Shown here: positions 1 through 64,000 of the stretch, in pieces
Layout of the letters: every line of letters begins with the position of its first letter
How positions within the stretch are numbered: the stretch's first letter is position 1
Virus record (IMG/VR): IMGVR_UViG_3300046834_000025
Span: 1-64,000 of that record
Direction: 5' to 3' (one strand)
Source: a virus
DNA: 64,000 nt
Position numbers and translations under genes: made by a program
Notes under the pieces: generated by a model
What the model was told of the DNA's origin: nothing
The model's database searches: none
The model's input: only the letters and a program-made list of their open reading frames with translations

Positions 1-82
1 CGAGAGTGTCATCTCCGACTTCGACTTCGTCCCACTTCTTCCATCCATCACGCGTCAGGATGCGTGAGCGGAGAGGTGTGCA
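1..82 (-). mobile_element. Intein N-terminus (Hint domain) inside the MuF fusion gene, partial
   Basis: From Cys840 of the MuF fusion protein the reading frame stops looking like a GNAT domain and becomes CTPLRSRILTRDGWKK followed by WDEVEVGDDTL. This matches splicing block A of Hint/intein domains: nucleophilic Cys1, then T/S-x-I-L-T-x-D-G-W-K and E-V-x-V-G-D-x-T-L. Twenty-seven intein residues are visible before the edge. The insertion is directly after the conserved GGY of the GNAT-like motif. Whether it also carries a homing endonuclease cannot be seen here. Confidence 0.82.
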
Positions 83-2599
83 GTACCCGCCGACATCGAT
101 GTTCGCGTGAACCTTGATGCGCTCGATGCCATTGTCAGAGTACCAGGACTCGAGGGTACTGGCGAGTTCTGTTGCCAGCCCACCACCCTGGAAGTTCTCT
201 TCGACGACAAAGTACACGTTGTCGAGTTCCCTGTCCCCCAAGCGGAATGTGCGATCGATGCTGCCGTACATCTTGCTGTCGCCGAATGACCAGCCGATCT
301 CGATGTTGCCGTAGTTGTCGACAGAGAAGTTCTTGAGCTGAGCCTCGAAGGGAAGGTTCAGTTCCTCCATGACGGCGTTGATGCGCGCGTTCATCCCCAG
401 CTTGAACTCATGCGTCAGCTTGGGATCAAGCTTGCCGGTCGACTCGTAGCCGTCCATCAAGTCTCGCAGGATGTTCTCTGTCGCAGCGATGATCTCTTCC
501 CGCGAGCGAATGTCGGACGCGTCCAGCGGGTCGATAGAGAGCATCTTAGAGTGGTAGTGCACCTTCTCGAACGCCTCGTCCAGAGACGCGATGTCCCACT
601 CCACCGGGTCATTGGCCGGGTCATAGATCGCATACTGCCCGCCTTCCTCGAAGATGCGATAGCCCTTCTCGTCGGCGTAGGCTGGGTCATCGCTGTTCGG
701 GTCCGTGATGACCTTCCAGCCTGCGGGCATCTTGGGGAGTTCCAGGTCTCCGAACCCGATGTCTGACTCTTCCTTCTTGGTCAGGTCAGTTTCCTCGTTG
801 AACAAGCTCCAGTCCCTACTCCCCAAGTCGCTGATGCGATCTGCAGCATCGCGGAGCAGGTACCAGGCATCCGAGCCACCATCCACACGTCCCTTGGCCG
901 TGTCCAGGTCGTAGCGCATCTCATCCAGCTCAACGCCAGCCTGGTCCGAGTCCTTCGCCGGATCGAAGAGCTCAGCAGCCTTGCGCGCGGTGCCGACAGG
1001 GCCATCAACCCGGTCGGCATCCTCGTAGTATGTCATCCCTAGCTTCTCGATCAGGTCGTCCATGATCTTGAGCGGGCTGTCCGTCCACCTACCGGAGAAA
1101 TCGCCGTTGCCGCGCGGGATGCGAATCTGGCCCTCGTCGAACCCGCTTGCGCGGAGAGAGGTTGCACCCAGAGGCCACTCCTGGCGCTCGTCTCCCCACC
1201 AGAGGCCGATACGGTCGAAGGGAACGCTCTTGACCTCGTTGATGGACGAGATCATGTCGCCGCTCGCCGGAACGTCGTATCCGATCGTGGTATGCGGCAG
1301 GTACTCTGGGTACTTGGTGAAGGTGCCCTGCTCGATCAGCGCGGCCACTTCGGGATCGTTGACCAGGGCTGAATTCACCTTTGCAAGACTGCCCTGCGGC
1401 TTGAAGAACCACACCAAGGCATTGTCGTCGCCTAGGCTGCCAACCTTGTCGACGACGGCCCGGAACGGTCGCGTGGACTCGGCTGTACGCTCGCAGAGAC
1501 CAGCCAGGTACGGTCGCATGTCGGCAAGCGCCGGAGCGCCGTCGCCGTCCATGTGACCCAGGTAGGCTAGCGTTGCGTGCGTCTCCTCCATCGACTTTCG
1601 GTCTGCGGGTGAGCCTGCCTCTGGCAGCATCACGATACAGACACTCGTGTCCAGGTCGTCGTGCGGGTTGCCCGCTGCCGTCAGGGTCTTGGGGTCGTCA
1701 GCACCCACAATGGTGCAACGACACGAAATCACCTCGTGTGCCGGACCTGCCGGGTCACCAGGGAACTGCAGCATGGACTCGCCGACCTTGAACGGGTGGA
1801 ACAGCGGCACTACCTGCCCGTCTGCTTCTCTATGGCTGTCTCTGGTTCGGCTATCCTTAGTAGCCATCCACCTCTTGTGAGTGCGGCCTTCGGCACCAAG
1901 CGCGGCAAGAGAACCCGAATTCCATGCCGAAGTACTTTCCGTCCTAGCTATGCGAGTTGCCCTTGTCTTCCAGTCACCCTGGTGCTCCATGATCTTGTCG
2001 ACGGCATCGGCACGAACAGACTGCCAGATCTTCACTGCCGGATCGTTGTCGCGGGCACGGTCGCGGTTCGGGCTGCCAGGCTTGCCGAGTGGATCGAGGA
2101 TCTTATCGATCTCGTCTTCAGCAAGCTGCTTCTGCTTGCGCCAGTACTCCTTGTCCGGCTCCCAGGATAGCCGCTCTGCGATGTCGCGGGCCTGCTCCTC
2201 GATCGTCCACCCTCCAAGCGCGCCTGCACTCAGAGTGTGTCGAATCTGTTCGAAGGCAGCCTCGGGAATCTCGGGCAGAGACGCGCGGCTCAAGCGGTCG
2301 CGAACTCGTGAGATGTGGGTCGCCATTGCCTCAGAACGAGCGATCATGCTCACATCGTTCGGGTTGCCGCCGTAGGCTGCTTTCCAAGTGCTCTCGATGT
2401 GTTCGGTAAGCTCCTGGTTGACCTCCTCCGACCACCAGTTCAACAGAACGCCGAGAGCCAGAACAGGTTGTGCGTTGTCGGTGCGACCGGAGCGCATCGC
2501 AGCGAGCACAGCATCCAGGACGCGGACCAGGAAGTCTTTGGTACTCTCATCAACGACAGTCGAGAGGTCCTTCTCGGCGGCATCAAGATTGGATGGCAT
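1..2599 (-). CDS. MuF-type head morphogenesis protein fused to 2H phosphoesterase-like and GNAT-like domains (partial, interrupted by an intein)
   Basis: One open frame of 866 codons runs off the left edge. Residues ~1-300 are a MuF-type head protein: helical N-terminus, then ARTES around 219-222 and the C-terminal CRC signature at 293-295 (ISCRCTIVG). Residues ~318-460 carry two H-x-T-hydrophobic motifs (HATL at 341, HTTI at 436), the signature of 2H phosphoesterases. Residues ~745-839 end in a GNAT-like fold with QGGGLA at 804-809, fitting the acetyl-CoA loop pattern Q/R-x-x-G-x-G/A, and HANIDVGGY. At Cys840 an intein begins. MuF proteins are minor capsid proteins carried near the portal; the added domains may be effector modules delivered with the virion (inference). 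ATG with GAGAGG upstream; overlaps the preceding gene by 17 bp. Host extein continues outside the window. Confidence 0.9.
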   Translation of the reverse strand, partial: MPSNLDAAEKDLSTVVDESTKDFLVRVLDAVLAAMRSGRTDNAQPVLALGVLLNWWSEEVNQELTEHIESTWKAAYGGNPNDVSMIARSEAMATHISRVRDRLSRASLPEIPEAAFEQIRHTLSAGALGGWTIEEQARDIAERLSWEPDKEYWRKQKQLAEDEIDKILDPLGKPGSPNRDRARDNDPAVKIWQSVRADAVDKIMEHQGDWKTRATRIARTESTSAWNSGSLAALGAEGRTHKRWMATKDSRTRDSHREADGQVVPLFHPFKVGESMLQFPGDPAGPAHEVISCRCTIVGADDPKTLTAAGNPHDDLDTSVCIVMLPEAGSPADRKSMEETHATLAYLGHMDGDGAPALADMRPYLAGLCERTAESTRPFRAVVDKVGSLGDDNALVWFFKPQGSLAKVNSALVNDPEVAALIEQGTFTKYPEYLPHTTIGYDVPASGDMISSINEVKSVPFDRIGLWWGDERQEWPLGATSLRASGFDEGQIRIPRGNGDFSGRWTDSPLKIMDDLIEKLGMTYYEDADRVDGPVGTARKAAELFDPAKDSDQAGVELDEMRYDLDTAKGRVDGGSDAWYLLRDAADRISDLGSRDWSLFNEETDLTKKEESDIGFGDLELPKMPAGWKVITDPNSDDPAYADEKGYRIFEEGGQYAIYDPANDPVEWDIASLDEAFEKVHYHSKMLSIDPLDASDIRSREEIIAATENILRDLMDGYESTGKLDPKLTHEFKLGMNARINAVMEELNLPFEAQLKNFSVDNYGNIEIGWSFGDSKMYGSIDRTFRLGDRELDNVYFVVEENFQGGGLATELASTLESWYSDNGIERIKVHANIDVGGYCTPLRSRILTRDGWKKWDEVEVGDDTL

Positions 2600-2966
2600 C
2601 TCTGATCCGCCTCTCGAGTTCTTCGAACTTGTGTGGCTGCATCGAGAATACGAGTTCTCTTACGTAGCCATCGAGTAGGAGAGTCAACTTGCGTTCCTGC
2701 AGGGAGCAACAACCATGCTCGTTGACCATGCGAGGGAGGACGTTCCAGGCTCCCGCCAGGGCTGCTTCGACGTGATGCGGTTCTGGCTTCCAGACCGTAT
2801 GTACGTCGCTCCAGTCCATGCCACTGCGTTGCATCGCACCGAACCGGGCGCGGCCATCTCTAGCAACACGTTTCCCGATGAGCTCTAGTGCTCTCATCAC
2901 AGCCATGTCCGCTGCAGCACACAAGGCTGCAGCGTCATTGTTAGCCGTTGACCGGGCCAGAGCCAC
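2583..2966 (-). CDS. Hypothetical protein between portal and MuF genes
   Basis: 127 residues, helical, with a Trp- and His-bearing centre (GMDWSDVHTVWKPEPHH) and an acidic/basic helical tail. GTG start chosen because GGAAGGAG lies 6 nt upstream; a longer ATG reading would overlap the portal gene deeply. It overlaps the portal 3' end by 26 bp and the MuF start by 17 bp, so it is translated as part of the head operon. Position suggests a small head-assembly partner, but I recognise no family. Confidence 0.75.
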   Translation of the reverse strand: MALARSTANNDAAALCAAADMAVMRALELIGKRVARDGRARFGAMQRSGMDWSDVHTVWKPEPHHVEAALAGAWNVLPRMVNEHGCCSLQERKLTLLLDGYVRELVFSMQPHKFEELERRIRDAIQS

Positions 2967-4653
2967 TGGGTGCTCCTTCCGCCGCAACCGGTGGTCTCGC
3001 ACCGTTGGTGGGTCTGGCGGGAGCAGGCGTGCCAGCGACTGCAGGTCGGGCGCCAGGGACGGCAGGTGCACCGTTGGCTGACGCCTGTGGCGGTGGTGCC
3101 TGCGGGGTATTGCCTGGTGCCAGCGGCTTCAGAGTGTCCGGCACGCGCTGACTGCTGACCACATCTGCGCCAGACTCCGGCGTGCCGTCCAGAACTGCCA
3201 TGACGGATCTCACGATCTCTGGCATATTGTCGATCAGTTGCGGGTTACCCTGCGCGATGCTGAGCGCGATCTCGATTGCCTGTGCTGCGCTGTTCGGCGC
3301 ATCCGTCTCTTCGAAGCCCGCCGCCTCTCGGAGAGCCTTGTCGCTGATCGCGCCGACCGCGTGAAGGGTGCTGGCATCCTCGAGACGGTTTGGCCGCTGG
3401 ACCAGGTGAGAGACATCGAACTTGAGGGTGTAGCTGTCCGGGTCAGGATCGCCCTGCTGCTTCTTGATAGGCCGGTAGAAGCCGTGGGTGAGAGCATCCG
3501 CGATCAGGTCGAGACGCGGGACGACGTGGGTCTGAATGACTTCGTCGCGGACTAACCACATTCCCCAGTGGTTTGCGTCTCCCATGCCTTGCAAGAGTTC
3601 GGGAGGAGCGTCCAGACCCAGGCCAAGACGCCTGATCGCTTCCTCCCGAAGGCCGTGTGTCTCCTTGTCGAATGGCGTCGAGAACGTGTCGTAGCGAATC
3701 TTGGAGATTGAGTCGTCGGGTGCGCCCATCAAGACCGGCACGATCGCAGAAGCGTTGCTACGGTCCTCGATCGGAAGCAACATGCCCTGCATGATCGCGT
3801 TCAGAACAGGGTTCTCGGCGAAGGACTGCTGTTCGGCGGAGGATGGTGCGACCTTGGCGCTGTTCAGGATTGAGTTCGGAATCCAGTACACACCTGCTCC
3901 GGCCAACCGAGAGTCGATCTGCGCACTCACGTGCTGCGTGAGACCGACAAGCTCTCGCAGGACCGGCAAGCAGGAGATGACCGGACTGTCAGCCTGTTCC
4001 CACTCGGCAGGATGCGGATCCCAGATACGCTCGAGGTAGATCTTGTCCTCTTCGTACTCTTCGCCGCGAATCTGGACCCTGCCGTTGGTGGCCTTGACCT
4101 CGAGCTTGGAGGCGATGAACCAGATCGTGTCTTCGCCGGTCGCCGCGCCTGCGTCCGGCGCAATGGTCGAGCCGTCCAAGATCTCCTTGAGTTCCTTGCC
4201 GACCGGCACGCCGACCAGGTAGCCAGAGCCTGCCACGTAGATGTTGAGGCTCAAGCGTTCCACCATCTGCGGCGTGATGAGCGCGATGAGCGGGTCTTCG
4301 TCCTCGCTGTCGTCGACGCGTGCGCCGTCCTTCTCCACGTAGAGGATGGCCTGCGCGCATCGACCGGAGATCGCGTTGGCGATGTAGCGTAGCTCGCCAA
4401 CCTCGTTGTACATCCGCCAGACTTCCTCGTCAGCGGACGTAGAGGTTGTCGTCTGCATGGCGGAGACGGCACCTTTGGCCGTGCGCTTAGCCTTGCCCGT
4501 CACCACGCGGACAGCGGCACCTACGAGGGAGGGTGGAGGCGAGATGGCGGTGTTGTCACTGGTCGGCGCGTTGTACGACCAGGCTGGCGGGTTGACGTGT
4601 ACAGGTTGAGGCTGTGTGCGCGCCCGTCGGCGCTGCTCGAACCAACTCGCCAT
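2941..4653 (-). CDS. Portal protein
   Basis: 570 residues, the usual size for a siphovirus portal, directly downstream of the large terminase (with one HNH gene between) and upstream of MuF. The N-terminal third has the portal-like WRMYNEVGELRYIANAISGR stretch, the centre a beta-rich wing (WFIASKLEV, EYEEDKIYLERIWDPHP) followed by the long stem/crown helices (LREEAIRRLGLGLDAPPELL). The C-terminal ~90 residues are a Pro/Ala/Gly-rich tail. It forms the dodecameric DNA channel at one capsid vertex. The ATG has only a poor ribosome site, 3 bp after the HNH stop, so translation may depend on coupling. Confidence 0.88.
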   Translation of the reverse strand: MASWFEQRRRARTQPQPVHVNPPAWSYNAPTSDNTAISPPPSLVGAAVRVVTGKAKRTAKGAVSAMQTTTSTSADEEVWRMYNEVGELRYIANAISGRCAQAILYVEKDGARVDDSEDEDPLIALITPQMVERLSLNIYVAGSGYLVGVPVGKELKEILDGSTIAPDAGAATGEDTIWFIASKLEVKATNGRVQIRGEEYEEDKIYLERIWDPHPAEWEQADSPVISCLPVLRELVGLTQHVSAQIDSRLAGAGVYWIPNSILNSAKVAPSSAEQQSFAENPVLNAIMQGMLLPIEDRSNASAIVPVLMGAPDDSISKIRYDTFSTPFDKETHGLREEAIRRLGLGLDAPPELLQGMGDANHWGMWLVRDEVIQTHVVPRLDLIADALTHGFYRPIKKQQGDPDPDSYTLKFDVSHLVQRPNRLEDASTLHAVGAISDKALREAAGFEETDAPNSAAQAIEIALSIAQGNPQLIDNMPEIVRSVMAVLDGTPESGADVVSSQRVPDTLKPLAPGNTPQAPPPQASANGAPAVPGARPAVAGTPAPARPTNGARPPVAAEGAPSGSGPVNG

Positions 4654-4656
4654 GTC

Positions 4657-5406
4657 TCATATTACCACGGCATCTGCCAGTTGAGTGCGAGTGGCAAGGT
4701 CGAAGATCGTACTGTCTACACGGTTGCTCTTTCTGATGTTGCAGCGGAGGTGTGCTAGCTGTACGTTTGCAAGGATGTCAGGACCATCGAGGCTGATCGG
4801 TAGAACGTGATCGATCGAGGGTGAGGCAGGATCAGGATGCTTGAGCTTGAGATCGACCGGCTCACCACAGAGACCGCAGTCGAGGCCATCTCGATCAATG
4901 ATGTCTTGCCTCGTGTAAGGCTCAGTCGGAACGGCTGCCTTGTTGGCTCTGCGCTTTGCCCTCCAGGATCGCACCTTGTCGGGATTCGCTAGCTTGTATC
5001 GCTTCTGTTGTGCCAGCGCCTGCTCTTTGTTTGCAGCGTACCATGCCTGAGCTTGTACAAGTAGGCGATCTGCATTCAGTGCGTAGTAGGCTCTCTTGCA
5101 CGGTATGCACTCACCATTGGTATTACGCTCGTTCATACCACATCGGTCACAAGGTTGTGACTTCCGACATGGTATGCAAGTTCCAGCTACAGTGCGTTCT
5201 GTTGCACCGCATGTCTTGCAAGGTCGAGCCTGCAGGCAGGATACACACTTGCCATCTGACAGTCGTTCAGTTGAGCCACATTGCTTGCAAGGAGGGGGGT
5301 TGAGCCTCATCTGCTCTCGGTACGCACGATTGAAGGCTAGCTTGCAGCTTCGACATTCACCGCTCTTGTACCATTCCGTTCCCTTGCAGCGCAAACACTC
5401 TTTCAT
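4657..5406 (-). CDS. HNH endonuclease with four tandem zinc-ribbon repeats
   Basis: 249 residues. The first ~115 contain four Cys4 repeats of the form C-x2-C...C-x2-C (CLRCKG..CRSC, CKQCG..CVSC, CKTCG..CIPC, CDRCG..CIPC). After a basic helical linker comes the HNH domain: CGLCGEPVDLKLKH, then SIDHVLPIS and ANVQLAHLRCNIRKSN. The ATG forms an ATGA overlap with the terminase stop. The HNH domain is closely related to the one encoded at 30.4-31.0 kb, including the shared EPYTRQDIIDRDG motif. A free-standing homing-type endonuclease between terminase and portal; HNH proteins next to terminase may also assist packaging in some phages, but the paralogue elsewhere favours mobility. Codon use is more AT-rich than the neighbours. 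Confidence 0.85.
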   Translation of the reverse strand: MKECLRCKGTEWYKSGECRSCKLAFNRAYREQMRLNPPPCKQCGSTERLSDGKCVSCLQARPCKTCGATERTVAGTCIPCRKSQPCDRCGMNERNTNGECIPCKRAYYALNADRLLVQAQAWYAANKEQALAQQKRYKLANPDKVRSWRAKRRANKAAVPTEPYTRQDIIDRDGLDCGLCGEPVDLKLKHPDPASPSIDHVLPISLDGPDILANVQLAHLRCNIRKSNRVDSTIFDLATRTQLADAVVI

Positions 5407-7007
5407 CCGCGCCTCGTGAACCGAGGAATCGTGGGGTGCCTGGACGGGCCGTACCGACCACGGCTGCGCTGAGGCGTGCCCGCCGTGGGAGGTGCCGCGT
5501 AGGACCTCGAGACATGTCCCTGCGGGACGAACGGAGTCGTGGTGCCGGTGCTCCACATCCGGCGCAGGGCTTGAGCGGTGCAGTCGATCTGGTCGTCGTG
5601 GGCCGAGTTCGGGAAGTTGCGAGCCTCGCTGAGGAAGTCCGGCAACCAGTCTGCCTCTGCCGGGAGGAAGACGTGCTTGCTCTCCACGGTCGGACTGATC
5701 GAACGGGCTCGTGCTTCCTTGGATTCAGTGGGGTTGATGGCGATCAGGCCGGGAATCTCAGTGGTGAGGGTGTCGATGACGGCGGTCCCGTTCGCCTTGT
5801 CCTCGATCAGGTGCTCATGCACGCCGACGCCTTCGGGCAGCCAGAGGTTGCAGGAGTTGACGAATGAGCGCATCTCGGCAATCGACTCCGTGAACGTGAG
5901 CCTCTTCCTGATCTGGCGGAGCAGGAATCGGTCGGGTCCGGCGCTAGCCCAGAGTTGGCCGACCACGTAGTCGCTCGAGGACAAGTTCTTGAATGCCATG
6001 TCCCAACTCGTGAGCACGCGGTCGAACTCTGGCAAGTCGTTCTGTGTGCGCCAGAACTGCCACCAGTCGTTCGAGAAGATGTTCCCTGATGCAGGAGAAG
6101 GAGACTGCTGAAAAAGTGCGGACCACGCGTAGCTGCCGACTGCCTGCCGGATGTCGGCCCACCGTGCGAGGGCTTCCTGCGCCGTCTCGATCACGATCGG
6201 GGACAGTAGAGGCTCACCCTCCTTGCGGCCCAACACATCGTCACCTTCGGCCAGGGCTGGAAAGCTGATAACCTCCCACTGTGCGGGGTCGCCGTCATAC
6301 TCAGGGGAGAGAAGCCTGCCCACGAAATCGTCTTCGTGCCAACGAGTCTGAATAGCGATGACCAGCGACGGCGGGTGAAGACGGGTACGAGAGTTTGCAG
6401 TCCACCAGTCCCAGACGAAGTTTCGGATCGTCGGGCTGTGCGCATCAGCGAAGTCTTTCGTGATATCGTCGAGCACCATTACCTTTGCACCACGACCAGT
6501 GACACTCTCTCGGATTGAGCGACTCAAGACGACACCACGACGGTCGATGGTTTGGCCGTCCTTGACGCCCTTCAAGGCCGGTCGCTGGACCTCCCACTCT
6601 TTTGCTGCGCCTGCGTCCTTGGCGACTTGTAGGTCGAGGGAAGGCCCGTTGACGTCGATTGCGTTTCTGATCTGTCTGCCCCACCCTGCAGCAAGAGACG
6701 GATCGTGGGACAGCAGCATGATCTCCCAGGACGGGTGCTTGTGCAGCACCCATAAAGGTAGGTACACACTGGTAAGCATGGACTTGCCCGTCCTCGGGGG
6801 GAGACTCACTGCAAGATAACGACTCTTGCCTTGCTCGACATCGTGAAGCGCTGCGGCCAGCCGGTCAGACAAGTACTTGAGATGGTCGCGAACGACGTAG
6901 CCGCTGTCCAAGGACAGGGCTAGCTCGAGGGGGTTGGACCAGGTTTGCTTGGTTCCCAACTGAGAGAAGATCTCCTCTTGGAGGGAATCGATCCAATCAG
7001 CGCTCAC
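5403..7007 (-). CDS. terL: Terminase large subunit
   Basis: 534 residues, standard length. The packaging ATPase has Walker A PPRTGKS at 70-76 and Walker B VMVLDD at 176-181; the C-terminal RNase H-like nuclease shows the acidic residues TSWDMAFK (around 340) and DDQIDCTAQAL (around 480). It translocates DNA into the prohead through the portal and cuts the concatemer. GTG start supported by GAAGAGGA 8 nt upstream; it overlaps the previous small gene by 11 bp. The C-terminal ~45 residues are a basic Pro/Arg-rich tail. Confidence 0.95.
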   Translation of the reverse strand: MSADWIDSLQEEIFSQLGTKQTWSNPLELALSLDSGYVVRDHLKYLSDRLAAALHDVEQGKSRYLAVSLPPRTGKSMLTSVYLPLWVLHKHPSWEIMLLSHDPSLAAGWGRQIRNAIDVNGPSLDLQVAKDAGAAKEWEVQRPALKGVKDGQTIDRRGVVLSRSIRESVTGRGAKVMVLDDITKDFADAHSPTIRNFVWDWWTANSRTRLHPPSLVIAIQTRWHEDDFVGRLLSPEYDGDPAQWEVISFPALAEGDDVLGRKEGEPLLSPIVIETAQEALARWADIRQAVGSYAWSALFQQSPSPASGNIFSNDWWQFWRTQNDLPEFDRVLTSWDMAFKNLSSSDYVVGQLWASAGPDRFLLRQIRKRLTFTESIAEMRSFVNSCNLWLPEGVGVHEHLIEDKANGTAVIDTLTTEIPGLIAINPTESKEARARSISPTVESKHVFLPAEADWLPDFLSEARNFPNSAHDDQIDCTAQALRRMWSTGTTTPFVPQGHVSRSYAAPPTAGTPQRSRGRYGPSRHPTIPRFTRRG

Positions 7008-7209
7008 GGATCATCCTCTTCAAGCGCCAGTGCCACCAGCAAACCGGGGACCAGACGGTGTTGAAGCCGAAGGCAGCGTAGAAGTCTGTGCGCCACCACC
7101 ACTGGTGACAGGTGGAGCACTGCGCTAGGGTTCGGTACGGGTACTCGTCGGGGTTGGGCAGGTCACAGCGCGAGTGCGGGCCGACTCGGGGAGTGATGAT
7201 GGCGCTCAT
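6997..7209 (-). CDS. Small Trp- and Cys-rich protein
   Basis: 70 residues with CSTCHQWWWRTDFY and SPVCWWHWRLK, suggesting a small zinc- or lipid-associated fold. Its ATG overlaps the stop of the 20-residue membrane peptide (ATGA) and its 3' end overlaps the terminase start, so it is part of a coupled string. No family recognised. Confidence 0.7.
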   Translation of the reverse strand: MSAIITPRVGPHSRCDLPNPDEYPYRTLAQCSTCHQWWWRTDFYAAFGFNTVWSPVCWWHWRLKRMIRER

Positions 7210-7268
7210 GACCGTGGCCACCAGACCACCCAGAGGATCAGGAGCACGAGGCAGATGATGATGAGCAT
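7206..7268 (-). CDS. 20-residue membrane micropeptide
   Basis: The frame encodes MLIIICLVLLILWVVWWPRS: a single hydrophobic helix with a basic end. It starts 2 nt after the stop of the preceding gene, with GAGGTG about 10 nt upstream inside that gene, and its TGA overlaps the next ATG. Precise coupling on both sides argues for translation. Function unknown; possibly a membrane effector or lysis helper (inference). Confidence 0.6.
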   Translation of the reverse strand: MLIIICLVLLILWVVWWPRS

Positions 7269-7270
7269 CT

Positions 7271-7510
7271 TCACAGGCGCACCTCAAGCTGCAAGATCTC
7301 CCACAGCACCTCGTCGTGGAACCGCTCTCCCGTGGACTGCACGATGAGGTCGATGAACTGTCGGCCCATGCCTTCAACCTCGACCTCCAGCGCAAGCTCA
7401 ACAGGCACGTGGGGTTTGATCCACGTGCCCAGGTCCATGCTCAGGCCCTCGACCAGGACACGCGGGCACTTGGCTCGAACATGCGGGGCGGCAGCCAGCA
7501 AGACCTTCAT
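7271..7510 (-). CDS. Hypothetical protein, 79 residues
   Basis: Acidic protein with alternating strands and helices (PVELALEVEVEGMGRQFIDLIVQSTGERFHDEVLWEILQL). ATGA overlap with the upstream gene and a 2-nt gap to the micropeptide gene place it in the terminase-proximal coupled operon. No family recognised. Confidence 0.7.
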   Translation of the reverse strand: MKVLLAAAPHVRAKCPRVLVEGLSMDLGTWIKPHVPVELALEVEVEGMGRQFIDLIVQSTGERFHDEVLWEILQLEVRL

Positions 7511-7704
7511 TGGTCCTCCGGTGGTGGGAGAGATGGCAACCAGTCCTCTGCGAAGTGTTCGAGTTGAACGATAGCGTTCAGGCGAGCATCGATACGTTCC
7601 GGTCCTTCGTGATCGTCCTTTCGAGCGCGAGTCTCAATGCGGTAATTCACCTTGTGAGGCCGTCCGTAGACCGGCAGGGTTCCCCAGGACAACTCAGTGC
7701 TCAT
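7507..7704 (-). CDS. Hypothetical protein, 65 residues
   Basis: Short soluble protein (GRPHKVNYRIETRARKDDHE, then a helical tail ending in PPPEDQ). Start overlaps the upstream membrane gene by 11 bp and its stop overlaps the next ATG. No family recognised. Confidence 0.7.
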   Translation of the reverse strand: MSTELSWGTLPVYGRPHKVNYRIETRARKDDHEGPERIDARLNAIVQLEHFAEDWLPSLPPPEDQ

Positions 7705-7921
7705 GGTGAGTGCCCACCTTCACACCCATGCGGAAGCCCAGCAGTCCGACCAGGCCGGTGATGGCGACTGTGAGCACCTTCGAGCCGGTCGCACTGAGGC
7801 TGTCGTTGCCGATCGCGGCGGCGACCAGGACGGCGACCGCCAGAAGAACGATCGTGAGCGAAAGGCCAACGGCCAGGATGAGGCTCACCAGATCGCTCCT
7901 CTCGCGCAGACGCTGCATCAT
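7694..7921 (-). CDS. Small two-helix membrane protein
   Basis: 75 residues with two hydrophobic segments (LVSLILAVGLSLTIVLLAVA and VLTVAITGLVGLLGFRM) separated by a short polar loop, and a His-rich C-terminus. Start chosen at the first of two adjacent ATGs, preceded by GGGAGGA. The topology is holin-like, but with no endolysin in view this is only a possibility. Confidence 0.7.
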   Translation of the reverse strand: MMQRLRERSDLVSLILAVGLSLTIVLLAVAVLVAAAIGNDSLSATGSKVLTVAITGLVGLLGFRMGVKVGTHHEH

Positions 7922-7973
7922 GGTGAGCCTATCCTCCCAGGTCCCACCCTGGTTCCATTCTACCGCCTCAACA

Positions 7974-8002
7974 GTGCAAACTGGTGTGGGTGGCGGTACA
8001 AT
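7974..8002 (+). promoter_or_regulatory. Promoter for the plus-strand membrane gene
   Basis: GTGCAA and TACAAT separated by 17 nt. The -10 box ends 6 nt before the ATG of the downstream gene, so transcription would start at or near the start codon and the mRNA would be leaderless, a common arrangement in actinobacteria. Confidence 0.5.
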
Positions 8003-8008
8003 GATCGT

Positions 8009-8206
8009 ATGGACACACTCTACCTGGTGCTCTACATCGCCGCAGCGTTGTGCTTCGCCGTCGCTGCCTTCGTCGCCTCCGTGGTGACGCGAACGGACGG
8101 CACCGTCCGTTCCTCTGCCCTGACGGCGCGGGTCAACTTCGTGGCTCTCGGGCTGCTGCTCTGGGTGCTCGTGCCTCTGATCCACCTCATCGACACGATG
8201 GACTAG
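8009..8206 (+). CDS. Small membrane protein on the opposite strand (moron-like)
   Basis: 65 residues with two membrane segments (LYLVLYIAAALCFAVAAFVA and VNFVALGLLLWVLVPLIHLI). It is the only plus-strand gene within the 13-kb minus-strand arm and has its own promoter and no ribosome-binding site, consistent with a leaderless moron gene. Such genes often alter the host surface or block superinfection, but nothing in the sequence shows this directly. Confidence 0.7.
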   Translation: MDTLYLVLYIAAALCFAVAAFVASVVTRTDGTVRSSALTARVNFVALGLLLWVLVPLIHLIDTMD

Positions 8207-8221
8207 TACCACAGACCCTGC

Positions 8222-8563
8222 TCACGTTGGGATGCTGCCGTCCTCCTCGAATCGCTTCTCTAGCATGAGGCAGAGGCTGTACATCGCGTGAGCGGGGTCT
8301 TGTCCTGTCGCCTCGAGGTCAAGGGCTGTTGCCGCCCACGGCGGGTGGATGCCTTCGAGCCGGAAGTCCTCTGTGGCGCGCAGATCGCCGATCAGTTCGA
8401 CTGAGGCGTCGTCGCCGAGAGCTCGTGAGACCTTGGTCGCAAGGCGGGACAGGGCAGCGAGAGGTGTCGGGGCACTAGCCTCGAAGCCCTCCATCGAAGC
8501 TTCCCAACTCCCAGTCTCGTCTTGAGCGTACAGGTCGCGGGACACCTTGTACACGAGGATCAT
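8222..8563 (-). CDS. Hypothetical protein, 113 residues
   Basis: Mixed alpha/beta protein beginning MILVYKVSRDLYAQDE with a central DFRLEGIHPPWA segment and a C-terminal helix. ATGA overlap with the upstream gene. Its 3' end faces the plus-strand membrane gene, 15 bp away. The N-terminal half has the rhythm of a small HicB-like fold (short strands, then a helix), but I cannot support that family. Confidence 0.7.
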   Translation of the reverse strand: MILVYKVSRDLYAQDETGSWEASMEGFEASAPTPLAALSRLATKVSRALGDDASVELIGDLRATEDFRLEGIHPPWAATALDLEATGQDPAHAMYSLCLMLEKRFEEDGSIPT

Positions 8564-9198
8564 GACGCAAGCCAGACGATGTGGTGGGATGCCTCAGCCA
8601 GTTCCCTGCGGAGCCTCGTGAGTTCCTGCACGCGGAACGCTGCGTAGTCGCCATCGTTCTCGTGGTACGCGCTGGTGCCGTCGTCGAAGGCTACGCCGTG
8701 GCCCACCGTGGTGTCGTCTGCATCCAGAACAGCGAAGACGGCGGGGTCGTCATGCCTGCGCTCCGGTGGCTTGGCAGTGTGGCAAGGACAGGCACAGTCT
8801 CCCTCGCCTGCGTGGCGCTGAGAGCACTCGTCATGGTAGCCGATCGAGCACTGCCTGTACCTCGGGTGGTCGTAGGGTCGGCGGTCTGTCCGGTCGGCAC
8901 CCGTGAGGCGGTCGGTGTACTGCGCGTCCGTCTCGCCAGGTAGAGCAGGCGGCATCTCGGGGTAGTACCTGCCCTTGGCAGGCAAGAGGGTCACGACCAG
9001 GTGGTCGATGAGGGACTGCTCTGTGACCTTCGTGACCACGTTGTCACCCGGCCAGGACTGCACGGCTGCAGTGATCGCAGCGGCAGTGAGGTGGCCTGCA
9101 AGGGTCTCGGTGCGATCTTTCCAGAACTCGACCTCTGCCTGAAGTCGCTGCACCTCTTCGAGGGTGGGTGTGTAGGGTGCGCTCTCGTTGTGGGTCAC
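8560..9198 (-). CDS. Hypothetical protein with Cys/His-rich centre
   Basis: 212 residues. An N-terminal coiled-coil-like helix (LEEVQRLQAEVEFWKDRTE) leads to a Cys/His cluster CSIGYHDECSQRH..CACPCH at about residues 119-141, likely binding zinc, and a C-terminal helix (QELTRLRRELAEASHH). GTG start has GAGAGG 6 nt upstream and overlaps the previous gene (GTGA). No family recognised. Confidence 0.7.
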   Translation of the reverse strand: MTHNESAPYTPTLEEVQRLQAEVEFWKDRTETLAGHLTAAAITAAVQSWPGDNVVTKVTEQSLIDHLVVTLLPAKGRYYPEMPPALPGETDAQYTDRLTGADRTDRRPYDHPRYRQCSIGYHDECSQRHAGEGDCACPCHTAKPPERRHDDPAVFAVLDADDTTVGHGVAFDDGTSAYHENDGDYAAFRVQELTRLRRELAEASHHIVWLAS

Positions 9199-9326
9199 AG
9201 ATTGCCTCTCGTCTCTGCCAGGGCTTCGCCGATCATGTGTGCGAGCTCGAGGCCGGTGACTGGGAGGTCGCCGACCTCGACCAAGCGTTCTTGCAGGTGT
9301 TCGAGGGCTGTTGTGCCGAGGCTCAT
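9195..9326 (-). CDS. Hypothetical protein, 43 residues
   Basis: Short helical protein (LGTTALEHLQERLVEVGDL). Start overlaps the upstream stop (ATGA) and its stop overlaps the next GTG. Supported mainly by coupling on both sides. Confidence 0.6.
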   Translation of the reverse strand: MSLGTTALEHLQERLVEVGDLPVTGLELAHMIGEALAETRGNL

Positions 9327-9505
9327 CGAGGCCACCACCAGTGACGGCGCTTGGTTCGTAGGACCTGTTGCGCTGCGAAGCCTCTCCTGGTGAGCACGTC
9401 CCACTCCTCAAGCGGGACGCGCTCGCCAGTGTTGTGCCTGCGCCAGAGGATCGCTGCCTCAGCTTGGATGTTGGCAAGCTCTTGTCGTGCCTCAGCCTTT
9501 GTCAC
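9323..9505 (-). CDS. Hypothetical helical protein, 60 residues
   Basis: Helical, Ala/Glu/Arg-rich (EARQELANIQAEAAILWRRH), ending in a Trp/Arg-rich tail. GTG start chosen to limit overlap with the upstream gene to 14 bp; a start 54 nt further upstream is possible. No family recognised. Confidence 0.6.
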   Translation of the reverse strand: MTKAEARQELANIQAEAAILWRRHNTGERVPLEEWDVLTRRGFAAQQVLRTKRRHWWWPR

Positions 9506-9902
9506 GGGCGATCCATCGCTGCAGGCGAACGGCTTCGATCCCACGCCGGACGGCTCCACCTTGCGGGCCAGCCCACGTAGCGTAGTCGTCGTTGAGGCCG
9601 AAGTGGTTGTAGAGCCTCTGTTCCTGCGCAGCCTTGAGCGGGCTGTCAGGATCGAAGTTCGGCGCGTCCGTCACCTGCTCCTTGGTGTACGGGACCTCGA
9701 TGCCGGTCTCCGTGAGGACGGCATGGCTGGTGGGGATGACGTTCTCGTTGAGGCCGAACAGGCCGGTGTGCACGCCGATCCACTGCGGCTCGCCGGACTC
9801 GCTGTCCAGGTAGACCTCTCCTGCCTTGCCGATCTTCGCACCGTCGACCGTGCTGAACACGTCGGTGCCCTTGACCCTGGTGATCTGATCCTTGAGAAAC
9901 AT
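9492..9902 (-). CDS. PRC-barrel-like protein
   Basis: 136 residues. The N-terminal ~75 residues read like a PRC-barrel domain: GTDVFSTVDGAKIGKAGEVY..GEPQWIGVHTGLFG. The C-terminal part is helical and polar. The ATG has a very strong AAGGAGG 7 nt upstream, fitting a fresh start of translation after the hairpin upstream. PRC barrels are small interaction domains; the role in the phage is unknown. Confidence 0.7.
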   Translation of the reverse strand: MFLKDQITRVKGTDVFSTVDGAKIGKAGEVYLDSESGEPQWIGVHTGLFGLNENVIPTSHAVLTETGIEVPYTKEQVTDAPNFDPDSPLKAAQEQRLYNHFGLNDDYATWAGPQGGAVRRGIEAVRLQRWIARDKG

Positions 9903-10012
9903 GGCGTTCCCTCCTTGGTTGGTATGTTGAAGGTACCCAAGAGAAGGTAGTTTGAAACGGGCTGGTGTGGGTAAGACGTTGGTGTCAGGAGTCCTCTCAA
10001 AGCCTGCCTCTC

Positions 10013-10044
10013 GCTCGCCCCCCTTCTTCGGGAGGAGGGCGAGC
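10013..10044 (-). terminator. Hairpin, probable transcription terminator
   Basis: GCTCGCCC and GGGCGAGC form an 8-bp stem around a loop that can itself pair in part. It lies 9 nt after the stop of a minus-strand gene and before a gene with a strong new ribosome site. No U-tract follows, so it may act as an RNA-processing or stability element instead. Confidence 0.5.
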
Positions 10045-10053
10045 GTTGTGTTG

Positions 10054-10245
10054 TCAGGCATCATCTGCGCCACCCTTGTGTTGCTGCGCAGTCGCCTCAC
10101 GAACCATCTGTCCGACCAGGTAGAGTGCCTGGCTCTGCGTGAAGCCTGCCGCAACGTAGGCAAGGAAGATCTCGTGCAGGCTGACGGCCATCTCTGCCAT
10201 CGCGGTCATGGGGTCTTCTGGCTTCTGCTGCATCACGGGGTCCAC
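10054..10245 (-). CDS. Hypothetical protein, 63 residues
   Basis: Helical acidic protein with a Met/Ala-rich centre (TAMAEMAVSLHEIFLAYVAA) followed by GFTQSQALYLVGQMVREA. GTG start overlaps the upstream gene by 13 bp. The helical C-terminal half resembles small phage proteins found near nucleotide-binding genes, but no family is certain. Confidence 0.65.
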   Translation of the reverse strand: MDPVMQQKPEDPMTAMAEMAVSLHEIFLAYVAAGFTQSQALYLVGQMVREATAQQHKGGADDA

Positions 10246-10481
10246 CCATTCACTCGTGCGGAGAGACGGTATCGCGGGACGGTCGCGCGGACGAACGCAT
10301 CGAAGTACTCCTCGCTCAGACCGTGTTCGGTGAGTGCCCGCTTCAGGTCGTTGTAGGTGATGCTGCTGCCGTACTTCCGGTTTGCCCTGGTCGCGCTCTC
10401 GAAGACGACACGGAGCGCGGCATCCTGCTTGTCCTTGAAGAAGAACCCAAGCCGCTCAAGCTGCTTCTCAAGATCGCTCAT
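10233..10481 (-). CDS. Hypothetical protein, 82 residues
   Basis: Helical, basic protein (LEKQLERLGFFFKDKQDAA, then YNDLKRALTEHGLSEEYFD). ATG overlaps the upstream stop. No family recognised. Confidence 0.65.
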   Translation of the reverse strand: MSDLEKQLERLGFFFKDKQDAALRVVFESATRANRKYGSSITYNDLKRALTEHGLSEEYFDAFVRATVPRYRLSARVNGWTP

Positions 10482-10597
10482 CGACCCACCCAGTCCTTCC
10501 CGCAGGAGCAGTAGTACGCTCGCTTCCGAGAGTGGCCGTAGATGTCCGGCAACACGGCTGCGCGGTGTCCTCTCAGACGGTGCCACCAGGTCTTCAT
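10478..10597 (-). CDS. 39-residue C-x-C zinc-ribbon-like peptide
   Basis: Begins MKTWWHRLRGHRAA and ends YYCSCGKDWVGR. The W-W-H-R-x-x-G-H start and C-x-C-G end resemble small actinophage proteins of about this size. ATGA overlaps on both sides support it. Confidence 0.65.
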   Translation of the reverse strand: MKTWWHRLRGHRAAVLPDIYGHSRKRAYYCSCGKDWVGR

Positions 10598-10854
10598 GGC
10601 AGTGGGTAGTCGGGACCGGCGACGATCTCATACACGCCGTAGGTCCAGGAGTGCGAGCTACCCTGGTGGTCGCAGGACGCACCCATGAACCAGCCGTGAG
10701 CGTCGATCCAGGCGATGCGGTCTGCACGCTCGCTCTCGAGCAGGCAGGCACGCTGTGCGCTGGCTTTCTGTCGGGAGCGAACGAGAGAGCCCACGGGCGG
10801 CAGGATGATGGGCAGGTCGCCAGGAGTGCCCTTGCGCCGGTCGGTCGTGATCAT
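10594..10854 (-). CDS. Hypothetical protein, 86 residues
   Basis: Arg-rich N-terminus followed by WIDAHGWFMGASCDHQGSSH, aromatic and His/Cys-rich. ATG with AAGGAAACC upstream, a variant of the ribosome-site cassette used across this genome. No family recognised. Confidence 0.65.
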   Translation of the reverse strand: MITTDRRKGTPGDLPIILPPVGSLVRSRQKASAQRACLLESERADRIAWIDAHGWFMGASCDHQGSSHSWTYGVYEIVAGPDYPLP

Positions 10855-10865
10855 GTTGGTTTCCT

Positions 10866-11363
10866 TCAGGGTCGACGGATGGTGACTGTGTCTGCCTCGT
10901 TGGAGAGGTAGTCTGAGAGAAAGCCTTCTGCGCGCTGCAGGCTCGCGAGGATGTGGTCACGGTCGGCAGGCTGCATCGTGACGCACACGTTGTACATCGC
11001 CTCGTAGCTGCAGAGCATCGCGGCTCGCAGGAGTTCCACGGCAAGCTCTTCGGTCGACGGCGGTCGTGGGACGTTGATGGAGGCCATCATCTGCCCGCGC
11101 TCGAGTTCCTTGATCTTGCGCTGCAGCCGCTCGACCTCCGGCTCCGGCATCTCCTCTGCTGCACGGCGGTTCTTGACAGTCTCCGGCTCGTTGGCCTCGA
11201 TCGATCCCATTGCGCTGGCACGTCCCTTCGGTGGCGGTGGTGGTGTGGTGATGTCGGTCGTGGGCTGCTTGTCGAGGATCCTTGCTGCCTGCCTGCGCAG
11301 CCTGCTGTTGAGCGTAGTCGGTTCCCCGTGCGGGTCACGCCAGTCCTGGTCGCCCCAGGCCAT
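10866..11363 (-). CDS. Hypothetical protein with coiled-coil segment
   Basis: 165 residues: Pro-rich linker (TTPPPPPKG) between a basic N-terminus and a coiled-coil (EVERLQRKIKELERGQ), then a helical C-terminal domain (AVELLRAAMLCSYEAMYNV). TGATG overlap with the upstream gene. No family recognised. Confidence 0.68.
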   Translation of the reverse strand: MAWGDQDWRDPHGEPTTLNSRLRRQAARILDKQPTTDITTPPPPPKGRASAMGSIEANEPETVKNRRAAEEMPEPEVERLQRKIKELERGQMMASINVPRPPSTEELAVELLRAAMLCSYEAMYNVCVTMQPADRDHILASLQRAEGFLSDYLSNEADTVTIRRP

Positions 11364-11524
11364 CAGAGCCAGACCGGGTAGAACGACTGGACAACGGCGT
11401 TGCAGTCGATGCAGGCACGCGGCTCTGTGTTGGCGGGAAGCTGGACAGCGAACGTGCTGTTGCCTCTTGCCCTCCAACAGGTCGGGCAGAGCGCGTGCAG
11501 TTCGAGGTTGTTGCGCGGCTTCAC
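11363..11524 (-). CDS. Small zinc-ribbon protein
   Basis: 53 residues with CPTC near the N-terminus and CIDC near the C-terminus, the arrangement of a treble-clef or zinc-ribbon fold. GTG start with AAGGAGG 4-5 nt upstream, overlapping the previous stop. Function unknown. Confidence 0.65.
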   Translation of the reverse strand: MKPRNNLELHALCPTCWRARGNSTFAVQLPANTEPRACIDCNAVVQSFYPVWL

Positions 11525-11685
11525 TGCTCCTCCTTGATGATGCCGAGTAGCTTGAACAGACCAGCACGGCACCGTCTGCCTTCAGTGCCACGCTGCTTGT
11601 GGAACGGTGGTGGCGCGAGCAACCAGTTCTTCTGCCACCATTTCAACGGCGGCAACGGCTCTCCGCAGAATTGGCACTGCCTCAT
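11521..11685 (-). CDS. Small Cys/Trp-rich protein
   Basis: 54 residues: CQFCGEPLPPLKWWQKNWL, then a basic helical tail. ATGA overlap with the upstream gene and overlap with the downstream GTG. Only one CxxC pair plus a later Cys is visible. Confidence 0.62.
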   Translation of the reverse strand: MRQCQFCGEPLPPLKWWQKNWLLAPPPFHKQRGTEGRRCRAGLFKLLGIIKEEQ

Positions 11686-11987
11686 CGGCCTTCCCTCCCA
11701 CTGTTGAAGCCTGCCTTGAACGCTTCGAAGACGGTCACAGGGTTCGTGAGCACGTCCTCTGTTCCCCAAGCTGCCCAAGCACGGTCGAACGCGCGGTCAG
11801 GACCAGAGCCGTCGCGGTTCACAACACGCTCGAGGTGGATGACCTCGATCACCTGCCACTTCAGGTCTGGTTTGCTGGCGTTCATCTCGTCGACGACAGC
11901 CCACGCGAACTCTGCCGTGCCGGTGACGGTGCCGTAGCTGATCCAGCCGTCGTTGGGGTCGAAGTACTCCAAGCGGTGTTGCTTCAT
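11682..11987 (-). CDS. Hypothetical protein, 101 residues
   Basis: Aromatic-rich alpha/beta protein (YFDPNDGWISYGTVTGTAEFAWAVVDEM), ending in the helix FEAFKAGFNSGRE. Start overlaps the stop of the 31-residue ORF. No family recognised. Confidence 0.67.
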   Translation of the reverse strand: MKQHRLEYFDPNDGWISYGTVTGTAEFAWAVVDEMNASKPDLKWQVIEVIHLERVVNRDGSGPDRAFDRAWAAWGTEDVLTNPVTVFEAFKAGFNSGREGR

Positions 11988-12079
11988 CGTGACAACCACC
12001 CACAACTCATCGCGTGACCCAGACCGAACCGCAATCGGAGACAGGCGGGACAGACGAACAGGTTCACCAACCAGGCCAT
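11984..12079 (-). CDS. 31-residue Cys-containing peptide
   Basis: Begins MAWLVNLFVCPACLRLRFG with one CPAC pair. It is framed by TGATG with the upstream gene and ATGA with the downstream gene. The coupling is the main support; the sequence is short and could be an unused frame. Confidence 0.45.
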   Translation of the reverse strand: MAWLVNLFVCPACLRLRFGLGHAMSCGWLSR

Positions 12080-12633
12080 CAGAGGAGTTCCTGGTCTGGC
12101 GTGATCTCCAGCATGGTGACTTCCTCATCACTCTCGCCCGCCGCACGGAGAGCCGCGAGGAACGCCGTCGTCGCAGTACGCTTCTGGTCGTCGGTCGCCT
12201 CGATCGCGGACAGGGCTTGCACGAGCGCAACGGCCATGACACGGACTTTGGCTTGTTCTACCTCAACCAGCTTGCCACTGATCATGTCGGCGAAATCGAG
12301 TCCGAGAAGCCGTGCGCGGCGTTCCAGGACCTTGAGAGCGATCTCGACTGCACGCGGGTCGCCGGACAGTGCTCGTCCCCAGATGCCGTCCTGCAGGTCG
12401 TCGAGCCGCATCTCCTCGAGCCTGATCGCTTCTGCCCGCTTGAAACCGACGTTCTCAGGACGGCTGATCGCGCGGTGGAAGATCCTGCTGGCGTTCGAGA
12501 AGCCGTGTTCCTTCTCGATCTTGGTGAAGCTCTTGCCACGGATGCGCTCTTGCATCACAATCGCTTCGGCTTCGAGCATCGCCTTCTCTTGCTCAGCCGT
12601 CAGCGTTCTACCGAGGTTCTTCCTGGTCGCCAC
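12079..12633 (-). CDS. HTH protein, probable terminase small subunit
   Basis: 184 residues. Helix-turn-helix region GKSFTKIEKEHGFSNASRIF, followed by LDDLQDGIWGRALSGDPRAVEIALKVLERRARLLGLD, a pattern seen in phage small-terminase-like HTH proteins that act on packaging sites. GTG start with GAGAGGA 6 nt upstream. It lies about 5 kb upstream of the large terminase, more distant than usual, so the assignment is inference; a DNA-binding regulator is the alternative. Confidence 0.55.
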   Translation of the reverse strand: MATRKNLGRTLTAEQEKAMLEAEAIVMQERIRGKSFTKIEKEHGFSNASRIFHRAISRPENVGFKRAEAIRLEEMRLDDLQDGIWGRALSGDPRAVEIALKVLERRARLLGLDFADMISGKLVEVEQAKVRVMAVALVQALSAIEATDDQKRTATTAFLAALRAAGESDEEVTMLEITPDQELL

Positions 12634-12919
12634 CGTTGTCCTCTCCCAACAGACCGTCGATGAACGAGAGCAGGATGTCGGCAAGCTCAGGACAGTTGCC
12701 GAACGACGCACCAGGAATCCACGGGTGTCGCTTACCGTCGATGCCGATGTAGTCGAGGTTCGCTCGCGCGTGCCGAAGAGCCCATTCGAGTTTCGAGTGG
12801 TGGCCGATCGGAAAGAAGTCGGTCTCCAGGTCGAACGGTCCAGGTGCGACCGGCGTGCGGGTGATCAACAGACCGGGCTTGCCTTCGACGGTTGAGACAG
12901 ACCAGGAGTTCGCGCTCAT
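12608..12919 (-). CDS. Hypothetical protein, 103 residues
   Basis: Mostly beta with a central helix (SKLEWALRHARANLDYIGID) and an acidic C-terminus (GEDNGGDQEEPR). The start is preceded by the exact GAGAGGAAACCG cassette found before many genes here. The 3' end overlaps the HTH gene by 26 bp. No family recognised. Confidence 0.7.
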   Translation of the reverse strand: MSANSWSVSTVEGKPGLLITRTPVAPGPFDLETDFFPIGHHSKLEWALRHARANLDYIGIDGKRHPWIPGASFGNCPELADILLSFIDGLLGEDNGGDQEEPR

Positions 12920-12939
12920 CGGTTTCCTCTCAAGAGATG

Positions 12940-12978
12940 GCCGGTCCCCTGCCCTGTGACAGAGGGCAGGGGACCGGC
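12940..12978 (-). terminator. Perfect 16-bp stem-loop
   Basis: GCCGGTCCCCTGCCCT pairs perfectly with AGGGCAGGGGACCGGC around a 7-nt loop. It stands between the micropeptide gene and the next cassette-led gene on the minus strand. There is no U-tract. Termination, RNA protection or processing are all possible. Confidence 0.6.
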
Positions 12979-13037
12979 TCTGCAACCCGTGGTAGCTCAC
13001 CGCCTCTGTGTACGGACGGGCCTCACCGTGGGTTGTT

Positions 13038-13109
13038 CTAGAGGACGGCCACCAGCCACACGATCAGGCAGATGGCGACCAGGACGCCGACGATGGTCCA
13101 GATGTTCAT
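13038..13109 (-). CDS. 23-residue membrane micropeptide
   Basis: Encodes a single hydrophobic helix beginning MNIWTIVGVLVAICLIV. Its ATG overlaps the upstream stop as TGATG. Similar in size and character to the 20-residue peptide at 7.2 kb. Function unknown. Confidence 0.55.
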   Translation of the reverse strand: MNIWTIVGVLVAICLIVWLVAVL

Positions 13110-13393
13110 CAGAGAACGTCGTCCTGCTGCTCCGCCGACTGGTCCGGCGAAACGAGGTCCGGGTGCGCCTGCAGGAACGCGACACGCTTCTCAGCGGCGG
13201 TGACGGCGGCGTCGGCGGAGATGACCTCGTCCTTCTTCTCGAGCAGGATGCGCTCGTACTTCTCGATCAGCGCGGGGTTCTCCGCGTCGATGCGCTCCTT
13301 GCGCTTGCGCGCCGTCTCGAGCACACGCTGCGCGGTCTCGAGCTCGTCCTGCGCGCGCTGCTGCGGGGTCCGGCGTTCCCTGGTGTTGGCCAC
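13109..13393 (-). CDS. Coiled-coil protein, 94 residues
   Basis: Nearly all helix, rich in Glu, Lys, Arg and Ala (QQRAQDELETAQRVLETARK, then EKYERILLEKKDEVISA). GTG start with GAGGAG upstream. First gene of the long minus-strand unit that runs to the terminase, downstream of a TATGAT box. Possibly a scaffold-like or structural helper; not recognised. Confidence 0.7.
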   Translation of the reverse strand: MANTRERRTPQQRAQDELETAQRVLETARKRKERIDAENPALIEKYERILLEKKDEVISADAAVTAAEKRVAFLQAHPDLVSPDQSAEQQDDVL

Positions 13394-13427
13394 CCTGATC
13401 TCTCCTCTGATTGATTCCGTTTGATAC

Positions 13428-13433
13428 ATCATA
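13428..13433 (-). promoter_or_regulatory. Candidate -10 box for the leftward small-gene operon
   Basis: TATGAT on the minus strand, 35 nt upstream of the coiled-coil gene and at the edge of the noncoding region. No convincing -35 box at 16-18 nt. Confidence 0.35.
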
Positions 13434-14137
13434 CCGCGACCGGTGCGCTTTCGCTGCAGTTTCGCCGACCTCGATACACCTCGACAGTTCTTCCGGCTCA
13501 CGGTAGTTTGCCGTCCTCGTGCCCGTAGGTGACGGTCTCTCTGCCGGTCTCCTGACGGTGGTGGTGGCCGGTCGCTACCGTCGGGCCGGGTCCAGAGATC
13601 GGCACGTAGGGCCAGACGGTAGGCTGGCACCTCTGTGCCTGGCCGCAACCTACTAAAGACCGCGTGCTCTGCGGGCTGCTCTCGCGACCGAGCACGGTCT
13701 GCTCTCGCTACCGGCAGGCCGGTCGCAAAGGCACCGCGCGGCGAAACGCCGCAGGCGTGCCGCTCTCGCGGGCGGGTGTACCCTGGTGCACGAAAGAACG
13801 ACTGACCGCTCTCTGGCAGAGACGGCAACCTCTGGCCACTCTGGGCCAGTTATGCCGTCTCGTCGAGAGGCCGGTCTGTATCAGCGACCGAGCACGGACG
13901 CCGTTGATCTTGAGCGCGGGCTCCTGGTACAGAGTGGCCGTAGGCGGGCATCTCTGGACCTGGACGGTTCGCGCGGTGTGCAAAGACGCGGCATGCCCGA
14001 GGCACGGCAGCCCGACCAGGTGCCACCACCGGTGGACAGAGGTGCAACTCGGCACGGTGACAGTCTGTGCCGAAGTACCGGCTGTTCGGCCTCAGTGTCG
14101 AGGCACAAGGTTGCGGAACTTGTTTCCTCGCGCCGAG

Positions 14138-14181
14138 ACCCGTTGTCCAGCTTTCAGTTTGGTTGTTGTTGGCGCGCAACG
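14138..14181 (+). repeat. 44-bp direct repeat, copy A
   Basis: Starts ACCCGTTGTCCAGC and ends TTGGCGCGCAACG. Matches copy B at 14505-14548 with three mismatches by hand alignment. The two copies flank the AT-rich tract and the 21-bp repeats. Confidence 0.85.
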
Positions 14182-14445
14182 CCGTCCCGACCAGGTGGGA
14201 GTCCCGTGGGAGTGGGAAGACACTGGGAACAGTCCCGACCGTTCCAAATCGATTCTTATTCTTATCGATGAAAATTTAAATCGAATCTGCGTCCAACCAA
14301 TCTAATCCCACACACTCCCCACTCCCACCACCCATTTCCAGGACAAACCAGGACAAAACGGATCGTTTACTTTTCGATGGTGTACCGCCGTCGAAAGTTA
14401 TTGCACCGCAGTGAAATATACGCGCGGCGAAATCGGCTGCGACAG

Positions 14446-14502
14446 AAGCGACCGGCGCTTGATTCTAAGCGACCGGCGCTTGATTCTAAGCGACCGGCGC
14501 TT
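14446..14502 (+). repeat. 21-bp tandem repeats (iteron-like), 2.7 copies
   Basis: Two exact 21-bp units followed by 15 bp of a third. Each unit contains AAGCGACCGGCGCTT, an imperfect palindrome. About 160 bp upstream lies an AT-rich tract with ATCGAT repeats and AAAATTTAAAT. Iterons beside AT-rich DNA and a primase-helicase gene fit an origin of replication. Confidence 0.8.
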
Positions 14503-14504
14503 AA

Positions 14505-14548
14505 ACCCGTTGTCCAGCATCCAGTTTGGTGGTTGTTGGCGCGCAACG
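14505..14548 (+). repeat. 44-bp direct repeat, copy B
   Basis: Second copy of the ACCCGTTGTCCAGC...GGCGCGCAACG repeat, adjoining the last 21-bp unit. Confidence 0.85.
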
Positions 14549-14777
14549 GCTCTCGCCGTCGAGGTTTCTTCGCGAGTGGCGGTGGTCCGGCTGGCTGGCG
14601 GCGTGCTGATTTTGGGGGCTCTGCCAGGTTCTCGGCAGTCCGGTTCACTCCCCCACAGTCAACCACGGTGGGAGTCGATGGAAGTCCTTTGCAACCGAAC
14701 CACCCTCAAACCGTCATTTCACGGTTGTTAGTCCCGCAACCCCGCGAGCCCCGAACCACTCCCACACAAACCCCTGA

Positions 14778-17297
14778 TCAGAGCAACTTCGTGTTTGTGT
14801 CCACGATCTGCCACAGAGCCGTGTTCGACTTCTTCCCTGCATCTCGCACAGACAGCCCTCCGGCCCAACGGCCTTCACGGTACCGGAACCACTTCCCCAA
14901 CGTCTTGGCTGTTGAGGTGTGGTTGCCTCGCTTCGCGAGCACGTCCTCCGGCAACGCTTCCTCCGGCAGACCGCCTTCCAACCCCACACTGTCGAGCAGC
15001 TTCGCGACAGTGAACGGCTTGTCTCCGCACACCAGGTACGCCGCCTGCAGGAAGCTGCCCCACTCTTCTTCGTCCTCGAGCCCGGTCTCCCGGATCGAGT
15101 CCGGGTGGTTGACCCGTCCAACAAGCCCCGCGTGCTGCAGGATCGAGTCGCAGACCTGCTGCCACACTGCAAACGAGTCCGACCGTGCCGCCTCCACGAG
15201 AGGCCGACCGGCCACGACCCAGTCAGACACCACACCGAGCAGCGCAGCGAGCAGCCGACCACGGTTCGCCTCGACCCAACCCTCAAGGTCCGGGTGCAGG
15301 AAGTCGACCCGTGTCTCCGGGTGTTCCATCCTGGGATCGATCGTGACCCAGATCGTCCGGCGTTTCAGGTCTCCCCCGAGAGCCAGGTTGTTGCCCGTGA
15401 TCGTCCAGAGCCGGTCGTTCCGCATCGTTCGGTCTTCCGTGCGACCGAGAATCCGGTCTGTCCACTCGCGTGACGTCAACAGGCCGTCCAGAACAGCCGA
15501 ACGCAGCACGCCTGCCATGTTGTCGAACGTCACGACCGGCGCAGAAGTTGTATCCAGGATGGCCGTGATCTGCTTTCTCAGTTCCGCAACGTCGCGCGGC
15601 ATCTCCGACCGAAACACGCCGCCGTGGATCAGCCGCATCACAGAGGTACAGAGCGACTTGCCAGCACCGGGCTGAGGTGCGCCGACAGCGATCAGCGGGT
15701 ACGGTGGAGGCACTAACAGCCGAAGAACAGGCGTCAACAACGCCGCCAAGTAGTTTGCCTTGTCGTGCTCCGTTTGGAACGGGAAGTCCACCACCAGTTC
15801 CTCGAGCAACCCTAAACCGCCGTGTCTCGCAAGGTCAACCTCGAGCCCTTCGGGCGGCAAGTACAGAGTCCGTGTGTCTTGGTCGTATCCCGGCTTGTCC
15901 AGGATCGAACCGTCCTTCCGCACCAACGGAGTGTGCGTGATCGCTTCGAGATCGCGAACGGCTCGAAGCTCATCCGGCGCAGCGAGGAACATCGAGAACA
16001 CTTGAGTGGGAAAGACCGCTCGAACACGCTCGCCGCCCTTCCGCATCCGATAGACCTTGATCTTCTTCGCGACGAAGCGTGCAGCAAGAGCAGCCTCGTT
16101 CAGCCGTCGAACCTGTGCTGGCCCGTCGTCGCCGTCCTTCGGTGGCTCGTATCCATTCTCGCCGACTCTCGGCGTGTGCACCAGATCGAACCCTCTTCGG
16201 AACACGCCACCGTGCCGTGATCCCGGCATCCCCAACGTCATGATCAGCCACTCGGCAGCGTCGACGGCGTTCGTGACATCGACCTCGTGCGGGTTCGGTC
16301 CCGTCCGAACCGTCGTCCCGTCTCCCTGATCCGCGTCATCGTCCCACGCCTCGAAATCGTTCTCGACCGTTGGGCGTCCAGGCCCGACCTCATCCGCCTT
16401 CCGGCGTGCGCGTTCCGTGACATACTGGTGCTCCGACCAAGTCCACGGCTCGTTGCCCTTGGCCCGCTGTGCCGCGTGCCACATCGGCGTTTCGACCTCT
16501 TGCAGATCGAGGCACCCGCCGTCGACCAACTGATACAGGGTCACCATCATCGCGAACAGAGCGGAGTTCCGTCCGGCGAACTCCTCGCCCGTGTCCTTGC
16601 GTTGCAATGTCTCAAGCTGCTTGATGTACTTCTTCAGGATGCCGTGCGCGCGTTCGACTTGCCTTTCTGTCGGTTCGCTGTCTTCGTCGAAGTCTGTCTC
16701 GAGGGCACTCTTGCCCGCCTGCACCGTTGCAAGCCGTTCCGTGATGCCTGTCGAGTCCGCGATCGCGAGCCAGTCGTCCGCAACCAGGTACGCGCCGTCG
16801 AAGACACGGTACTGGAACGCTGACTCGTTCGCTGCTGGCCCGTACATCATCCGTGCCGGTTCGGCGCACGAGAGATCGAACTGCCCGACACCATGTTGCT
16901 CCATGAGAGCCCACACGATCCGGGTGTACTCTCCTGGCTCAACGTCTCTGTCCAGGGGCAGATGGATTCGGTACCGAGGGTTGACATCTGTGTGCGAGAA
17001 GGTTGTGTGCCAGACGAAAGCTGTTCCGTCTCGTGCCCGTTCAAAACCCTCGATGAACTCGAGCCCTGCTCTGTCAGCGTCCAGGTGAACGATCGACCGT
17101 GAGCGAACATTCGCAACAAGTTTGCGAGGCCCGGACAGATCGCCACCGAAGAACCCGTCGCACTCTTTATCTGCGGCAGGCTGGTCAAGATGAAGTAGCT
17201 CGACAAACTCATTCCAGGACAGATCGTGCCCTATCCAGTTTTTCGAGATCGCCGCTGGTGCATCTGCCGTCGCGACGTGGAATAGCCTCGCACTCAT
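14778..17297 (-). CDS. Primase-helicase (phage replication protein)
   Basis: 839 residues. The N-terminal third resembles an archaeo-eukaryotic-type primase: a possible acidic motif SIVHLDAD and a conserved RYRIHLPLDRDV stretch. The C-terminal half is a helicase-type ATPase with Walker A GAPQPGAGKS, Walker B VVTFDN and the ITGNN..RRTIWVTID sensor/arginine region, like D5/P4-type or related phage helicases. It would unwind DNA and make primers for the family-A polymerase. ATG chosen because it overlaps the stop of a 10-codon leader frame (ATGA); a TTG six codons upstream in frame is possible. Transcribed away from the nucleotide-metabolism operon and reading into the origin-like region. Confidence 0.85.
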   Translation of the reverse strand: MSARLFHVATADAPAAISKNWIGHDLSWNEFVELLHLDQPAADKECDGFFGGDLSGPRKLVANVRSRSIVHLDADRAGLEFIEGFERARDGTAFVWHTTFSHTDVNPRYRIHLPLDRDVEPGEYTRIVWALMEQHGVGQFDLSCAEPARMMYGPAANESAFQYRVFDGAYLVADDWLAIADSTGITERLATVQAGKSALETDFDEDSEPTERQVERAHGILKKYIKQLETLQRKDTGEEFAGRNSALFAMMVTLYQLVDGGCLDLQEVETPMWHAAQRAKGNEPWTWSEHQYVTERARRKADEVGPGRPTVENDFEAWDDDADQGDGTTVRTGPNPHEVDVTNAVDAAEWLIMTLGMPGSRHGGVFRRGFDLVHTPRVGENGYEPPKDGDDGPAQVRRLNEAALAARFVAKKIKVYRMRKGGERVRAVFPTQVFSMFLAAPDELRAVRDLEAITHTPLVRKDGSILDKPGYDQDTRTLYLPPEGLEVDLARHGGLGLLEELVVDFPFQTEHDKANYLAALLTPVLRLLVPPPYPLIAVGAPQPGAGKSLCTSVMRLIHGGVFRSEMPRDVAELRKQITAILDTTSAPVVTFDNMAGVLRSAVLDGLLTSREWTDRILGRTEDRTMRNDRLWTITGNNLALGGDLKRRTIWVTIDPRMEHPETRVDFLHPDLEGWVEANRGRLLAALLGVVSDWVVAGRPLVEAARSDSFAVWQQVCDSILQHAGLVGRVNHPDSIRETGLEDEEEWGSFLQAAYLVCGDKPFTVAKLLDSVGLEGGLPEEALPEDVLAKRGNHTSTAKTLGKWFRYREGRWAGGLSVRDAGKKSNTALWQIVDTNTKLL

Positions 17298-17326
17298 CGC
17301 GAGCGGCACAAGCAAATCGTGAGCAT
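17294..17326 (-). CDS. 10-residue leader peptide upstream of primase
   Basis: The consensus ribosome site of this genome (GAGAGGGAAACCGA) stands directly before an ATG that opens the frame MLTICLCRSR, whose stop overlaps the primase ATG. The primase start itself has no Shine-Dalgarno sequence. This suggests primase is translated by coupling through the minicistron. Confidence 0.5.
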   Translation of the reverse strand: MLTICLCRSR

Positions 17327-17370
17327 TTCGGTTTCCCTCTCGTTGACGGTCGGTTTACAGCGATCCTACC

Positions 17371-17376
17371 AGTATA
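17371..17376 (-). promoter_or_regulatory. Candidate -10 box for primase
   Basis: TATACT on the minus strand, about 45 nt upstream of the leader peptide. The -35 region (CAGCAT at 17-nt spacing) is poor. Confidence 0.4.
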
Positions 17377-17454
17377 CCCCCGCCGTCCCCGAAATGCTGC
17401 AGTTCCCACAAACCTCGACTATTCGTTTTGCTGCGGAACCCGACCTCCACAGGT

Positions 17455-17460
17455 TACAAT
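17455..17460 (+). promoter_or_regulatory. Candidate -10 box for the rightward nucleotide-metabolism operon
   Basis: TACAAT upstream of the dATP/dGTP diphosphohydrolase-like gene, back to back with the primase promoter. No clear -35 hexamer; TTGCTG is present but 21 nt away. Confidence 0.4.
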
Positions 17461-17504
17461 GGTCGAAGTACACCACACGCCGACCAGGAAGGCACGACCT
17501 CACG

Positions 17505-18440
17505 ATGCCAGACAACGACTACCCTCTTGCCGACAGCGGTGATCGCACACCGCTGCATGGAGGCGCGATGCGCGACCGGCCACGAGGCAAAGGTCGGTTC
17601 GACTTGATCAGCCCGATCTTCCTGCAGGACCTTGCTCTCCTGATGGAGAAGGGTGCCGACAAGTACGCCGTGCGGAACTGGGAGCGTGGGTACTCGATCT
17701 CGCTCTGTGCCGACAGCGCGATGCGCCACCTGACGCAGTTCCTCGCAGGTGACGACACCGAGGACCACGTCATCCAGGCCGCGTGGAACCTGATGGTGAT
17801 ACACGCGATTCGGCGCATGGTCGAGCAGGGCAAGCTCCCCAAAGAACTGGCGGAGGGGTATGTCCCGCTTCACGTCGTGAACCCGATCACCGGCTCCATT
17901 TCGCACGACGGCGAGACGTATTCCAACAATGCCGACATCCCCGGTATCGAAGAAGACCCGACTACCCTTCTGGTGACCGAGGGAACGCCTTCTCTCGACG
18001 GCAGATTCATCGAGCCGAACGCGGTTCTCTGGGACGGCAATGAGGTACCGATCATCGCCTACCAGGGTGGCCGCCAGTACAACATGGGCCGTGCGACCGA
18101 CATCCGGCGCACGCCGACCGGCGAGATTCGAGCCGTGATCTTGCTCAAGGACGAGCCTGCCGACACGCCGACCTATGGCGCGTACCTGACCGGCTTGACT
18201 ACGCACACGAACGCAGACAACGTGATCGTCATCGAGACTGCAACACTCTTTGCCGTCTCCATGACCCTTGCCCCGCGATACGGTGCGCAGTCGCAGTGTC
18301 GGCTCTGCAAGGACGCGATCGGCTGGAACGGCTCGAGGTGGGTCGACGCCAGTGGAGACGCCGACCAGGCAGGCTTCTGCCGGGAGAGCAACGACCCTGA
18401 CCCGCAACACATCCCGAACATCGACGCGGACGGAGTCTGA
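17505..18440 (+). CDS. dATP/dGTP diphosphohydrolase-like (MazG-superfamily) protein
   Basis: 311 residues. The N-terminal ~100 residues match the DUF5664-type domain: GKGRFDLISPIFLQDLALLM, GADKYAVRNWERG and SAMRHLTQFLAGDDTEDH, with the acidic and His residues of all-alpha NTP pyrophosphohydrolases. Such enzymes remove phosphates from purine dNTPs and shape the nucleotide pool during infection. The central ~150 residues look beta-rich; the C-terminus has CRLCKD and a later Cys. ATG has AGGAAGG about 12 nt upstream. First gene of the rightward operon. No purZ-type gene is present, so diaminopurine DNA is not indicated. Confidence 0.72.
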   Translation: MPDNDYPLADSGDRTPLHGGAMRDRPRGKGRFDLISPIFLQDLALLMEKGADKYAVRNWERGYSISLCADSAMRHLTQFLAGDDTEDHVIQAAWNLMVIHAIRRMVEQGKLPKELAEGYVPLHVVNPITGSISHDGETYSNNADIPGIEEDPTTLLVTEGTPSLDGRFIEPNAVLWDGNEVPIIAYQGGRQYNMGRATDIRRTPTGEIRAVILLKDEPADTPTYGAYLTGLTTHTNADNVIVIETATLFAVSMTLAPRYGAQSQCRLCKDAIGWNGSRWVDASGDADQAGFCRESNDPDPQHIPNIDADGV

Positions 18441-18444
18441 CAAG

Positions 18445-18675
18445 ATGAAGGTTCATATCGGATCTCGTGGCGGAACTTTCGACCAGAGATGCGACATGCC
18501 TGCAGTTCCGCATGTCGGAGATAAGATCATTCTGCCCGACGATGTAGGAACCGTGTTCGAAGTTACTTGGGCTCCGTTCCAAACGCACACGGAAGAGATC
18601 TTCGTGCATGTTGATCTGACGAAACCCGAGTACAACCCGCCTTCACCCAGGTGGGCAGGGTGGCCCGATGTCTGA
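18445..18675 (+). CDS. Hypothetical protein, 76 residues
   Basis: Beta-rich small protein (VGDKIILPDDVGTVFEVTWAP) ending in a Pro/Trp tail. It starts 4 nt after the previous stop. The SH3-like strand pattern is suggestive only. Confidence 0.65.
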   Translation: MKVHIGSRGGTFDQRCDMPAVPHVGDKIILPDDVGTVFEVTWAPFQTHTEEIFVHVDLTKPEYNPPSPRWAGWPDV

Positions 18676-18769
18676 CTGGGTGATCGTGAAGCGCAAGGGA
18701 AACAAGGTGCGCTACTTCAACACCAAGACCGCTGTCTGGACCGGCTGGATGCGAGAGACCGATGGCTGA
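18668..18769 (+). CDS. 33-residue peptide
   Basis: MSDWVIVKRKGNKVRYFNTK, then a Trp-rich end. Overlaps the upstream gene by 8 bp and the next by 8 bp. The GNKVRYFNTKTAVW pattern reads like a small beta hairpin. Supported by its fit in the coupled string. Confidence 0.55.
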   Translation: MSDWVIVKRKGNKVRYFNTKTAVWTGWMRETDG

Positions 18770-19028
18770 GACTCCTCGACGCAGTACCGTCACCTCCACC
18801 GAGACACACGTCTCGCACACCGCCAAGCCACTCGGCAGGTCCCGAGAGAACCCGCCACACCTCGGCGATCTTCGAGCGTTCGTGGCCGCGTGCGAGGGTC
18901 TGCCGGACGACCTATCTGTCTACATCAACAACGGCTCTCTGGACGAGGGTGGACGGCGTAACATCACCTTCTTTGTCCGGCATCGAGTCACGGACGGCAC
19001 CGAGGAAGCGGAGCCGGTCGATGTCTAG
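18762..19028 (+). CDS. Hypothetical protein, 88 residues
   Basis: Ser/Thr/His-rich N-terminus, then an alpha/beta segment (LGDLRAFVAACEGLPDDLSV, then ITFFVRHRV). The LRxFVxxxxxLPDD..V pattern is seen in small actinophage proteins. Overlaps both neighbours. Confidence 0.68.
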   Translation: MAETPRRSTVTSTETHVSHTAKPLGRSRENPPHLGDLRAFVAACEGLPDDLSVYINNGSLDEGGRRNITFFVRHRVTDGTEEAEPVDV

Positions 19029-19284
19029 CTTGCAGTACCTCACCGTGTTCGGGTGGGTGGTCGGCCACGGCAACATGGCCTTGCCAGAGCCGAAGAAGTA
19101 CCTCGACAAGCTGTACGCTGGCAAGGGCATCTACGGGCGGTTCGTCGACGACGGCGGTGTCCCAACATACCCAACAAACCCACGACCTGACCCGATACCG
19201 AGAGGAAAGGTCCCGATCACCCGCATCGCGGCCTGCATCCATTGCAACCAACCGCACTCGAAACCGTTCGAGTGCCTTCTGTAA
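19021..19284 (+). CDS. Hypothetical protein, 87 residues
   Basis: VFGWVVGHGNMALPEPKKYL near the start and ACIHCNQPHSKPFEC at the end, a possible single zinc-binding knuckle. Overlaps the previous gene by 8 bp. No family recognised. Confidence 0.65.
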   Translation: MSSLQYLTVFGWVVGHGNMALPEPKKYLDKLYAGKGIYGRFVDDGGVPTYPTNPRPDPIPRGKVPITRIAACIHCNQPHSKPFECLL

Positions 19285-19297
19285 GGAGAACCCTACC

Positions 19298-19525
19298 GTG
19301 GCTACGCCCGCGAACCCTGTCATGATGGCTGTCGGCAAGCTTGCTCTCGCGCAACGGCGAGACCGCTACGACCCTGCCAAGGTCGCCGACGCTCGAAACG
19401 AGTTGGTGGCTGTCAAGCTCGAGCGAGAGATCTTGCGCGCCATCAATCCCGAATCCAGTTCCGACTACGAGCCGCTGCGCCAGGAGGACCGGGCACGGCT
19501 TGCCGACATTCTGTTGAACGGCTGA
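19298..19525 (+). CDS. Hypothetical helical protein, 75 residues
   Basis: Basic helical protein (VADARNELVAVKLEREILRA). GTG start with AAGGAGA 8 nt upstream. No family recognised. Confidence 0.65.
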   Translation: MATPANPVMMAVGKLALAQRRDRYDPAKVADARNELVAVKLEREILRAINPESSSDYEPLRQEDRARLADILLNG

Positions 19526-19528
19526 ACC

Positions 19529-19801
19529 GTGCTGACGCACCTGGTCGATCGCACGACCCGCGAGCCGTGCCCAACCAACGACAATGCGCTCTGCACGATC
19601 ACCGATGAGGGACATCGGCACGTGTTCGCGTCAAACTGCCCGTGCGAACGGCACGAGAATACGAACGCACGCTGCACGTGCTTCTGTCCTCCGAAGGAGC
19701 ACGTACCGGAGCTATGCCGGAGATGTGGTGGTCGCGTAGAGACCATGATCCGGCGTGGTACCGGCGTCTGCTCCGGCCCGTGTGCAGACACAGTACCCTG
19801 A
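19529..19801 (+). CDS. Cys-rich zinc-binding-like protein
   Basis: 90 residues with at least eleven Cys and several His in the second half (CPCERH, CTCFC, CRRCG, CSGPC), consistent with two zinc sites. GTG start 3 nt after the previous stop. Last clear gene before a noncoding stretch. Confidence 0.62.
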   Translation: MLTHLVDRTTREPCPTNDNALCTITDEGHRHVFASNCPCERHENTNARCTCFCPPKEHVPELCRRCGGRVETMIRRGTGVCSGPCADTVP

Positions 19802-19971
19802 AGAACTTGCCGTGAAGGCGTCAACGCGTACGAATCGAGGTCAATCATGGAGGGACCGCGCGAAGGACGCCCACAAGGGAGCACGACAAAAGGGCCTGGA
19901 TCTCGAGCCTGCCTTCCGTGCATCATCCCGGCGTACCTGCGCCTTCACGGCCACCTATCCCAGAGTGGCCA

Positions 19972-20072
19972 GAGGTTGCCACCTCTGGACCTCGTGGGCC
20001 TTTCTGGTACCCTGACCATAGGGTGCCCTCGTTCGGTCGACTCCGGCAAAACGACAGGTCGCGTGGAAGGAA
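19972..20072 (+). repeat. 101-bp structured element, copy 1
   Basis: Begins GAGGTTGCCACCTC and ends GACAGGTCGCGTGGAAGGAA. Copy 2 lies at 31395-31495 with the same length and about 16 differences by hand alignment. Both contain self-pairing GAGGT/ACCTC and ACCCT/AGGGT stems and lie 75-170 bp upstream of strong promoters, after the end of an operon. Confidence 0.8.
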
Positions 20073-20146
20073 GCTTTCGGTGCCCTCTGTCGCCCTGTCC
20101 CGCAACCCCGATTTTGATCATGAAAAAGTGCCCCTGATCAGCGGAG

Positions 20147-20175
20147 TTGCGTACTTTCCAAGTACATGGTATACT
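20147..20175 (+). promoter_or_regulatory. Strong promoter with embedded palindrome
   Basis: TTGCGT, 17 nt, TATACT. The spacer holds GTACTT-TCC-AAGTAC, an operator-like inverted repeat. The next bases, GAGAACTCGA, are identical to those after the promoter at 31.67 kb. Drives the long operon of small genes from 20.29 kb. Confidence 0.75.
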
Positions 20176-20242
20176 GAGAACTCGACACCACACCTGCCGC
20201 TGCTCAGCGTGCACTGATCTCCGCTGCCGTTTGAGTGATCTT

Positions 20243-20275
20243 CTGGCCGGAGGGTACAGAAAGCCCTCCGGCCAG
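20243..20275 (+). promoter_or_regulatory. 12-bp hairpin in the 5' leader
   Basis: CTGGCCGGAGGG pairs perfectly with CCCTCCGGCCAG around a 9-nt loop. It lies about 65 nt into the transcript and ends 5 nt before the AGGAGG site of the 17-codon ORF. Could be an attenuator or an mRNA 5' protection element. Confidence 0.6.
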
Positions 20276-20289
20276 CCGATAGGAGGATC

Positions 20290-20343
20290 ATGACCACCTC
20301 GCAGCGCCACCCGCGCATCTCGTCCGGCAAGACCTGGCAGTAA
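20290..20343 (+). CDS. 17-residue leader peptide
   Basis: MTTSQRHPRISSGKTWQ, with a near-perfect AGGAGG ribosome site directly upstream. It ends 11 nt before the next gene. The strong site and position after a hairpin suggest a translated leader. Confidence 0.5.
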   Translation: MTTSQRHPRISSGKTWQ

Positions 20344-20354
20344 GGGAGAGCATC

Positions 20355-20585
20355 ATGGAACTGTTTGCGATCATCCGTCTCGACACCAACAAGCTGGTGT
20401 GGGCATCGTACACCTCTCAGGAGGTGGCCGACGACCACGCCGTTCGTTGGGCCGTGTCCGTGGGCATGATCAGCCTGCTGTCCGGCCAGGAACTCGTTGA
20501 CCACCTGGTCGACAACATGGACGAGTACGCGGGCCACCACGGTAGCCCGAAGAACGTCTACGGCGACCTGGACGTGACCCTGTGA
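20355..20585 (+). CDS. Hypothetical protein, 76 residues
   Basis: Alpha/beta protein (LFAIIRLDTNKLVWASYTSQ, then a helix LLSGQELVDHLVDNMDEY). GGGAGAG upstream of the ATG. First full gene after the promoter and leader. No family recognised. Confidence 0.7.
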   Translation: MELFAIIRLDTNKLVWASYTSQEVADDHAVRWAVSVGMISLLSGQELVDHLVDNMDEYAGHHGSPKNVYGDLDVTL

Positions 20586-20833
20586 GCCGCTACCCGTGGG
20601 AGCAGGTCAGGTACGCCGAAGAGGCTCTGCAGGAGCAGGCCGAAGAAGACGCCGCCAAGGAAGAGGCCGTCCTGTACGCCGACAAGGCGTGCGAGGCCGG
20701 GGACCGCTGCCCCGCCTGCGGAGAGCTCATCGCCTTCTGCACCGGTCACGGCGAGATCGGCGACCCTACCGGATTCGCGATCATCGAGAAGCACGACAAT
20801 GACGACCACACCGATTGCTACGGAGACCTCTGA
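20582..20833 (+). CDS. Small zinc-ribbon protein
   Basis: 83 residues: an acidic helical N-terminus (EALQEQAEEDAAKEEAVLY), then CPACGELIAFCTGH and a C-terminal Cys. GTG start overlapping the previous stop. Confidence 0.68.
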   Translation: MSRYPWEQVRYAEEALQEQAEEDAAKEEAVLYADKACEAGDRCPACGELIAFCTGHGEIGDPTGFAIIEKHDNDDHTDCYGDL

Positions 20834-21153
20834 TGTCCTACACCGCCCGCGTTCGCTGGACTGACACCAGGACGAACCGCACCGTCAACAACGCCGTCCA
20901 GATCATCACTGGCCACACCACGACCGACGACATTCCCGCGATTCTCTCGTTCAGGTACGGCGTGCCTGTCGAGAACATTGCCCTGGTCGAGGTGTCTCAG
21001 CCGCCGAAGAGCCGTCCGAAGCAGTTCCAGTTCTACGTCAACGGTGTTTGCCGGTCGTACTCCATGCTCGGGGCTGCGATGGCTCAGCGGACAATGGTCA
21101 TGGAGAACGACAACACCGCTGTTGTCTCGCCGGTCTACACGGTGGTGCTCTGA
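20833..21153 (+). CDS. Hypothetical protein, 106 residues
   Basis: Beta-rich with a central helix (TTDDIPAILSFRYGVPVENI). TGATG overlaps on both sides. No family recognised. Confidence 0.7.
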   Translation: MSYTARVRWTDTRTNRTVNNAVQIITGHTTTDDIPAILSFRYGVPVENIALVEVSQPPKSRPKQFQFYVNGVCRSYSMLGAAMAQRTMVMENDNTAVVSPVYTVVL

Positions 21154-21545
21154 TGAAGTATGAACTCAACCTGGACGGCGCGCGCAAGATCCTGCCGGTC
21201 GACGGCGACCTGACGACCGGCTTCTGGCAGCTAGCTGAGGCACTTCCGATCCACTCCATCGTGGCTCTCGGCTGGCCGGACGAGCTCTCCTACTGGGTCA
21301 AGGGAAGCAACGTCTCGTTCCACTGGATGCTCGCTCAGAGCGACAACCCGGACATGCTGGTCGGCTACGTCGAGACGGCAGACCCGGACACGCTGGTCGC
21401 TGGTGGTGACATCGAGGTTGCCTACCTGGTGGTGCCGCCCAACAGGATCGGTGGAGTCTCGCTGACCCTGGAAGACGTACTCGGAGAGGACGGTCTCTCG
21501 CACACCGATATCGCCGCGATCCTGGACAGGACGGAGGCACTGTGA
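21153..21545 (+). CDS. Hypothetical protein, 130 residues
   Basis: Acidic alpha/beta protein with LPIHSIVALGWPDELSYWVK and a C-terminal EDVLGEDGLSHTDIAAILD helix pair. Coupled to both neighbours. No family recognised. Confidence 0.7.
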   Translation: MKYELNLDGARKILPVDGDLTTGFWQLAEALPIHSIVALGWPDELSYWVKGSNVSFHWMLAQSDNPDMLVGYVETADPDTLVAGGDIEVAYLVVPPNRIGGVSLTLEDVLGEDGLSHTDIAAILDRTEAL

Positions 21546-21955
21546 GCCGCGAACTGGTTGTCAAGGCAACCGCTGTCGAGCCAGGCAAGATGTTGGGCCT
21601 GCGCACCAACTGGATCAGTGGCAAGGGCAAGGGTGTCACCTTCGACCTGAACTCCGGTGCGGGTGTGGGCAACTCGGCTCTCAGCCTCACTGTCCGGCGT
21701 GACGGAGAGGTCATCGCCAGAGAGGTCATCGACATGGCGGTCATGGTCGAGGACTGGATCAGGAACATCCTGCGCTGGTCCCTCTTGGGACCAGACACCT
21801 GGAAGAACAACGAGACTGGTTTCACCGTTGCCAGCTTCGCCGATGACTACCTCGTGTACGACGCCGACGATGAGATTCGCGCAGACGGCGGGTTCACCTC
21901 CCTGCTCGACGCCCAAGCTGCCGCAGACGCATTCGCAAAGGAGATCAAGAAGTGA
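21542..21955 (+). CDS. Hypothetical protein, 137 residues
   Basis: Beta-rich first half (SGKGKGVTFDLNSGAGVGNS), then helices (VEDWIRNILRW) and an Ala-rich C-terminal helix. GTG start overlapping the previous stop. No family recognised. Confidence 0.7.
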   Translation: MSRELVVKATAVEPGKMLGLRTNWISGKGKGVTFDLNSGAGVGNSALSLTVRRDGEVIAREVIDMAVMVEDWIRNILRWSLLGPDTWKNNETGFTVASFADDYLVYDADDEIRADGGFTSLLDAQAAADAFAKEIKK

Positions 21956-22692
21956 GCATCGAAGACACCAAGAAGAAGATTGCGTTCCTGCTCAACAAGG
22001 CAGAGAACACCGACAACGAGCACGAGCGCGACACGTTCAACGCCGCTGCCGAGAAGATGATGCTGCGCTTGGGCATCGACCGGGCCGAACTCGAGTCCGT
22101 TGGGGAGGCGAAGCCGGAAGACATCGTGAAGCAGTTCCGCACCTGGACGACCATCTACGCTCCGGCCATGAACACGTTCACGTGCTGGATCGCGGACGGC
22201 TACGGTGACCTGACGTGCTTGCAGACCCGTCGAGGCAAGGACCTGATCCTCACGCACATCATCGGCCACGAGAGCGATGTGGCAGAGTTCCTGGTCCTCC
22301 TGGACAGCCTCAACCTGCAGGTCTGGGAGGCCGTGCGACGGTTCCGCAAGGAGTACGCGGAGCTTCGTCGGTTCCACACGATCCACGAAAACTTCGTGGC
22401 CGACCGCTCGTTCATCCAGAGTTTTGCGCTGGCCGTCTCCAACAGGCTCGCTGCGGAACGCAAGGAGGTGTCCGAGGACATCACGCCAGGGACGGCGCTC
22501 GTGCTGGCCAGCAAGCAGTCTCGCGTCGACGCTCAGGTCGCACTCTGGCACCCAACCATGAAGAAGTCGAACAAGGGTCGTTCGAGCCAGTGGAACGGTC
22601 TCGGTTCGCAGGCTGGGCACGAGGCTGGCAAGAAGGCGAAGCTCAAGGAAGACAAGGCCATTACCGGTGCACGTCGAGCGATCGGAGGATGA
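21952..22692 (+). CDS. DUF2786-like protein
   Basis: 246 residues. The N-terminal ~40 residues match the DUF2786 pattern: KKIAFLLNKAENTDNEHERD followed by FNAAAEKMMLRLGID. The middle and C-terminal parts (HIIGHESDVAEFLVLLDSL, RRFRKEYAELRRF) correspond to the second domain often found in these proteins, with a possible metal-binding ATSL-like region replaced here by a Lys/Gly-rich basic tail. Common in actinophages; function unknown. ATGA overlap with the upstream gene. Confidence 0.78.
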   Translation: MSIEDTKKKIAFLLNKAENTDNEHERDTFNAAAEKMMLRLGIDRAELESVGEAKPEDIVKQFRTWTTIYAPAMNTFTCWIADGYGDLTCLQTRRGKDLILTHIIGHESDVAEFLVLLDSLNLQVWEAVRRFRKEYAELRRFHTIHENFVADRSFIQSFALAVSNRLAAERKEVSEDITPGTALVLASKQSRVDAQVALWHPTMKKSNKGRSSQWNGLGSQAGHEAGKKAKLKEDKAITGARRAIGG

Positions 22693-22694
22693 TC

Positions 22695-23174
22695 ATGGAT
22701 ATGGAGTTCGTCAGAGACGACCACAACCAGATCTACAAGGTGGAGGAGGTGATGTTCGAAGGCAAGGTGGTTTCGGTGCGTAATGTGCACACCGGAGAGC
22801 CGTCAACCTTTGCCGTCGACACCGTCGAAGTGCTGGACGGTGAAGCACTGCACTACTGGCAGAGTCAATTCCCTCTCATGGAGGGTGGTGACCCGACCAG
22901 GTTCAAGAGCCGTGTGGTCGTGGAGAGCCCGGACGGCTGGTCCGACGAAGAGATCATCGCGAGTGTCGGTGCACAGTTCTCGGCACAGACGTTCGTCAAC
23001 GAGATCTCCGTTGCAGCCCTTGGCTCTCGACTCACGATTACCACAATCTACCAGGCCGACGACCTGGACCAGGCTCGTGAGATTGCCGACCAGGTGTTCT
23101 CCGGCTTCACCGTCGTCCATCGAGCGGACATGCAGCGTACCAACAAGCGCGGGATGTTCGAGGTGGCACGATGA
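22695..23174 (+). CDS. Hypothetical protein, 159 residues
   Basis: Acidic alpha/beta protein with ITTIYQADDLDQAREIADQV, then VFSGFTVVHRAD near its end. ATG chosen 6 nt after GGAGG; an ATG two codons earlier overlaps the upstream stop. No family recognised. Confidence 0.7.
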   Translation: MDMEFVRDDHNQIYKVEEVMFEGKVVSVRNVHTGEPSTFAVDTVEVLDGEALHYWQSQFPLMEGGDPTRFKSRVVVESPDGWSDEEIIASVGAQFSAQTFVNEISVAALGSRLTITTIYQADDLDQAREIADQVFSGFTVVHRADMQRTNKRGMFEVAR

Positions 23175-23410
23175 AGATGTACCCACAGTTCCGCATCGTG
23201 ATCACACCGCAAGACCCGTTCGGCGACCGTTGGGTCAATGTGGAGCGCAAGCTCGAGTTCGCCCGCATCCAGAACTCGATGCCGACCGAACAGGTCATCA
23301 TCCAGTGGGAACTCATTGAGGGAGAGGTGGTGAAGGGTGGTGACATCGACCAGGCTGTCGCAATTGCTCAGGAACGGCTCACAGAGATCAACTCCGGTGA
23401 CTACACGTGA
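23171..23410 (+). CDS. Hypothetical protein, 79 residues
   Basis: Alternating strands and a C-terminal helix (DIDQAVAIAQERLTEINSGD), a ferredoxin-like rhythm shared with the preceding protein's C-terminus. ATGA overlap with the upstream gene. Confidence 0.68.
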   Translation: MKMYPQFRIVITPQDPFGDRWVNVERKLEFARIQNSMPTEQVIIQWELIEGEVVKGGDIDQAVAIAQERLTEINSGDYT

Positions 23411-23666
23411 TGCGCGGATCAGCGAACACGCGCGGCAACGGTGTCGCGAGATGGGCATTAGTACGAAGGTGGCTAAGCGCATCGCTCGCAACCCAACGAT
23501 GGTGCTACCAGACTTCGGCGGCATCACGACTCGCCGCTTCATCTACTCCTCTGATGAGCCGCTGTATGCGATCGTCATTGCAGAGATCGACAACGATCGA
23601 CCGCTCGTTGTCACCGTCCTGCACTACTCCCAGACCTACACACCCCGAAGGAACTCCAATGTTTGA
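23397..23666 (+). CDS. DUF4258-like small protein
   Basis: 89 residues: ISEHARQRCREMGISTKVAK followed by RIARNP and strands IYSSDEPLYAIVIAEI and PLVVTVLHY. The H-A-x-x-R-x-x-E-x-G-I-S start and strand end fit DUF4258/RelE-like small folds. GTG start overlaps the previous gene by 14 bp. No antitoxin partner is evident, so a toxin role is not claimed. Confidence 0.62.
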   Translation: MTTRDARISEHARQRCREMGISTKVAKRIARNPTMVLPDFGGITTRRFIYSSDEPLYAIVIAEIDNDRPLVVTVLHYSQTYTPRRNSNV

Positions 23667-23865
23667 GGCTCTGTACCAGCTTCACAGGACCGTCTACAAC
23701 ACCGACTACGATCCCAACGAGCCGGAGTACCCCGGCAACTTCTCCTACCCGATGCCGAGTGAAGAGAAGGCAGGCCGAATCGTGGCCGTTGACTGGTCCA
23801 CGCCCGGACAGGTCACCGTGACCCGCCTCACCGTCAACAGCGTTGCCGTGGGTATCAGGTCATGA
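23659..23865 (+). CDS. Hypothetical protein, 68 residues
   Basis: Tyr/Pro/Asn-rich N-terminal half (TVYNTDYDPNEPEYPGNFSY), beta-rich C-terminus. GAAGGA 7 nt before the ATG. No family recognised. Confidence 0.65.
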   Translation: MFEALYQLHRTVYNTDYDPNEPEYPGNFSYPMPSEEKAGRIVAVDWSTPGQVTVTRLTVNSVAVGIRS

Positions 23866-24224
23866 CCATCTACGAGTACCGGCTTGGCCTGCAGGGACCG
23901 TGGACACAGGTCGCTGCCGACACCATCGCGTTCGTCCACAGTGGTCACGTGGTGTTCTCCGATCAGCGCGATAGGCTGATCCTGGCCGTCGACCGACCGG
24001 CGAACGTCCGACTGGCACCCGACCAGACACCACAGGACACGCCGGAATCGGAGTCGCTACCGATGGCAGAGGAGGAGAACGTCAACCTGGACTTCTACGA
24101 GAAGCGCCTTGAGAAGGGCATTACCCCACCGTGGGAGATCTGGTACAAGCGTGACGTTCCGCGTCTGATCGCAGAGATCAGACTTCTTCGCCAGCACATC
24201 CGCTTCCTCAAGGGGGGTCTCTGA
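23862..24224 (+). CDS. Hypothetical protein, 120 residues
   Basis: Beta-rich N-terminus, Pro/Asp linker, and a helical C-terminus (LDFYEKRLEKG, RLIAEIRLLRQHIRFLK). Coupled on both sides. No family recognised. Confidence 0.68.
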   Translation: MTIYEYRLGLQGPWTQVAADTIAFVHSGHVVFSDQRDRLILAVDRPANVRLAPDQTPQDTPESESLPMAEEENVNLDFYEKRLEKGITPPWEIWYKRDVPRLIAEIRLLRQHIRFLKGGL

Positions 24225-24619
24225 TGCTGAACCGCCTCGAGCACCGCTTCAACGAGCCCGTCTTTCTCACCGGCTGGTATCCGTTCTTCGAGGAGGGTTC
24301 GCACATCATCCGGCCACTCCTGTTCGGTGTCCTGGTCGAACTGGCCGAAGGCAAGCTGCAGGAGTTCCGTGGCGACCTGTTCCACGATGCCAAGTGGCTC
24401 GAGGAGAACGTCAACGGGCCAATCAAGTTCCCATTCATGGTCCGGCACTCTGGCACGCACATCGGTGACCAGGACGTGCAGACCGCGATCGATATCAAGA
24501 GCCCTGGCATGATCTACGACATCGAGCTCACGTGCAGGCGTGGAGCCTACTACGTCACCGTGACGGAGCGCACGAGGGAGAGCGAGACCGTATCAGCGCA
24601 ATGGGCTACCGTAGCCTGA
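24224..24619 (+). CDS. Hypothetical protein, 131 residues
   Basis: Aromatic-rich N-terminal half (FLTGWYPFFEEGSHIIRPLL), beta-rich C-terminus (IYDIELTCRRGAYYVTVTER). TGATG overlap with the upstream gene. No family recognised. Confidence 0.68.
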   Translation: MLNRLEHRFNEPVFLTGWYPFFEEGSHIIRPLLFGVLVELAEGKLQEFRGDLFHDAKWLEENVNGPIKFPFMVRHSGTHIGDQDVQTAIDIKSPGMIYDIELTCRRGAYYVTVTERTRESETVSAQWATVA

Positions 24620-24634
24620 AGGAGTACAAGAGCG

Positions 24635-24934
24635 ATGACTGAGATCGAGAGACTGCGTGCCTGGATTCGGCTCTCCAACAAGGCCGGTCTGCGCACCGAG
24701 CACGTCAGGGATGTCGAGACCGTTGTCGACCACCTGGAAAGTGCGCGCGACACCATGAGCCGCATGGCAGATACCATGACCGAGATCTGTCAGGCTCTCG
24801 GCTTGCCGGAAGCCACACATGTCAACGAGCTACCGGCTGCCGTCACCAAGGCTCTCAAGGAGTCCTACGACAAGGGCTACGCGCAGGCCGAATCAGGTGG
24901 CCGGATCGATCTAGGGAGAGACACCGATGACTAA
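24635..24934 (+). CDS. Hypothetical helical protein (paralogue pair, first member)
   Basis: 99 residues, helical. Its C-terminal segment NELPAAVTKALKESYDKGYA resembles DTLPTAVREAMQAAYTKGRL in the protein at 25.1 kb, so the two may share an ancestor or a docking helix. AAGGAG upstream of the ATG. Confidence 0.68.
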   Translation: MTEIERLRAWIRLSNKAGLRTEHVRDVETVVDHLESARDTMSRMADTMTEICQALGLPEATHVNELPAAVTKALKESYDKGYAQAESGGRIDLGRDTDD

Positions 24935-25139
24935 GATCGGGACGAAGGACCTGACGAAGTGGGCGGTTGTATCGTCATCACCGTTCCTCACCGCCAGTGG
25001 GTTGACCGAGGTGGTTGCCTTCACGGTGACAAAAGCTCAGGCCGAGTCGTTCATCGCTCTCCTTGAGCCGAACCGCAAACACCGACGTGAATGGAAGGCT
25101 GTGCGTAAAGACGACCTAGGGAGAAACACCGATGGGTGA
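24927..25139 (+). CDS. Hypothetical protein, 70 residues
   Basis: Alpha/beta (VVAFTVTKAQAESFIALLEP), preceded by CTAGGGAGAGACACCG, nearly the same leader as the next gene (CTAGGGAGAAACACCG). No family recognised. Confidence 0.65.
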   Translation: MTKIGTKDLTKWAVVSSSPFLTASGLTEVVAFTVTKAQAESFIALLEPNRKHRREWKAVRKDDLGRNTDG

Positions 25140-25515
25140 GATCATCCACAACAGGGAGTTCTGCCGTGGCTTCTCAAGCCCGGATGAATGTTGCGGCTGC
25201 CCGAACTGCACGGCAACGGAACACGTGCCTGGCTGCCACTTCGCTCTCGAGCGCGGAGGCATCACGATCACGGTCAACAGCCTTCTGTCGATCCTGACCG
25301 ATATCCGCAAGGGTCTCCTTCTGCCAGGGACCACGCCCGTCGACACGCTACCGACTGCTGTTCGCGAAGCAATGCAGGCAGCCTACACGAAGGGTCGGCT
25401 GGAAGGCTTCGCAGAGGCGAACACTCTGTGGCAGACTGGCCGTGCTGGTCGCTCTGAGAACGAGCCGGACTACCAGGCATGGCTCGCCCAAGCCAAGAGG
25501 GAAGGCTGGCTCTGA
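25132..25515 (+). CDS. Hypothetical protein with zinc-binding N-terminus (paralogue pair, second member)
   Basis: 127 residues. CCGCPNC and a further Cys/His near the N-terminus, then the helical LPTAVREAMQAAY segment shared with the 24.6-kb protein. The ribosome site and preceding bases duplicate those of the previous gene. Confidence 0.68.
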   Translation: MGEIIHNREFCRGFSSPDECCGCPNCTATEHVPGCHFALERGGITITVNSLLSILTDIRKGLLLPGTTPVDTLPTAVREAMQAAYTKGRLEGFAEANTLWQTGRAGRSENEPDYQAWLAQAKREGWL

Positions 25516-25516
25516 G

Positions 25517-25804
25517 ATGGACACCCGCACCTGGACAATGGGTTACTATCCCATGCCTGCAAAGAAGCCCTACTCTGATGCCGATCTGGTTGCACGAGCA
25601 AGGATGTTCAACCACAACGACATCGCCGATCGCTTAGAGGCTCTGATCTACAAGGACTTGTGCCTCTGCAACATTGGTGTGCAGGCGTGTCCGGTGCATC
25701 CCGGCAACCTCCGCACCAAGGAGGAGAAGATCTCGTTCCGCAAGAGGTGGGACGAGGATGTGGAAAGGGCTGCGCAGGCCGCACATTCAAGGGATAATGA
25801 GTAA
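25517..25804 (+). CDS. Hypothetical protein, 95 residues
   Basis: Helical, basic, with DLCLCNIGVQACPVHPGNLR near the middle, a possible small zinc knuckle. Starts 1 nt after the previous stop. No family recognised. Confidence 0.63.
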   Translation: MDTRTWTMGYYPMPAKKPYSDADLVARARMFNHNDIADRLEALIYKDLCLCNIGVQACPVHPGNLRTKEEKISFRKRWDEDVERAAQAAHSRDNE

Positions 25805-25884
25805 TGGGCAAAGCACAACAGTACCAGATGCCGAACGCTACAGGACCGAGGCCCGTCCGCGTGCCTCCCAAAAGAGGGAAACCG

Positions 25885-26499
25885 ATGAGCAACAACACTG
25901 TGCCCGCCGACGGGCGAGAGATCTGCCCTGGCGACCCGGAGCACTACAAGGACGCCCACGGACCTGGCCAGGTCTGGTGGGGCGTCCCATTCAGCCACGA
26001 GGGCAAGGATGGTGGCAAGGACTACTCGGAGTGGGTGATCTCAAAGCACGACGCCGCGCCGTCTGCCCTGGTCGAGGACGTTCTGCCGGACTGGCTGAAG
26101 GTCGATCCGCGTGCGTGGGTGTACTACAACCGCGAACTCGATGTCGTGCAGGCCGCGAAGGAGAAGTGCACCGAGTGGTCCTTTGATCAGGACTCTCACG
26201 GCTACTGCCACGACCGTGTCGTCCTGCAGGGTCTCCTGCGCAAGATCGAGACCGTCAACGGTCTGCTGGCCGACCTGCCCGACAGCGTACCACCTCCCGT
26301 CTGGACTGACGGATACCGGGAACTGGCCGATGCCATCCCGTCTGTCCATGATCTAGCTCATCAACTTCTGCGCGCAGCGATGCGCGGCGACAAGGGTGAG
26401 ACGGCTCGCATCGTGCGAACCCTGGACCGCGAGACCAGGGACCACTTCCGTGCGAGCTTCGACCGGGTGATCGAGGCGATCGACCACGAGGACATGTGA
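25885..26499 (+). CDS. Hypothetical protein, 204 residues
   Basis: Start chosen at the ATG after GAGGGAAACCG, the genome's usual ribosome cassette; an ATG 27 codons earlier touches the preceding stop. Contains GPGQVWWGVPFSHEG and a helical C-terminus rich in Arg/Asp (RAAMRGDKGETARIVRTL). No family recognised. Confidence 0.7.
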   Translation: MSNNTVPADGREICPGDPEHYKDAHGPGQVWWGVPFSHEGKDGGKDYSEWVISKHDAAPSALVEDVLPDWLKVDPRAWVYYNRELDVVQAAKEKCTEWSFDQDSHGYCHDRVVLQGLLRKIETVNGLLADLPDSVPPPVWTDGYRELADAIPSVHDLAHQLLRAAMRGDKGETARIVRTLDRETRDHFRASFDRVIEAIDHEDM

Positions 26500-26541
26500 T
26501 GAGTGCCATCGTTGCCGAGAACTATGGCAGGGGGAGACCAC

Positions 26542-26946
26542 GTGGCAAGGTGTGAAGGCTCTGGCGACCTGGTTGACCTCGCTTGGGTGCCGGACGACAA
26601 GGGCTATCCTGGTGCCGCTGTCTGTCTGCATTGCAGTGGCGGCATACAGGTCCGCAAGGGCTCTGCCAAGCTGTACACGCTCGAGGACGGTCGAGAGGTC
26701 TGGGCCGGAATCCTCAAGGTGCACACCTTCCCGAAGGCGTGGAAGGACGCCGATGAGCACTTGGAGAAGCACGAGTCTCCGCCGATCGAGTGCTCTGAGC
26801 CGGATTGCCCTGAGACTATCCCGAACCACATGTGGGGTAAGGTCAAGAGCAACTGGTTCTTTCAGAAGGACGGTAAGCAGTACTGCCCCAAGCACACACC
26901 GGCTTGGGTCGCAGGTTGGCGTGCACGGAAAGCAAAACGCAAGTAG
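26542..26946 (+). CDS. Hypothetical zinc-binding protein, 134 residues
   Basis: Two Cys/His clusters: an N-terminal C...CLHC pair and a later CSEPDCPE...CPKH, consistent with two zinc sites. GTG start with GGGGGAG upstream. Basic C-terminus (RARKAKRK) suggests nucleic-acid contact. Confidence 0.65.
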   Translation: MARCEGSGDLVDLAWVPDDKGYPGAAVCLHCSGGIQVRKGSAKLYTLEDGREVWAGILKVHTFPKAWKDADEHLEKHESPPIECSEPDCPETIPNHMWGKVKSNWFFQKDGKQYCPKHTPAWVAGWRARKAKRK

Positions 26947-26989
26947 AGCTTTCGAGACATCCGGTCTCGGAGAAACAAAGGAGAGTAAC

Positions 26990-27175
26990 ATGGCAAAGGG
27001 TTCCAGCAGTGGTAGTCGCAGCAGTGGTGGCGGCTCGCACTCCTACGGCGGCAAGAGCTACCCCAACACGGGTGCCAGTCCCGCCCGTCAGAGCCAGCCG
27101 TCCGGCACCACGGTCGGCGGGTACACGAAGGTCGCGAACCCGGACGGTACGTACCGGATGAAGCCGAGCAAGTAG
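26990..27175 (+). CDS. Low-complexity Ser/Gly-rich protein
   Basis: 61 residues; the first half is almost all Ser, Gly, Lys (SSSGSRSSGGGSHSYGGKSY), ending in VANPDGTYRMKPSK. AAAGGAGAG 6 nt before the ATG. A small CGAGAC/GTCTCG hairpin precedes it. Function unknown. Confidence 0.65.
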   Translation: MAKGSSSGSRSSGGGSHSYGGKSYPNTGASPARQSQPSGTTVGGYTKVANPDGTYRMKPSK

Positions 27176-27186
27176 CAGTTCCGATG

Positions 27187-27212
27187 GGGGAGAGGCAACA
27201 CGGCCTCTCCCC
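27187..27212 (+). terminator. 9-bp hairpin before the helicase gene
   Basis: GGGGAGAGG pairs with CCTCTCCCC around an 8-nt loop, 11 nt after the previous stop. No U-tract; the stem also contains a GGGGAGAGG Shine-Dalgarno-like sequence. Confidence 0.45.
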
Positions 27213-27240
27213 ACTGCGCCTGGAAGGAGGTGATGCCACG

Positions 27241-28594
27241 ATGACCTATGATCCCCGCTTGCACGAATATCAGTTGCGAGCGATCGAACATCTGCTTGGA
27301 ACCGGCGAACGCGGTTCAGCGTTGTTACTTGACATGGGCCTCGGTTGAAGGCAAGACCGCTACCGTCTTGCAGGCGATCGACGAGCGCCACCTTCCGATG
27401 CTTGTGTTGGCACCCAAGAGGGTTGCCGAAGAAGTGTGGCTGGAACAGCGTGACCTCTGGCGACCTGGTCTGGACATGGTCGTGGCGACCGGCAGCCCGA
27501 CCACGCGGGCCAACAAGCGTGCCAGAGACGCCGATGTCGTCGTCATGACCCGCGACAACGTGGGTGACTTCGGAGACCGGAAGCACCCGTTCCGCACTGT
27601 CGTCCTGGACGAGTCGTCCGGCTACAAGGACAAAGGTACCGCCCGTTGGAGGGCGACTAACAAGGTAGTCAACAAGAGTCACTTCACTTGGGCATTGACT
27701 GGCACACCTGCGCCGAACAGCTACATGGACCTCTGGGCACAGATGTACCTGCTCGACCACGGCAAGCGACTTGAGACCACGTTGGGGGCGTATAGGAACC
27801 GCTACTTCGACGCTGGACGCCGGACGAAGATCACCAACATCGTCTACGAGTGGTTGCTCAAGCCTGGTGCCAAGGACTCGATCAACAAGAGGCTTGAGGA
27901 CCTTTGCCTCTCAATGAGAGCCGAAGACTACCTGACGCTTCCAGAGCTCACCTTCAACGAGGTACGGGTCAAGATACCGCCCGTGGCGAAGCGAGCTTAT
28001 GAAGACCTGCATAAGGTCTTGGTCGCCGACCTGACGCTCATGGGAGGGTATGTCCACACTGCAGCGAACGCGGCTGTCCTCTCGAACCGTCTGCGTCAGG
28101 TGTGTGCCGGATTCCTCTACGAGGACGGCAACACGGACAACCACACCTGGTTGCACGACGAGAAGATGCGTGCGTTGCAGGAGATCGTCGATGGTACTGG
28201 CTCGCCGGTCCTGGTCTTCTACCAGTTCAAGGAGGAAGAGCGAAAGATCCTCTCTGTCATCGATGGTGCCGTCTCGATCCGCGAGCCAGGCATCATTCCT
28301 GCCTGGAACCGTGGAGAGGTACGAGCCCTGGTCGCACACCCGCAGTCAGCCGGTCACGGTCTCAACCTGCAGCACGGCGGTCACACGATCGTCTACACCA
28401 CCTTGCCGTGGTCTGGTGAGGAGTGGGAGCAGTCCGTTCACCGCCTGCACCGCCAGGGACAGCGCAACGCTGTTGTCGTCCACTGGCTCTGGGCAGGCCC
28501 GATCGACCGTACCGCCTTCAACACGGTGCAAGACAAGAAGTCCGTACAGGACGGGCTCAAGTCGTACCTCCGAGAGACAGACCTGTGGCTATGA
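27241..28594 (+). CDS. SNF2-type DNA helicase with a frame break in Walker A
   Basis: The ATG has a strong AAGGAGGTGAT site and opens a frame ending LLLDMGLG then TGA. The next frame (+1) continues GKTATVLQAIDER and runs 415 codons to the end. Across both, the protein is a phage SNF2/SF2 helicase of about 448 residues: motif I MGLGKT, motif II VLDESS, motif III LTGTPAPNS, and C-terminal motifs V/VI AGHGLNLQ and SVHRLHRQGQ. TGA at 27346-27348 separates GGT from GGC. Removing 7 nt restores MGLGKT exactly. Options: ribosome hop, +1 shift (giving MGLGEGKT), real inactivation, or sequence error. Normally it remodels replication or recombination intermediates. Confidence 0.8.
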
Positions 28595-29130
28595 ACTACG
28601 ATGCAGCACACTATAGTCTTCGCAAGGCGCGAGGACTCGCTTCCGCATACGCGTGCGTGAACTGCGATGCGCAGGCACGCGACTGGTCATACCAGTACAA
28701 CGCAGGGGCAGATGAGCTTACAGAAGGTCGGAGACGATACTCAGCCAACCCGGATCACTACGTGCCGATGTGTCGGCGCTGCCACAAGGCTTTCGATGCA
28801 GAGCATGATCCCTCGATCACAGAAGCTCTAGCAGCCAGTGGGCGGAGAAACATCGTACACTGCCTAGAGGTGAAGGCTGAACGGTTAGCGACTGACCCTG
28901 AATACGCTGCACGAGTTGCCGACCATGCGCGTACCATGTGGACACCAGAAGGCAGCCTGGCAGGTGGGCTGGCCGTCATGGAGAAGATCGGTCCAGAACA
29001 GTGGAGCGAGAACGCAAGTCGAGGAGGTACAACCGTCAGCAAGCAAACACGAGAGTGCGAGTGCGGGTTAATCAGCAACCCCGGAGCAGTTGGAAGACAT
29101 CTGAGTGCAACAGGGCACTCACTGAAGTGA
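28591..29130 (+). CDS. HNH endonuclease at the 3' end of the SNF2 gene
   Basis: 179 residues. Zinc-type HNH core: ACVNCDAQARDWSYQYNAGA, then YVPMCRRCHKAFD. The C-terminal ~30 residues form a second Cys/His motif (CECG...GRHLSATGH) shared with the HNH protein at 45.1 kb. ATG overlaps the helicase stop. Directly after its stop, 29130-29153 encode K-E-T-D-L-W-L-stop, a recoded copy of the helicase C-terminus R-E-T-D-L-W-L-stop. A homing-type cassette. Confidence 0.85.
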   Translation: MNYDAAHYSLRKARGLASAYACVNCDAQARDWSYQYNAGADELTEGRRRYSANPDHYVPMCRRCHKAFDAEHDPSITEALAASGRRNIVHCLEVKAERLATDPEYAARVADHARTMWTPEGSLAGGLAVMEKIGPEQWSENASRGGTTVSKQTRECECGLISNPGAVGRHLSATGHSLK

Positions 29131-29153
29131 AGGAGACTGATCTATGGCTATGA
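29130..29153 (+). repeat. Recoded duplicate of the SNF2 helicase 3' end
   Basis: Eight codons ending ETDLWL-stop, in a frame with no start of its own. Compared with 28571-28594 it differs mostly at synonymous positions (ACA/ACT, GAC/GAT, CTG/CTA), as expected for DNA brought from a related phage rather than a fresh copy. Confidence 0.8.
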
Positions 29154-29377
29154 AGCTCAAGACGATCTGGACCATGCCTGCGATGAGCTTGCGAGAGCGG
29201 TTCGGTCGCACCTACGACCTGGTGCTGATCAAGCTGGCGCACCATCTGCCTGCCTCTCTCAAGTACCGCGTCTTCCTGGATGTCGGGGCAGCCAACATCC
29301 GGCCCGACGAGACCGTGCCCAGCGTGTACTATTTCGATATCCTGCAGCGCATGGAGGTTGGTCGCCGTGGCGAGTGA
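29144..29377 (+). CDS. Hypothetical protein, 77 residues
   Basis: Basic helical N-terminus with LRERFGRTYDLVLIKLAHHL and a short beta end. AAGGAGA is 8 nt before this ATG; an ATG two codons later overlaps the duplicated helicase stop and may be the ancestral start. Its 3' end overlaps the next gene. Confidence 0.62.
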   Translation: MAMKLKTIWTMPAMSLRERFGRTYDLVLIKLAHHLPASLKYRVFLDVGAANIRPDETVPSVYYFDILQRMEVGRRGE

Positions 29378-29474
29378 GTGTCCATACTGCCAGTACCGCT
29401 TCGAGACGGAAGCCGAGCTCGCAGAACACGTTCCTTGTCCTGAAACGATCGGTGACCTGGAGGTTCCATGCTAA
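29367..29474 (+). CDS. 35-residue C2H2-like zinc finger
   Basis: CPYCQYRFETEAELAEHVPCP is a compact zinc-finger pattern. GTG start with GGAGG 10 nt upstream, overlapping the previous gene. Probably a small DNA- or protein-binding module. Confidence 0.62.
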   Translation: MASECPYCQYRFETEAELAEHVPCPETIGDLEVPC

Positions 29475-29620
29475 GAGCCTGGCGAGGGCTAGTAGACGCC
29501 TTCAAAGGGGTGCTCAACGGCTTTGTCCGAGCTATTTCCATCGAACCACCGTGGGCACTGCTCTACTGCGTGATGGCGCTCGCGTTCGTTTTCGTTGTGG
29601 TGTTTGGAGGCAAACGATGA
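29468..29620 (+). CDS. 50-residue membrane protein
   Basis: An amphipathic basic N-terminus (MLRAWRGLVDAFKGVLNGFV) and one membrane helix (ALLYCVMALAFVFVVVFGG). Overlaps the zinc-finger gene and the next ATG (ATGA). Function unknown. Confidence 0.62.
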   Translation: MLRAWRGLVDAFKGVLNGFVRAISIEPPWALLYCVMALAFVFVVVFGGKR

Positions 29621-30330
29621 CCAAGAAGTGTAATGCGATCATGACCAGCGAAGGTGGTGTCTGCGAGCTTCACGGCGCTGCCTGGTCGAAGGACGGCTGT
29701 ACGACAGCCGTTGTACTGGAAGATGTGCGCGAGCACCGGCAGTGGCAGTTCGACCACCACGGCTCGAACCGGAATGTGCCGGATGGCACTGGTCCGCAGG
29801 TCGAGTGGCTGATGCCAGTCCTCGGTGCAGACGGCGCAAAGCAGGCATACGTCGGCTCTGTCGGTGCAGCCACGATCGAAGCCCTGTTCCGCGAGGACTG
29901 GGACTGGCCGAAGGACGGCACCGACCAGGAGAAGGCCGATGCCTACGCGGCAATGACCTGGTTGGGTCTTGTGCGCGAGGAGACCGCAGAAGCGTTTGCC
30001 AAGGAAGACCAGGACGAGCTCTACGGTGAGCTCAAGCAGCTTGCCTCACTTGCGATCTCCTGGATGGAGAAAATCCGTGAGCGCAAGCAGTGGCAGTACG
30101 GCCAGCTTCATGACGACGGCACCGTCTACAGCCTGCCCTACTGGCACTCTCCCGACCAGGTGATCGCTGCACAGCATGGTCTGATGCCGGTCCCTGGCAT
30201 GCAAGTCATGGTCGTTCGTCGTCGCCCTGGTCAGCCGTGGGAGCCGATGCCGGACACCTACTGGGGAGGAAAGCATGAGCCGCCTGATCTGCCCGGTCTG
30301 CACAGCACCACACGGCACGCCGCATCGTAA
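29617..30330 (+). CDS. MazG-like protein
   Basis: 237 residues. The middle (about 85-150) reads DWDWPKDGTDQEKADAY..WLGLVREETAEAFAKEDQDE..ELKQLASLAISWMEKI, the E-E-x-x-E plus downstream helix arrangement of MazG-type NTP pyrophosphohydrolases. Flanking N- and C-terminal parts are unlike other MazG proteins and carry several His/Trp. Probably acts on nucleotide pools with the deaminase and the 17.5-kb enzyme. The 3' end overlaps the next gene by 56 bp. Confidence 0.6.
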   Translation: MTKKCNAIMTSEGGVCELHGAAWSKDGCTTAVVLEDVREHRQWQFDHHGSNRNVPDGTGPQVEWLMPVLGADGAKQAYVGSVGAATIEALFREDWDWPKDGTDQEKADAYAAMTWLGLVREETAEAFAKEDQDELYGELKQLASLAISWMEKIRERKQWQYGQLHDDGTVYSLPYWHSPDQVIAAQHGLMPVPGMQVMVVRRRPGQPWEPMPDTYWGGKHEPPDLPGLHSTTRHAAS

Positions 30331-30457
30331 GACCTGCGCTGAAGAGGCACGCAGGATGGTCGATCACCTGACCACCGAACTCGAGAGGCTGCGAGCGCAA
30401 AACGAGCAGCTACACATCGAGATCCAGAACCCAGAGATGAGGATCGATTGGAACTGA
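30275..30457 (+). CDS. Small protein with CxxC and coiled-coil helix
   Basis: 60 residues: CPVCTAPHGTPHRKTC, then a long helix (ARRMVDHLTTELERLRAQNE). GGAGGAAAGC before the ATG. The last residues MRIDWN-stop recall the RPDW start of the deaminase beyond the HNH gene, so the 3' end may be a remnant created by HNH insertion (weak). Confidence 0.62.
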   Translation: MSRLICPVCTAPHGTPHRKTCAEEARRMVDHLTTELERLRAQNEQLHIEIQNPEMRIDWN

Positions 30458-31005
30458 TCAAGCCGTGTCGTCGAGGTCTCCACGATCTCGCCGATACGGT
30501 CAACGTCTACGTGCAGCCAAGTACCGGCAAGCCGCAATGCAAGCGGTGCATGGCTGACCGGCGCAAGAGGAACAGGCAGCGCAAGGCAGATCAGTATGCA
30601 GCAGTTACCAAAGCCTGGAGAGAACAGAACAAAGAGAGGAATGCTGCAGTACGACGCGCCAACAAGGAGGGTGTAGCTAAGTGGAACAAGACGTATCGCC
30701 AGAACAACCCGGAGAAGTTCCAAGGGTACCAACGAAAGAGACGTGCGCTGAAGGCTAGCCTGCCTTCGGAGCCGTACACCAGGCAGGACATCATCGATCG
30801 TGATGGAACGGACTGTGGTCTCTGTGGAGAGCCTGTCGATCTTGAGCTCAAGTACCCAGATCATCTGTCGCCGTCGATCGACCACGTCATCCCGATCACC
30901 AGGCAAGGACCAGATACCCTTGCGAACGTGCAACTCGCGCACCTGATTTGCAACATACGCAAGCACAACCACCTGGAGGAGAAGGACCTTGAACGAGCGT
31001 CCTGA
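30448..31005 (+). CDS. HNH endonuclease (paralogue of the terminase-adjacent one)
   Basis: 185 residues. Basic helical N-terminus with one zinc knuckle (CRRG...CKRC), then EPYTRQDIIDRDGTDCGLCG, SIDHVIPIT and ANVQLAHLICNIRKHN. The HNH half is closely similar to the protein at 4.66-5.41 kb; the N-terminal halves differ. TTG start overlapping the previous gene by 10 bp; the 3' end overlaps the deaminase by 17 bp. Confidence 0.82.
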   Translation: MELIKPCRRGLHDLADTVNVYVQPSTGKPQCKRCMADRRKRNRQRKADQYAAVTKAWREQNKERNAAVRRANKEGVAKWNKTYRQNNPEKFQGYQRKRRALKASLPSEPYTRQDIIDRDGTDCGLCGEPVDLELKYPDHLSPSIDHVIPITRQGPDTLANVQLAHLICNIRKHNHLEEKDLERAS

Positions 31006-31387
31006 TTGGCATAGCTATTTCTTGATCATCGCTCAAGCCGTCGCGACCCGTGGCGAGTGCGTCAGGAGCAAGGTAGGTGCCGTGATCGTTCGCGATCAGC
31101 GCATCCTCGCGACAGGCTACAATGGCGTGGCCGCAGGAGAGCCGTCGTGCCTGGATGGCATCTGTCCGCGTGCTCAGAACCGAGTACCACACGGTACTCC
31201 TTATACTGGCGCTGGTGCCTGCATCGCCAAGCACGCCGAGATGAACGCGATCGAGGACGCAGAGCGCAGAGAGATCGATATCGAAGGTGCCTGGATGTAC
31301 CTCACGAAGGAGCCCTGTGAGCAGTGTGTCGGCCAGCTTGACGCCTACAGGCTCTCCGTCATGTGGCCGGACGACCCTACATCCTAG
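30989..31387 (+). CDS. dCMP/deoxycytidylate deaminase
   Basis: 132 residues with the zinc deaminase signature HAE at 82-84 and PCEQC at 109-113. It converts dCMP to dUMP, feeding thymidylate synthesis. TTG start supported by GGAGGAGAAGGACC just upstream and by the typical N-terminus RPDWHSYF. Lies at the end of the rightward operon with MazG-like genes. Confidence 0.9.
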   Translation: MNERPDWHSYFLIIAQAVATRGECVRSKVGAVIVRDQRILATGYNGVAAGEPSCLDGICPRAQNRVPHGTPYTGAGACIAKHAEMNAIEDAERREIDIEGAWMYLTKEPCEQCVGQLDAYRLSVMWPDDPTS

Positions 31388-31394
31388 CTTGCTG

Positions 31395-31495
31395 GAGGTT
31401 GCCACCTCTGGACCTCGAGGCCCACTTGAGTACCCTCACCATAGGGTGCCCTCGTTCGGGCCACTCTGGCGTTTTGACAGGTCGCGTGGAAGGAA
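31395..31495 (+). repeat. 101-bp structured element, copy 2
   Basis: Same length as copy 1 with about 16 differences. The most striking is CGTTTTG here against CAAAACG in copy 1, an exact flip of a 7-bp segment between shared GGC and ACAGGTCGC flanks. TTGATCATG follows a short way downstream in both copies. Confidence 0.8.
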
Positions 31496-31634
31496 CTCCG
31501 GCAGGCCGTGCTCCCCCGTGCCCATGTTGATCATGGAAAGGGGCCAAATGGGTGATCTTCCGCCGAAAGACGCGAGGATGCTCGTGCTCTGGCCGATGAG
31601 GTAAGTGCAAGCACACACCGAGGAAGGGAGGTCG

Positions 31635-31651
31635 CCAGGTCACTGACCTGG
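31635..31651 (+). promoter_or_regulatory. Operator-like palindrome
   Basis: CCAGGTCA-C-TGACCTGG, 8-bp arms around one base, 15 bp upstream of the -35 box. Likely a regulator binding site. Confidence 0.55.
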
Positions 31652-31666
31652 TAAAACACCTGAAAG

Positions 31667-31695
31667 TTGCATTTGAGCGAGATTCATGCTATGAT
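31667..31695 (+). promoter_or_regulatory. Strong promoter for the DUF932 operon
   Basis: TTGCAT, 17 nt, TATGAT, followed by GAGAACTCGA as at the 20.15-kb promoter. Confidence 0.75.
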
Positions 31696-31756
31696 GAGAA
31701 CTCGAACAAGACGTGCCCGCCACCAGGGTCGGCACACCGAGGAAGGGAAGCCCACC

Positions 31757-32797
31757 GTGGCCCACGAAATCACCGACACCGACACCGTCATCTCCGTCCG
31801 TGACGCAGGCTGGCACGGCCTGGCCAAGGTGCTCGACGACTACGTCACGCCGGAAGAGGCTCGCAAGGCTGCCTTCGACTGGGAGCCGATCACCACGCCT
31901 CTCTACCGTGGCGTTCCGGTCATTGGTGACGACGGCTATGTCAGCCGGGGATACGAGCTCATCGAGGGCACTGTCGGCGTGGAGCGCAGCGACAACGGCG
32001 TCTTCTTCGGCGCTGTCAGCAAGGAACTCGGCGAGACGCTGGAGCACACCAACAACAAGACCCTGACCGAGGTGGCCGAAGCCGTCGAGGGCATCGCCGC
32101 TGGTGATGTCCGGGTCGAGACCGCTGGCAGCCTCAAGGGTGGCCGGAAGGTCTGGATGCTCCTCCGCCTCAACGAGCCGATTGCCATCAAGGGTGACCCG
32201 CACGGCGACACGATCCCCTACTTCGCGCTCCAGACCTCCCACGACGGCACCGGCTCGTTCCGTGGGCAGGCTCTGTTCACCCGCGTGATCTGCGACAACA
32301 CCGCTCAGATGGCCGACCTCGAGGCCGCGAAGCGCGGCACGGAGTTCACCTTCCGCCACACCTCCGGCATCAAGGACCGAATCGAAGAGGCGAAGGCTGC
32401 CGTCGCCATGTGGCGCAAGAGCGTGGAGGACTGGAACACGCTCATGGGCAACCTGATGGATCTCAAGATCACCGTGAAGCAGCAGGAACTCTTCGTCGAC
32501 CAGTGGCAGCCGCTGATGCTGCCGGAGGGTCTGGCCGTCAGCCAGCGCGTGCAGAACAACATCGAGACTGCTCGCGGTGAGTTCTGGGGCATCATGAACG
32601 GCGTCACCACGGAGGGCATCGACCTCACGGCCTACGGACTGGTGCAGGCCGCGATTGAACACCAGCAACATGTTCGGAGCGTCCGCGCTGACTCGGATCT
32701 CGCTCGTGCTGAAAGCCGCTTCAACCGTGCCTACCTGCAGCGCGATAGCCTGACCACCCTCGCCGTGAAGCTCGCTCGTGAGGTTGCGGCAGCCTGA
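31757..32797 (+). CDS. DUF932 protein (phage/plasmid-like)
   Basis: 346 residues matching the DUF932 / TIGR03299 pattern throughout: AGWHGLAKVLDD, YELIEGTVGVERSDNGVFFG, GGRKVWMLLRLNEP, ALFTRVICDNTAQMA. GTG start with AGGAAGGGAAG upstream, just after a strong promoter. Highly expressed early proteins in many actinophages; biochemical role unknown. The last four codons read AREVAAA and its stop overlaps the HNH ATG. Confidence 0.88.
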   Translation: MAHEITDTDTVISVRDAGWHGLAKVLDDYVTPEEARKAAFDWEPITTPLYRGVPVIGDDGYVSRGYELIEGTVGVERSDNGVFFGAVSKELGETLEHTNNKTLTEVAEAVEGIAAGDVRVETAGSLKGGRKVWMLLRLNEPIAIKGDPHGDTIPYFALQTSHDGTGSFRGQALFTRVICDNTAQMADLEAAKRGTEFTFRHTSGIKDRIEEAKAAVAMWRKSVEDWNTLMGNLMDLKITVKQQELFVDQWQPLMLPEGLAVSQRVQNNIETARGEFWGIMNGVTTEGIDLTAYGLVQAAIEHQQHVRSVRADSDLARAESRFNRAYLQRDSLTTLAVKLAREVAAA

Positions 32798-33306
32798 TGA
32801 ACTCCGGCGTGCCGACCCTGGCCAACCTGCTCAGCAAGTTCGAGCAGGTCGGCTCGGGGTGCTGGGAGTGGGTCAACCCGACTCACAAGCAGGGCTACGG
32901 TACGATCAGGTGGGACGGGCGAACGGTCTTCGCTCACCGGCTGATGGTGGCTGCAGTCTACGGCGTAACGCTCGAACAGATCCGAGAAGATGTAGTCCGG
33001 CACTCATGTGACAACACGTCGTGTGTCAACCCGCTTCATCTGCTCGTAGGAACACAACAGCAGAACTGTTTCGATCGGCTAATCCGTGGCCGACGCGTCG
33101 AACGACTAAACAACACAAGGCGTCTCTCCGTCGACATCGTTACGGAGATGCGACGTCGAGCACGGCAAGGCGAACGAGGTGTTGCTTTGGCACACGAGTT
33201 CGGAATTTCGAAGAGCAGCACCTATCAAGCAATCCGAGGCTACACATGGTCATGGATTGAAGAACCACCCGTCACAACACTGAGAGGAAACCGACATGAA
33301 CAGTAA
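32797..33306 (+). CDS. HNH endonuclease with C-terminal HTH
   Basis: 169 residues. HNH_3-type His-Me finger: GCWEWVNPTHKQGYGTIRWD, AHRLMVAAVYG, VRHSCDNTS-CVNPLHLLVGT. C-terminal HTH: RRARQGERGVALAHEFGISK followed by SSTYQAIRGYTW. TGATG overlap with DUF932. It opens M-N-S (ATG AAC TCC) and the gene it overlaps downstream also opens M-N-S (ATG AAC AGT), a possible recoded-end insertion. Confidence 0.83.
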   Translation: MNSGVPTLANLLSKFEQVGSGCWEWVNPTHKQGYGTIRWDGRTVFAHRLMVAAVYGVTLEQIREDVVRHSCDNTSCVNPLHLLVGTQQQNCFDRLIRGRRVERLNNTRRLSVDIVTEMRRRARQGERGVALAHEFGISKSSTYQAIRGYTWSWIEEPPVTTLRGNRHEQ

Positions 33307-33640
33307 GAACACCGGCGCAGTCAAGATGGTCACGGACCTGTTGAAGCACGAGTGGGCATCAAGGGAGGTTGGTAAAAGCGTTCTCATCAATCCCGTCATC
33401 TTCGCAGCAAAGAACAATCTCTCAGCAGAGGTAGTCACGGGTGCCTTGCAGGATATCGCTCGCCCCGGTGCACCTCACACCTGGATCACCCGTGTTGCAA
33501 AGGGTGTCTATGAGATCGTAAGCGAGCCCATGAGTGCGCGTGAAGCGAGCGGTAATACCTCGCATCACTCGCGTATCAGTGCGCTCGAAGCTGAAGTCGC
33601 AGATCTCCGTGACATCCTTAAGCGTGCTGGACTCATCTGA
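33296..33640 (+). CDS. Winged-helix-like protein with coiled coil
   Basis: 114 residues. The N-terminal ~75 residues resemble a small winged-helix (FAAKNNLSAEVVTGALQDIA, then ITRVAKGVYEIV), ending with a coiled coil (ISALEAEVADLRDILKRAGL). Ribosome cassette GAGAGGAAACCG upstream. Possible DNA-binding regulator (inference). Confidence 0.65.
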   Translation: MNSKNTGAVKMVTDLLKHEWASREVGKSVLINPVIFAAKNNLSAEVVTGALQDIARPGAPHTWITRVAKGVYEIVSEPMSAREASGNTSHHSRISALEAEVADLRDILKRAGLI

Positions 33641-33702
33641 TCCTGCCGACCAGGATGGTGCCGGTCTTCGGAGAGACCGGCGCTGTCTGGGCCGACTGGC
33701 TC
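33638..33702 (+). repeat. Intergenic double-hairpin repeat, copy 1
   Basis: Starts with the stop codon of the upstream gene. Two hairpins: ATCCTG-N5-CAGGAT and GCCGGTCT-N6-AGACCGGC, then GCTGTCTGGGCCGACTGG. The second stem is one pair longer than in the other copies and both sides of the extra pair changed together. Confidence 0.85.
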
Positions 33703-33728
33703 ACCACCGCCAAGAAGGGAAACCGACC

Positions 33729-34250
33729 ATGAGCAACGCCGACCGGACTCGCGAAGCGAAGCCAGCCTGCCCGTTCGACGGCGCGACCGTCCGTGACAGC
33801 AACGGACAGTGCCACTGCAGGAACGTCCTGTACCGTGAGTGGCAGAAGGACCTCTCCATCAAGGACGACATGACCCTGATCTTCAACAAGGCTCTCCTGG
33901 ACGGCGACTCGATCGAGACCGCTCTCGCTGCCGTGCGCGCCGAATTCCCTCACCTGGTTCGCACCCGGAAGATCAACGCGACGCCCACGCCCGCTGCCCC
34001 GCCTGCCGTGGTCGAGACGCCTGCCGTGGTCGAGGACGAGAAGAAGCCGACGACCGCCGAGATCATCAAGGACGAGGTGGCCGTGGAGAAGGCGGAGAAG
34101 CCTCGCTACGTCCTCGCGTTCGTGCCGTCCGGCCAGACCACGGAGTACGCTCGCAAGGACGCCGCCATCAAGGCTGGTGTGCGCTCTGGTGGCGAGTGGA
34201 CCGTCAGCTACAAGGGCAAGAAGGTCGCTCAGTCCGATGAACTGCTCTGA
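33729..34250 (+). CDS. Hypothetical protein with Pro/Ala/Val linker
   Basis: 173 residues: N-terminal Cys motif (CPFDGATVRDSNGQCHCRN), helical middle (LIFNKALLDGDSIETALAAV), a low-complexity linker (TPTPAAPPAVVETPAVVEDE) and a small C-terminal beta domain. GGGAAACCGACC before the ATG. No family recognised. Confidence 0.68.
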   Translation: MSNADRTREAKPACPFDGATVRDSNGQCHCRNVLYREWQKDLSIKDDMTLIFNKALLDGDSIETALAAVRAEFPHLVRTRKINATPTPAAPPAVVETPAVVEDEKKPTTAEIIKDEVAVEKAEKPRYVLAFVPSGQTTEYARKDAAIKAGVRSGGEWTVSYKGKKVAQSDELL

Positions 34251-34307
34251 TCCTGCCGACCAGGATGGTGCCGGTCTCCGACCGGCGCTGTCTGGGCCGA
34301 CTGGCTC
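34248..34307 (+). repeat. Intergenic double-hairpin repeat, copy 2
   Basis: 60 bp starting at the stop codon; hairpins ATCCTG-N5-CAGGAT and GCCGGTC-N3-GACCGGC. Identical to copy 3. Confidence 0.88.
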
Positions 34308-34335
34308 GATTCGAACCGAGAGAAGGAAACTTACT

Positions 34336-34647
34336 ATGAGCACCATCACCACCACCGTTCTCCCCGCCAAGCAGTCCCGTGGCACCGTTGCGATCCTCAA
34401 CACCGTGCGCTGGATCGGCACCGGCTTCCACCTCCTGATCGCCGCGATCCTCCTGCTCATGTCCCTGGTCGCGATGTTCACGGCTGACAACGGCTTCCTG
34501 GTCTTCCTCGGTGGCCTCCTCGGTGTCGGCATGACCCTCGTGTTCGGCGCGCTGTTCTACGCGACCGTGGGTTGGTTCGTCGACACGCTGAGCCAGCTCA
34601 ACCAGATCGCTGCCAACACTGCTCCCACCAGCATCACCGCTCTCTGA
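34336..34647 (+). CDS. Two-helix membrane protein
   Basis: 103 residues with membrane segments FHLLIAAILLLMSLVAMFTA and LVFLGGLLGVGMTLVFGALF. Short polar ends. Lies between two copies of the hairpin repeat and upstream of the secreted protein and sortase, so it may belong to a surface-acting set (inference). Confidence 0.72.
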   Translation: MSTITTTVLPAKQSRGTVAILNTVRWIGTGFHLLIAAILLLMSLVAMFTADNGFLVFLGGLLGVGMTLVFGALFYATVGWFVDTLSQLNQIAANTAPTSITAL

Positions 34648-34704
34648 TCCTGCCGACCAGGATGGTGCCGGTCTCCGACCGGCGCTGTCTGGGCCGACTG
34701 GCTC
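34645..34704 (+). repeat. Intergenic double-hairpin repeat, copy 3
   Basis: Exact 60-bp copy of copy 2, again starting at a stop codon. Confidence 0.88.
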
Positions 34705-34738
34705 GTGATTGCACCACTCACCTCACGGAAGAGAGACC

Positions 34739-36061
34739 ATGACTAGGTTCAGAATCGCAACGATCGCCATCCTGGCGGTGGTGATCGCTTGCTTCGCATG
34801 GAACTTGACTGCTCCTGCGCAGGCAACCAGCACGGACTGCGTGCCGCAGGCTGCCTACGACGAGACCGTCGTGGACAAGGCTGCCTGGGACGAGACCGTC
34901 ACCGACAAGGCTGCCTGGGACGAGACCGTCATCGACACGGCTGCCATCGATCGGTGGTACTCCTGGACGGGTGGTCCCTCCGACTCGCACCCTGCTCCGC
35001 CTGCAGGCTCGTGGCAGGTGGACAACGGTAGCCACGACGGCTTCGACCAGAGCCCTGGTTTGCTGCAGCGGGACAAGGGCAACAGTGGCAACAGCGACTG
35101 GTTCTACCACCTGGTCGTTGCGGAGGTGTCTCACGTCGTCCACCACGCCGCTGAGACTCACGTCGTCCACCACGCCGCTGAGACTCACGTCGTCCACCAC
35201 GATGCTGTGACGTGCCCGCCTCCGGCGACCACCACGATCACCACACCTCCGGGTGACGACGAGGAGACGACCACGCCTCCGGTCACCACCACGCCGACCG
35301 GCCACAAGTACTACGTCTGCAAGTACGTTGGCACGCCTGGTGAGGACGAGCGTCCTCAGCCGAGTGACCAGAACCCGATCTTCGTCGACGAGCACTCCAT
35401 CGCCTCGTTCCCGAACATCGTCATCGGCGCGTTCTTCGCTGACGCACAGGGTCGCTCGAAGGTGATCGCTGGTCCGTACGACAAGAAGCTCGATGTCGAG
35501 CCTGGCATCGAGGCATGTGGCGGAACGACAACCACCACGACCACACCGCCGACCACCACCACGCCGAACGGCTTCCCGGTTCCGGCTCTGTTCAACGCTG
35601 CGCCGACTCCGGCAACGTGTGTCTCTGCCGGAGTGTTCAACGATGGCGCTCTCGGTGGTGTCCTGATCGACACCTCTCCCTCGGGTCTGACCAAGGTGTA
35701 CTCCTTCGCGGACGACGCCTTCCGGCTCGTGGTCAGCCGCGAGACTGCCGGAGAGGTGGGCCTGTGGCTGGTGCCGTTCGAAGAGGGCCTTACGTTCTCG
35801 GGTCTGTCCGATGCCTGGACCGACAACGGTGACGGAACATTCTCTCGCACCATCATTCTCCCCGCTCAGTTGAGCGGTGAGGACTGCCCGACGACCACGA
35901 CCACGCCGCCGACGACGACCACCACGGTCCCGCCGACGACGACCACGACCGTGCCGCCGACGACGGTGACCACGACCGTGCCACCGACGGAGAAGCCGAA
36001 GCCTGCTCCCAAGCCGGTCACGCCCAAGCCGTCTCGTTCCGTTCTGTCGCACACCCTCTGA
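34739..36061 (+). CDS. Secreted Thr/Pro-rich surface protein with short repeats
   Basis: 440 residues. N-terminal signal or anchor helix (ATIAILAVVIACFAWNLTA-PAQA). Then three ~11-residue repeats around DETVVDKAAW and three ~9-residue repeats HVVHHAAET (tandem at DNA level). Thr/Pro stalks (TTTTTTTPPTTTT and a long C-terminal run) separate two globular parts. The second (PALFNAAPTPATCVSAGVF ... EDC) shares its PTPATC-type opening and closing Cys with the secreted protein at 43.5 kb. C-terminus is Lys/Pro-rich without an LPxTG-type signal. 25 bp upstream of the sortase gene. Confidence 0.8.
   Translation: MTRFRIATIAILAVVIACFAWNLTAPAQATSTDCVPQAAYDETVVDKAAWDETVTDKAAWDETVIDTAAIDRWYSWTGGPSDSHPAPPAGSWQVDNGSHDGFDQSPGLLQRDKGNSGNSDWFYHLVVAEVSHVVHHAAETHVVHHAAETHVVHHDAVTCPPPATTTITTPPGDDEETTTPPVTTTPTGHKYYVCKYVGTPGEDERPQPSDQNPIFVDEHSIASFPNIVIGAFFADAQGRSKVIAGPYDKKLDVEPGIEACGGTTTTTTTPPTTTTPNGFPVPALFNAAPTPATCVSAGVFNDGALGGVLIDTSPSGLTKVYSFADDAFRLVVSRETAGEVGLWLVPFEEGLTFSGLSDAWTDNGDGTFSRTIILPAQLSGEDCPTTTTTPPTTTTTVPPTTTTTVPPTTVTTTVPPTEKPKPAPKPVTPKPSRSVLSHTL
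34857..34947 (+). repeat. Tandem ~33-bp coding repeat
   Basis: Three imperfect copies around GACGAGACCGTC encoding the DETV repeat of the secreted protein. Confidence 0.7.
35128..35208 (+). repeat. Tandem 27-bp coding repeat
   Basis: Three copies of CACGTCGTCCACCACGCCG-type units encoding HVVHHAAET; nearly exact at DNA level. Confidence 0.72.
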
Positions 36062-36086
36062 TCCACTAGCCCGAAGGGAGAGCACG

Positions 36087-36719
36087 ATGAAGACAACTGC
36101 AGCAGCGATCACCGTGCTCTCCCTTCTGGCCGGAGGAGCTACCCTCTTCAGTCTTGACCAGCAGGCACCGCCTGCGCGGCGCACTCTGCCCGTTTCTGCA
36201 CCGCTCTCGGTACCAGCACCCGTCACCATCACCGTGCCGACCACGGCACACACGACCACGACCAGGGCCGTCTCTGTGCCGAAGGTGAAGGTTGGGCAGC
36301 GCATGGCTGTCCTCGACCTCCCTCATGCCGGAAAGATCACGATCAAACAGGGCACCAACAACCTGGACCGCGAGACCTCGATCCTCAACACTGGCGCAGC
36401 AGTTCACTACGTGGACAGCGCGAAGTGGTTCGGAGACGGCGTGTTCGCGATGTCCGGCCACCGAACGACCTACGGTGCCGTCTTCAACAAGCTAGACAAG
36501 ATGAAGAAGGGAGACATCGCCACTGTCACGACCAAGGACGGCGTCTTCAAGTACCGCTACCTGGACACCCGAATCGTGACGCCGGACAAGATGTGGGTGC
36601 TCGATCCCACCGAGAAGAAGGAGTACCGACACCTCAAGGATGGTGGTCTCGTGATGACTGCCTGCCACCCGAAGCACTCAGCCCGTCAGAGGATCGTTGT
36701 CCTCTGGAAGGAGATCTGA
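36087..36719 (+). CDS. Sortase (class E-like transpeptidase)
   Basis: 210 residues. N-terminal membrane anchor (TAAAITVLSLLAGGATLF), Thr/Pro linker, then a sortase fold: catalytic His in AMSGHRTTYGAVF (about 126), Cys in VMTACHPKHS (about 195), Arg in SARQRIVV (about 203). The order and spacing match class E-type sortases, which anchor proteins to actinobacterial cell walls. It follows a Thr/Pro-rich secreted protein. No matching LAxTG/LPxTG substrate was found in the window, so its target may be a host protein or lie outside. Confidence 0.87.
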   Translation: MKTTAAAITVLSLLAGGATLFSLDQQAPPARRTLPVSAPLSVPAPVTITVPTTAHTTTTRAVSVPKVKVGQRMAVLDLPHAGKITIKQGTNNLDRETSILNTGAAVHYVDSAKWFGDGVFAMSGHRTTYGAVFNKLDKMKKGDIATVTTKDGVFKYRYLDTRIVTPDKMWVLDPTEKKEYRHLKDGGLVMTACHPKHSARQRIVVLWKEI

Positions 36720-36862
36720 TGCACGTCAACGGCCAGGAGGCGACCCGCTGCGAGCGGTGCAGTCACCCGCAGGGTGCCTGGGCCACCTACATCCCCACGG
36801 ACGAGTGGGAAGCACACGTTCAGTGGCACAAGGAAACTGACGCAAAGGAGAAAGAAGCATGA
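36719..36862 (+). CDS. 47-residue zinc-finger-like protein
   Basis: CERCSHPQGAWATYIPTDEW followed by EAHVQWH gives a C-x2-C...H-x4-H spacing. TGATG overlap with the sortase. Function unknown. Confidence 0.62.
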   Translation: MHVNGQEATRCERCSHPQGAWATYIPTDEWEAHVQWHKETDAKEKEA

Positions 36863-37089
36863 GCGCGCCAGGAGTGCTCCGCACCAAGAAGAAGCGGTGC
36901 GTCTGGTGCGCCAATGAGAAGGCTCGCACGTCGAAGACGGCCTGGCCGATTGTCGACACGACCGGCGTGGTCATCAGGTGGATCACGCTTTGGGCCTGCC
37001 AGCCGTGCCTGTGGGTCAACATGGAGAAGCGAGAGTGGCTGACTGCGCGTGAGCTACGAATCGCCGAAAGAATGAGGGTACCAGCATGA
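36859..37089 (+). CDS. Small CxxC protein, 76 residues
   Basis: CVWCANEKARTSKTAWPIVD and ACQPCLWVNMEKREW give two CxxC pairs, likely a zinc ribbon. ATGA overlaps both ends. Confidence 0.65.
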   Translation: MSAPGVLRTKKKRCVWCANEKARTSKTAWPIVDTTGVVIRWITLWACQPCLWVNMEKREWLTARELRIAERMRVPA

Positions 37090-37400
37090 GTGACAACGTG
37101 ATTCGGATGGACCGGCTCTCGATCCCGCCGACTCCTGAGCTCGACAAGCGCAACAAGATCCTGCACAGTAACGCTCACCCGCAGGATACGCTCACGGACT
37201 TCTGGGACTGGATGGAGGGACAGGGCTGGCACGTGTGTGAACTGGTCGTGCGCAACCCCGAGGTCTCCGACACGCGAGAGTTCGTGCCGGTCAGGGAACG
37301 CGTCGAGAGCATGTTCGAGCGGTTCTTCGGCCTGGACGGCGCGAAGATGGAGCAGGAGAAGCGCGCGATCCTGGCGCACTTGAGGGAGCAGCAGGGATGA
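37086..37400 (+). CDS. Hypothetical protein, 104 residues
   Basis: Helical acidic protein with TLTDFWDWMEGQGWHVCELV and RERVESMFERFFGLDGAKME. This type of small protein is frequent in actinophages; role unknown. Coupled on both sides. Confidence 0.7.
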   Translation: MSDNVIRMDRLSIPPTPELDKRNKILHSNAHPQDTLTDFWDWMEGQGWHVCELVVRNPEVSDTREFVPVRERVESMFERFFGLDGAKMEQEKRAILAHLREQQG

Positions 37401-37489
37401 GCCCACAGTGGAGACGGCGCATCATCGCTGTCGACCTCGTGATCATCGTGTTCGGCCTGTCCTACATCGCGTACAGGCTGTTCTCGTGA
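37397..37489 (+). CDS. 30-residue membrane micropeptide
   Basis: Basic start (MSPQWRRRIIAVDL) and one membrane helix (VIIVFGLSYIAYRLF). ATGA and GTGA overlaps on either side. Confidence 0.57.
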   Translation: MSPQWRRRIIAVDLVIIVFGLSYIAYRLFS

Positions 37490-37671
37490 AGCCGGTCAGG
37501 GCTGAGGCTGCAGTTCTCCACTGTCCCAACTGTGGTGCCAAGCCGAACCGTCCATGCACCAAGGCCGCTGAGCGCGGTCGGCGTCCGATTCCCTGGTTGC
37601 ACCTAGGCAGAGAGCTTGCCGCTGACCGGCTGTTGGAGCCTGATGACCTCTGGAAGGAGCCAGAGCGGTGA
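37486..37671 (+). CDS. Zinc-ribbon protein, 61 residues
   Basis: CPNCGAKPNRPCTKAAERGR then WLHLGRELAADRLL; the CPxCGAxPxxPC...H layout is a common phage zinc-finger protein also seen at 48.05 kb. GTG start overlapping the previous stop. Confidence 0.68.
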   Translation: MKPVRAEAAVLHCPNCGAKPNRPCTKAAERGRRPIPWLHLGRELAADRLLEPDDLWKEPER

Positions 37672-38117
37672 TCCCTGGTCTGGGTGAGCCAGAATGCGAG
37701 CTCACGTACAAGGAGATTGACGCGCGGTTCGTCAGCATCCCTGAGCTCGCTCAGCTAACCGGCTTCTCTGCCAGGCAGATTGACTACCTCATCCGGTCGG
37801 ATCGGCTCTACCCAACGCACTACACGTGGAGCAATCTGCACCTCAAGGCACCCGTGTGGGTTTGGTTGCCAGGCACCGAGATCAGCAGCGGGTACCGCCG
37901 CATCTGGGAGCGAGGCAGCGACCGGCTGAGGTACGTGCTCCTGCTTTCCGCCTGGGTGAAGATGGGCATGAGCACTGCGTCAGCCGTTGCTCTGGCCAAG
38001 CACCATGTCTTTGGAACGGAACTGCCAGTATTCCTTCTCCCGCTGGCGGATGTGGAACTGAGAGAGGAAACCGATGAACGACGCAATGAAGCGAGTCAAG
38101 AAGGCTCTCAAGGGTGA
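37668..38117 (+). CDS. MerR-like HTH regulator
   Basis: 149 residues. FVSIPELAQLTGFSARQIDY-LIRSDRLYPTH is a winged-helix MerR-type DNA-binding region, followed by helices (YVLLLSAWVKMGMSTASAVA) that resemble a dimerisation part. Probably a transcription regulator or an excisionase-type protein. GTG start; the 3' end overlaps the next gene by 44 bp. Confidence 0.65.
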   Translation: MIPGLGEPECELTYKEIDARFVSIPELAQLTGFSARQIDYLIRSDRLYPTHYTWSNLHLKAPVWVWLPGTEISSGYRRIWERGSDRLRYVLLLSAWVKMGMSTASAVALAKHHVFGTELPVFLLPLADVELREETDERRNEASQEGSQG

Positions 38118-38349
38118 TCTGGCCGACTTCGAGGTTGGCACGATCATCACCTGGACACGTGTTGTGGAGAAAGAGCCGTTCCCCTACGCGGCGATCAGAA
38201 CGCCGCGAGCCTGGCTCACGACGGCTCCCAACGATCTCATCGTGAAGCGGGTCTACTCCTTCGACAATCTGCTCGAGGTGCTGTCCCGTGAAGGTATCGC
38301 TGACGTGCGGGTCATCGGTCGAGACGATGGCACGAAGGTCGAGCCGTGA
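38074..38349 (+). CDS. Hypothetical protein, 91 residues
   Basis: Basic N-terminal helix, then an alpha/beta domain (GTIITWTRVVEKEPFPYAAI ... LLEVLSREGIADVRVI). Overlaps both neighbours. No family recognised. Confidence 0.67.
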   Translation: MNDAMKRVKKALKGDLADFEVGTIITWTRVVEKEPFPYAAIRTPRAWLTTAPNDLIVKRVYSFDNLLEVLSREGIADVRVIGRDDGTKVEP

Positions 38350-38699
38350 GTAGCCTCTACCAGACCGAGACCTGGACGGACAAGGACGGCAACGTCTTCC
38401 GGCTCAAGGACATGGACGCGCGCTACTGTGCCGGTCTGCTGATGTTCCTCGAGCGCAACGCAAGAGCGTTGATGTGGAACGAGTACCAGCACGCTGACGC
38501 TGATGTTGTGCTGCACGACGGTGGAGACATGGCGCACGCTGCCTTGGAGCGAATCGCTGATGAGCTCCTGGACGGATTCTTGGAGGGTGCGTGGGACGAG
38601 TGGCTGGCCGAGTTGCCGTTCGTCATCGCGCTCAAGAAGGCTCTCAAGAAGAAGCGCAAGAAGCTGAACAAGGCGTTCAAGAAGGAGCTAGTGCGATGA
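38346..38699 (+). CDS. Hypothetical protein with Lys-rich tail
   Basis: 117 residues: an alpha/beta N-terminal part and a very basic C-terminus (ALKKALKKKRKKLNKAFKKE), suggesting nucleic-acid binding. GTG start; coupled to WhiB downstream. Confidence 0.66.
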   Translation: MSSLYQTETWTDKDGNVFRLKDMDARYCAGLLMFLERNARALMWNEYQHADADVVLHDGGDMAHAALERIADELLDGFLEGAWDEWLAELPFVIALKKALKKKRKKLNKAFKKELVR

Positions 38700-38971
38700 C
38701 AACTACGCACGTCGACTGGATGGAGAGTGGTCTGTGCCGCCAGGTCGATGTGTCAGATGCCATGTTCGTCTCTGGCAAAGACCAGGCGAAGGCAAAGGTG
38801 TTGTGTCGGACGTGTCCTGTCGCACTTCTCTGTCTGGCTGATGCCCTGGACAACAAGACTGAGTTCGGTGTCTGGGGAGGGTTGACGGAGCGCGAGCGTC
38901 GTCGGCTTCTCAAGCAGCATCCGAACGTCACGTCCTGGAGGCGAGTCTTGGAGAGGAAGTTCGGTGGGTAA
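38696..38971 (+). CDS. WhiB-like iron-sulfur regulator
   Basis: 91 residues. Four Cys at 14, 37, 40 and 46 (GLC, CRTCPVALLC) and the GVWGGLTERERRRLL motif that contacts sigma factor. Phage WhiB proteins bind a 4Fe-4S cluster and act on host transcription with the housekeeping sigma factor. ATGA overlap with the Lys-rich protein gene. Confidence 0.9.
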   Translation: MTTTHVDWMESGLCRQVDVSDAMFVSGKDQAKAKVLCRTCPVALLCLADALDNKTEFGVWGGLTERERRRLLKQHPNVTSWRRVLERKFGG

Positions 38972-39245
38972 GTACGGGTCTGCAACCTGTCAGACATGCC
39001 GCAAGCCCTGCGCGCTGCGCTGGAACGGCAGGCTGTACACGCACCGCGCACCGAACGGGCGCGTCTGTGACGGCGTCAACCAGATGAGCGGGTTGCCAAC
39101 TCTCAACGGACACACGGCAACAGTACTTGCCAATGGCTCCATCGACTGCAGTTGCGGAGAGGTCTCGCCAGTCTTCTCCGCCGCGAGGTTTCGCGAACGC
39201 TGGTGGGGCTGGCACGTAGGTGATACAATCACAAAAGACGGCTGA
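38964..39245 (+). CDS. Cys-rich hypothetical protein, 93 residues
   Basis: CQTCRKPCALRWNGRLYTH, a middle C, and CSCGEVSPVFSAARFRERWW: two probable zinc sites. GTG start with GAGAGGAAG upstream; overlaps WhiB by 8 bp. Confidence 0.67.
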   Translation: MGKYGSATCQTCRKPCALRWNGRLYTHRAPNGRVCDGVNQMSGLPTLNGHTATVLANGSIDCSCGEVSPVFSAARFRERWWGWHVGDTITKDG

Positions 39246-39370
39246 CGGCGGTTTTCTCGAACGACTCCGACCGGCGTCAGAAGCGCGAAGGGCTTTTCGC
39301 GCTGGCCCGGACCCTGCTGTCTTCCCTGGAGCAGGGTCCGGGTCCTCCCCCTTCCGAGAGAGGAAAACCG
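39221..39370 (+). promoter_or_regulatory. Promoter plus structured leader with anti-Shine-Dalgarno
   Basis: Extended -10 TG-A-TACAAT at 39221-39229. The leader can form CTGACGGCGG/CCGGCGTCAG (one mismatch), AGCGCGAA/TTCGCGCT and a perfect 13-bp CCCGGACCCTGCT/AGCAGGGTCCGGG stem. CGGTTTTCTC inside the first loop can pair, with one bulge, with GAGGAAAACCG of the ribosome site. Suggests translational control of the next gene. Confidence 0.55.
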
Positions 39371-39508
39371 ATGGCAGGCAAACACGCAGCACTCGGCGTT
39401 CTCACACACGACCGCACTGAGCCTGGCAAGCATGTCGACACGACCAAGCCAGTGGAAGAGGAACCCGCTTGGCTCGACCCGGACGACTGGGCCGACCTGG
39501 ACGACTGA
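39371..39508 (+). CDS. 45-residue acidic protein
   Basis: MAGKHAALGVLTHDRTE, ending in an Asp/Trp-rich tail (WLDPDDWADLDD). Preceded by GAGAGAGGAAAACCG. The acidic tail could mimic DNA or bind a basic partner (inference). Confidence 0.62.
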   Translation: MAGKHAALGVLTHDRTEPGKHVDTTKPVEEEPAWLDPDDWADLDD

Positions 39509-39548
39509 GCCTACCTGGTTCAGTTCCAACAAGAGAAAGAGGAAACCG

Positions 39549-40310
39549 ATGGATCACATCTCTGTCAAGGGAAGCGAGCTCCGTATCGACCCCGATGCGC
39601 AGCGTCTCTTCGAGCAGCACCGCGCCAACAAGATCGCAGAGGAGTGGGACGAGCGTTCTGTCGGCGCGATCACCGTTTCCCTCCGGGACGATGGCGGCAT
39701 GTACATCCTCGATGGGATGCACCGCGTTGCTGCCGGTCTCCTGGTCGACCCCGACATGATGTTCTTCTGCATCATCCACAAGAACATGTCGGCAGAGGAC
39801 GAAGCGACCCTGTTCCTGCGCTCAAACAACGAGCGCAAGAGCGTCAACAGGTTCGACACCTACCGGATGTACCTCCGGGCGAACGACGAAGTCGCACTCC
39901 GCATTCAGGCGGAGGTGATGGCTGCCGGACTGTCGGTCGGACGCAGGGCATCTACCAACCAGGTATCTGCCGTCGTTACCCTCCGGCGCTGGGCAGAGAA
40001 GGACGTACCTCCGTACGGTCTGATCACCCGCGCACTCAACATCAACGAGGTTGCATGGGGGCGCACCGCTGAGGCATGGGACAACACCGTCATCGCCGCA
40101 GTCTGCGAAGTCTTGCACAAGAACCCGCACATCCAGATCAACCGGCTGGTGCATACCCTTCAGAAGTTCGTCGTGGCTCAGTGGGCTGCAAAGGGTGTGG
40201 AGCGCATCGGCGGTAGCGGTGGTTCCGCGTCACGTCCGAGCAGCACTGCAGCCTGCATCTGCGACGAGTACAACAAGAGGCTGAGCTTGGCCAAGCGCAT
40301 CGGTCTCTGA
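39549..40310 (+). CDS. ParB/sulfiredoxin-like nuclease-fold protein
   Basis: 253 residues. YILDGMHRVAAGLLV is the ParB-type 'DG.HR..A' motif, followed by ATLFLRSNNERKSVNRFDTY and a helical C-terminal part with HTH-like segments. Phage proteins of this type (DUF6551-like) are found in replication modules. GAGGAAACCG cassette before the ATG. Could act as a DNA-binding or NTP-dependent nuclease; unproven. Confidence 0.72.
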   Translation: MDHISVKGSELRIDPDAQRLFEQHRANKIAEEWDERSVGAITVSLRDDGGMYILDGMHRVAAGLLVDPDMMFFCIIHKNMSAEDEATLFLRSNNERKSVNRFDTYRMYLRANDEVALRIQAEVMAAGLSVGRRASTNQVSAVVTLRRWAEKDVPPYGLITRALNINEVAWGRTAEAWDNTVIAAVCEVLHKNPHIQINRLVHTLQKFVVAQWAAKGVERIGGSGGSASRPSSTAACICDEYNKRLSLAKRIGL

Positions 40311-40313
40311 CTC

Positions 40314-40619
40314 ATGAGGGAGACGGCTGTCGAGAAGCGACTCATCAAGAAGGTCAAGGAAGCTGGCGGGGCGTGCATGAAGATCATGCCCGTCGTCGCC
40401 GGTTACCCCGACCGGCTCGTGTTGCTTCCCGGTGGCCGTCTCTTCCTCGTGGAGACCAAAGCTCCGAAGGGTGCGCTCCGACCAGCGCAAGTTGTCTTCA
40501 TCGCTCGCGCTGAGGCGATGGGCATCCCAGTCGCAGTCTTGTACACGAGCAACGAGGTTGACAACTGGGTGAACGAGGTTTCACGTTTGTCAGCGGACCC
40601 CCCGCTCGACCAGGTATGA
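40314..40619 (+). CDS. VRR-NUC domain nuclease
   Basis: 101 residues, a stand-alone VRR-NUC: AGYPDRLVLLPGGRLFLVET, then KAPKGALRPAQ, with the catalytic D...E-x-K arrangement. Such phage nucleases are structure-specific and travel with family-A polymerase and SNF2 helicase genes. Confidence 0.88.
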   Translation: MRETAVEKRLIKKVKEAGGACMKIMPVVAGYPDRLVLLPGGRLFLVETKAPKGALRPAQVVFIARAEAMGIPVAVLYTSNEVDNWVNEVSRLSADPPLDQV

Positions 40620-40620
40620 T
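40615..40620 (+). promoter_or_regulatory. Candidate -10 box
   Basis: TATGAT at the end of the nuclease gene, 51 nt before the next start. No -35 match at usual spacing. Confidence 0.35.
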
Positions 40621-40671
40621 GATTCTTGTCAGCAAGCCTGACCCCCAAGATTCATCGTTGAGAGGAAACCG

Positions 40672-41058
40672 ATGATCATCACCATCGACACGAGCCAGCC
40701 TCTGTCTCAGATCGACTTGGACGCGCTCATGGCGCTCACGGGTGTCGTCGCCCCTTCGCCGAACGGCCAGGAACCGCCGTCTGCGCCGGTCTCCGTCGTG
40801 CCCACCAAGAAGGCTGCGCCTGCCAAGAAGGCCGCTGCACCGAAGGCTGAGCCGAAGCCGGAGACGCCCGCAGAACTCGCTGCGGACGAGGACGAGGCTG
40901 CCAAGCTGCAGGAGACCGCTCACGCCAAGGCGAGTGGCCTTCTCGCCGATGGTCAGCGTGACCGCGTGATCGCGGCTCTCAAGGAGATCGGCGCTGCACG
41001 TGTCGCCGAAGTCCCGGCTGACAAGCTGCAGGAGTTCATCGACGCTCTGGGTGAGTGA
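40672..41058 (+). CDS. Hypothetical protein with Ala/Lys/Pro linker
   Basis: 128 residues: short N-terminal part (QIDLDALMALTGV), a KKAAPAKKAAAPKAEPKPE linker, and a C-terminal helical module (VIAALKEIGAARVAEVPADK). That last module resembles tails found on several phage recombination and single-strand-binding proteins. GAGAGGAAACCG exactly before the ATG. Confidence 0.66.
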   Translation: MIITIDTSQPLSQIDLDALMALTGVVAPSPNGQEPPSAPVSVVPTKKAAPAKKAAAPKAEPKPETPAELAADEDEAAKLQETAHAKASGLLADGQRDRVIAALKEIGAARVAEVPADKLQEFIDALGE

Positions 41059-41064
41059 TCTCCG

Positions 41065-41319
41065 ATGGAGGAGTTCACTCCCTTCGCGCGGAAGTGTCCT
41101 TCCTGCGGAGGCCAGATGCGCCTACGTCGGCAGGCACAGATTCATGATGCCTGTCTTTCCCGTCCGTCACAGACGCCGTGGTACCGGCCACAGAAGTGGG
41201 TCGGTGGGGACGACACTTGTGCTGTCTGCCAAGAGGCACTAGCTGACACACTCTACACATGTGTCCACGGCGACTGTGCCGACTACCTTGCACGGCGTCG
41301 ACAGTCGGTGCGAACATGA
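41065..41319 (+). CDS. Zinc-binding protein, 84 residues
   Basis: CPSCGGQMRLRRQ, C-later, then CAVCQEALADTLYTCVHGDC: two zinc sites. Its stop overlaps the DUF2800 start. Confidence 0.66.
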   Translation: MEEFTPFARKCPSCGGQMRLRRQAQIHDACLSRPSQTPWYRPQKWVGGDDTCAVCQEALADTLYTCVHGDCADYLARRRQSVRT

Positions 41320-42509
41320 GCGAGCACATGCGGCTTCACGCAACGCTCTCACCTTCAAGTGCAGAGCGGTGGCTGGAGTGTCCGGCATCAATCCGGCTCA
41401 TCAGTACTCTCGAGCGCGGTGAAGACAGCAGTACCGTCTACGCCGAAGAGGGTACGCGGGCACACAACCTGGCCGAGATCGAAGCCTCCTACCAGTTCGA
41501 CATGATCACGGTGGAAGACTACCGGACTCGCCGGACAGCCTGGTTGCGAATCGCCGAGACACACGGTGACGATGTGGAGGAAATGGATCGGCACGTTCGC
41601 GTGTACGTCCGTCTCCTGCAGGACATTATGGCTAGCAGGCCGCACGCCACCCTACGCCTGGAACAGCGGGTGCAGACCGGCGTTCCTGGTTGTTGGGGAA
41701 CGGGAGACGCAATCATCATCGCGCCGACCACGATCGATGTCGTCGACTTCAAGTACGGCCAGGGCGTCGGCGTCATCGCACACGAGAACCCGCAACTCAT
41801 GCTCTACGGCCTCGGTGCGCTCGAGATGTTCGATGGTGTGATCGGAGACACGCAGTCTGTCACCGTTCATATCTGTCAGCCACGGGTCGGAGGGATGTCA
41901 CACTATACCATCGGTGCGAAGGAACTTCGAGCCTGGCGCGACGATGCCGTCATGCCGATCGCACGAGAGACGCAGCACCCTGATGCCCGATTCGGGCCGT
42001 CCGAGGTTGCCTGTCGCTGGTGTCCGGCATCAGGTATCTGCAAGGCACGAGCGCGCTACATCACGGAGCGTGACTTCGGCAGTCCTGACGTGCTGTCGAT
42101 GGACGAGCTCGCGGAAGCCTTCAAGACACTCACCGACATCCGAGACTGGTGCAATGCCGTTGAGGCAGAAGCCTTGAAGCAGGCGTACAGCGAGGGTGAA
42201 GAACTGCCTGGACTGAAGGTCGTGATGTCGGGCGGCAAGCGGTCGATCCCTGATCCTCCGGCTGCCATCAAGAAACTGCAGGCAGCAGGCTTCTCGCTCG
42301 AACAGGTGAGCCGTCTCTCCATGAAGACATTGGGAGACTTGGAGCGCCTGGTCGGCAAGGACAAGCTACCCAACGTGCTAGGTCCCTTGCTAGTCAAGAG
42401 CCCTGGCAAACCTGCTCTCGTGCCTGAGAGCGACAATCGGCCAGCCGTCACCGCACTAACGGCTGCCGCAGAAGACTTCCAGAGTCCTCTGGAGGATGAG
42501 CAAGGATGA
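41316..42509 (+). CDS. DUF2800 protein (PD-(D/E)XK-like nuclease)
   Basis: 397 residues matching DUF2800: LSPSSAERWLECPASIRL, EEGTRAHNLAE, then IIIAPTTIDVVDFKYGQGVGV (nuclease core D...D-x-K), and a Cys4-type cluster ACRWCPASGICKARA like Cas4/RecB-related proteins. Partner of DUF2815 in the recombination-replication set. ATGA overlap with the upstream gene. Confidence 0.9.
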   Translation: MSEHMRLHATLSPSSAERWLECPASIRLISTLERGEDSSTVYAEEGTRAHNLAEIEASYQFDMITVEDYRTRRTAWLRIAETHGDDVEEMDRHVRVYVRLLQDIMASRPHATLRLEQRVQTGVPGCWGTGDAIIIAPTTIDVVDFKYGQGVGVIAHENPQLMLYGLGALEMFDGVIGDTQSVTVHICQPRVGGMSHYTIGAKELRAWRDDAVMPIARETQHPDARFGPSEVACRWCPASGICKARARYITERDFGSPDVLSMDELAEAFKTLTDIRDWCNAVEAEALKQAYSEGEELPGLKVVMSGGKRSIPDPPAAIKKLQAAGFSLEQVSRLSMKTLGDLERLVGKDKLPNVLGPLLVKSPGKPALVPESDNRPAVTALTAAAEDFQSPLEDEQG

Positions 42510-42525
42510 GAGAGATGAGAACGCT

Positions 42526-43119
42526 ATGGCAGAGAACGACACCACCGAGGCACGCCGTGTCATCACGGGCCGTGTCCGGCTGAGCTTCCCGTACCTGTTC
42601 AAGCCGCGACCCCCGATGGCTGGCCAGGAGGGAGAGCCGAAGTACAGCGTGATGCTGTTGATCCCCAAGAGCGACACCGTCACGATGGAAAAGCTCCGCA
42701 AGGCCGAGAAGCTTGCCCTCGAACAGGGCAAGGCCGGAACGTTCGGCTCGAACTTCAAGATGTCCTCTCTTGCACCGTCCATCATCAAGGACGCCGACGA
42801 GGACGGCACTGCGGAGGACTACCCGGAGCGTGAGGGCATGTACTACATGACCGTCAACGCTCAGGAAGCCTTCAAGCCGCAGGTGGTCGACAAGAACCTC
42901 AACCCGATCATCGACCAGAGCGAGGTCTACTCCGGCGTCTGGGCCAGGGTCTCCGTCTCCGCGTTCCCGTACAAGTACGGGGACATGAAGCGGGGCATCT
43001 CCTTCGGCCTCAACAACGTCCAGGTTCTCGGCTACGGTGAGAGCCTGCGCGGTGGCAAGAGCGCCGACCAGGACTTCGACGCGGTCGAGATCGCGGAAGA
43101 GGACGCGAGTCTGCTCTGA
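42526..43119 (+). CDS. DUF2815 protein, probable single-stranded DNA-binding protein
   Basis: 197 residues: VRLSFPYLFKPRPPMAGQEG, KYSVMLLIPKSD, WARVSVSAFPYKYGDMKRGI, SFGLNNVQVLGYGE, all typical of DUF2815, an OB-fold ssDNA-binding family. Acidic C-terminal tail (EIAEEDASLL) as in SSBs. ATG chosen with AGGATGAGAGAG upstream; an earlier ATG overlaps DUF2800. Confidence 0.88.
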   Translation: MAENDTTEARRVITGRVRLSFPYLFKPRPPMAGQEGEPKYSVMLLIPKSDTVTMEKLRKAEKLALEQGKAGTFGSNFKMSSLAPSIIKDADEDGTAEDYPEREGMYYMTVNAQEAFKPQVVDKNLNPIIDQSEVYSGVWARVSVSAFPYKYGDMKRGISFGLNNVQVLGYGESLRGGKSADQDFDAVEIAEEDASLL

Positions 43120-43146
43120 TTCACCCCCACGTCGGGCTCGACGTGG

Positions 43147-43233
43147 TAAGATAGGTGTGGTGCCGCGCGGCGGTTGGGTTATGTCGGTTTCCTCTCCCTC
43201 GCGCGGCACTACTCCCTCCCTGAGAGGAAACCG
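43147..43233 (+). promoter_or_regulatory. Promoter plus RBS-sequestering leader switch
   Basis: Extended -10 TG-G-TAAGAT begins the unit, just after a CCACGTCG-GGCT-CGACGTGG hairpin. In the leader, CGGTTTCCTCTC (43185-43196) is the exact 12-nt reverse complement of the ribosome site GAGAGGAAACCG (43222-43233). A competing perfect 9-bp stem, TGCCGCGCG (43161-43169) with CGCGCGGCA (43200-43208), encloses the anti-site in its loop. The two pairings interfere, as in a translational switch. Confidence 0.65.
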
Positions 43234-43461
43234 ATGACGCAGTACGTGAAGGTCGAAATCGACGAGGGTCGTGCCTACACCTACGGGTGGGACGGCGAAG
43301 AGCCTCTCAAGCCTGGCGACCAGGTGGTGCTTCCTAGCAACATGGTCCGCAATCGGACCTTCTCCGGACGAGTTCTGCGAATTCTGGCAGAGTCGGATTT
43401 CAAGGGGCCGATCAAGAACATCCTCTCGAAGGTCAATGACGACTTGGAAAGCCTTCTGTAG
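43234..43461 (+). CDS. Hypothetical protein, 75 residues
   Basis: Beta-rich (YVKVEIDEGRAYTYGWDGEE, then LKPGDQVVLPSNM) with a C-terminal helix. The ribosome site is the one that can be masked by the leader. No family recognised; possibly an SH3-like fold. Confidence 0.68.
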   Translation: MTQYVKVEIDEGRAYTYGWDGEEPLKPGDQVVLPSNMVRNRTFSGRVLRILAESDFKGPIKNILSKVNDDLESLL

Positions 43462-43464
43462 AGG

Positions 43465-43493
43465 TTGCGTTGTAGCATCAAACATGCTACAAT
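43465..43493 (+). promoter_or_regulatory. Promoter with perfect operator palindrome
   Basis: TTGCGT, 17 nt, TACAAT. Overlapping it is TTGTAGCAT-N5-ATGCTACAA, a perfect 9-bp inverted repeat that fills the spacer and most of the -10 box. A repressor bound there would block RNA polymerase. Drives the secreted-protein gene. Confidence 0.75.
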
Positions 43494-43542
43494 GATCGAA
43501 CGTACCAGTCGACCGGCTGGACGAGTAGTGGAAGGAATCACA

Positions 43543-44823
43543 GTGTTCAAGAAGAGCCTGCTCTGTCTGTGTTCGAGCGTTGCGCTCATTCTCGGCATGG
43601 GCCTCATCGCCTCTCCGGCTGAGGCTGCTCCGGGTGACGAGTTCATCGTCAACGGCGACTTCAGCGACTACGACCCGGCGACTGGCGCGATCACGGACGG
43701 CGTGACGACGACCGACTTCTCGCTCACCACCTCTCTCGCTGAGGCATCTTCGCCTGGCAACGGGGACATGTACGACCCCGGCGTGTACGCCGTCTCGACC
43801 AACGCGGGCGCGCTCCACAACCAGTGGATCGAGCAGGCGGGCGACAACCCCAAGATGGTCCTCAACGGCTTCACCGAAGGCGTGCAGACCGTCTGGCAGC
43901 AGACCGCTGACGGCGTCACCTGCGACACGCCCGGATCGACCATCGGGTTCGAGTTCACCGCTGATGTCGCCAACGTCCTTCCGCTCGACCAGTACAGCGA
44001 CGGCGGAGCGAACATTTCGGTCTACATCAACGACCAGCTCATCGGCTCCGCCGACCTCACATCCAACGACGGTACGCCCGTGTCGATCTCGAGCGCGATG
44101 GTTCCGGCTGCTGATGCGTTCGTCATCGAGGTTCGGAACAGCGCGACCGTCTATGTCGGCAACGACTTCTCGCTCGACAACCTGTCGCTGGTCCAGACCG
44201 GCGATTGCACCGCTCCGGTGGCCGTCCTGTTCGATGTCGCGCCGACCGACCCGACGTGTGAAGCCGATGGCTCGCTCGACACCTCGCTGTTCCCGATCGT
44301 CCGCGAGGGCTACACCCTCACCGTCGACCGGGCCTTCGACGGTCCCGGCGACTACGTGATCACTGCCACCGCTGCTGACGGCTTCTTCTTCTCCGGCGAC
44401 GGCGACCCGTTCGTCCGCTCCGTGACTGTCACCGTGGGCGAACGTCTGCCCGCTGCGGAGTGCCGTGTTGGTGGGCTCACGATCGGCTACTACAAGAACC
44501 ACGCCGTCTCCGAGGCTACCTGGGATGCGGCACGCGCCGGTCTGAACACCCTGTTCGGGGCGTACCCGAACTGGAACAACGCGCTCGCGGTGCTGAACGC
44601 CAAGCCGACCAATGACGGCTCGGTGCAGTTGCTCCGTCAGGCAATCGCGTTCGCTCTGAACGTCGAGACCATCGACGGCTTCGCTGAGAACATCATGCCG
44701 AACGGCATGACCGCCGAGGCGTACCTCGACTACCTGAACGCCACGCCGACAGCGTGGGACACCAGGTCGGAACGGCTCGCGATCGCTGCGATCCTCGACG
44801 CTGCCAACCAGCACGTCGTCTGA
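43543..44823 (+). CDS. Secreted multidomain protein
   Basis: 426 residues with a Sec signal peptide (VFKKSLLCLCSSVALILGMG ... SPAEA|APGDE). Residues ~30-220 form a jelly-roll-like domain (NGDFSDYDPATGAI ... YINDQLIGSADL). Next a ~90-residue domain opening VAPTDPTC and closing AAEC, homologous to one in the 34.7-kb protein. The C-terminal part begins TIGYYKNHAVSEATWDAA, recalling 'FWKNH' extracellular modules. GTG start with GGAAGGA. Has its own regulated promoter. Probably acts outside the cell on host or competing phage (inference). Confidence 0.8.
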   Translation: MFKKSLLCLCSSVALILGMGLIASPAEAAPGDEFIVNGDFSDYDPATGAITDGVTTTDFSLTTSLAEASSPGNGDMYDPGVYAVSTNAGALHNQWIEQAGDNPKMVLNGFTEGVQTVWQQTADGVTCDTPGSTIGFEFTADVANVLPLDQYSDGGANISVYINDQLIGSADLTSNDGTPVSISSAMVPAADAFVIEVRNSATVYVGNDFSLDNLSLVQTGDCTAPVAVLFDVAPTDPTCEADGSLDTSLFPIVREGYTLTVDRAFDGPGDYVITATAADGFFFSGDGDPFVRSVTVTVGERLPAAECRVGGLTIGYYKNHAVSEATWDAARAGLNTLFGAYPNWNNALAVLNAKPTNDGSVQLLRQAIAFALNVETIDGFAENIMPNGMTAEAYLDYLNATPTAWDTRSERLAIAAILDAANQHVV

Positions 44824-44831
44824 CCCGAACT

Positions 44832-44864
44832 GGGCCGGAGCATCCCACGGGGGTGCTCCGGCCC
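44832..44864 (+). terminator. 11-bp hairpin after the secreted-protein gene
   Basis: GGGCCGGAGCA pairs with TGCTCCGGCCC around an 11-nt loop, 8 nt after the stop. No U-tract. Confidence 0.6.
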
Positions 44865-44885
44865 TACACCATTGAGAGGAAACCG

Positions 44886-45071
44886 ATGAGCTACCTCGAT
44901 AGACTCCTGACAGAGCCTGCCGTCAAGTGTCAGTGCCCGTCCCGCGACTCTGGTGCTGCAGCCTTCCACGGCGGCAAGCCGGACGGCTGCCCACGGGATG
45001 CCCTGGTGCCACGCGGAGTGGTCACCAGTCCAGCACTCTGTGCCGCCTGCCTGCACGGCTGCATGGACTGA
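44886..45071 (+). CDS. Cys-rich protein, 61 residues
   Basis: Cys at CQCPSRDSG, C later, and CAACLHGC near the end; one or two zinc sites. Exact GAGAGGAAACCG before the ATG. Ends 3 nt before the HNH gene. Confidence 0.65.
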   Translation: MSYLDRLLTEPAVKCQCPSRDSGAAAFHGGKPDGCPRDALVPRGVVTSPALCAACLHGCMD

Positions 45072-45074
45072 CCG

Positions 45075-45614
45075 ATGGACCTCACCCCGGCAAAGACCTA
45101 CGAACAGATGCACAGTGGTCTTCACTGGGCCTTTGGACGGGCGAAGGACTACGTGTGCATCGAGTGTGGCCAGCAGGCTGAAGATTGGGCGTACCAGTAT
45201 ACTTCCATTGATCCTCAAATAGATACGAAGAACAGAGTCTACAGCGAGTCTTTCGATGATTACGCGCCCATGTGCCGTAGCTGCCATCGTCGGTTCGACA
45301 TGCTCAGACCCGAACGGCGCGAAGCTCAGCTAGCCCACCTAGCTCGAGTGCATGCTGCGATCGCAGCCGATCCTGTTGCGCAAGAACGACGCCGCGAAGC
45401 AGGAGTCAAGGGACGACAGGTAATAGCTGAAATGCGGGCACAAGGGGTGCCTATGGCTAGAGGACGGAGAACGGACACTGCAAACCTACGCGTACTAGGG
45501 AAGATGGTTGGGAGTATACGACGACGTTGCAACACTTGTGGACTAGAGACGGCGGCAGGCCCGCTAGCGCGTCATCAGACTAAGTCTGGACATACAGGCT
45601 GGACGGTAGCATAA
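45075..45614 (+). CDS. HNH endonuclease at the 5' end of the polymerase gene
   Basis: 179 residues, related to the 28.6-kb HNH protein: YVCIECGQQAEDWAYQY, then YAPMCRSCHRRFD, and a C-terminal CNTCG...LARHQTKSGH motif. It opens M-D-L (ATG GAC CTC), as does the polymerase directly after it (ATG GAT CTA), both synonymous. Codon use, and that of the first ~250 bp of the polymerase, is more AT-rich than the surroundings. Confidence 0.84.
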   Translation: MDLTPAKTYEQMHSGLHWAFGRAKDYVCIECGQQAEDWAYQYTSIDPQIDTKNRVYSESFDDYAPMCRSCHRRFDMLRPERREAQLAHLARVHAAIAADPVAQERRREAGVKGRQVIAEMRAQGVPMARGRRTDTANLRVLGKMVGSIRRRCNTCGLETAAGPLARHQTKSGHTGWTVA

Positions 45615-47404
45615 TGGATCTACTAGATTGTGACGTGGAGACTTTCAGTACCGTCAACATCAAAAAGACGAACCCGTATGCTTACGTAGAGTGTCCGTCG
45701 TTCGAGGTGTTGATGTGCGCGTGGAGTCTCAATGATTCGCCGATTGAGATCGCCGTGGGCGAAGCTGCAATACGAAAGATTCCGGGACTGCTTGACCCCG
45801 AAGTGAAAAAATGTAGCTTTAACGCGGGCTTCGAGCGGATCGTTTTCTCTGCCATGAGCGGTATGCCAGTCGGCTCGTATCTTCCTCCTGAGATGTGGTT
45901 CGACCCGGCTGCTGTCGCTGCGGAGTATGGACTACCGCGCTCTCTCGAAAAGGTAACGGAAGCATTGAACCTCGAGCGCAAGGATTCAGCAGGCACCAGA
46001 CTGATCAACCTGTTCTGCTCTCCCTACCGTGGTCGGCGGGTGTTCGGCCACGAGCGACCGGAAGAATGGGCTCGCTTCCAAGCCTACTGCATCCAAGATG
46101 TTGTCGCACTTCAGGATGTCCGGCGCAAGCTGAAAGGCTGGCCGTCTACCTTCGAGCGGGACCTCTGGTACGTCGACCAGCGCATCAACGATCGTGGCTT
46201 GAGGGTCGACCTGGACATGGCTCGTGCAGCCGTCAAGGCAGCGCAGGCCAACGCCGAAGAAGCCGAACACGAGCTCATCGAACTAACCGGCGTCAAGAAT
46301 CCCAACAGCATTCAGCAACTCATGAAGTGGCTCATCGACAACGACTGTCCTCTTGCAGACCTGAAGGCTGAGACGGTCGCTATTGCCCTGGAAGCACCGT
46401 TCCCAAAGACGATCATCCGTGTGTTGGAGCTTCGCCAAGAGCTAGCCCTGGTCGCGTCGAACAAGTACATCGCGGCTCTGCGTAGCGTCTCGACGGACGG
46501 CAGGCTTCGTGGGCAGTTCAAGTTCCACGGGGCTCATACTGGGCGATGGAGTTCCAGTGGAGTACAGTTGCATAATCTTCCTCGACAGTCCGATCCCCGT
46601 GAGGCAGAAGCGATTCTCGATCTGGCGCTAGGTCTTGGTGCCCCACCTGAGATGCTGAAGTCTCTCGTGCGACCGATGTTCCTCGGACCCTTCACGATCT
46701 CCGACCTTGCCGGAATCGAGGCCCGCATCCTGGCTTGGCTGGCCGGACAGCAGTGGGTGCTCGATGCGGTTGCAGCCGGTCGAGACATCTACGAGGAAAC
46801 CGCCAAGCGTATGGGGGGCATGACCAGGCAGCAGGGTAAGGTTGCCGTCCTGGCACTCGGCTACCAGGGTGCCGTAGGGTCGATGCGGAACATGGGCTAC
46901 GGTGGTCGAGCCGATCCCAAGAGTGACGCTCAGATCAGGATCATTGTCGATCGCTGGCGAGAGGCAAACCCGAAGATCGTGCAGTTCTGGTACAACCTCG
47001 AGCGCGCGTTCCGTAGTGGTGGCAAGGCGGGTCGCATCATCGTTGAGGCACAGGACAAGGAGCGCCGGATTCTCCTGCCGTCCGGTAGGAAGCTCTACTA
47101 CCACAATGTGACTGCGGGGCAGCGTCTGACGTACCGCCACATCCGTGGGTACCAGGAGGAGACCTACGGTGGTCGGCTGACAGAGAACGTCACGCAGGCG
47201 GTTGCACGAGACGTGTTGGCTGACGCGATGATCCGGCTCGACCGAGAGGGCTACCCGATCGTGGCCCACATCCACGACGAAGCCGTGGTCGAGAGCGATG
47301 CCGTGGAAGAGATTCGAGCCATCATGAAAAAAGTGCCGGACTGGGCAGAGGGTCTTCCTCTGGACGCGTCAGCCGATTACGTTCAACGCTACACGAAGGG
47401 ATAA
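45614..47404 (+). CDS. DNA polymerase, family A, with 3'-5' exonuclease
   Basis: 596 residues. Exonuclease motifs: DVE at 7-9, NAGFE around 91, and YCIQD near 166. Polymerase motif A SDLAGIEAR (around 360), motif B RQQGKVAVLALGYQG (around 405), motif C HIHDEAVV (around 553). Shorter than bacterial Pol I because it lacks the 5' nuclease domain; typical for phages with DUF2815 and VRR-NUC. The TAA of the HNH gene overlaps its ATG. The first ~250 bp look compositionally foreign. Confidence 0.93.
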   Translation: MDLLDCDVETFSTVNIKKTNPYAYVECPSFEVLMCAWSLNDSPIEIAVGEAAIRKIPGLLDPEVKKCSFNAGFERIVFSAMSGMPVGSYLPPEMWFDPAAVAAEYGLPRSLEKVTEALNLERKDSAGTRLINLFCSPYRGRRVFGHERPEEWARFQAYCIQDVVALQDVRRKLKGWPSTFERDLWYVDQRINDRGLRVDLDMARAAVKAAQANAEEAEHELIELTGVKNPNSIQQLMKWLIDNDCPLADLKAETVAIALEAPFPKTIIRVLELRQELALVASNKYIAALRSVSTDGRLRGQFKFHGAHTGRWSSSGVQLHNLPRQSDPREAEAILDLALGLGAPPEMLKSLVRPMFLGPFTISDLAGIEARILAWLAGQQWVLDAVAAGRDIYEETAKRMGGMTRQQGKVAVLALGYQGAVGSMRNMGYGGRADPKSDAQIRIIVDRWREANPKIVQFWYNLERAFRSGGKAGRIIVEAQDKERRILLPSGRKLYYHNVTAGQRLTYRHIRGYQEETYGGRLTENVTQAVARDVLADAMIRLDREGYPIVAHIHDEAVVESDAVEEIRAIMKKVPDWAEGLPLDASADYVQRYTKG

Positions 47405-47407
47405 CTG

Positions 47408-47479
47408 ATGAAGCTCATCATGTTCGCGTTCCTGGTCGGCGCGATTCTTTCTGTCAGTATCACACCGAGAGGAAACTGA
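47408..47479 (+). CDS. 23-residue membrane micropeptide
   Basis: MKLIMFAFLVGAILSVSITP and a short end. Sits between polymerase and the next gene; its last codons are the ribosome site (GAGAGGAAACTG) of that gene. Translation is plausible but unproven. Confidence 0.42.
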   Translation: MKLIMFAFLVGAILSVSITPRGN

Positions 47480-47646
47480 TGAGAGTTGCAGCGCGGGTCA
47501 CCATCGTCATGCCGGACGGCACTACCTACGACTACGCTCCTGGTGAGGCACAGGTCCAACTAGTTGACACCGTCGTTGAGGACAAGAACACCAAGAAGAA
47601 GTCGCCGGTCAGGTACTTCAACATCGTTGCGCCGGTTGTGCCATGA
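47479..47646 (+). CDS. Hypothetical protein, 55 residues
   Basis: Beta-rich (RVTIVMPDGTTYDYAPGEAQ) with a Lys-rich loop (DKNTKKKSPVRYFNIV). GAGAGGAAACTG before the ATG. No family recognised. Confidence 0.64.
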   Translation: MRVAARVTIVMPDGTTYDYAPGEAQVQLVDTVVEDKNTKKKSPVRYFNIVAPVVP

Positions 47647-47864
47647 AGGAGTTATGGCCACGACCAGCTAAGCCAGTGAAGGCTCAGGTCTGGCGGAAGT
47701 GGCGGGTCGACTATCAGCTTGCTTACGACGGTGGAGAACTGGCGATGTTCTCCACCTACCACCGGACGAAGTTCGGTGCCTACGTTGCTGCCTGGTGGCA
47801 CTACAACATCGCTTCCTACGGTGGGACAGCGACTCTCTTTCTGAATCAGGAGGACCGGGCATGA
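47643..47864 (+). CDS. Hypothetical protein, 73 residues
   Basis: Aromatic- and basic-rich (VWRKWRVDYQLAYDGGELAM, AYVAAWWHYNIASYGG). ATGA overlap on both ends. No family recognised. Confidence 0.66.
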   Translation: MKELWPRPAKPVKAQVWRKWRVDYQLAYDGGELAMFSTYHRTKFGAYVAAWWHYNIASYGGTATLFLNQEDRA

Positions 47865-48049
47865 GCTACCAGTTCACCTCTATCGAACGGAGGCATGTGC
47901 TTCCAGACATCTCAGTGCGCGATGGCAAGGCGTACTGGGCCGACACGGACACGCTTATCAACTGGGAGGAACTGAAGACTCTCGGATACGTCATCGAGAT
48001 TGCGGACTGCCCGACATGCGGACAGCCGTTGCCGCAGAAGGAGGAGTGA
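47861..48049 (+). CDS. Small protein with C-terminal CxxC
   Basis: 62 residues; strand-rich N-terminus, LINWEELKTLGYVIEI, and DCPTCGQPLPQKEE at the end. TGATG with the next gene. Confidence 0.65.
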   Translation: MSYQFTSIERRHVLPDISVRDGKAYWADTDTLINWEELKTLGYVIEIADCPTCGQPLPQKEE

Positions 48050-48408
48050 TGCCGTCTCGCGCTGAGCTCGCATTGACGGTGCGGTGTCCGTTCTGCCGTG
48101 CCCGACCAGGTGCGCCATGCCTGTACTCCGATGTCAAGCCGAACAAGTACCGCTACGACTGGAAGAAGGACCGGGAAGCTCTCAACGGCACGCCGACCAA
48201 GATGCCTCACCAGCAACGCTTCCATGCTCTCTTTGACAAGGAGACTCGAGATGCGATGCGAGAGCGGTACAGAGACGTGATGGCTATTCGGATGCTGCCC
48301 TACCAGGTGGCCAACATCCGGGCCTTGCGTGAGTTCGATCGGCATGAGGCAGAACAGCTTGCGACCTGGTTCCGTACCTACGGCAGCATCTTCGAGGAGA
48401 TCCGATGA
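48049..48408 (+). CDS. Zinc-ribbon protein, 119 residues
   Basis: N-terminal CPFCRARPGAPC...H-like knuckle, similar to the 37.5-kb protein, then basic helices (FHALFDKETRDAMRERYRDV). Its stop overlaps an ATG that opens a truncated copy of the epimerase start. Confidence 0.66.
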   Translation: MPSRAELALTVRCPFCRARPGAPCLYSDVKPNKYRYDWKKDREALNGTPTKMPHQQRFHALFDKETRDAMRERYRDVMAIRMLPYQVANIRALREFDRHEAEQLATWFRTYGSIFEEIR

Positions 48409-48423
48409 CCAAGAGAGTGCTTC
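48405..48423 (+). repeat. Recoded remnant of the epimerase 5' end
   Basis: Opens M-T-K-R-V-L then diverges and stops. The real epimerase at 48894 also opens M-T-K-R-V-L, with three synonymous codon changes (AGA/CGC, GTG/GTA, CTT/CTC). The HNH gene starts at 48424. Confidence 0.8.
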
Positions 48424-48897
48424 ATGGCTAAGAAGGGCGAGCGGACTGCTGACCGGGTGCAGGTCACCTGTCCGTGTGGCACAGAGTTCGAAGTCACCAG
48501 ACGCCGGTTCGAGGAAGGCCGTGGTCGGCGGTGCTCCAAGCCGTGTACCTACAAGTACATGGAACGCCCAAGTGGTTTGACGTACAACATCGTTCAGGAG
48601 AACGCAGCCTGGAAGAAGCCTGGCGATGAGCCCTGGAACAAGGGCATGGTCATGAAGGACGAGATCACCTACAAGGAGCTTCACAAGTGGGTTGCACGAC
48701 ACCGTGAGAAGACTGGTGTGTGCGAGCACTGTGGAGAAACACGCAAGACCGAGTGGGCAAACAAGAGTCATACGTACCAACGCGACCTGGCCGACTGGCT
48801 TGAGTTGTGTAAGAAATGTCATGGCAAGCATGACAGCGGAGAGAATCGAGGCAAAGCCGTGGAAAAGTTCGGAGTGAAGCAGGTGGCTTGCAGATGA
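48424..48897 (+). CDS. HNH endonuclease at the 5' end of the epimerase gene
   Basis: 157 residues. An N-terminal Cys4 motif (CPCGTEFEV...CSKPC), then a NUMOD-like basic part (EPWNKGMVMKDEITYKELHK) and an HNH-like core with CEHCGETRKTEWANKSH and CKKCHGKHD. The ATG lies just inside the truncated epimerase copy and its stop overlaps the intact epimerase ATG. Confidence 0.82.
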   Translation: MAKKGERTADRVQVTCPCGTEFEVTRRRFEEGRGRRCSKPCTYKYMERPSGLTYNIVQENAAWKKPGDEPWNKGMVMKDEITYKELHKWVARHREKTGVCEHCGETRKTEWANKSHTYQRDLADWLELCKKCHGKHDSGENRGKAVEKFGVKQVACR

Positions 48898-49988
48898 CCA
48901 AGCGCGTACTCCTCAGCGGAGCGGGTGGCTTCGCTGGCTCGCACGCTCTGCGGCACATCCTGGCGACGACAGACTGGGATGTCGTTGCGCCGGTCACGTT
49001 CTCTCACAAGGGTCTCAGCGACCGTATCCGACTTGCGATGGACGACATGCCGGAAGCCGCCACACGAGTCAAGGTCCTACGCTGCGACCTGGCCGCGTCG
49101 ATCAGTCCCGTGACGGACGACGCCTTCGGCCACATCGACTACGTGCTGAACTTCGCCTCTGAGTCGCACGTCGATCGCTCCATCCGGCAGCCTGGTCCGT
49201 TCATCCGCAACAACGTTGCACTCATGACGCACCTGCTCGACTGGGCGGCCAGCCGTTCAGAGCTCCAGGCTTTCATCCAGATCTCGACGGACGAGGTGTA
49301 CGGTCCCGCGCCAGTCGGCTACAACCACCACGAGTGGCACGACCAGCACTTGCCGTCGAACCCGTACAGTGCGAGCAAGGCTGCGATGGAGGACATCGCC
49401 TTCGCGTACTGGCGCACCTACGATCTGCCGATCGTGATCACGAACACGATGAACCTCGTCGGCGAGACGCAGGATGCCGAGAAGTTCGTGCCGATGACGA
49501 TCAGCAAGGTTCTCAACGGCAAGCCGATGACCATCCACGCCAGCAGGTCCGGCAAGCCTGGCAGTAGGTTCTACCTCCACGCTCGCAACCAGGCTGACGG
49601 CGTGCTGCACGTCCTAAAGTACCTCACGCAGGCAAGGACGGTCGAGTTCCAGGGCAGCACCCGCCTCTCGTGGGATCACGTCACCGACCAGGAGACCGGC
49701 GAAAGCCTGCTCCATAGCGAGGGTGGCACCAAGCCGTTCCGCTACCACATCGTTGGTGAGCGCGAGGTTGACAACCTCGAGATGGCACAGATGATCGCTC
49801 AGGCAGTTGGAAAGCCGCTGCAGTATGACCTCGTGGACTTCCATTCGAGTCGTCCTGGACACGATCTTCGCTACGGGTTGGACGGCGAGAAACTGGCAGG
49901 CATCGACTGGGCACCTCCGGTGCCGCTGGACGAGAGCCTGCAGCGCATGGTGAAGTGGACCCTCGATCACCCGGAATGGCTGCTATGA
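48894..49988 (+). CDS. NAD-dependent epimerase/dehydratase, dTDP-glucose 4,6-dehydratase-like
   Basis: 364 residues, extended SDR. Rossmann motif GAGGFAGSH at 9-17, ASESHVDRSI, catalytic STDEVYG around 130 and NPYSASKAAME (Tyr/Lys) around 155-162. The T-D-E-V-Y-G form points to RmlB-type dehydratases that make keto-deoxy sugars. Followed by three glycosyltransferases, so it likely supplies or edits a sugar for virion, DNA or host-surface glycosylation (inference). Flanked on both ends by HNH cassettes. Confidence 0.87.
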   Translation: MTKRVLLSGAGGFAGSHALRHILATTDWDVVAPVTFSHKGLSDRIRLAMDDMPEAATRVKVLRCDLAASISPVTDDAFGHIDYVLNFASESHVDRSIRQPGPFIRNNVALMTHLLDWAASRSELQAFIQISTDEVYGPAPVGYNHHEWHDQHLPSNPYSASKAAMEDIAFAYWRTYDLPIVITNTMNLVGETQDAEKFVPMTISKVLNGKPMTIHASRSGKPGSRFYLHARNQADGVLHVLKYLTQARTVEFQGSTRLSWDHVTDQETGESLLHSEGGTKPFRYHIVGEREVDNLEMAQMIAQAVGKPLQYDLVDFHSSRPGHDLRYGLDGEKLAGIDWAPPVPLDESLQRMVKWTLDHPEWLL

Positions 49989-50504
49989 CCAAACGGTGTC
50001 CCCGGTGTACGCGAGATCTTCCACACTCTGAGTTCGGAAGGGATAGCTGGAAACGAGACGGCCTTCAAACCTACTGCCGGACATGTTGTTCAGCGAGAAT
50101 GCAAGAGCACAAGATTCGGACAAACAAGCGTTGTCCAGACTGTGAGGCTCTCATCAGCCCCTATCGAGATCGTTGCCGCAAATGTTCTACTCTGGGTGAG
50201 AGAAGTGCTCGTTGGATCAGTGGACGGCAGAGGGATCGGAAGGGCTACGTTATCCTCAGCATAGCACAAGCACCGGGTGCTCTCAAGACACGACAGGGGG
50301 GGACAGATAGCTGAGCACCGATACGTCATGGAGCAGATCCTTGGTCGCGCTCTCCTCCCAACAGAAACCGTCCACCACAAGAACGGGGTCCGGGATGACA
50401 ACCGACCTGAGAACCTCGAGCTCTGGTCTACCAGTCAGCCACCAGGCCAGCGAATCGAGGACAAGCTCCAATGGGCTCGTGAGTTCATCCGGCTGTACGG
50501 TTGA
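49985..50504 (+). pseudogene. HNH endonuclease with a G-run frameshift, at the 3' end of the epimerase gene
   Basis: First frame: zinc-rich N-terminus (CPRCTRDLPHSEFGRDSW, CRTCC, CPDC, CRKC) to ...RQGGTDS-stop. Second frame (+1), after a run of seven G at 50296-50302: QIAEHRYVMEQILGRALLPT, HHKNGVRDDNRPENLELW, an intact HNH_3 core. Six G would join the two. ATG overlaps the epimerase stop. Its own stop lies in a second copy of the epimerase 3' end (D-H-P-E-W-L). Decay, recoding or a homopolymer sequencing error are all possible. Confidence 0.8.
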
Positions 50505-50526
50505 TCACCCGGAATGGTTGCGTTGA
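50503..50526 (+). repeat. Recoded duplicate of the epimerase 3' end
   Basis: Encodes D-H-P-E-W-L-R-stop, matching D-H-P-E-W-L-L-stop at the end of the real gene (49965-49988). Fifteen bases are identical, then TGG-C/T-TGC diverges. Confidence 0.8.
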
Positions 50527-50547
50527 GGCAGGTCACCGCGTTATGAT
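50518..50547 (+). promoter_or_regulatory. Promoter for the second WhiB operon
   Basis: TTGCGT, 18 nt, TATGAT. The -35 box lies inside the duplicated epimerase end. Same TTGCRT type as the promoters at 20.15, 31.67 and 43.47 kb. Confidence 0.65.
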
Positions 50548-50661
50548 GACGAACAGCAGGGTCCGTGGTGGCCCGGAGGCAACGAAGACTACGAGCACTA
50601 GAGGTACACGTAGCTCGCTTCCCCTGTTACTAGTCTCCCTTTCAAAGACGAGAGGAAACCG

Positions 50662-50964
50662 ATGTCAACTGCCTCAATCTCAGGCACCATCGCCGGTTCC
50701 CGTCCTCTGTCACTAGGTTTCAACGTCGCCACTCCTCCACTTCTCATGGGTCGCAGCGTACTTCCGTGCGCCGGTCGTGCGAGCTTGTTCTTCCCCGCCA
50801 CCTACCGAAACTGGGCACGAGTCCGAGAGGCTTGTGCCCTCTGTGACACTTGTCCTGTAGTTCGCGAATGTCTGGCATGGGCCGTCGCCAGACCTGACCT
50901 CGACGGTATCTGGGGCGGGACCACACCGCCTCAACGTCGCCGAATACGAACAGGGAAAATCTGA
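50662..50964 (+). CDS. Second WhiB-like regulator
   Basis: 100 residues. Cys at PCAG, then CALCDTCPVVREC, and the GIWGGTTPPQRRRIR motif. The spacing fits WhiB, but the N-terminal ~30 residues differ from the 38.7-kb protein. GAGAGGAAACCG before the ATG; its stop overlaps the glycosyltransferase start. Confidence 0.85.
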   Translation: MSTASISGTIAGSRPLSLGFNVATPPLLMGRSVLPCAGRASLFFPATYRNWARVREACALCDTCPVVRECLAWAVARPDLDGIWGGTTPPQRRRIRTGKI

Positions 50965-52040
50965 TGCCAAAGCACGTCGTTGTGATCCCTGCCGACCACG
51001 GCGGATGCGGCCAGTACCGGCTTGTCTGGCCAGCACAGGCAGTCGCACACGCCCGACCAGACTGGCACGTCACGGTTCTTGAGCCAGATGGAATCCAGGC
51101 AGGCTTTCGCGACGGCATGTTCACTGGTGTTCGAGGCTTTCCGAACCCGCAGCCAGACTTGCTCGTAATGCAGAGAGTTGGCACGCCTGCGCAGTTCCAC
51201 ATCTTCAAGTGGGCGAGCGAGCAGGGTATCGCTACCGTGGTGGACTTCGATGACGCTATGTGGTGCATCGACAAGGACAACCTCGCGTGGAGAGCGTGGA
51301 ACGTCCGCAACCCTTACAACCAGCACTGGCGCACCTGTGAGGACGCCGCGAGGATCGCGGACCTGGTGACCGTAACAACTGTTGCACTGGCACAGCGGTA
51401 TGGCAAGAACCACCATCGTACCGAGGTCATCCCGAACAGGGTGCCGATCGCGGCGACCGGTCTTCCTCGCCACGAGGACAACGAGGTCTTCACGGCAGGG
51501 TGGTGCGGGTACACCAAGACGCACCCTGGCGACTGTACGGTGAGCGCGCCTGCAGCCCACGCCGTCTTGGACGACGGCGGTGCTCTCCGGGTCGTGGCCG
51601 ACCCCCTTGGTGCCGCGACCGAGTGGGGCATCGATCCGGCCAGGGTCGACCCCATCGGGCCGCAGAAGTTCGGGCCGGAGTACTACCGTTCGATCTCGAG
51701 GCTCGACCTCATGTTGGTGGGCCTCAAGGACACACCCTTCAACAGAGCCAAGAGCTTCCTCAAGGTACTTGAGGCTGGTGCCGTAGGCACGCCGTCGATT
51801 GCACCGGACAACCACCCGCACCGAGCCCTTGCCGCCACGGGTTACCCTGTCATTCTTGCGAGCTCACCGAGTGAGTGGGCCGATGCTGCAAAGCAGATCA
51901 AGGGCATCTGGGAGGCAGACGGACCAGAGTATATGCGCGAGCTTGTGTCTGACGCAACCGCCGCCAACTGGACGATCGAAGGCAACGCTGAACACTGGGC
52001 ACAAGCTTGGGAGCGCGCGATGCAAAGGAAGCACGGATGA
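50964..52040 (+). CDS. Glycosyltransferase (GT-B type)
   Basis: 358 residues. N-terminal GGCGQYRLVWPAQAVAHARP (donor-side glycine loop), central VVDFDDAMWCIDKDN and VIPNRVP, and C-terminal PFNRAKSFLKVLEAGAVGTP with the E-x7-E-like region of retaining GT-B enzymes. Transfers sugar to an unknown acceptor. Overlaps both neighbours. Confidence 0.82.
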   Translation: MPKHVVVIPADHGGCGQYRLVWPAQAVAHARPDWHVTVLEPDGIQAGFRDGMFTGVRGFPNPQPDLLVMQRVGTPAQFHIFKWASEQGIATVVDFDDAMWCIDKDNLAWRAWNVRNPYNQHWRTCEDAARIADLVTVTTVALAQRYGKNHHRTEVIPNRVPIAATGLPRHEDNEVFTAGWCGYTKTHPGDCTVSAPAAHAVLDDGGALRVVADPLGAATEWGIDPARVDPIGPQKFGPEYYRSISRLDLMLVGLKDTPFNRAKSFLKVLEAGAVGTPSIAPDNHPHRALAATGYPVILASSPSEWADAAKQIKGIWEADGPEYMRELVSDATAANWTIEGNAEHWAQAWERAMQRKHG

Positions 52041-52621
52041 AGAGACTGAAGTTCGCTGTCATCACAACGCACAACCGGCCAAGAGACTACCGGGACTGCT
52101 TGGCAGCGATTCGACCTCAAGTCGACCAGGTCTACACCGTCAGCCACCATGCGCCGTACACCAAGAAGTACCACGACCAGACAGCGGTGATCACGTTCCC
52201 GGATGCCCTGATCAACATCTCTGAGGCATGGAATCTCGGCTTGCGCGCGGCTGCTGTCAGAGCCAACTCTCATCCCTACGATGTTGCCGTCCTGAACGAC
52301 GATGCGATCGTGCCGGAGACTTGGTTCGAGACTGTAACAGCCTCAATGCGTAGGCTCAAAGCTTCTGCCGGTGCAGCACGTCGTAGGGACGATCCTCGCA
52401 TGGCAGGCTTCGCCTTCATCCTGGACGGCGGAGCAGGCATCTACGCCGACGAGCAGTTCCAGTGGTGGTATGGCGACACTGACATCGAGCGCCGTGTCGG
52501 CACGGTCGCTCAGCCCAACGGACTCGTGGTCGAACACCGGCATCCGAACTCGACCACGATCGGTGCCCTGGCCGAGATCGCCAAAGCAGATGCCCGTCGC
52601 TACGATCGGAAGTGGGCCTGA
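52037..52621 (+). CDS. Glycosyltransferase family 2-like protein
   Basis: 194 residues, GT-A type: FAVITTHNRPRDYRDCLAAI, then ISEAWNLGLRAA and VLNDDAIVPETWFE with the D-D-A metal motif. Shorter than full GT2 enzymes. ATGA overlap with the GT-B gene. Confidence 0.75.
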   Translation: MKRLKFAVITTHNRPRDYRDCLAAIRPQVDQVYTVSHHAPYTKKYHDQTAVITFPDALINISEAWNLGLRAAAVRANSHPYDVAVLNDDAIVPETWFETVTASMRRLKASAGAARRRDDPRMAGFAFILDGGAGIYADEQFQWWYGDTDIERRVGTVAQPNGLVVEHRHPNSTTIGALAEIAKADARRYDRKWA

Positions 52622-53121
52622 TGCACCCTGAAGCGCGAGAGGGCTTCGCACGGATGCTGGTGGATTCCGGCATCGATCCGTCCGACCGGATGCAAGTTCT
52701 CGATCTCGGTGGCCAGAACGTCAATGGGACGGTTCACGACCTGTTCACGCACCCTGGCACTGTCGTCACTACACTCGACCTGGAGAACGCCGACATCATC
52801 GCTGACGCGACGAGGTGGTCATCCGGCAAGCGGTACGACCTGGTGATGGCGACAGAGGTCTTCGAACACGTCAAGAACTGGCGTGCCGTGATTGAGACGG
52901 CATGGTCTGCACTGCGACCGGCTGGTGTCCTGATCGCCACCTGCGCCTCGACCAACCGGCCAGTCCACGGTGCGACCGGCGCACCGGCTCCGGCACCAGG
53001 GGAGTGGTACGAGAACGTCACGCCGGACGAACTGTCCGATGTGCTTGTCTACCTGTTCCACCGCTACAACATCGAGTACCGTTATCCTCCTGGCGATGCG
53101 TACATGTGGGGTGTCAAGTGA
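52621..53121 (+). CDS. SAM-dependent methyltransferase
   Basis: 166 residues, class I fold: VLDLGGQNVNGTV (motif I), TLDLENADIIAD, YDLVMATEVFEHVKNW (motif IV), WSALRPAGVLIATCAS. Likely methylates a sugar or other small group made by this cluster. TGATG with the upstream gene. Confidence 0.83.
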   Translation: MHPEAREGFARMLVDSGIDPSDRMQVLDLGGQNVNGTVHDLFTHPGTVVTTLDLENADIIADATRWSSGKRYDLVMATEVFEHVKNWRAVIETAWSALRPAGVLIATCASTNRPVHGATGAPAPAPGEWYENVTPDELSDVLVYLFHRYNIEYRYPPGDAYMWGVK

Positions 53122-53318
53122 GCGTTCAAGAGTCGATCGTTCGCGTCCAGAACCACGTCTGGACTCTCGACCTGGCCACGAACATGTGGAGCCTGTACGA
53201 CATGACTTTGCACCAAGTCAATCACTACTGGTGGTTGACGTGTGGCGATGGCTCGCAGTACAACTGTGGACCGGAGTCCGGTCCTGCATTCGAGCGAGCA
53301 ACCCGCTATGCACAGTGA
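53118..53318 (+). CDS. Hypothetical protein, 66 residues
   Basis: Aromatic-rich with VNHYWWLTCGDGSQYNCGPE near the end. GTG start overlapping the methyltransferase stop. No family recognised. Confidence 0.63.
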   Translation: MSVQESIVRVQNHVWTLDLATNMWSLYDMTLHQVNHYWWLTCGDGSQYNCGPESGPAFERATRYAQ

Positions 53319-53889
53319 CGTGACGGTTGTCATACCGACCATCGCACCTCGTGCGCACATGCTCGAGCGCGCGCTGAGAAGCGTTGACATCCAAACCTAC
53401 TCTCAGCTAGGTACCATCGTGGAGACCGACACGCAGCATCTCGGCGCAGCCATGACCAGGCAGCGCGGACTCGAACAGGTGCATACCAAGTGGGTTGCGT
53501 TCCTGGATGACGACGACGAGTTTGAGCCGTATCACGTTGAGTCCCTTCTCGAACACGCTTGGAAGACAGACGCAGACTTCGTCTTCTCTTGGTACCGTGT
53601 AATCGGCGGAACCGACCCTCGTGCAGACGAGTTCGGCAAGCCGTGGGACGAGTACAACCCCCGCCAGACCACGATCACGACCCTCGTTCGCACGGAACTC
53701 GCTCTGGCCGTTGGAGGATTCGTCGACCCGGACGACGATCTGCTGTCACCTGGTCGGCAATGTGCCGGAGAAGACTTCCGATTCACTAAGCGGATCAACA
53801 AGGCGGGCAAGATCGTTCATTTGCCAGAGAAGACATGGCGCTGGTACCACCACAGTTCGAACACGAGCGGTCTACCAACTCGCTGGTAG
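53308..53889 (+). CDS. Glycosyltransferase family 2
   Basis: 193 residues, GT-A: VVIPTIAPRAHMLERALRSV, AMTRQRGLEQVHTKWVAFLD-DDDEFEP (acidic metal motif), GGFVDPDDDL and a C-terminal GEDFRFTKRINKAGK with W-R-W-Y-H-H. Third glycosyltransferase of the cluster. Confidence 0.85.
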   Translation: MHSDVTVVIPTIAPRAHMLERALRSVDIQTYSQLGTIVETDTQHLGAAMTRQRGLEQVHTKWVAFLDDDDEFEPYHVESLLEHAWKTDADFVFSWYRVIGGTDPRADEFGKPWDEYNPRQTTITTLVRTELALAVGGFVDPDDDLLSPGRQCAGEDFRFTKRINKAGKIVHLPEKTWRWYHHSSNTSGLPTRW

Positions 53890-53893
53890 TCTG

Positions 53894-53902
53894 TGTTACA
53901 AT
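53894..53902 (+). promoter_or_regulatory. Candidate extended -10 promoter
   Basis: TG-T-TACAAT, just after the GT2 stop and about 20 nt before the next start. No -35 match. Confidence 0.4.
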
Positions 53903-53922
53903 GGAAGCGAAGGGAGACCGAC

Positions 53923-54201
53923 ATGATCTTACGCCCGCACCCACGGTTCACCACAGCGCGCTTCCGCGCGATTCAAGAGGTAGAGGAGGGCCGAGTCACG
54001 TACTGGCATGGCATGATCTCCGAACACGAGCACCAGGAAAACTGGCTCGTGGATGGCCAGCGAGTCAACCCGACGGCATACAACTGGTTGCGCGAGTTGG
54101 ATCTTGTCAAGCGCGTTCCAGGTATCGGCCAGCCGCACGCGATGATGCTCACCCCGCGCGGCCTAGAAGCCCTCGAACGAGAGACGGTGCGTACCGCATG
54201 A
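53923..54201 (+). CDS. Winged-helix-like protein, 92 residues
   Basis: FTTARFRAIQEVEEGRVTYW, NPTAYNWLRELDLVKRV, then AMMLTPRGLEALERETVR, the order of a winged helix with a terminal T-x-x-G-x-x-x-L motif. GGGAGACCGAC before the ATG. Probable small DNA-binding protein. Confidence 0.65.
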   Translation: MILRPHPRFTTARFRAIQEVEEGRVTYWHGMISEHEHQENWLVDGQRVNPTAYNWLRELDLVKRVPGIGQPHAMMLTPRGLEALERETVRTA

Positions 54202-54560
54202 TCCAGTACAAGACAATCAATCTCGGTGAGATGGTTGCTGCGTTGCAGGCATTGCCTGCCGATGCAGTGATCCTCGACACTGATGGTACCATGTTCTCCT
54301 ACCGTGGCTACTACGATCAGTTGGCACTCAATCTCGCCCCTGGTGAGCAGGCCGACAAGGACGTGCTGTTGACCTTCGCCACGGCGGCTCTCGCCGGACA
54401 GACCTTCCACGGGTACCGAGGTGGTGAGTACTTGGCAACTGACACCACCGCTGTCTTCGTGGCTGCATTCGGTGAGACGAGCGACCTGCGGCTGATGGGC
54501 TTCCGCCCGTCAAATGCAGCCTACGAAATCGAGGTAGTCAGCGTGGTACCGATCTTCTAG
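54198..54560 (+). CDS. Hypothetical protein, 120 residues
   Basis: LDTDGTMFSYRGYYDQLAL, then a helical part (DKDVLLTFATAALAGQTFH) and strand end. Known as a frequent actinophage small protein; role unknown. Last plus-strand gene; its stop is tail-to-tail with a minus gene (4-bp overlap). Confidence 0.68.
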   Translation: MIQYKTINLGEMVAALQALPADAVILDTDGTMFSYRGYYDQLALNLAPGEQADKDVLLTFATAALAGQTFHGYRGGEYLATDTTAVFVAAFGETSDLRLMGFRPSNAAYEIEVVSVVPIF

Positions 54561-54766
54561 AGGCTACCACGACGGCGTAGCTGCATCAGCGACAGCACCA
54601 GAGTGGCCACCAGGGCAGCCGCCACCGTCCTGACGGCACCGGCATAGACTGCGCTGGCCGCGATCAGACCGACCACCAGGGCGACCGCCAGGAGCCGTCC
54701 GACCAGGGTGCTGATGACTTCGCGTGTCGTCAGTGCCTCTCGCCAGCCTCGAAGTTCGTCGCGCAT
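54557..54766 (-). CDS. Small membrane protein (holin-like)
   Basis: 69 residues with two hydrophobic helices (GRLLAVALVVGLIAASAVYA and VRTVAAALVATLVLSLMQL) and a basic C-terminus (RRRG). Size and layout fit a small holin, but no endolysin is visible nearby. Confidence 0.66.
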   Translation of the reverse strand: MRDELRGWREALTTREVISTLVGRLLAVALVVGLIAASAVYAGAVRTVAAALVATLVLSLMQLRRRGSL

Positions 54767-54768
54767 GA

Positions 54769-55089
54769 TCAGTCCAACCTAGAACCGATATGTCCCGTGA
54801 TGTAGTTCAGCGCGAAGACGCCGGTCATCCACCGCCACCACTCGGCAGCCTCACCAGGACCGCCGACCAGCCAGAGCGAGATGCAGGCGGCAACGCCGAT
54901 CCAGAAGCCGACGCAGAAGGGACACTGCAACCCTTCAACGTACTTGGCCCACCGTGACTCCTTGCCTCGGTAGGCTCTCTTGGCTATCGGCTTGTAGAGC
55001 CACCACTGGCCGATACTGTCCGTGGTCACGACTCGCGTGAGGCGAAGCGTGACAAGGACCAGGAGCACAAGGTCTAGTGCGATGAACAT
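54769..55089 (-). CDS. DUF1360-like membrane protein
   Basis: 106 residues. LDLVLLVLVTLRLTRVVTTD and GLQCPFCVGFWIGVAACISL are the conserved parts of DUF1360 proteins, found in Bacillus and in many actinophages near tail genes. Three membrane segments. Function unknown. Confidence 0.8.
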   Translation of the reverse strand: MFIALDLVLLVLVTLRLTRVVTTDSIGQWWLYKPIAKRAYRGKESRWAKYVEGLQCPFCVGFWIGVAACISLWLVGGPGEAAEWWRWMTGVFALNYITGHIGSRLD

Positions 55090-55098
55090 GTTCCCACC

Positions 55099-56958
55099 CT
55101 ATATCTTGATGATGTACTGCACCGCTCCAGATGGCTGGAACGAGTTCTGGCTGTCAGTGTTGCCCATCAGGCCGATGCCGAACGAGTGTGTAACATTCGA
55201 AACCGTTCTGGTGGCTGCATAGAACACTTCGGAAGTCCATGAGCCAGTAGCCGCACCGCTCTGTACGCGGAAGCCGGAAGTCGTGTTCGATGCGAGCTTG
55301 GCTGCACCGTCGTCGGATAGCGGATGCGTGTGTGTCTTGGTGCCATAGTACTTGCCAACTGCCGGAAACTCTGTGGAGCCATCGAAACCGACAGCGGTAC
55401 GACCTCTGAAGTTCGGCAGGCGGAACTGATCGGCTGTTTCACCACTAGTATTCCAGAGAGTCCCGATCACACCGAACAGATCTGGATAGGCCTTACGGCT
55501 TAGAACGGTACCATCGCAGAGGAGCCAGCCTGCTGGAGCCGTGATCCCGCCGAACATGGTGATCGAGCCAATCGGCGGAAGCACACCGACCGGGGCCGTT
55601 TCAGTCTTGCCTGTTGAGAGGTCGAGCCGCACAAGACGAATGCGCTCACGCAATGTGTTCGGGTTGCCGACCGTTTCGACCAAGGCGGAGACAGACCACG
55701 GACTCCAGTCTACGTGAGCACCCTTGGTTCGCACCTGCCATTCGATCTCGCTGTTGTCAGGGAACGTGTTCGCGGCCATGCTTGCTGATGCCGACGAGGA
55801 CGCAATCTCTGCCTCGATCGTCCAGGCTGGTGCACCGACGACACGCCACTGTATCTGTTCCTTCGTCTGTGCCGTGGTGTCCGAGGTGTTGTACTTCCAG
55901 GAGAATGTGTTCGCCGTGGTCGGACTGATGATCGAGCCATTCGGCGCGAGATTCGTTGGAGCGAATGGCGCAGAGGTGATGCCAGCCGTTTCTGTTGTCT
56001 CACCCGTATAGGCACTGTAGAGTGTGCCCTGGATACCAGTAGTTGTCTTGGCTCGAAGCTTGTACTTAGTCTTCTTGGCGGCGTTGGCCGTTGTGTCGAT
56101 GTAACTCTGAGAAGAACCAAGGCCAGTGTGCGCGATCGTGGCCAAGAGTGCGTACACGCCGTCCTGTGCTCGCCACACCTCGATAGAGAACTCATCGTAG
56201 CCACCGGACTTGTTCTTCCACGAGACGGTCTGTTGTGCGCCAGATGGCCCGTCATAGCGAGCTGGTCCCAACGGAGGAGCTGGAGCAGTGTAGATGTAGC
56301 TCGTGTAGTCCCAGGCCGATGATCCCTTGCTGTTGGATGATCTGACTGCGTACCTGTACTTGCGATCCTCGAGAACACTGTCGGTGATCGATGTGCTGGA
56401 GCCGCTTGTCGTACCGAGATCGACGTAGTCGCCGTCGAGTGTCTGAACACGGGTAAGAACTGACTCCCACGGCCTCTCGGGAATGCTCTTGTTCGACCAG
56501 GTGATCTTGTGAGCGGTCGAGGAAACACGAGCCACTTCACCGTTGGTCGGCGGGTTCGGTGCCGCGATCGGACGGGCCGGAATCGTCGTGGTGACAGAGA
56601 TCGTCGGCGTGACGCCATTGAATGCACCACTCAGTGTTGCAACGAGAGTCCATGTGCCAGGAGACTCACCGTAGGAACTATCAGAGTAGTCACGGAAGAA
56701 GGAAACTAGGTCTCGCTGAACCGCTGCAGTGCCATCGTTATTGGTGAACGAGATCGATGAGCGGCCCTGGAAGTTGTTGTCCAACTGGTTCGAGTAGTTG
56801 ATGACCTGGCTGTCGTTGTACGGGTCTGTGTTCTGCGAGTAGATCTTTACGATGAGGTGGGCCTCGTCGTCCGAGGTCTGGACTGCATCCCATGCGACAT
56901 CGAGCCCAAGGCGGATACCGATGCCGCTGGACTCGTAGCTGCCCCACTGGATAGCCAT
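55099..56958 (-). CDS. Minor tail protein with fibronectin-like repeats and tail-collar domain
   Basis: 619 residues. Several Fn3-like modules (HKITWSNKSIPERPWES, APTNLAPNG ... WQVRTKG), then a phage tail-collar domain near the C-terminus: MFGGITAPAGWLLCDGTVLS followed by FRLPNFRGRTAVG and KTHTHPLSDDG. Such proteins form the receptor-binding tip. Starts 3 bp after the next upstream gene. Confidence 0.88.
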   Translation of the reverse strand: MAIQWGSYESSGIGIRLGLDVAWDAVQTSDDEAHLIVKIYSQNTDPYNDSQVINYSNQLDNNFQGRSSISFTNNDGTAAVQRDLVSFFRDYSDSSYGESPGTWTLVATLSGAFNGVTPTISVTTTIPARPIAAPNPPTNGEVARVSSTAHKITWSNKSIPERPWESVLTRVQTLDGDYVDLGTTSGSSTSITDSVLEDRKYRYAVRSSNSKGSSAWDYTSYIYTAPAPPLGPARYDGPSGAQQTVSWKNKSGGYDEFSIEVWRAQDGVYALLATIAHTGLGSSQSYIDTTANAAKKTKYKLRAKTTTGIQGTLYSAYTGETTETAGITSAPFAPTNLAPNGSIISPTTANTFSWKYNTSDTTAQTKEQIQWRVVGAPAWTIEAEIASSSASASMAANTFPDNSEIEWQVRTKGAHVDWSPWSVSALVETVGNPNTLRERIRLVRLDLSTGKTETAPVGVLPPIGSITMFGGITAPAGWLLCDGTVLSRKAYPDLFGVIGTLWNTSGETADQFRLPNFRGRTAVGFDGSTEFPAVGKYYGTKTHTHPLSDDGAAKLASNTTSGFRVQSGAATGSWTSEVFYAATRTVSNVTHSFGIGLMGNTDSQNSFQPSGAVQYIIKI

Positions 56959-56961
56959 GCG

Positions 56962-59900
56962 TCACCTCAGAAGGTAGGACTGTTGCGGATGGAAGTGGAA
57001 TGTCGTTTCGTCAGAAGCAAAGCCGACCTGTTGGACGATCTGCCCGACTGCATTGGGGTTCTTCGTACCGATCTGGCCGGGTTGTGTCTGGAGGAATTGC
57101 AGACCGGGCTGCAGTCCGACCAGGGCTGGAACGTAGCCAAGAGTGAAGACTGGGACGGCATCTCCTGGCTCGGCATCCTCCAAGACGAAGCCGTGGGCCT
57201 CATGCGGTTCGATGGTTCCGGCATGATAGGGTGAGAGGACCGAACTTGCTTCCACCATCAGCGCATCCCAGTACACGAGCTCTGTGGGGATGTTGGATCC
57301 ATTGAAGATTCGAATCAGCGCACTTGTCGTGTCTCCCGGCAGAGTTACAGTTACGGAGACTCTATAGGTGCCTACAGCATTGGCTGCAGCGACCCCCGGT
57401 ACAGTGTACTGCACACCGCCGTTGTTTGATGGAGACGTGATGTATACCCAGATGTTTCGTGCTGCCGCACTGAGAGACCCAGTCTGGACGTTCGCCACTC
57501 TGATAGTGCCAGAGATAGTATACGTTCTGCCTGGAACCAGGAAGGAGGGCATGCCAGCAGAGACACCGATGTAGGCACTGCTGTTGACAGTCGCGCCATT
57601 CGGCGTGATCAGCAATGAGGCGACTCCATCAGCCGCAAAGCTAGTCGACCTGGCTATGGTTGCGTTGCTAGCGATGTATCCACTGGCGTCTGTTTCGATC
57701 GATGGGTTCGGAAGCAGGTTCATGGCACCCGCCTGCGCTGGTCGAACGAAGAACACTCCGTTGTTGTCCCATGTGTTCACAAGCATACCATACCGAACGG
57801 CGTCACTGACCCGCATCGAGTTCGTCAGGAGCTTGTACGGCGGCAGGCTGTTGTATGCGATGCGATCTGGGTCCAGAATGCCGGTCGTCAGGTCGCTTGC
57901 GTCAGAGTCATACTGCGTGGAGCCCGTGAAGTCTAGTGGGAGCCAAGCACCGTCGTAGAGCTCGTAGACAGCGGTGATCTTCCCGCCGACCAAATGGGAT
58001 GTCGAGGCGTGCGGTGCGCCGTCCCACACGGCATCGTAGGAGTCGCCATCGAAGTACCGACCAGTGGCCTCTTCCTGCTCGATCAGGGCAGCGTTGATGC
58101 GCCAGACGGCGCTTGCATTCGGGTTGACAACCTGGATACCACCGAGATATGCTACAATGCCGCCACTGGGAACCGGCGCTGCGACTTTCAGTTCCACCCA
58201 TTCATCTGTCAGCAGAGTGACTGGTGGGCTGTTGAAGTGCTCTACGAGGCCTGCAGCGGCATCGTAGTAGCGAAGGCTGACATAGGACCCCACGCCAGAG
58301 CCGGACTCGAGACGGGCAAAGACGGTGATCGCCCACGACTGTCCCTCGCTCACCGGGAAGCCAGGAATGCCGCCGTCCCACGAAATCGAATGCAACTCAG
58401 CGGCAGCCGTGTTCAGCGCCCGCGCGTCATGGGTGCCCGTGCCAGGAATCGGCACGGAGACATCAGTGAGTTCTCGTGTGAAGGTACCTGTGCCGGTCGA
58501 TGTCCAGCCTGCCAGGTCGAGTTCGAACGACGGGTTGGAGCAGTGGTTCTGCCTCGCACGGGTACGAGTGTACCACATCGAGCCTGGCTCGCGACCCTTG
58601 ATGAGCGTGTTGGCTCCGACACCATCAACAGCGTGGGCCGGGTCGGCAGCCTCAGCGATGTGATACGAAACTGTCCACGGCGCAACCTCACTGAATGACG
58701 AGACCGTCCAGGTGCCGTCGTAGGGTGCCCCTACGCGGGTAACGACGATCAGGCCACCGATCGGCATTGTCATGCCGCCCACGTCGTCCAGGGTCAGCCT
58801 GGCGACACCGCCTGTGGATGTGCCCTCGATGTACGTGTCCAGGCCGGGAGCTACCTCGAGCAGGGCTGCATCCACCTGCCAGACATCTGCGTTGGCTACA
58901 CTCGGAGAGGAGACACCTGGTGCCACCGTCACGGCAGTGGCCGGGACTACTGCCGTGACGTATGGTCGCACCCAGGTACCATCAGCGGGTAGCTGAACCG
59001 GCGCACCGGAGATACTAACGCCGCCAACGATTGCGCCGACTGAGTCGTAGAACCACACCGTCGCAGTGTAGTCGGCTCCACCGATACCAGACATCAGTCT
59101 AGCGTAGGCAGAGAACGTGATTGTCTGGCCGACTGTAACTGGGATGCGATTTGCAGTTGCAAGAGTAAGATAGTGCGTGTTGGCAGTTCCGTCGTTAGTC
59201 AGTTGTGCTACGGCAGTACCAGACTGCATGCGCGCCGAAGGCGTTCGGACCACGGGTGGTATCACCCTGGTCAAGGCTGCACGCACGCCCGACCAGCCCG
59301 CTGTGTCGATCTCGAAAGACGGATTGGGGAACAGGTTGGACCTAGAGCCTAGAATCTCTGCCTGCACGATCCGCCACAAGCCATCCGGCAGAAGGTTGCC
59401 ACCATCGGAGCTCGCGTAGTAGAGAACGTCCTCTGCCGTAGGCTCGTAGTCAGAGATCGAGATTCGACCATCAGCCGTGTTAGCGAGGTTGTGTGCGTCA
59501 ATCGCCGTCACACCAGAGATCGCGGCCTTAATCGCAATCTCGTTCAGGGTCGAGTCACCGACCACGAGATCGCCTGCGTTCTCAATGATCTCATCAACCT
59601 TTGGGTCTGAGGCATCGACCCAGATCATGTTGTCGGCGTCCCAGACCCACGGTTTCATGTTGTCGTTCGTGTCATACCAAAGATCGTTGTCTGGCATATC
59701 CGGTGTGCCGTCCGGCCACGGCGGCTCGTCCTGGCGATAGATGTCATTGCCACCATCACCGCCAGATGGTGTGGGTGCGGGTGGCAAGGAGTCAGGCGGG
59801 ATGTACTCACCAGAGATAACCGGCTGCGCACCAGGGAGATCGATCACACGCTGATAGTCATCGCTGATCAGAATGGTGACTGGCTGCTCATACGGGCCTT

Positions 59901-60252
59901 CAGGCATGACAGCGAGATCGTGGATCGTAAGCGGAACCTCGATCGGTTCCTCTGCATCGATGATCGTGACCTCTGCGACCCATCGCTTTCCGGGTGCGCC
60001 ACCGATGTCGGGAGAGACGTTGGTGCTCTCCTCCCAGGTCTCGATGAGCGGTGACTCGATGGTGATGGTGACGGCTTCGTCGTCGTTCTCTGTGACGATG
60101 AATGGACCTTCACTGCCAACCCAGACACGCTCACCAGCAGAGATTTCTGCGAAGTCTAGCTCGAGGATCGTTGAACCAGAGGGCATGTCTACTGCCAGTG
60201 TGGGACCGATGTACTCCCACCTGACCTCGTTGAGAAGCCCTTCGATCGCCAC
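56962..60252 (-). CDS. Minor tail protein with three carbohydrate-binding-like modules
   Basis: 1096 residues. Three jelly-roll-type modules each open with an N-P-S-x-E-x-D motif (LFPNPSFEIDTAGW, NHCSNPSFELDLAGW, LLPNPSIETDASGY), as in carbohydrate-binding modules. The N-terminal part looks like a tail-attachment domain (STILELDFAEISAGERVWVG). Likely binds cell-wall sugar of the host. One-base overlap with the next gene. Confidence 0.85.
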   Translation of the reverse strand: MAIEGLLNEVRWEYIGPTLAVDMPSGSTILELDFAEISAGERVWVGSEGPFIVTENDDEAVTITIESPLIETWEESTNVSPDIGGAPGKRWVAEVTIIDAEEPIEVPLTIHDLAVMPEGPYEQPVTILISDDYQRVIDLPGAQPVISGEYIPPDSLPPAPTPSGGDGGNDIYRQDEPPWPDGTPDMPDNDLWYDTNDNMKPWVWDADNMIWVDASDPKVDEIIENAGDLVVGDSTLNEIAIKAAISGVTAIDAHNLANTADGRISISDYEPTAEDVLYYASSDGGNLLPDGLWRIVQAEILGSRSNLFPNPSFEIDTAGWSGVRAALTRVIPPVVRTPSARMQSGTAVAQLTNDGTANTHYLTLATANRIPVTVGQTITFSAYARLMSGIGGADYTATVWFYDSVGAIVGGVSISGAPVQLPADGTWVRPYVTAVVPATAVTVAPGVSSPSVANADVWQVDAALLEVAPGLDTYIEGTSTGGVARLTLDDVGGMTMPIGGLIVVTRVGAPYDGTWTVSSFSEVAPWTVSYHIAEAADPAHAVDGVGANTLIKGREPGSMWYTRTRARQNHCSNPSFELDLAGWTSTGTGTFTRELTDVSVPIPGTGTHDARALNTAAAELHSISWDGGIPGFPVSEGQSWAITVFARLESGSGVGSYVSLRYYDAAAGLVEHFNSPPVTLLTDEWVELKVAAPVPSGGIVAYLGGIQVVNPNASAVWRINAALIEQEEATGRYFDGDSYDAVWDGAPHASTSHLVGGKITAVYELYDGAWLPLDFTGSTQYDSDASDLTTGILDPDRIAYNSLPPYKLLTNSMRVSDAVRYGMLVNTWDNNGVFFVRPAQAGAMNLLPNPSIETDASGYIASNATIARSTSFAADGVASLLITPNGATVNSSAYIGVSAGMPSFLVPGRTYTISGTIRVANVQTGSLSAAARNIWVYITSPSNNGGVQYTVPGVAAANAVGTYRVSVTVTLPGDTTSALIRIFNGSNIPTELVYWDALMVEASSVLSPYHAGTIEPHEAHGFVLEDAEPGDAVPVFTLGYVPALVGLQPGLQFLQTQPGQIGTKNPNAVGQIVQQVGFASDETTFHFHPQQSYLLR

Positions 60253-61499
60253 TAGACAGCCGCACCTCCAGCCGTCTTCTCCCTGATCTTCGATCCGGCA
60301 TATGTGGCCTTCTGGACCGTGACGCCTGCGCTCACGATATTGGTGCGACCAATGGTCATGTTCCCGCCTGTGCCGAGTGGGATGCTGATGTTGTCGAACA
60401 GCACCTCACCGACACCCTGCGGGAGAACAAACTTGTCGTACACGTCCATGTGGAAGAACGGGATGATCTCGTAGGACTGGTCACCCTTGATGCCGGACGA
60501 GCCTTTCAGCGTGGAGATTGCGCGCTTGGTGAGCTCAGACGGCGTGTCCAGGTTGTCATCTTGAACCACGATCGGCAGATAGCGGTACTTCCCGTTGCGC
60601 CGGAGCGCGTACGCGCTCAACGGGTGAGAGCTAACGAGTTGCGCCGTCGATACGCGTAGGGTTGAAAACGTGTAGTCGTCTGCGATCTTCTTCTCTGCCT
60701 TGGTGAGGTTGCGTTCCTCGATCTGGCGCTTCGAGGTTACTTTTGCGTAGTTCGAGAAGTCGGTGAATGATGTACTCGCACTAGGAAGAGCCAGCAAAGA
60801 GTTGACCACGACGGGATACTTCGCGGTGTTGGTCGGCTCACACGTTGCATAACCGTCTGCGGAGTAGTACGACCGCCAGCCCATCTCGCTACCTGCGATA
60901 CGCCGGAACAGCTTCCACGGCGTCAGTGCGTCGTCGCCCATGCCCATCGCGTATACCTTGGAGGTTCGCTTGGTGGTCGTGGGGATACGAAACTTCTTCT
61001 CTCCCGTGGAACCGAGAATATCCAGGAGAGCAGAGCGGACGTTCGTACCAGCCTTGTAGGACTTCGGTAGTGTCCCGTGATGGGAGACAGCGGACTTGTC
61101 GTTGAGTTCGAGACCAACCTCTGCGCCTTCACGGCTTACGGCAGTCGGCAGGCCGACGAATACGGTCGTGTAGATGTTCTTGTTCAGCTTGGGGACAAAG
61201 ATCATGTGCATGATGCGCAACAGGCGGTTCACCCACAGCACGCCATCGTCGTCTGTGGTGTAGCTGTTGCCGTAGCTGAGCCGACCCTCCGGGTCGCTGA
61301 TCGTGATGCTGGCCGTTCGCAGCGGGCCGTCCTCACCAATCGTGAGGTTTACCTGTCCGTCCAGGAGCTCGAGCGTATCGACTTCTACCTCTTCGAGAGT
61401 CAGCACCTCCACCCACACCTTGAAGTCGTGGTCCGACTGCAAACGCTCATGATACGCCGCGCGCTCTGCGGCGTCCTTGAGAACGGGATAGGTCTGCAT
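60252..61499 (-). CDS. Minor tail protein (baseplate/tail-tip)
   Basis: 415 residues: FKVWVEVLTLEEVEVDTLEL, then NLTIGEDGPLRTASITISDP and a long beta-rich body ending VLFDNISIPLGTGGNMTIGR. The layout is that of siphovirus tail-tip or hub proteins of actinophages. ATG overlaps the upstream stop as TAATG. Confidence 0.8.
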   Translation of the reverse strand: MQTYPVLKDAAERAAYHERLQSDHDFKVWVEVLTLEEVEVDTLELLDGQVNLTIGEDGPLRTASITISDPEGRLSYGNSYTTDDDGVLWVNRLLRIMHMIFVPKLNKNIYTTVFVGLPTAVSREGAEVGLELNDKSAVSHHGTLPKSYKAGTNVRSALLDILGSTGEKKFRIPTTTKRTSKVYAMGMGDDALTPWKLFRRIAGSEMGWRSYYSADGYATCEPTNTAKYPVVVNSLLALPSASTSFTDFSNYAKVTSKRQIEERNLTKAEKKIADDYTFSTLRVSTAQLVSSHPLSAYALRRNGKYRYLPIVVQDDNLDTPSELTKRAISTLKGSSGIKGDQSYEIIPFFHMDVYDKFVLPQGVGEVLFDNISIPLGTGGNMTIGRTNIVSAGVTVQKATYAGSKIREKTAGGAAV

Positions 61500-63304
61500 T
61501 AGGAGTTCGACAACCTCTCCCACCAGTTGAAGCTGATCAAGAGTCGGTCAGGACCGCAGTTCTCCGAGTAGAAGTCATCCACAGGTGAGTAGTCTCCGAT
61601 GATGACTGACATGTTCACCTTGCCGAAGATGAGGCGGTACTTGCGTCCGCTGTCAGCCCGTGTCCAGTCGTCCAGAGTCTGCTCGTCCTGATCGAATACC
61701 AGGCCGGTGACGCTGCCAGCCCTGGTGGTACGCATCAGCCTACGCCGGACGACCTCGATGCGGAGATCGCCGTGAACTGGTGCATGGAGAATCGCGCCTT
61801 CTTGTGTCTCCTGTTCGACAGTGGGGACATCGCCTGCGCCGAAGATCTCGATCTTCCTGCCATCGGTCGGATCAACAATCCAGACGCTCTGAGTCCATAG
61901 CTTCGCTGTCACGGTCGGGCCGTCGCCATCTACGATGCCCGCGTTGCGAACCTTGACACGCCATGTGTGTTCGTGCCGGAGGTCTGCCGTGAAATCTGCG
62001 ATGTTGGCGAAGTTCACGTTGTCCGGGAAGAAAACCGAGCCAGGCGCCCACTTGTAGTTGACACCGGTTTCTGGATCCCAGATGTCTACCTGTACGTTGT
62101 CACGGAACAGGCTGATCTCGTCCGGGATGCCTTGTGTGCGTGTTCCTCTGAACACCGGGATAGGATCATTGAAGTCCATCGCGAGTGTCGAGACAGCGAG
62201 ACCAGTTGTCGCGGAGATCGTTGTGAAGTCGTGCGAGACAGTAACCTCAGTCGGTGCATCATTGGCTGCGACCCGTGGAGCTACGTTGTCACGCACCCGG
62301 ACTGTAACCCTGCCGATGCCGCCGGGAACCTTAATGCCCTTCTGAGGATCCCATTCCTTGTCCGTGCCGCTCTTCAAGCCGCTGATGTCCTTGCGGACAG
62401 CACCCTCGTAAAGGGCTGCCTCCCATGCAGTCTGGGTGTCCGGCGTGACCGTCCAACGCACCGTGGGTTCGCCGTCCTGAGAGGTAGCAAGCGGAGAAGT
62501 GATCACGACAGCAGGCAGGCTCTTGTACGAGTAGTCGGCAAACTCGCTCCACTTGCTCTCACCCTCTGGTCCGTTGGTCATGGCACGCCAGAAGATGCCA
62601 GGCCCGCCGTCGATCAGGGCAGGGTTGGCACCAGGGTCCAGCACTGGGTCGTACATGCCGTCTGTGGCAGCCAGGAAGCCGGTGTCGTAGGTGATGTCCG
62701 CTGCGCTGCCCGTGGGGGAGAACTGGATGCGCTGCTGTGTCATGTCCTGGTCGCCTGCGAACTGCAGGACCGGCTCTGGCACGGAGACCGCTCCGCCGTC
62801 CGGCTTCAGACTCGTGGGCACCTTCGGGATGATGGTGTAGGTGACCTCGACATACGGCTTGTTGACCGAGGCTGCAGAGCCCTTGATCCAGCCGTAGGAG
62901 TTCGTGTTGGTGCTGACGCGCAGGCCGTACCGTGGCCGAGTCTTCACCCAGTTGGTGATGTTGAGCGCGATCGCTGTTCCACTGACCGGACTCGGAATGG
63001 TGATGCCAGTGAGCTGAGAACCGTAGGTCGGCTGCGTCTTCCAGGTGACCTTACTGTTCCACGTCTTCGTGATCGGAAATGCATTGATGTGAAAAGGGTT
63101 CGCTGCAGCCTTGTGGAACCACATGCGCAAGATAGCTGACGTGATCGTCGCGTCGGCAGGAATCACGTTGGTATCGAACTTGACCGACACCAAAATACGG
63201 TGCGTGTTGACCTTGTTCGGAAGCGCACCAGGAGAGCCGAAGGCGTAGGTAGGCTTGGGTGACTGGATGGAGTACGTAGAGACTGGAACTCGCACTACGG
63301 CCAT
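61499..63304 (-). CDS. Minor tail protein with DNRLRE-like domain
   Basis: 601 residues. The first ~165 residues resemble the DNRLRE beta-sandwich (NTHRILVSVKFDTNVIPADA ... TSAILRMWFHKAA). The rest contains Fn3-like modules. Start chosen 1 nt after the tape-measure stop; a longer frame would overlap that gene. Confidence 0.83.
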   Translation of the reverse strand: MAVVRVPVSTYSIQSPKPTYAFGSPGALPNKVNTHRILVSVKFDTNVIPADATITSAILRMWFHKAAANPFHINAFPITKTWNSKVTWKTQPTYGSQLTGITIPSPVSGTAIALNITNWVKTRPRYGLRVSTNTNSYGWIKGSAASVNKPYVEVTYTIIPKVPTSLKPDGGAVSVPEPVLQFAGDQDMTQQRIQFSPTGSAADITYDTGFLAATDGMYDPVLDPGANPALIDGGPGIFWRAMTNGPEGESKWSEFADYSYKSLPAVVITSPLATSQDGEPTVRWTVTPDTQTAWEAALYEGAVRKDISGLKSGTDKEWDPQKGIKVPGGIGRVTVRVRDNVAPRVAANDAPTEVTVSHDFTTISATTGLAVSTLAMDFNDPIPVFRGTRTQGIPDEISLFRDNVQVDIWDPETGVNYKWAPGSVFFPDNVNFANIADFTADLRHEHTWRVKVRNAGIVDGDGPTVTAKLWTQSVWIVDPTDGRKIEIFGAGDVPTVEQETQEGAILHAPVHGDLRIEVVRRRLMRTTRAGSVTGLVFDQDEQTLDDWTRADSGRKYRLIFGKVNMSVIIGDYSPVDDFYSENCGPDRLLISFNWWERLSNS

Positions 63305-63305
63305 G

Positions 63306-64000
63306 TCAGAACCCCCGCCATTCGAGCGAGTCTCGCGCACTGATTCGCTTGTCTGCAACCTCAGTGACATACGCCACGAAGTCTCTCGCACCGATGCGCA
63401 GGATCACAGTCTTCGGCAGTCTGCTTTCGTTCTGCGCCATGCCCCTACTCTCCTGATTGGAGTGGACACGGCTGCCACGTGGCAAGGTCACGATCTCTGG
63501 CCCCTTCTCTCCGACCAGGGCTGCGCCACCTGGAGCCACACCACCAGTGGCGAACGAGGGGATCGTGAACTTGAGCGGTCCCTTGCCGATGGTTCGAGGC
63601 AGGCCCAGCATGCTGTTGATGGCACTGCGGATCTTGCCCACGATGTCAGAGGCGAAACCGCCTGCGGCAGAGAAGCCGTCCTTGATCCCCTGGATCACCT
63701 TGCCGCCCAGTTCAGTCCCAGCATGGAGGAAAGATGATGCCATGCCAGCGATCTTACCAGGTAGGCCCTTGATGAAGTTCACGACCGTGCGAATGCCATT
63801 CTGTACCGTTCGACTCAGACCGCTGATAGCGAATCGTGCGCCAGCCACCAGGTTGGTCCAGACAGTAGAGACAAAGCTTTGGATGGCCCTGAAGCCGTTA
63901 CGGAAGAGGCCACGTATGAAACTGATGCCGCCGCTGATAACTCGCCGGATGACCGACCAAGCAACGCGGATCACTCGCACGATCACATTGAAGACAGTCG
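63306..64000 (-). CDS. Tape measure protein, C-terminal part (partial)
   Basis: Open to the right edge; about 231 residues visible. Repeating hydrophobic helical text (VFNVIVRVIRVAWSVIRRVI, FIRGLFRNGFRAIQSFVSTV) and IKGLPGKIAGMASSFLHAG are typical of tape-measure C-terminal halves, followed by FATGGVAPGGAALVGEKGPE-IVTLPRGS, a standard C-terminal signature. Sets tail length and may enter the host membrane with the DNA. Confidence 0.9.
   Translation of the reverse strand, partial: TVFNVIVRVIRVAWSVIRRVISGGISFIRGLFRNGFRAIQSFVSTVWTNLVAGARFAISGLSRTVQNGIRTVVNFIKGLPGKIAGMASSFLHAGTELGGKVIQGIKDGFSAAGGFASDIVGKIRSAINSMLGLPRTIGKGPLKFTIPSFATGGVAPGGAALVGEKGPEIVTLPRGSRVHSNQESRGMAQNESRLPKTVILRIGARDFVAYVTEVADKRISARDSLEWRGF

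Follow-up and report, generated by a model that had tools for sequence, protein, structure and literature searches.

A hairpin 3′ of the SSB gene whose loop tracks the start-associated sequence of each phage points to a candidate antisense RNA

Start-associated sequences (SAS), together with the extended form ESAS, are known from cluster K mycobacteriophages and cluster EF Microbacterium phages, where their role is unknown (PMC3203893, PMC7302621). ESAS are 17-bp imperfect inverted repeats that precede about half of the SAS sites (PMC3203893). Although SAS repeats were described as early as 2011, they have no known reader, and Pope et al. did not settle whether their binding partner is an RNA or a protein (PMC3203893). 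Phage antisense RNAs are exemplified by c4 of P1 and P7, in which complementary stretches, probably in loops, block translation around a ribosome-binding site (review PMC12197685). In Actinobacteria, the hairpin loop of the C-rich-loop sRNAs B11/6C pairs with a guanosine-rich 5′ UTR and represses (PMC10470900).

The window analyzed here is a stretch of 64,000 nucleotides (positions 1 to 64,000) from the 77,833-bp virus record IMGVR_UViG_3300046834_000025. It carries the sequence GAGAGGAAACCG repeated before about a dozen ORFs, with copies lying 0–3 nt from the start codons. These repeats are of the SAS kind: as in clusters K and EF, a ribosome-site sequence recurs at many genes and is conserved beyond the part that pairs with 16S rRNA. 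The motif of the window and its relatives, GA(G/A)AGGAA(A)CC plus an extension, nevertheless differs from the cluster K/EF consensus, GGGATAGGAGCCC or GGGAAAGGACCCC, making it analogous to the known SAS rather than a member by sequence. An earlier note on this DNA had remarked that many genes share one ribosome site, and a search bore this out with 21 matches at up to 2 mismatches against 7.0 expected. Eight copies are exact; seven of these stand directly 5′ of ORF starts, and the remaining one is an inverted copy in a leader. The Shine–Dalgarno part of the SAS (GAAAGGA) can pair with the actinobacterial 16S tail; the ACC(GA) extension is not known to do so.

On the plus strand, sites remote from the leader lie at 33282–33293 (114-aa ORF 33296–33640), 33714–33725 (2 mismatches; ORF 33729–34250), 38062–38073 (ORF 38074–38349), 39537–39548 (1 mismatch; ORF 39549–40310, ParB-like by eye), 40660–40671 (ORF 40672–41058), 44874–44885 (ORF 44886–45071), 47467–47478 (1 mismatch; ORF 47479–47646) and 50650–50661 (ORF 50662–50964). 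On the minus strand, one lies at 12920–12931 (ORF 12608–12919). By eye the ORF at 50662–50964 resembles a WhiB-type regulator, which would place a transcription factor among the predicted targets.

The inverted copy lies in a 114-nt leader that separates a gene for a Gp2.5/Enc34-like ssDNA-binding protein (SSB; 42538–43119, plus strand, start approximate; Pfam PF10991, E 9e-46; PHROG 112, E 1.5e-49) from a 75-aa orphan ORF (43234–43461) without a family match. In this leader the earlier note had described a 12-nt anti-site and a perfect 9-bp stem. Both are present: CGGTTTCCTCTC (43185–43196) is the exact complement of the local site GAGAGGAAACCG (43222–43233), with 25 nt between them, and TGCCGCGCG/CGCGCGGCA pair at 43161–43169/43200–43208. 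Indeed, the observation is confirmed in a stronger form than first stated. The anti-SAS segment TCGGTTTCCTCTC (43184–43196) matches 43222–43234 exactly over 13 nt, taking in the ribosome site and the A of AUG, and two G-U pairs lengthen the match to 15 bp, reaching the G of AUG. Such a 12-mer came up in just 2 of 20,000 dinucleotide-shuffled leaders and is thus not explained by leader composition. In the minimum-free-energy fold the stem extends to 13 bp (43158–43170/43199–43211; −42.2 kcal/mol, z −2.4 versus shuffles), forming a GC-rich hairpin (43158–43211) that holds the anti-SAS segment in a 28-nt loop (43171–43198). The longest match of this loop is with a gene 10 kb away: over 16 nt, 43181–43196 is exactly complementary to the start of the gene at 33296 together with its ribosome site, exceeding the local match. 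Predicted duplexes of the loop with ten SAS start regions range from −26 to −32 kcal/mol. Of eight other starts, one, a SAS-like variant, gives −28.8 kcal/mol and the remaining seven give −14 to −24 kcal/mol.

Just 5′ of the stem stands an extended −10-like promoter motif, TGG-TAAGAT (43144–43152), and the stem begins about where transcription directed by it would begin. Of the 17 phages with this element, 13 have a TANNNT in the 20 nt that precede the stem, against a background of 3.7%, so the hairpin is probably 5′-terminal. The motif is missing near the stem in L015, L017, L211 and L251. A clear T-run follows the hairpin only in Montesquieu and LuckyBarnes, and none follows it in the window or most others. 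Abutting the −10-like motif is an 8-bp dyad, CCACGTCG-ggct-CGACGTGG (43127–43146), which may serve as an operator or as the terminator of the SSB gene; folds of L206, L210, L257 and L258 contain similar small dyads upstream of the stem. Rfam gave a best match of E 3.8 for the window leader, far below the gathering score, and none for eight relatives. Further downstream, between the SSB and polymerase genes, the window encodes a 426-aa protein (43543–44820) that begins like a signal peptide and matches nothing in Pfam or PHROG.

Close relatives of the window were absent from the collections searched: single-protein scans gave no matches or spurious ones, a candidate relative (L001) proved to be a chance match, and the window's own exact DNA pair pattern did not occur in the viral contigs searched. 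Distant relatives were reached through DNA polymerase and SSB alignments. A scan of genome contigs yielded polymerase loci that belonged nearly all to Firmicutes and gut bacteria and served as controls. At least 16 other phages share the replication genes of the window and carry the hairpin. The same element lies just 3′ of the SSB gene, its conserved upstream neighbor, in 17 high-GC phage records: the window, Montesquieu (Glutamicibacter), LuckyBarnes (Brevibacterium) and 14 IMG/VR contigs (L014, L015, L017, L204, L205, L206, L209, L210, L211, L213, L228, L251, L257 and L258). These phages are partly related, with SSB identities of about 40–90%, and a final scan aimed at finding members independent of these yielded none.

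The SAS itself differs between phages (CCGAAAGGAACCACC in Montesquieu, GAAAGGAACCGAA in LuckyBarnes), and the loop differs with it. Both of these named phages also carry numerous nearly identical SAS copies a few nt from start codons. In all 17 records the loop core GGTTCC or GGTTTCC complements the SAS core GGAACC or GGAAACC, and the window, which has one additional base in its site (GGAAACC), has it in its loop as well (GGTTTCC). Loop–site pairs include GGTGGTTCC with GGAACCACC in Montesquieu, TTCGGTTCC with GGAACCGAA in LuckyBarnes, CTGGTTCC with GGAACCAG in L204/L205 and ACGGTTCC with GGAACCGT in L209. In the L015 and L017 records, forward site copies are nearly all 5′ of ORF starts, and the sole exact antisense copy falls within this loop. 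Of the 17 predicted folds, 10 leave GGUUCC entirely single-stranded. The hairpins of L204 and L205 differ by three compensatory pairs with 16/16 pairs kept, a comparison of two sequences only in which 46 of 500 shuffles scored as high. RNAalifold found no consensus for the MAFFT-aligned hairpins, because their stems vary in length and register. By eye, a tRNA-like sequence occupies the hairpin position directly 3′ of the SSB gene in L289.

Among 24 post-SSB hairpins at high-GC loci, 17 have a loop core of this type, versus 3 of 541 other hairpins in the same sequences. The corresponding Fisher value of 3e-24 is uncorrected for relatedness and overstates independence, because the element was recognized post hoc and membership among the 24 partly related hairpins was decided once they had been inspected. 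The core is missing from the other 7 of the 24, as it is from three further high-GC loci found later. A cleaner permutation test that conditions on the core and scores whether the flanks match the SAS of the same phage gave a mean longest exact complement of 7.95 nt between a loop and its own SAS sites, compared with 6.96 nt when permuted (p 1e-5; 0 of 100,000 permutations equaled the observed match), and a reduced set of nine gave p 2e-4. With the adjacent gene's site excluded the means were 7.86 and 6.93 nt (p 3e-5), although for L206 and L209 the start picked automatically as the adjacent one was incorrect; their adjacent sites, identified by eye, match over 7 and 8 nt. Loops thus complement the SAS of their own phage better than those of other phages, with the exception of L205, L210, L211, L257 and L258, where several other phages have loops that fit the SAS set more closely than the resident loop.

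From the hairpin, its post-SSB position, the upstream −10-like motif and the loop–SAS co-variation we infer transcription of an RNA, its pairing in trans in the cell, and repression rather than activation at a particular time. Specifically, we consider it probable, judging from these sequence features, that a dedicated post-SSB promoter yields an RNA with a 5′ hairpin whose loop pairs with SAS messages and blocks translation initiation. The promoter just 3′ of the SSB gene would start a transcript, either a free small RNA or a 5′ UTR, headed by a stable GC-rich hairpin. Its loop would display the exact complement of the phage's own SAS, namely the Shine–Dalgarno GGA and the ACCGA-type extension, and would act in trans by pairing with this site on many messages of the replication region; in the window it would pair in cis with the next gene as well. 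Such pairing would prevent ribosome entry, which makes repression the likeliest effect, and the SAS gene set would be turned down once the SSB/polymerase region is transcribed. A point against trans pairing is that 13–16 nt of duplex within a closed 28-nt loop would be topologically constrained. As a broader proposition, that some phages mark a large gene set with a private ribosome-site motif and keep one cognate antisense hairpin, forming a co-evolving translational regulon, the case seems to us evenly balanced.

The earlier note had read the leader mainly as a two-state cis switch and mentioned antisense action on other messages in passing. Our results reverse this emphasis: the predicted trans action is strongly supported by the co-variation across phages, and a two-state cis switch is probably not the main point. 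That the leader governs just the next gene, through a switch or pseudoknot formed by the anti-site and the ribosome site, is unlikely, even though the window's own local match, with its 13 exact nucleotides and two G-U pairs covering the AUG, is what such a device would show. Complementarity of loop and SAS is kept in the 17 records, but the adjacent site has the exact core in only 5 (window, LuckyBarnes, L204, L206 and L209); it reads GGAGCC in another 5, where G-U pairing is feasible, and has other sequence in 7, leaving 12 of 17 adjacent sites without an exact complement of the loop core. In six members (Montesquieu, L205, L210, L211, L257 and L258) a remote SAS matches the loop better than the local site, and the best-matching sites of L015 and L017 are kilobases to tens of kilobases distant. 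The tally of adjacent cores and these distant sites favor action in trans, and control of the next gene alone is also at odds with the co-variation that survives exclusion of the local site and with the 16-nt match 10 kb away in the window. Folding argues in the same direction. The hairpin forms in the predicted fold, and the remark in the earlier note that it does not readily coexist with the anti-site pairing holds energetically but not as strict exclusion: a nested fold with the anti-site pairing forced reaches −29.5 versus −41.7 kcal/mol, about 12 kcal/mol costlier, while the two pairings together make an H-type pseudoknot and are not strictly exclusive. Since the cis match is perfect in the window, autoregulation of the 75-aa gene is possible there and would need such a pseudoknot or melting of the hairpin.

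GC-rich hairpins 3′ of genes are often terminators, and the T-runs of two members would suit a reading at the DNA level, in which a DNA-binding protein would recognize the SAS and its inverted copy, and the SSB transcript would simply end at the hairpin as at any ordinary terminator. The ESAS inverted repeats linked to cluster K SAS were likewise judged likelier to be protein-binding sites (PMC3203893). We find this explanation quite unlikely, because all 17 copies are antisense and in a hairpin loop, which is unexpected for a DNA operator, because the SAS keep ribosome-site distance from starts, and because most members have no T-run and instead carry a −10-like motif just 5′ of the stem. A regulatory direction opposite to the one we propose, with the hairpin itself sequestered by abundant SAS messages or imitating the 16S rRNA tail, draws on the symmetry of sequence pairing and on the Shine–Dalgarno part of the SAS, which pairs with the 16S tail too. 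It is very unlikely given that loops co-vary with the SAS extension, which has no 16S complement, and that a single hairpin per genome facing many SAS fits a regulator and its targets better. That the loop motif is a functionless relic of chance and shared ancestry is scarcely credible, for although the members are partly related, their stem and loop sequences differ while the complement tracks each SAS, and both the enrichment and the permutation tests speak against it. Two other candidates were rejected: GGTTC is also a tRNA T-arm word, but ARAGORN finds no tRNA in the window, and a minus-strand gene using the inverted site is ruled out because no start codon follows that site.

The preferred reading, an antisense loop acting on many SAS messages, resembles c4 in being a predicted phage antisense RNA that pairs around a ribosome-binding site, and differs in that c4 targets one gene (ant) whereas the predicted target here is a repeated site in many genes. 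With B11/6C it shares a small hairpin loop facing the 5′ UTR sequence of messages; those RNAs are cellular and have C-rich loops, unlike the phage element, which has no Rfam match. An antisense hairpin loop is absent from the descriptions of cluster K and EF SAS (PMC3203893, PMC7302621). In the open-licence literature searched, where a report may have escaped us, no paper proposes an antisense RNA for SAS, nor did we find a genome-wide ribosome-site motif paired with a co-varying antisense loop. An RNA loop that tracks the SAS of each phage is a concrete and testable candidate for the SAS reader and accounts for conservation beyond the part that pairs with 16S rRNA. If the model is true, a single RNA would give a virus a compact means of readjusting many of its genes, and actinobacterial genetics might gain an orthogonal ribosome-site/antisense pair.

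The logic of a motif plus its reader may underlie SAS repeats elsewhere. Pope et al. reported one reverse SAS, unlinked to a gene start, in each of four K1 genomes (PMC3203893), and in Anaya (K1) we find this copy in the predicted loop of a 6-bp GC stem within a non-coding gap. When nine cluster K phages are aligned, four (Anaya, Apocalypse, Peanam and Amelie) keep the segment exactly, and in the other five it is degenerate or absent; we treat the hairpin as a lead rather than a result. In AnnaSerena (EF), the 36.7 kb examined contain no antisense SAS copy. In LuckyBarnes (L013, 20000–50774) a motif, GAGTTATAGTTATTACATCA, is repeated by eye upstream of several SAS genes and is ESAS-like. Finally, a conserved, mostly non-coding segment near the right end of cluster K genomes (L011 29690–30070; Anaya 59689–60069), matched by 177 records, combines the lone reverse SAS with several hairpins and a promoter-like TTTTAGACT, and looks like an undescribed structured RNA.
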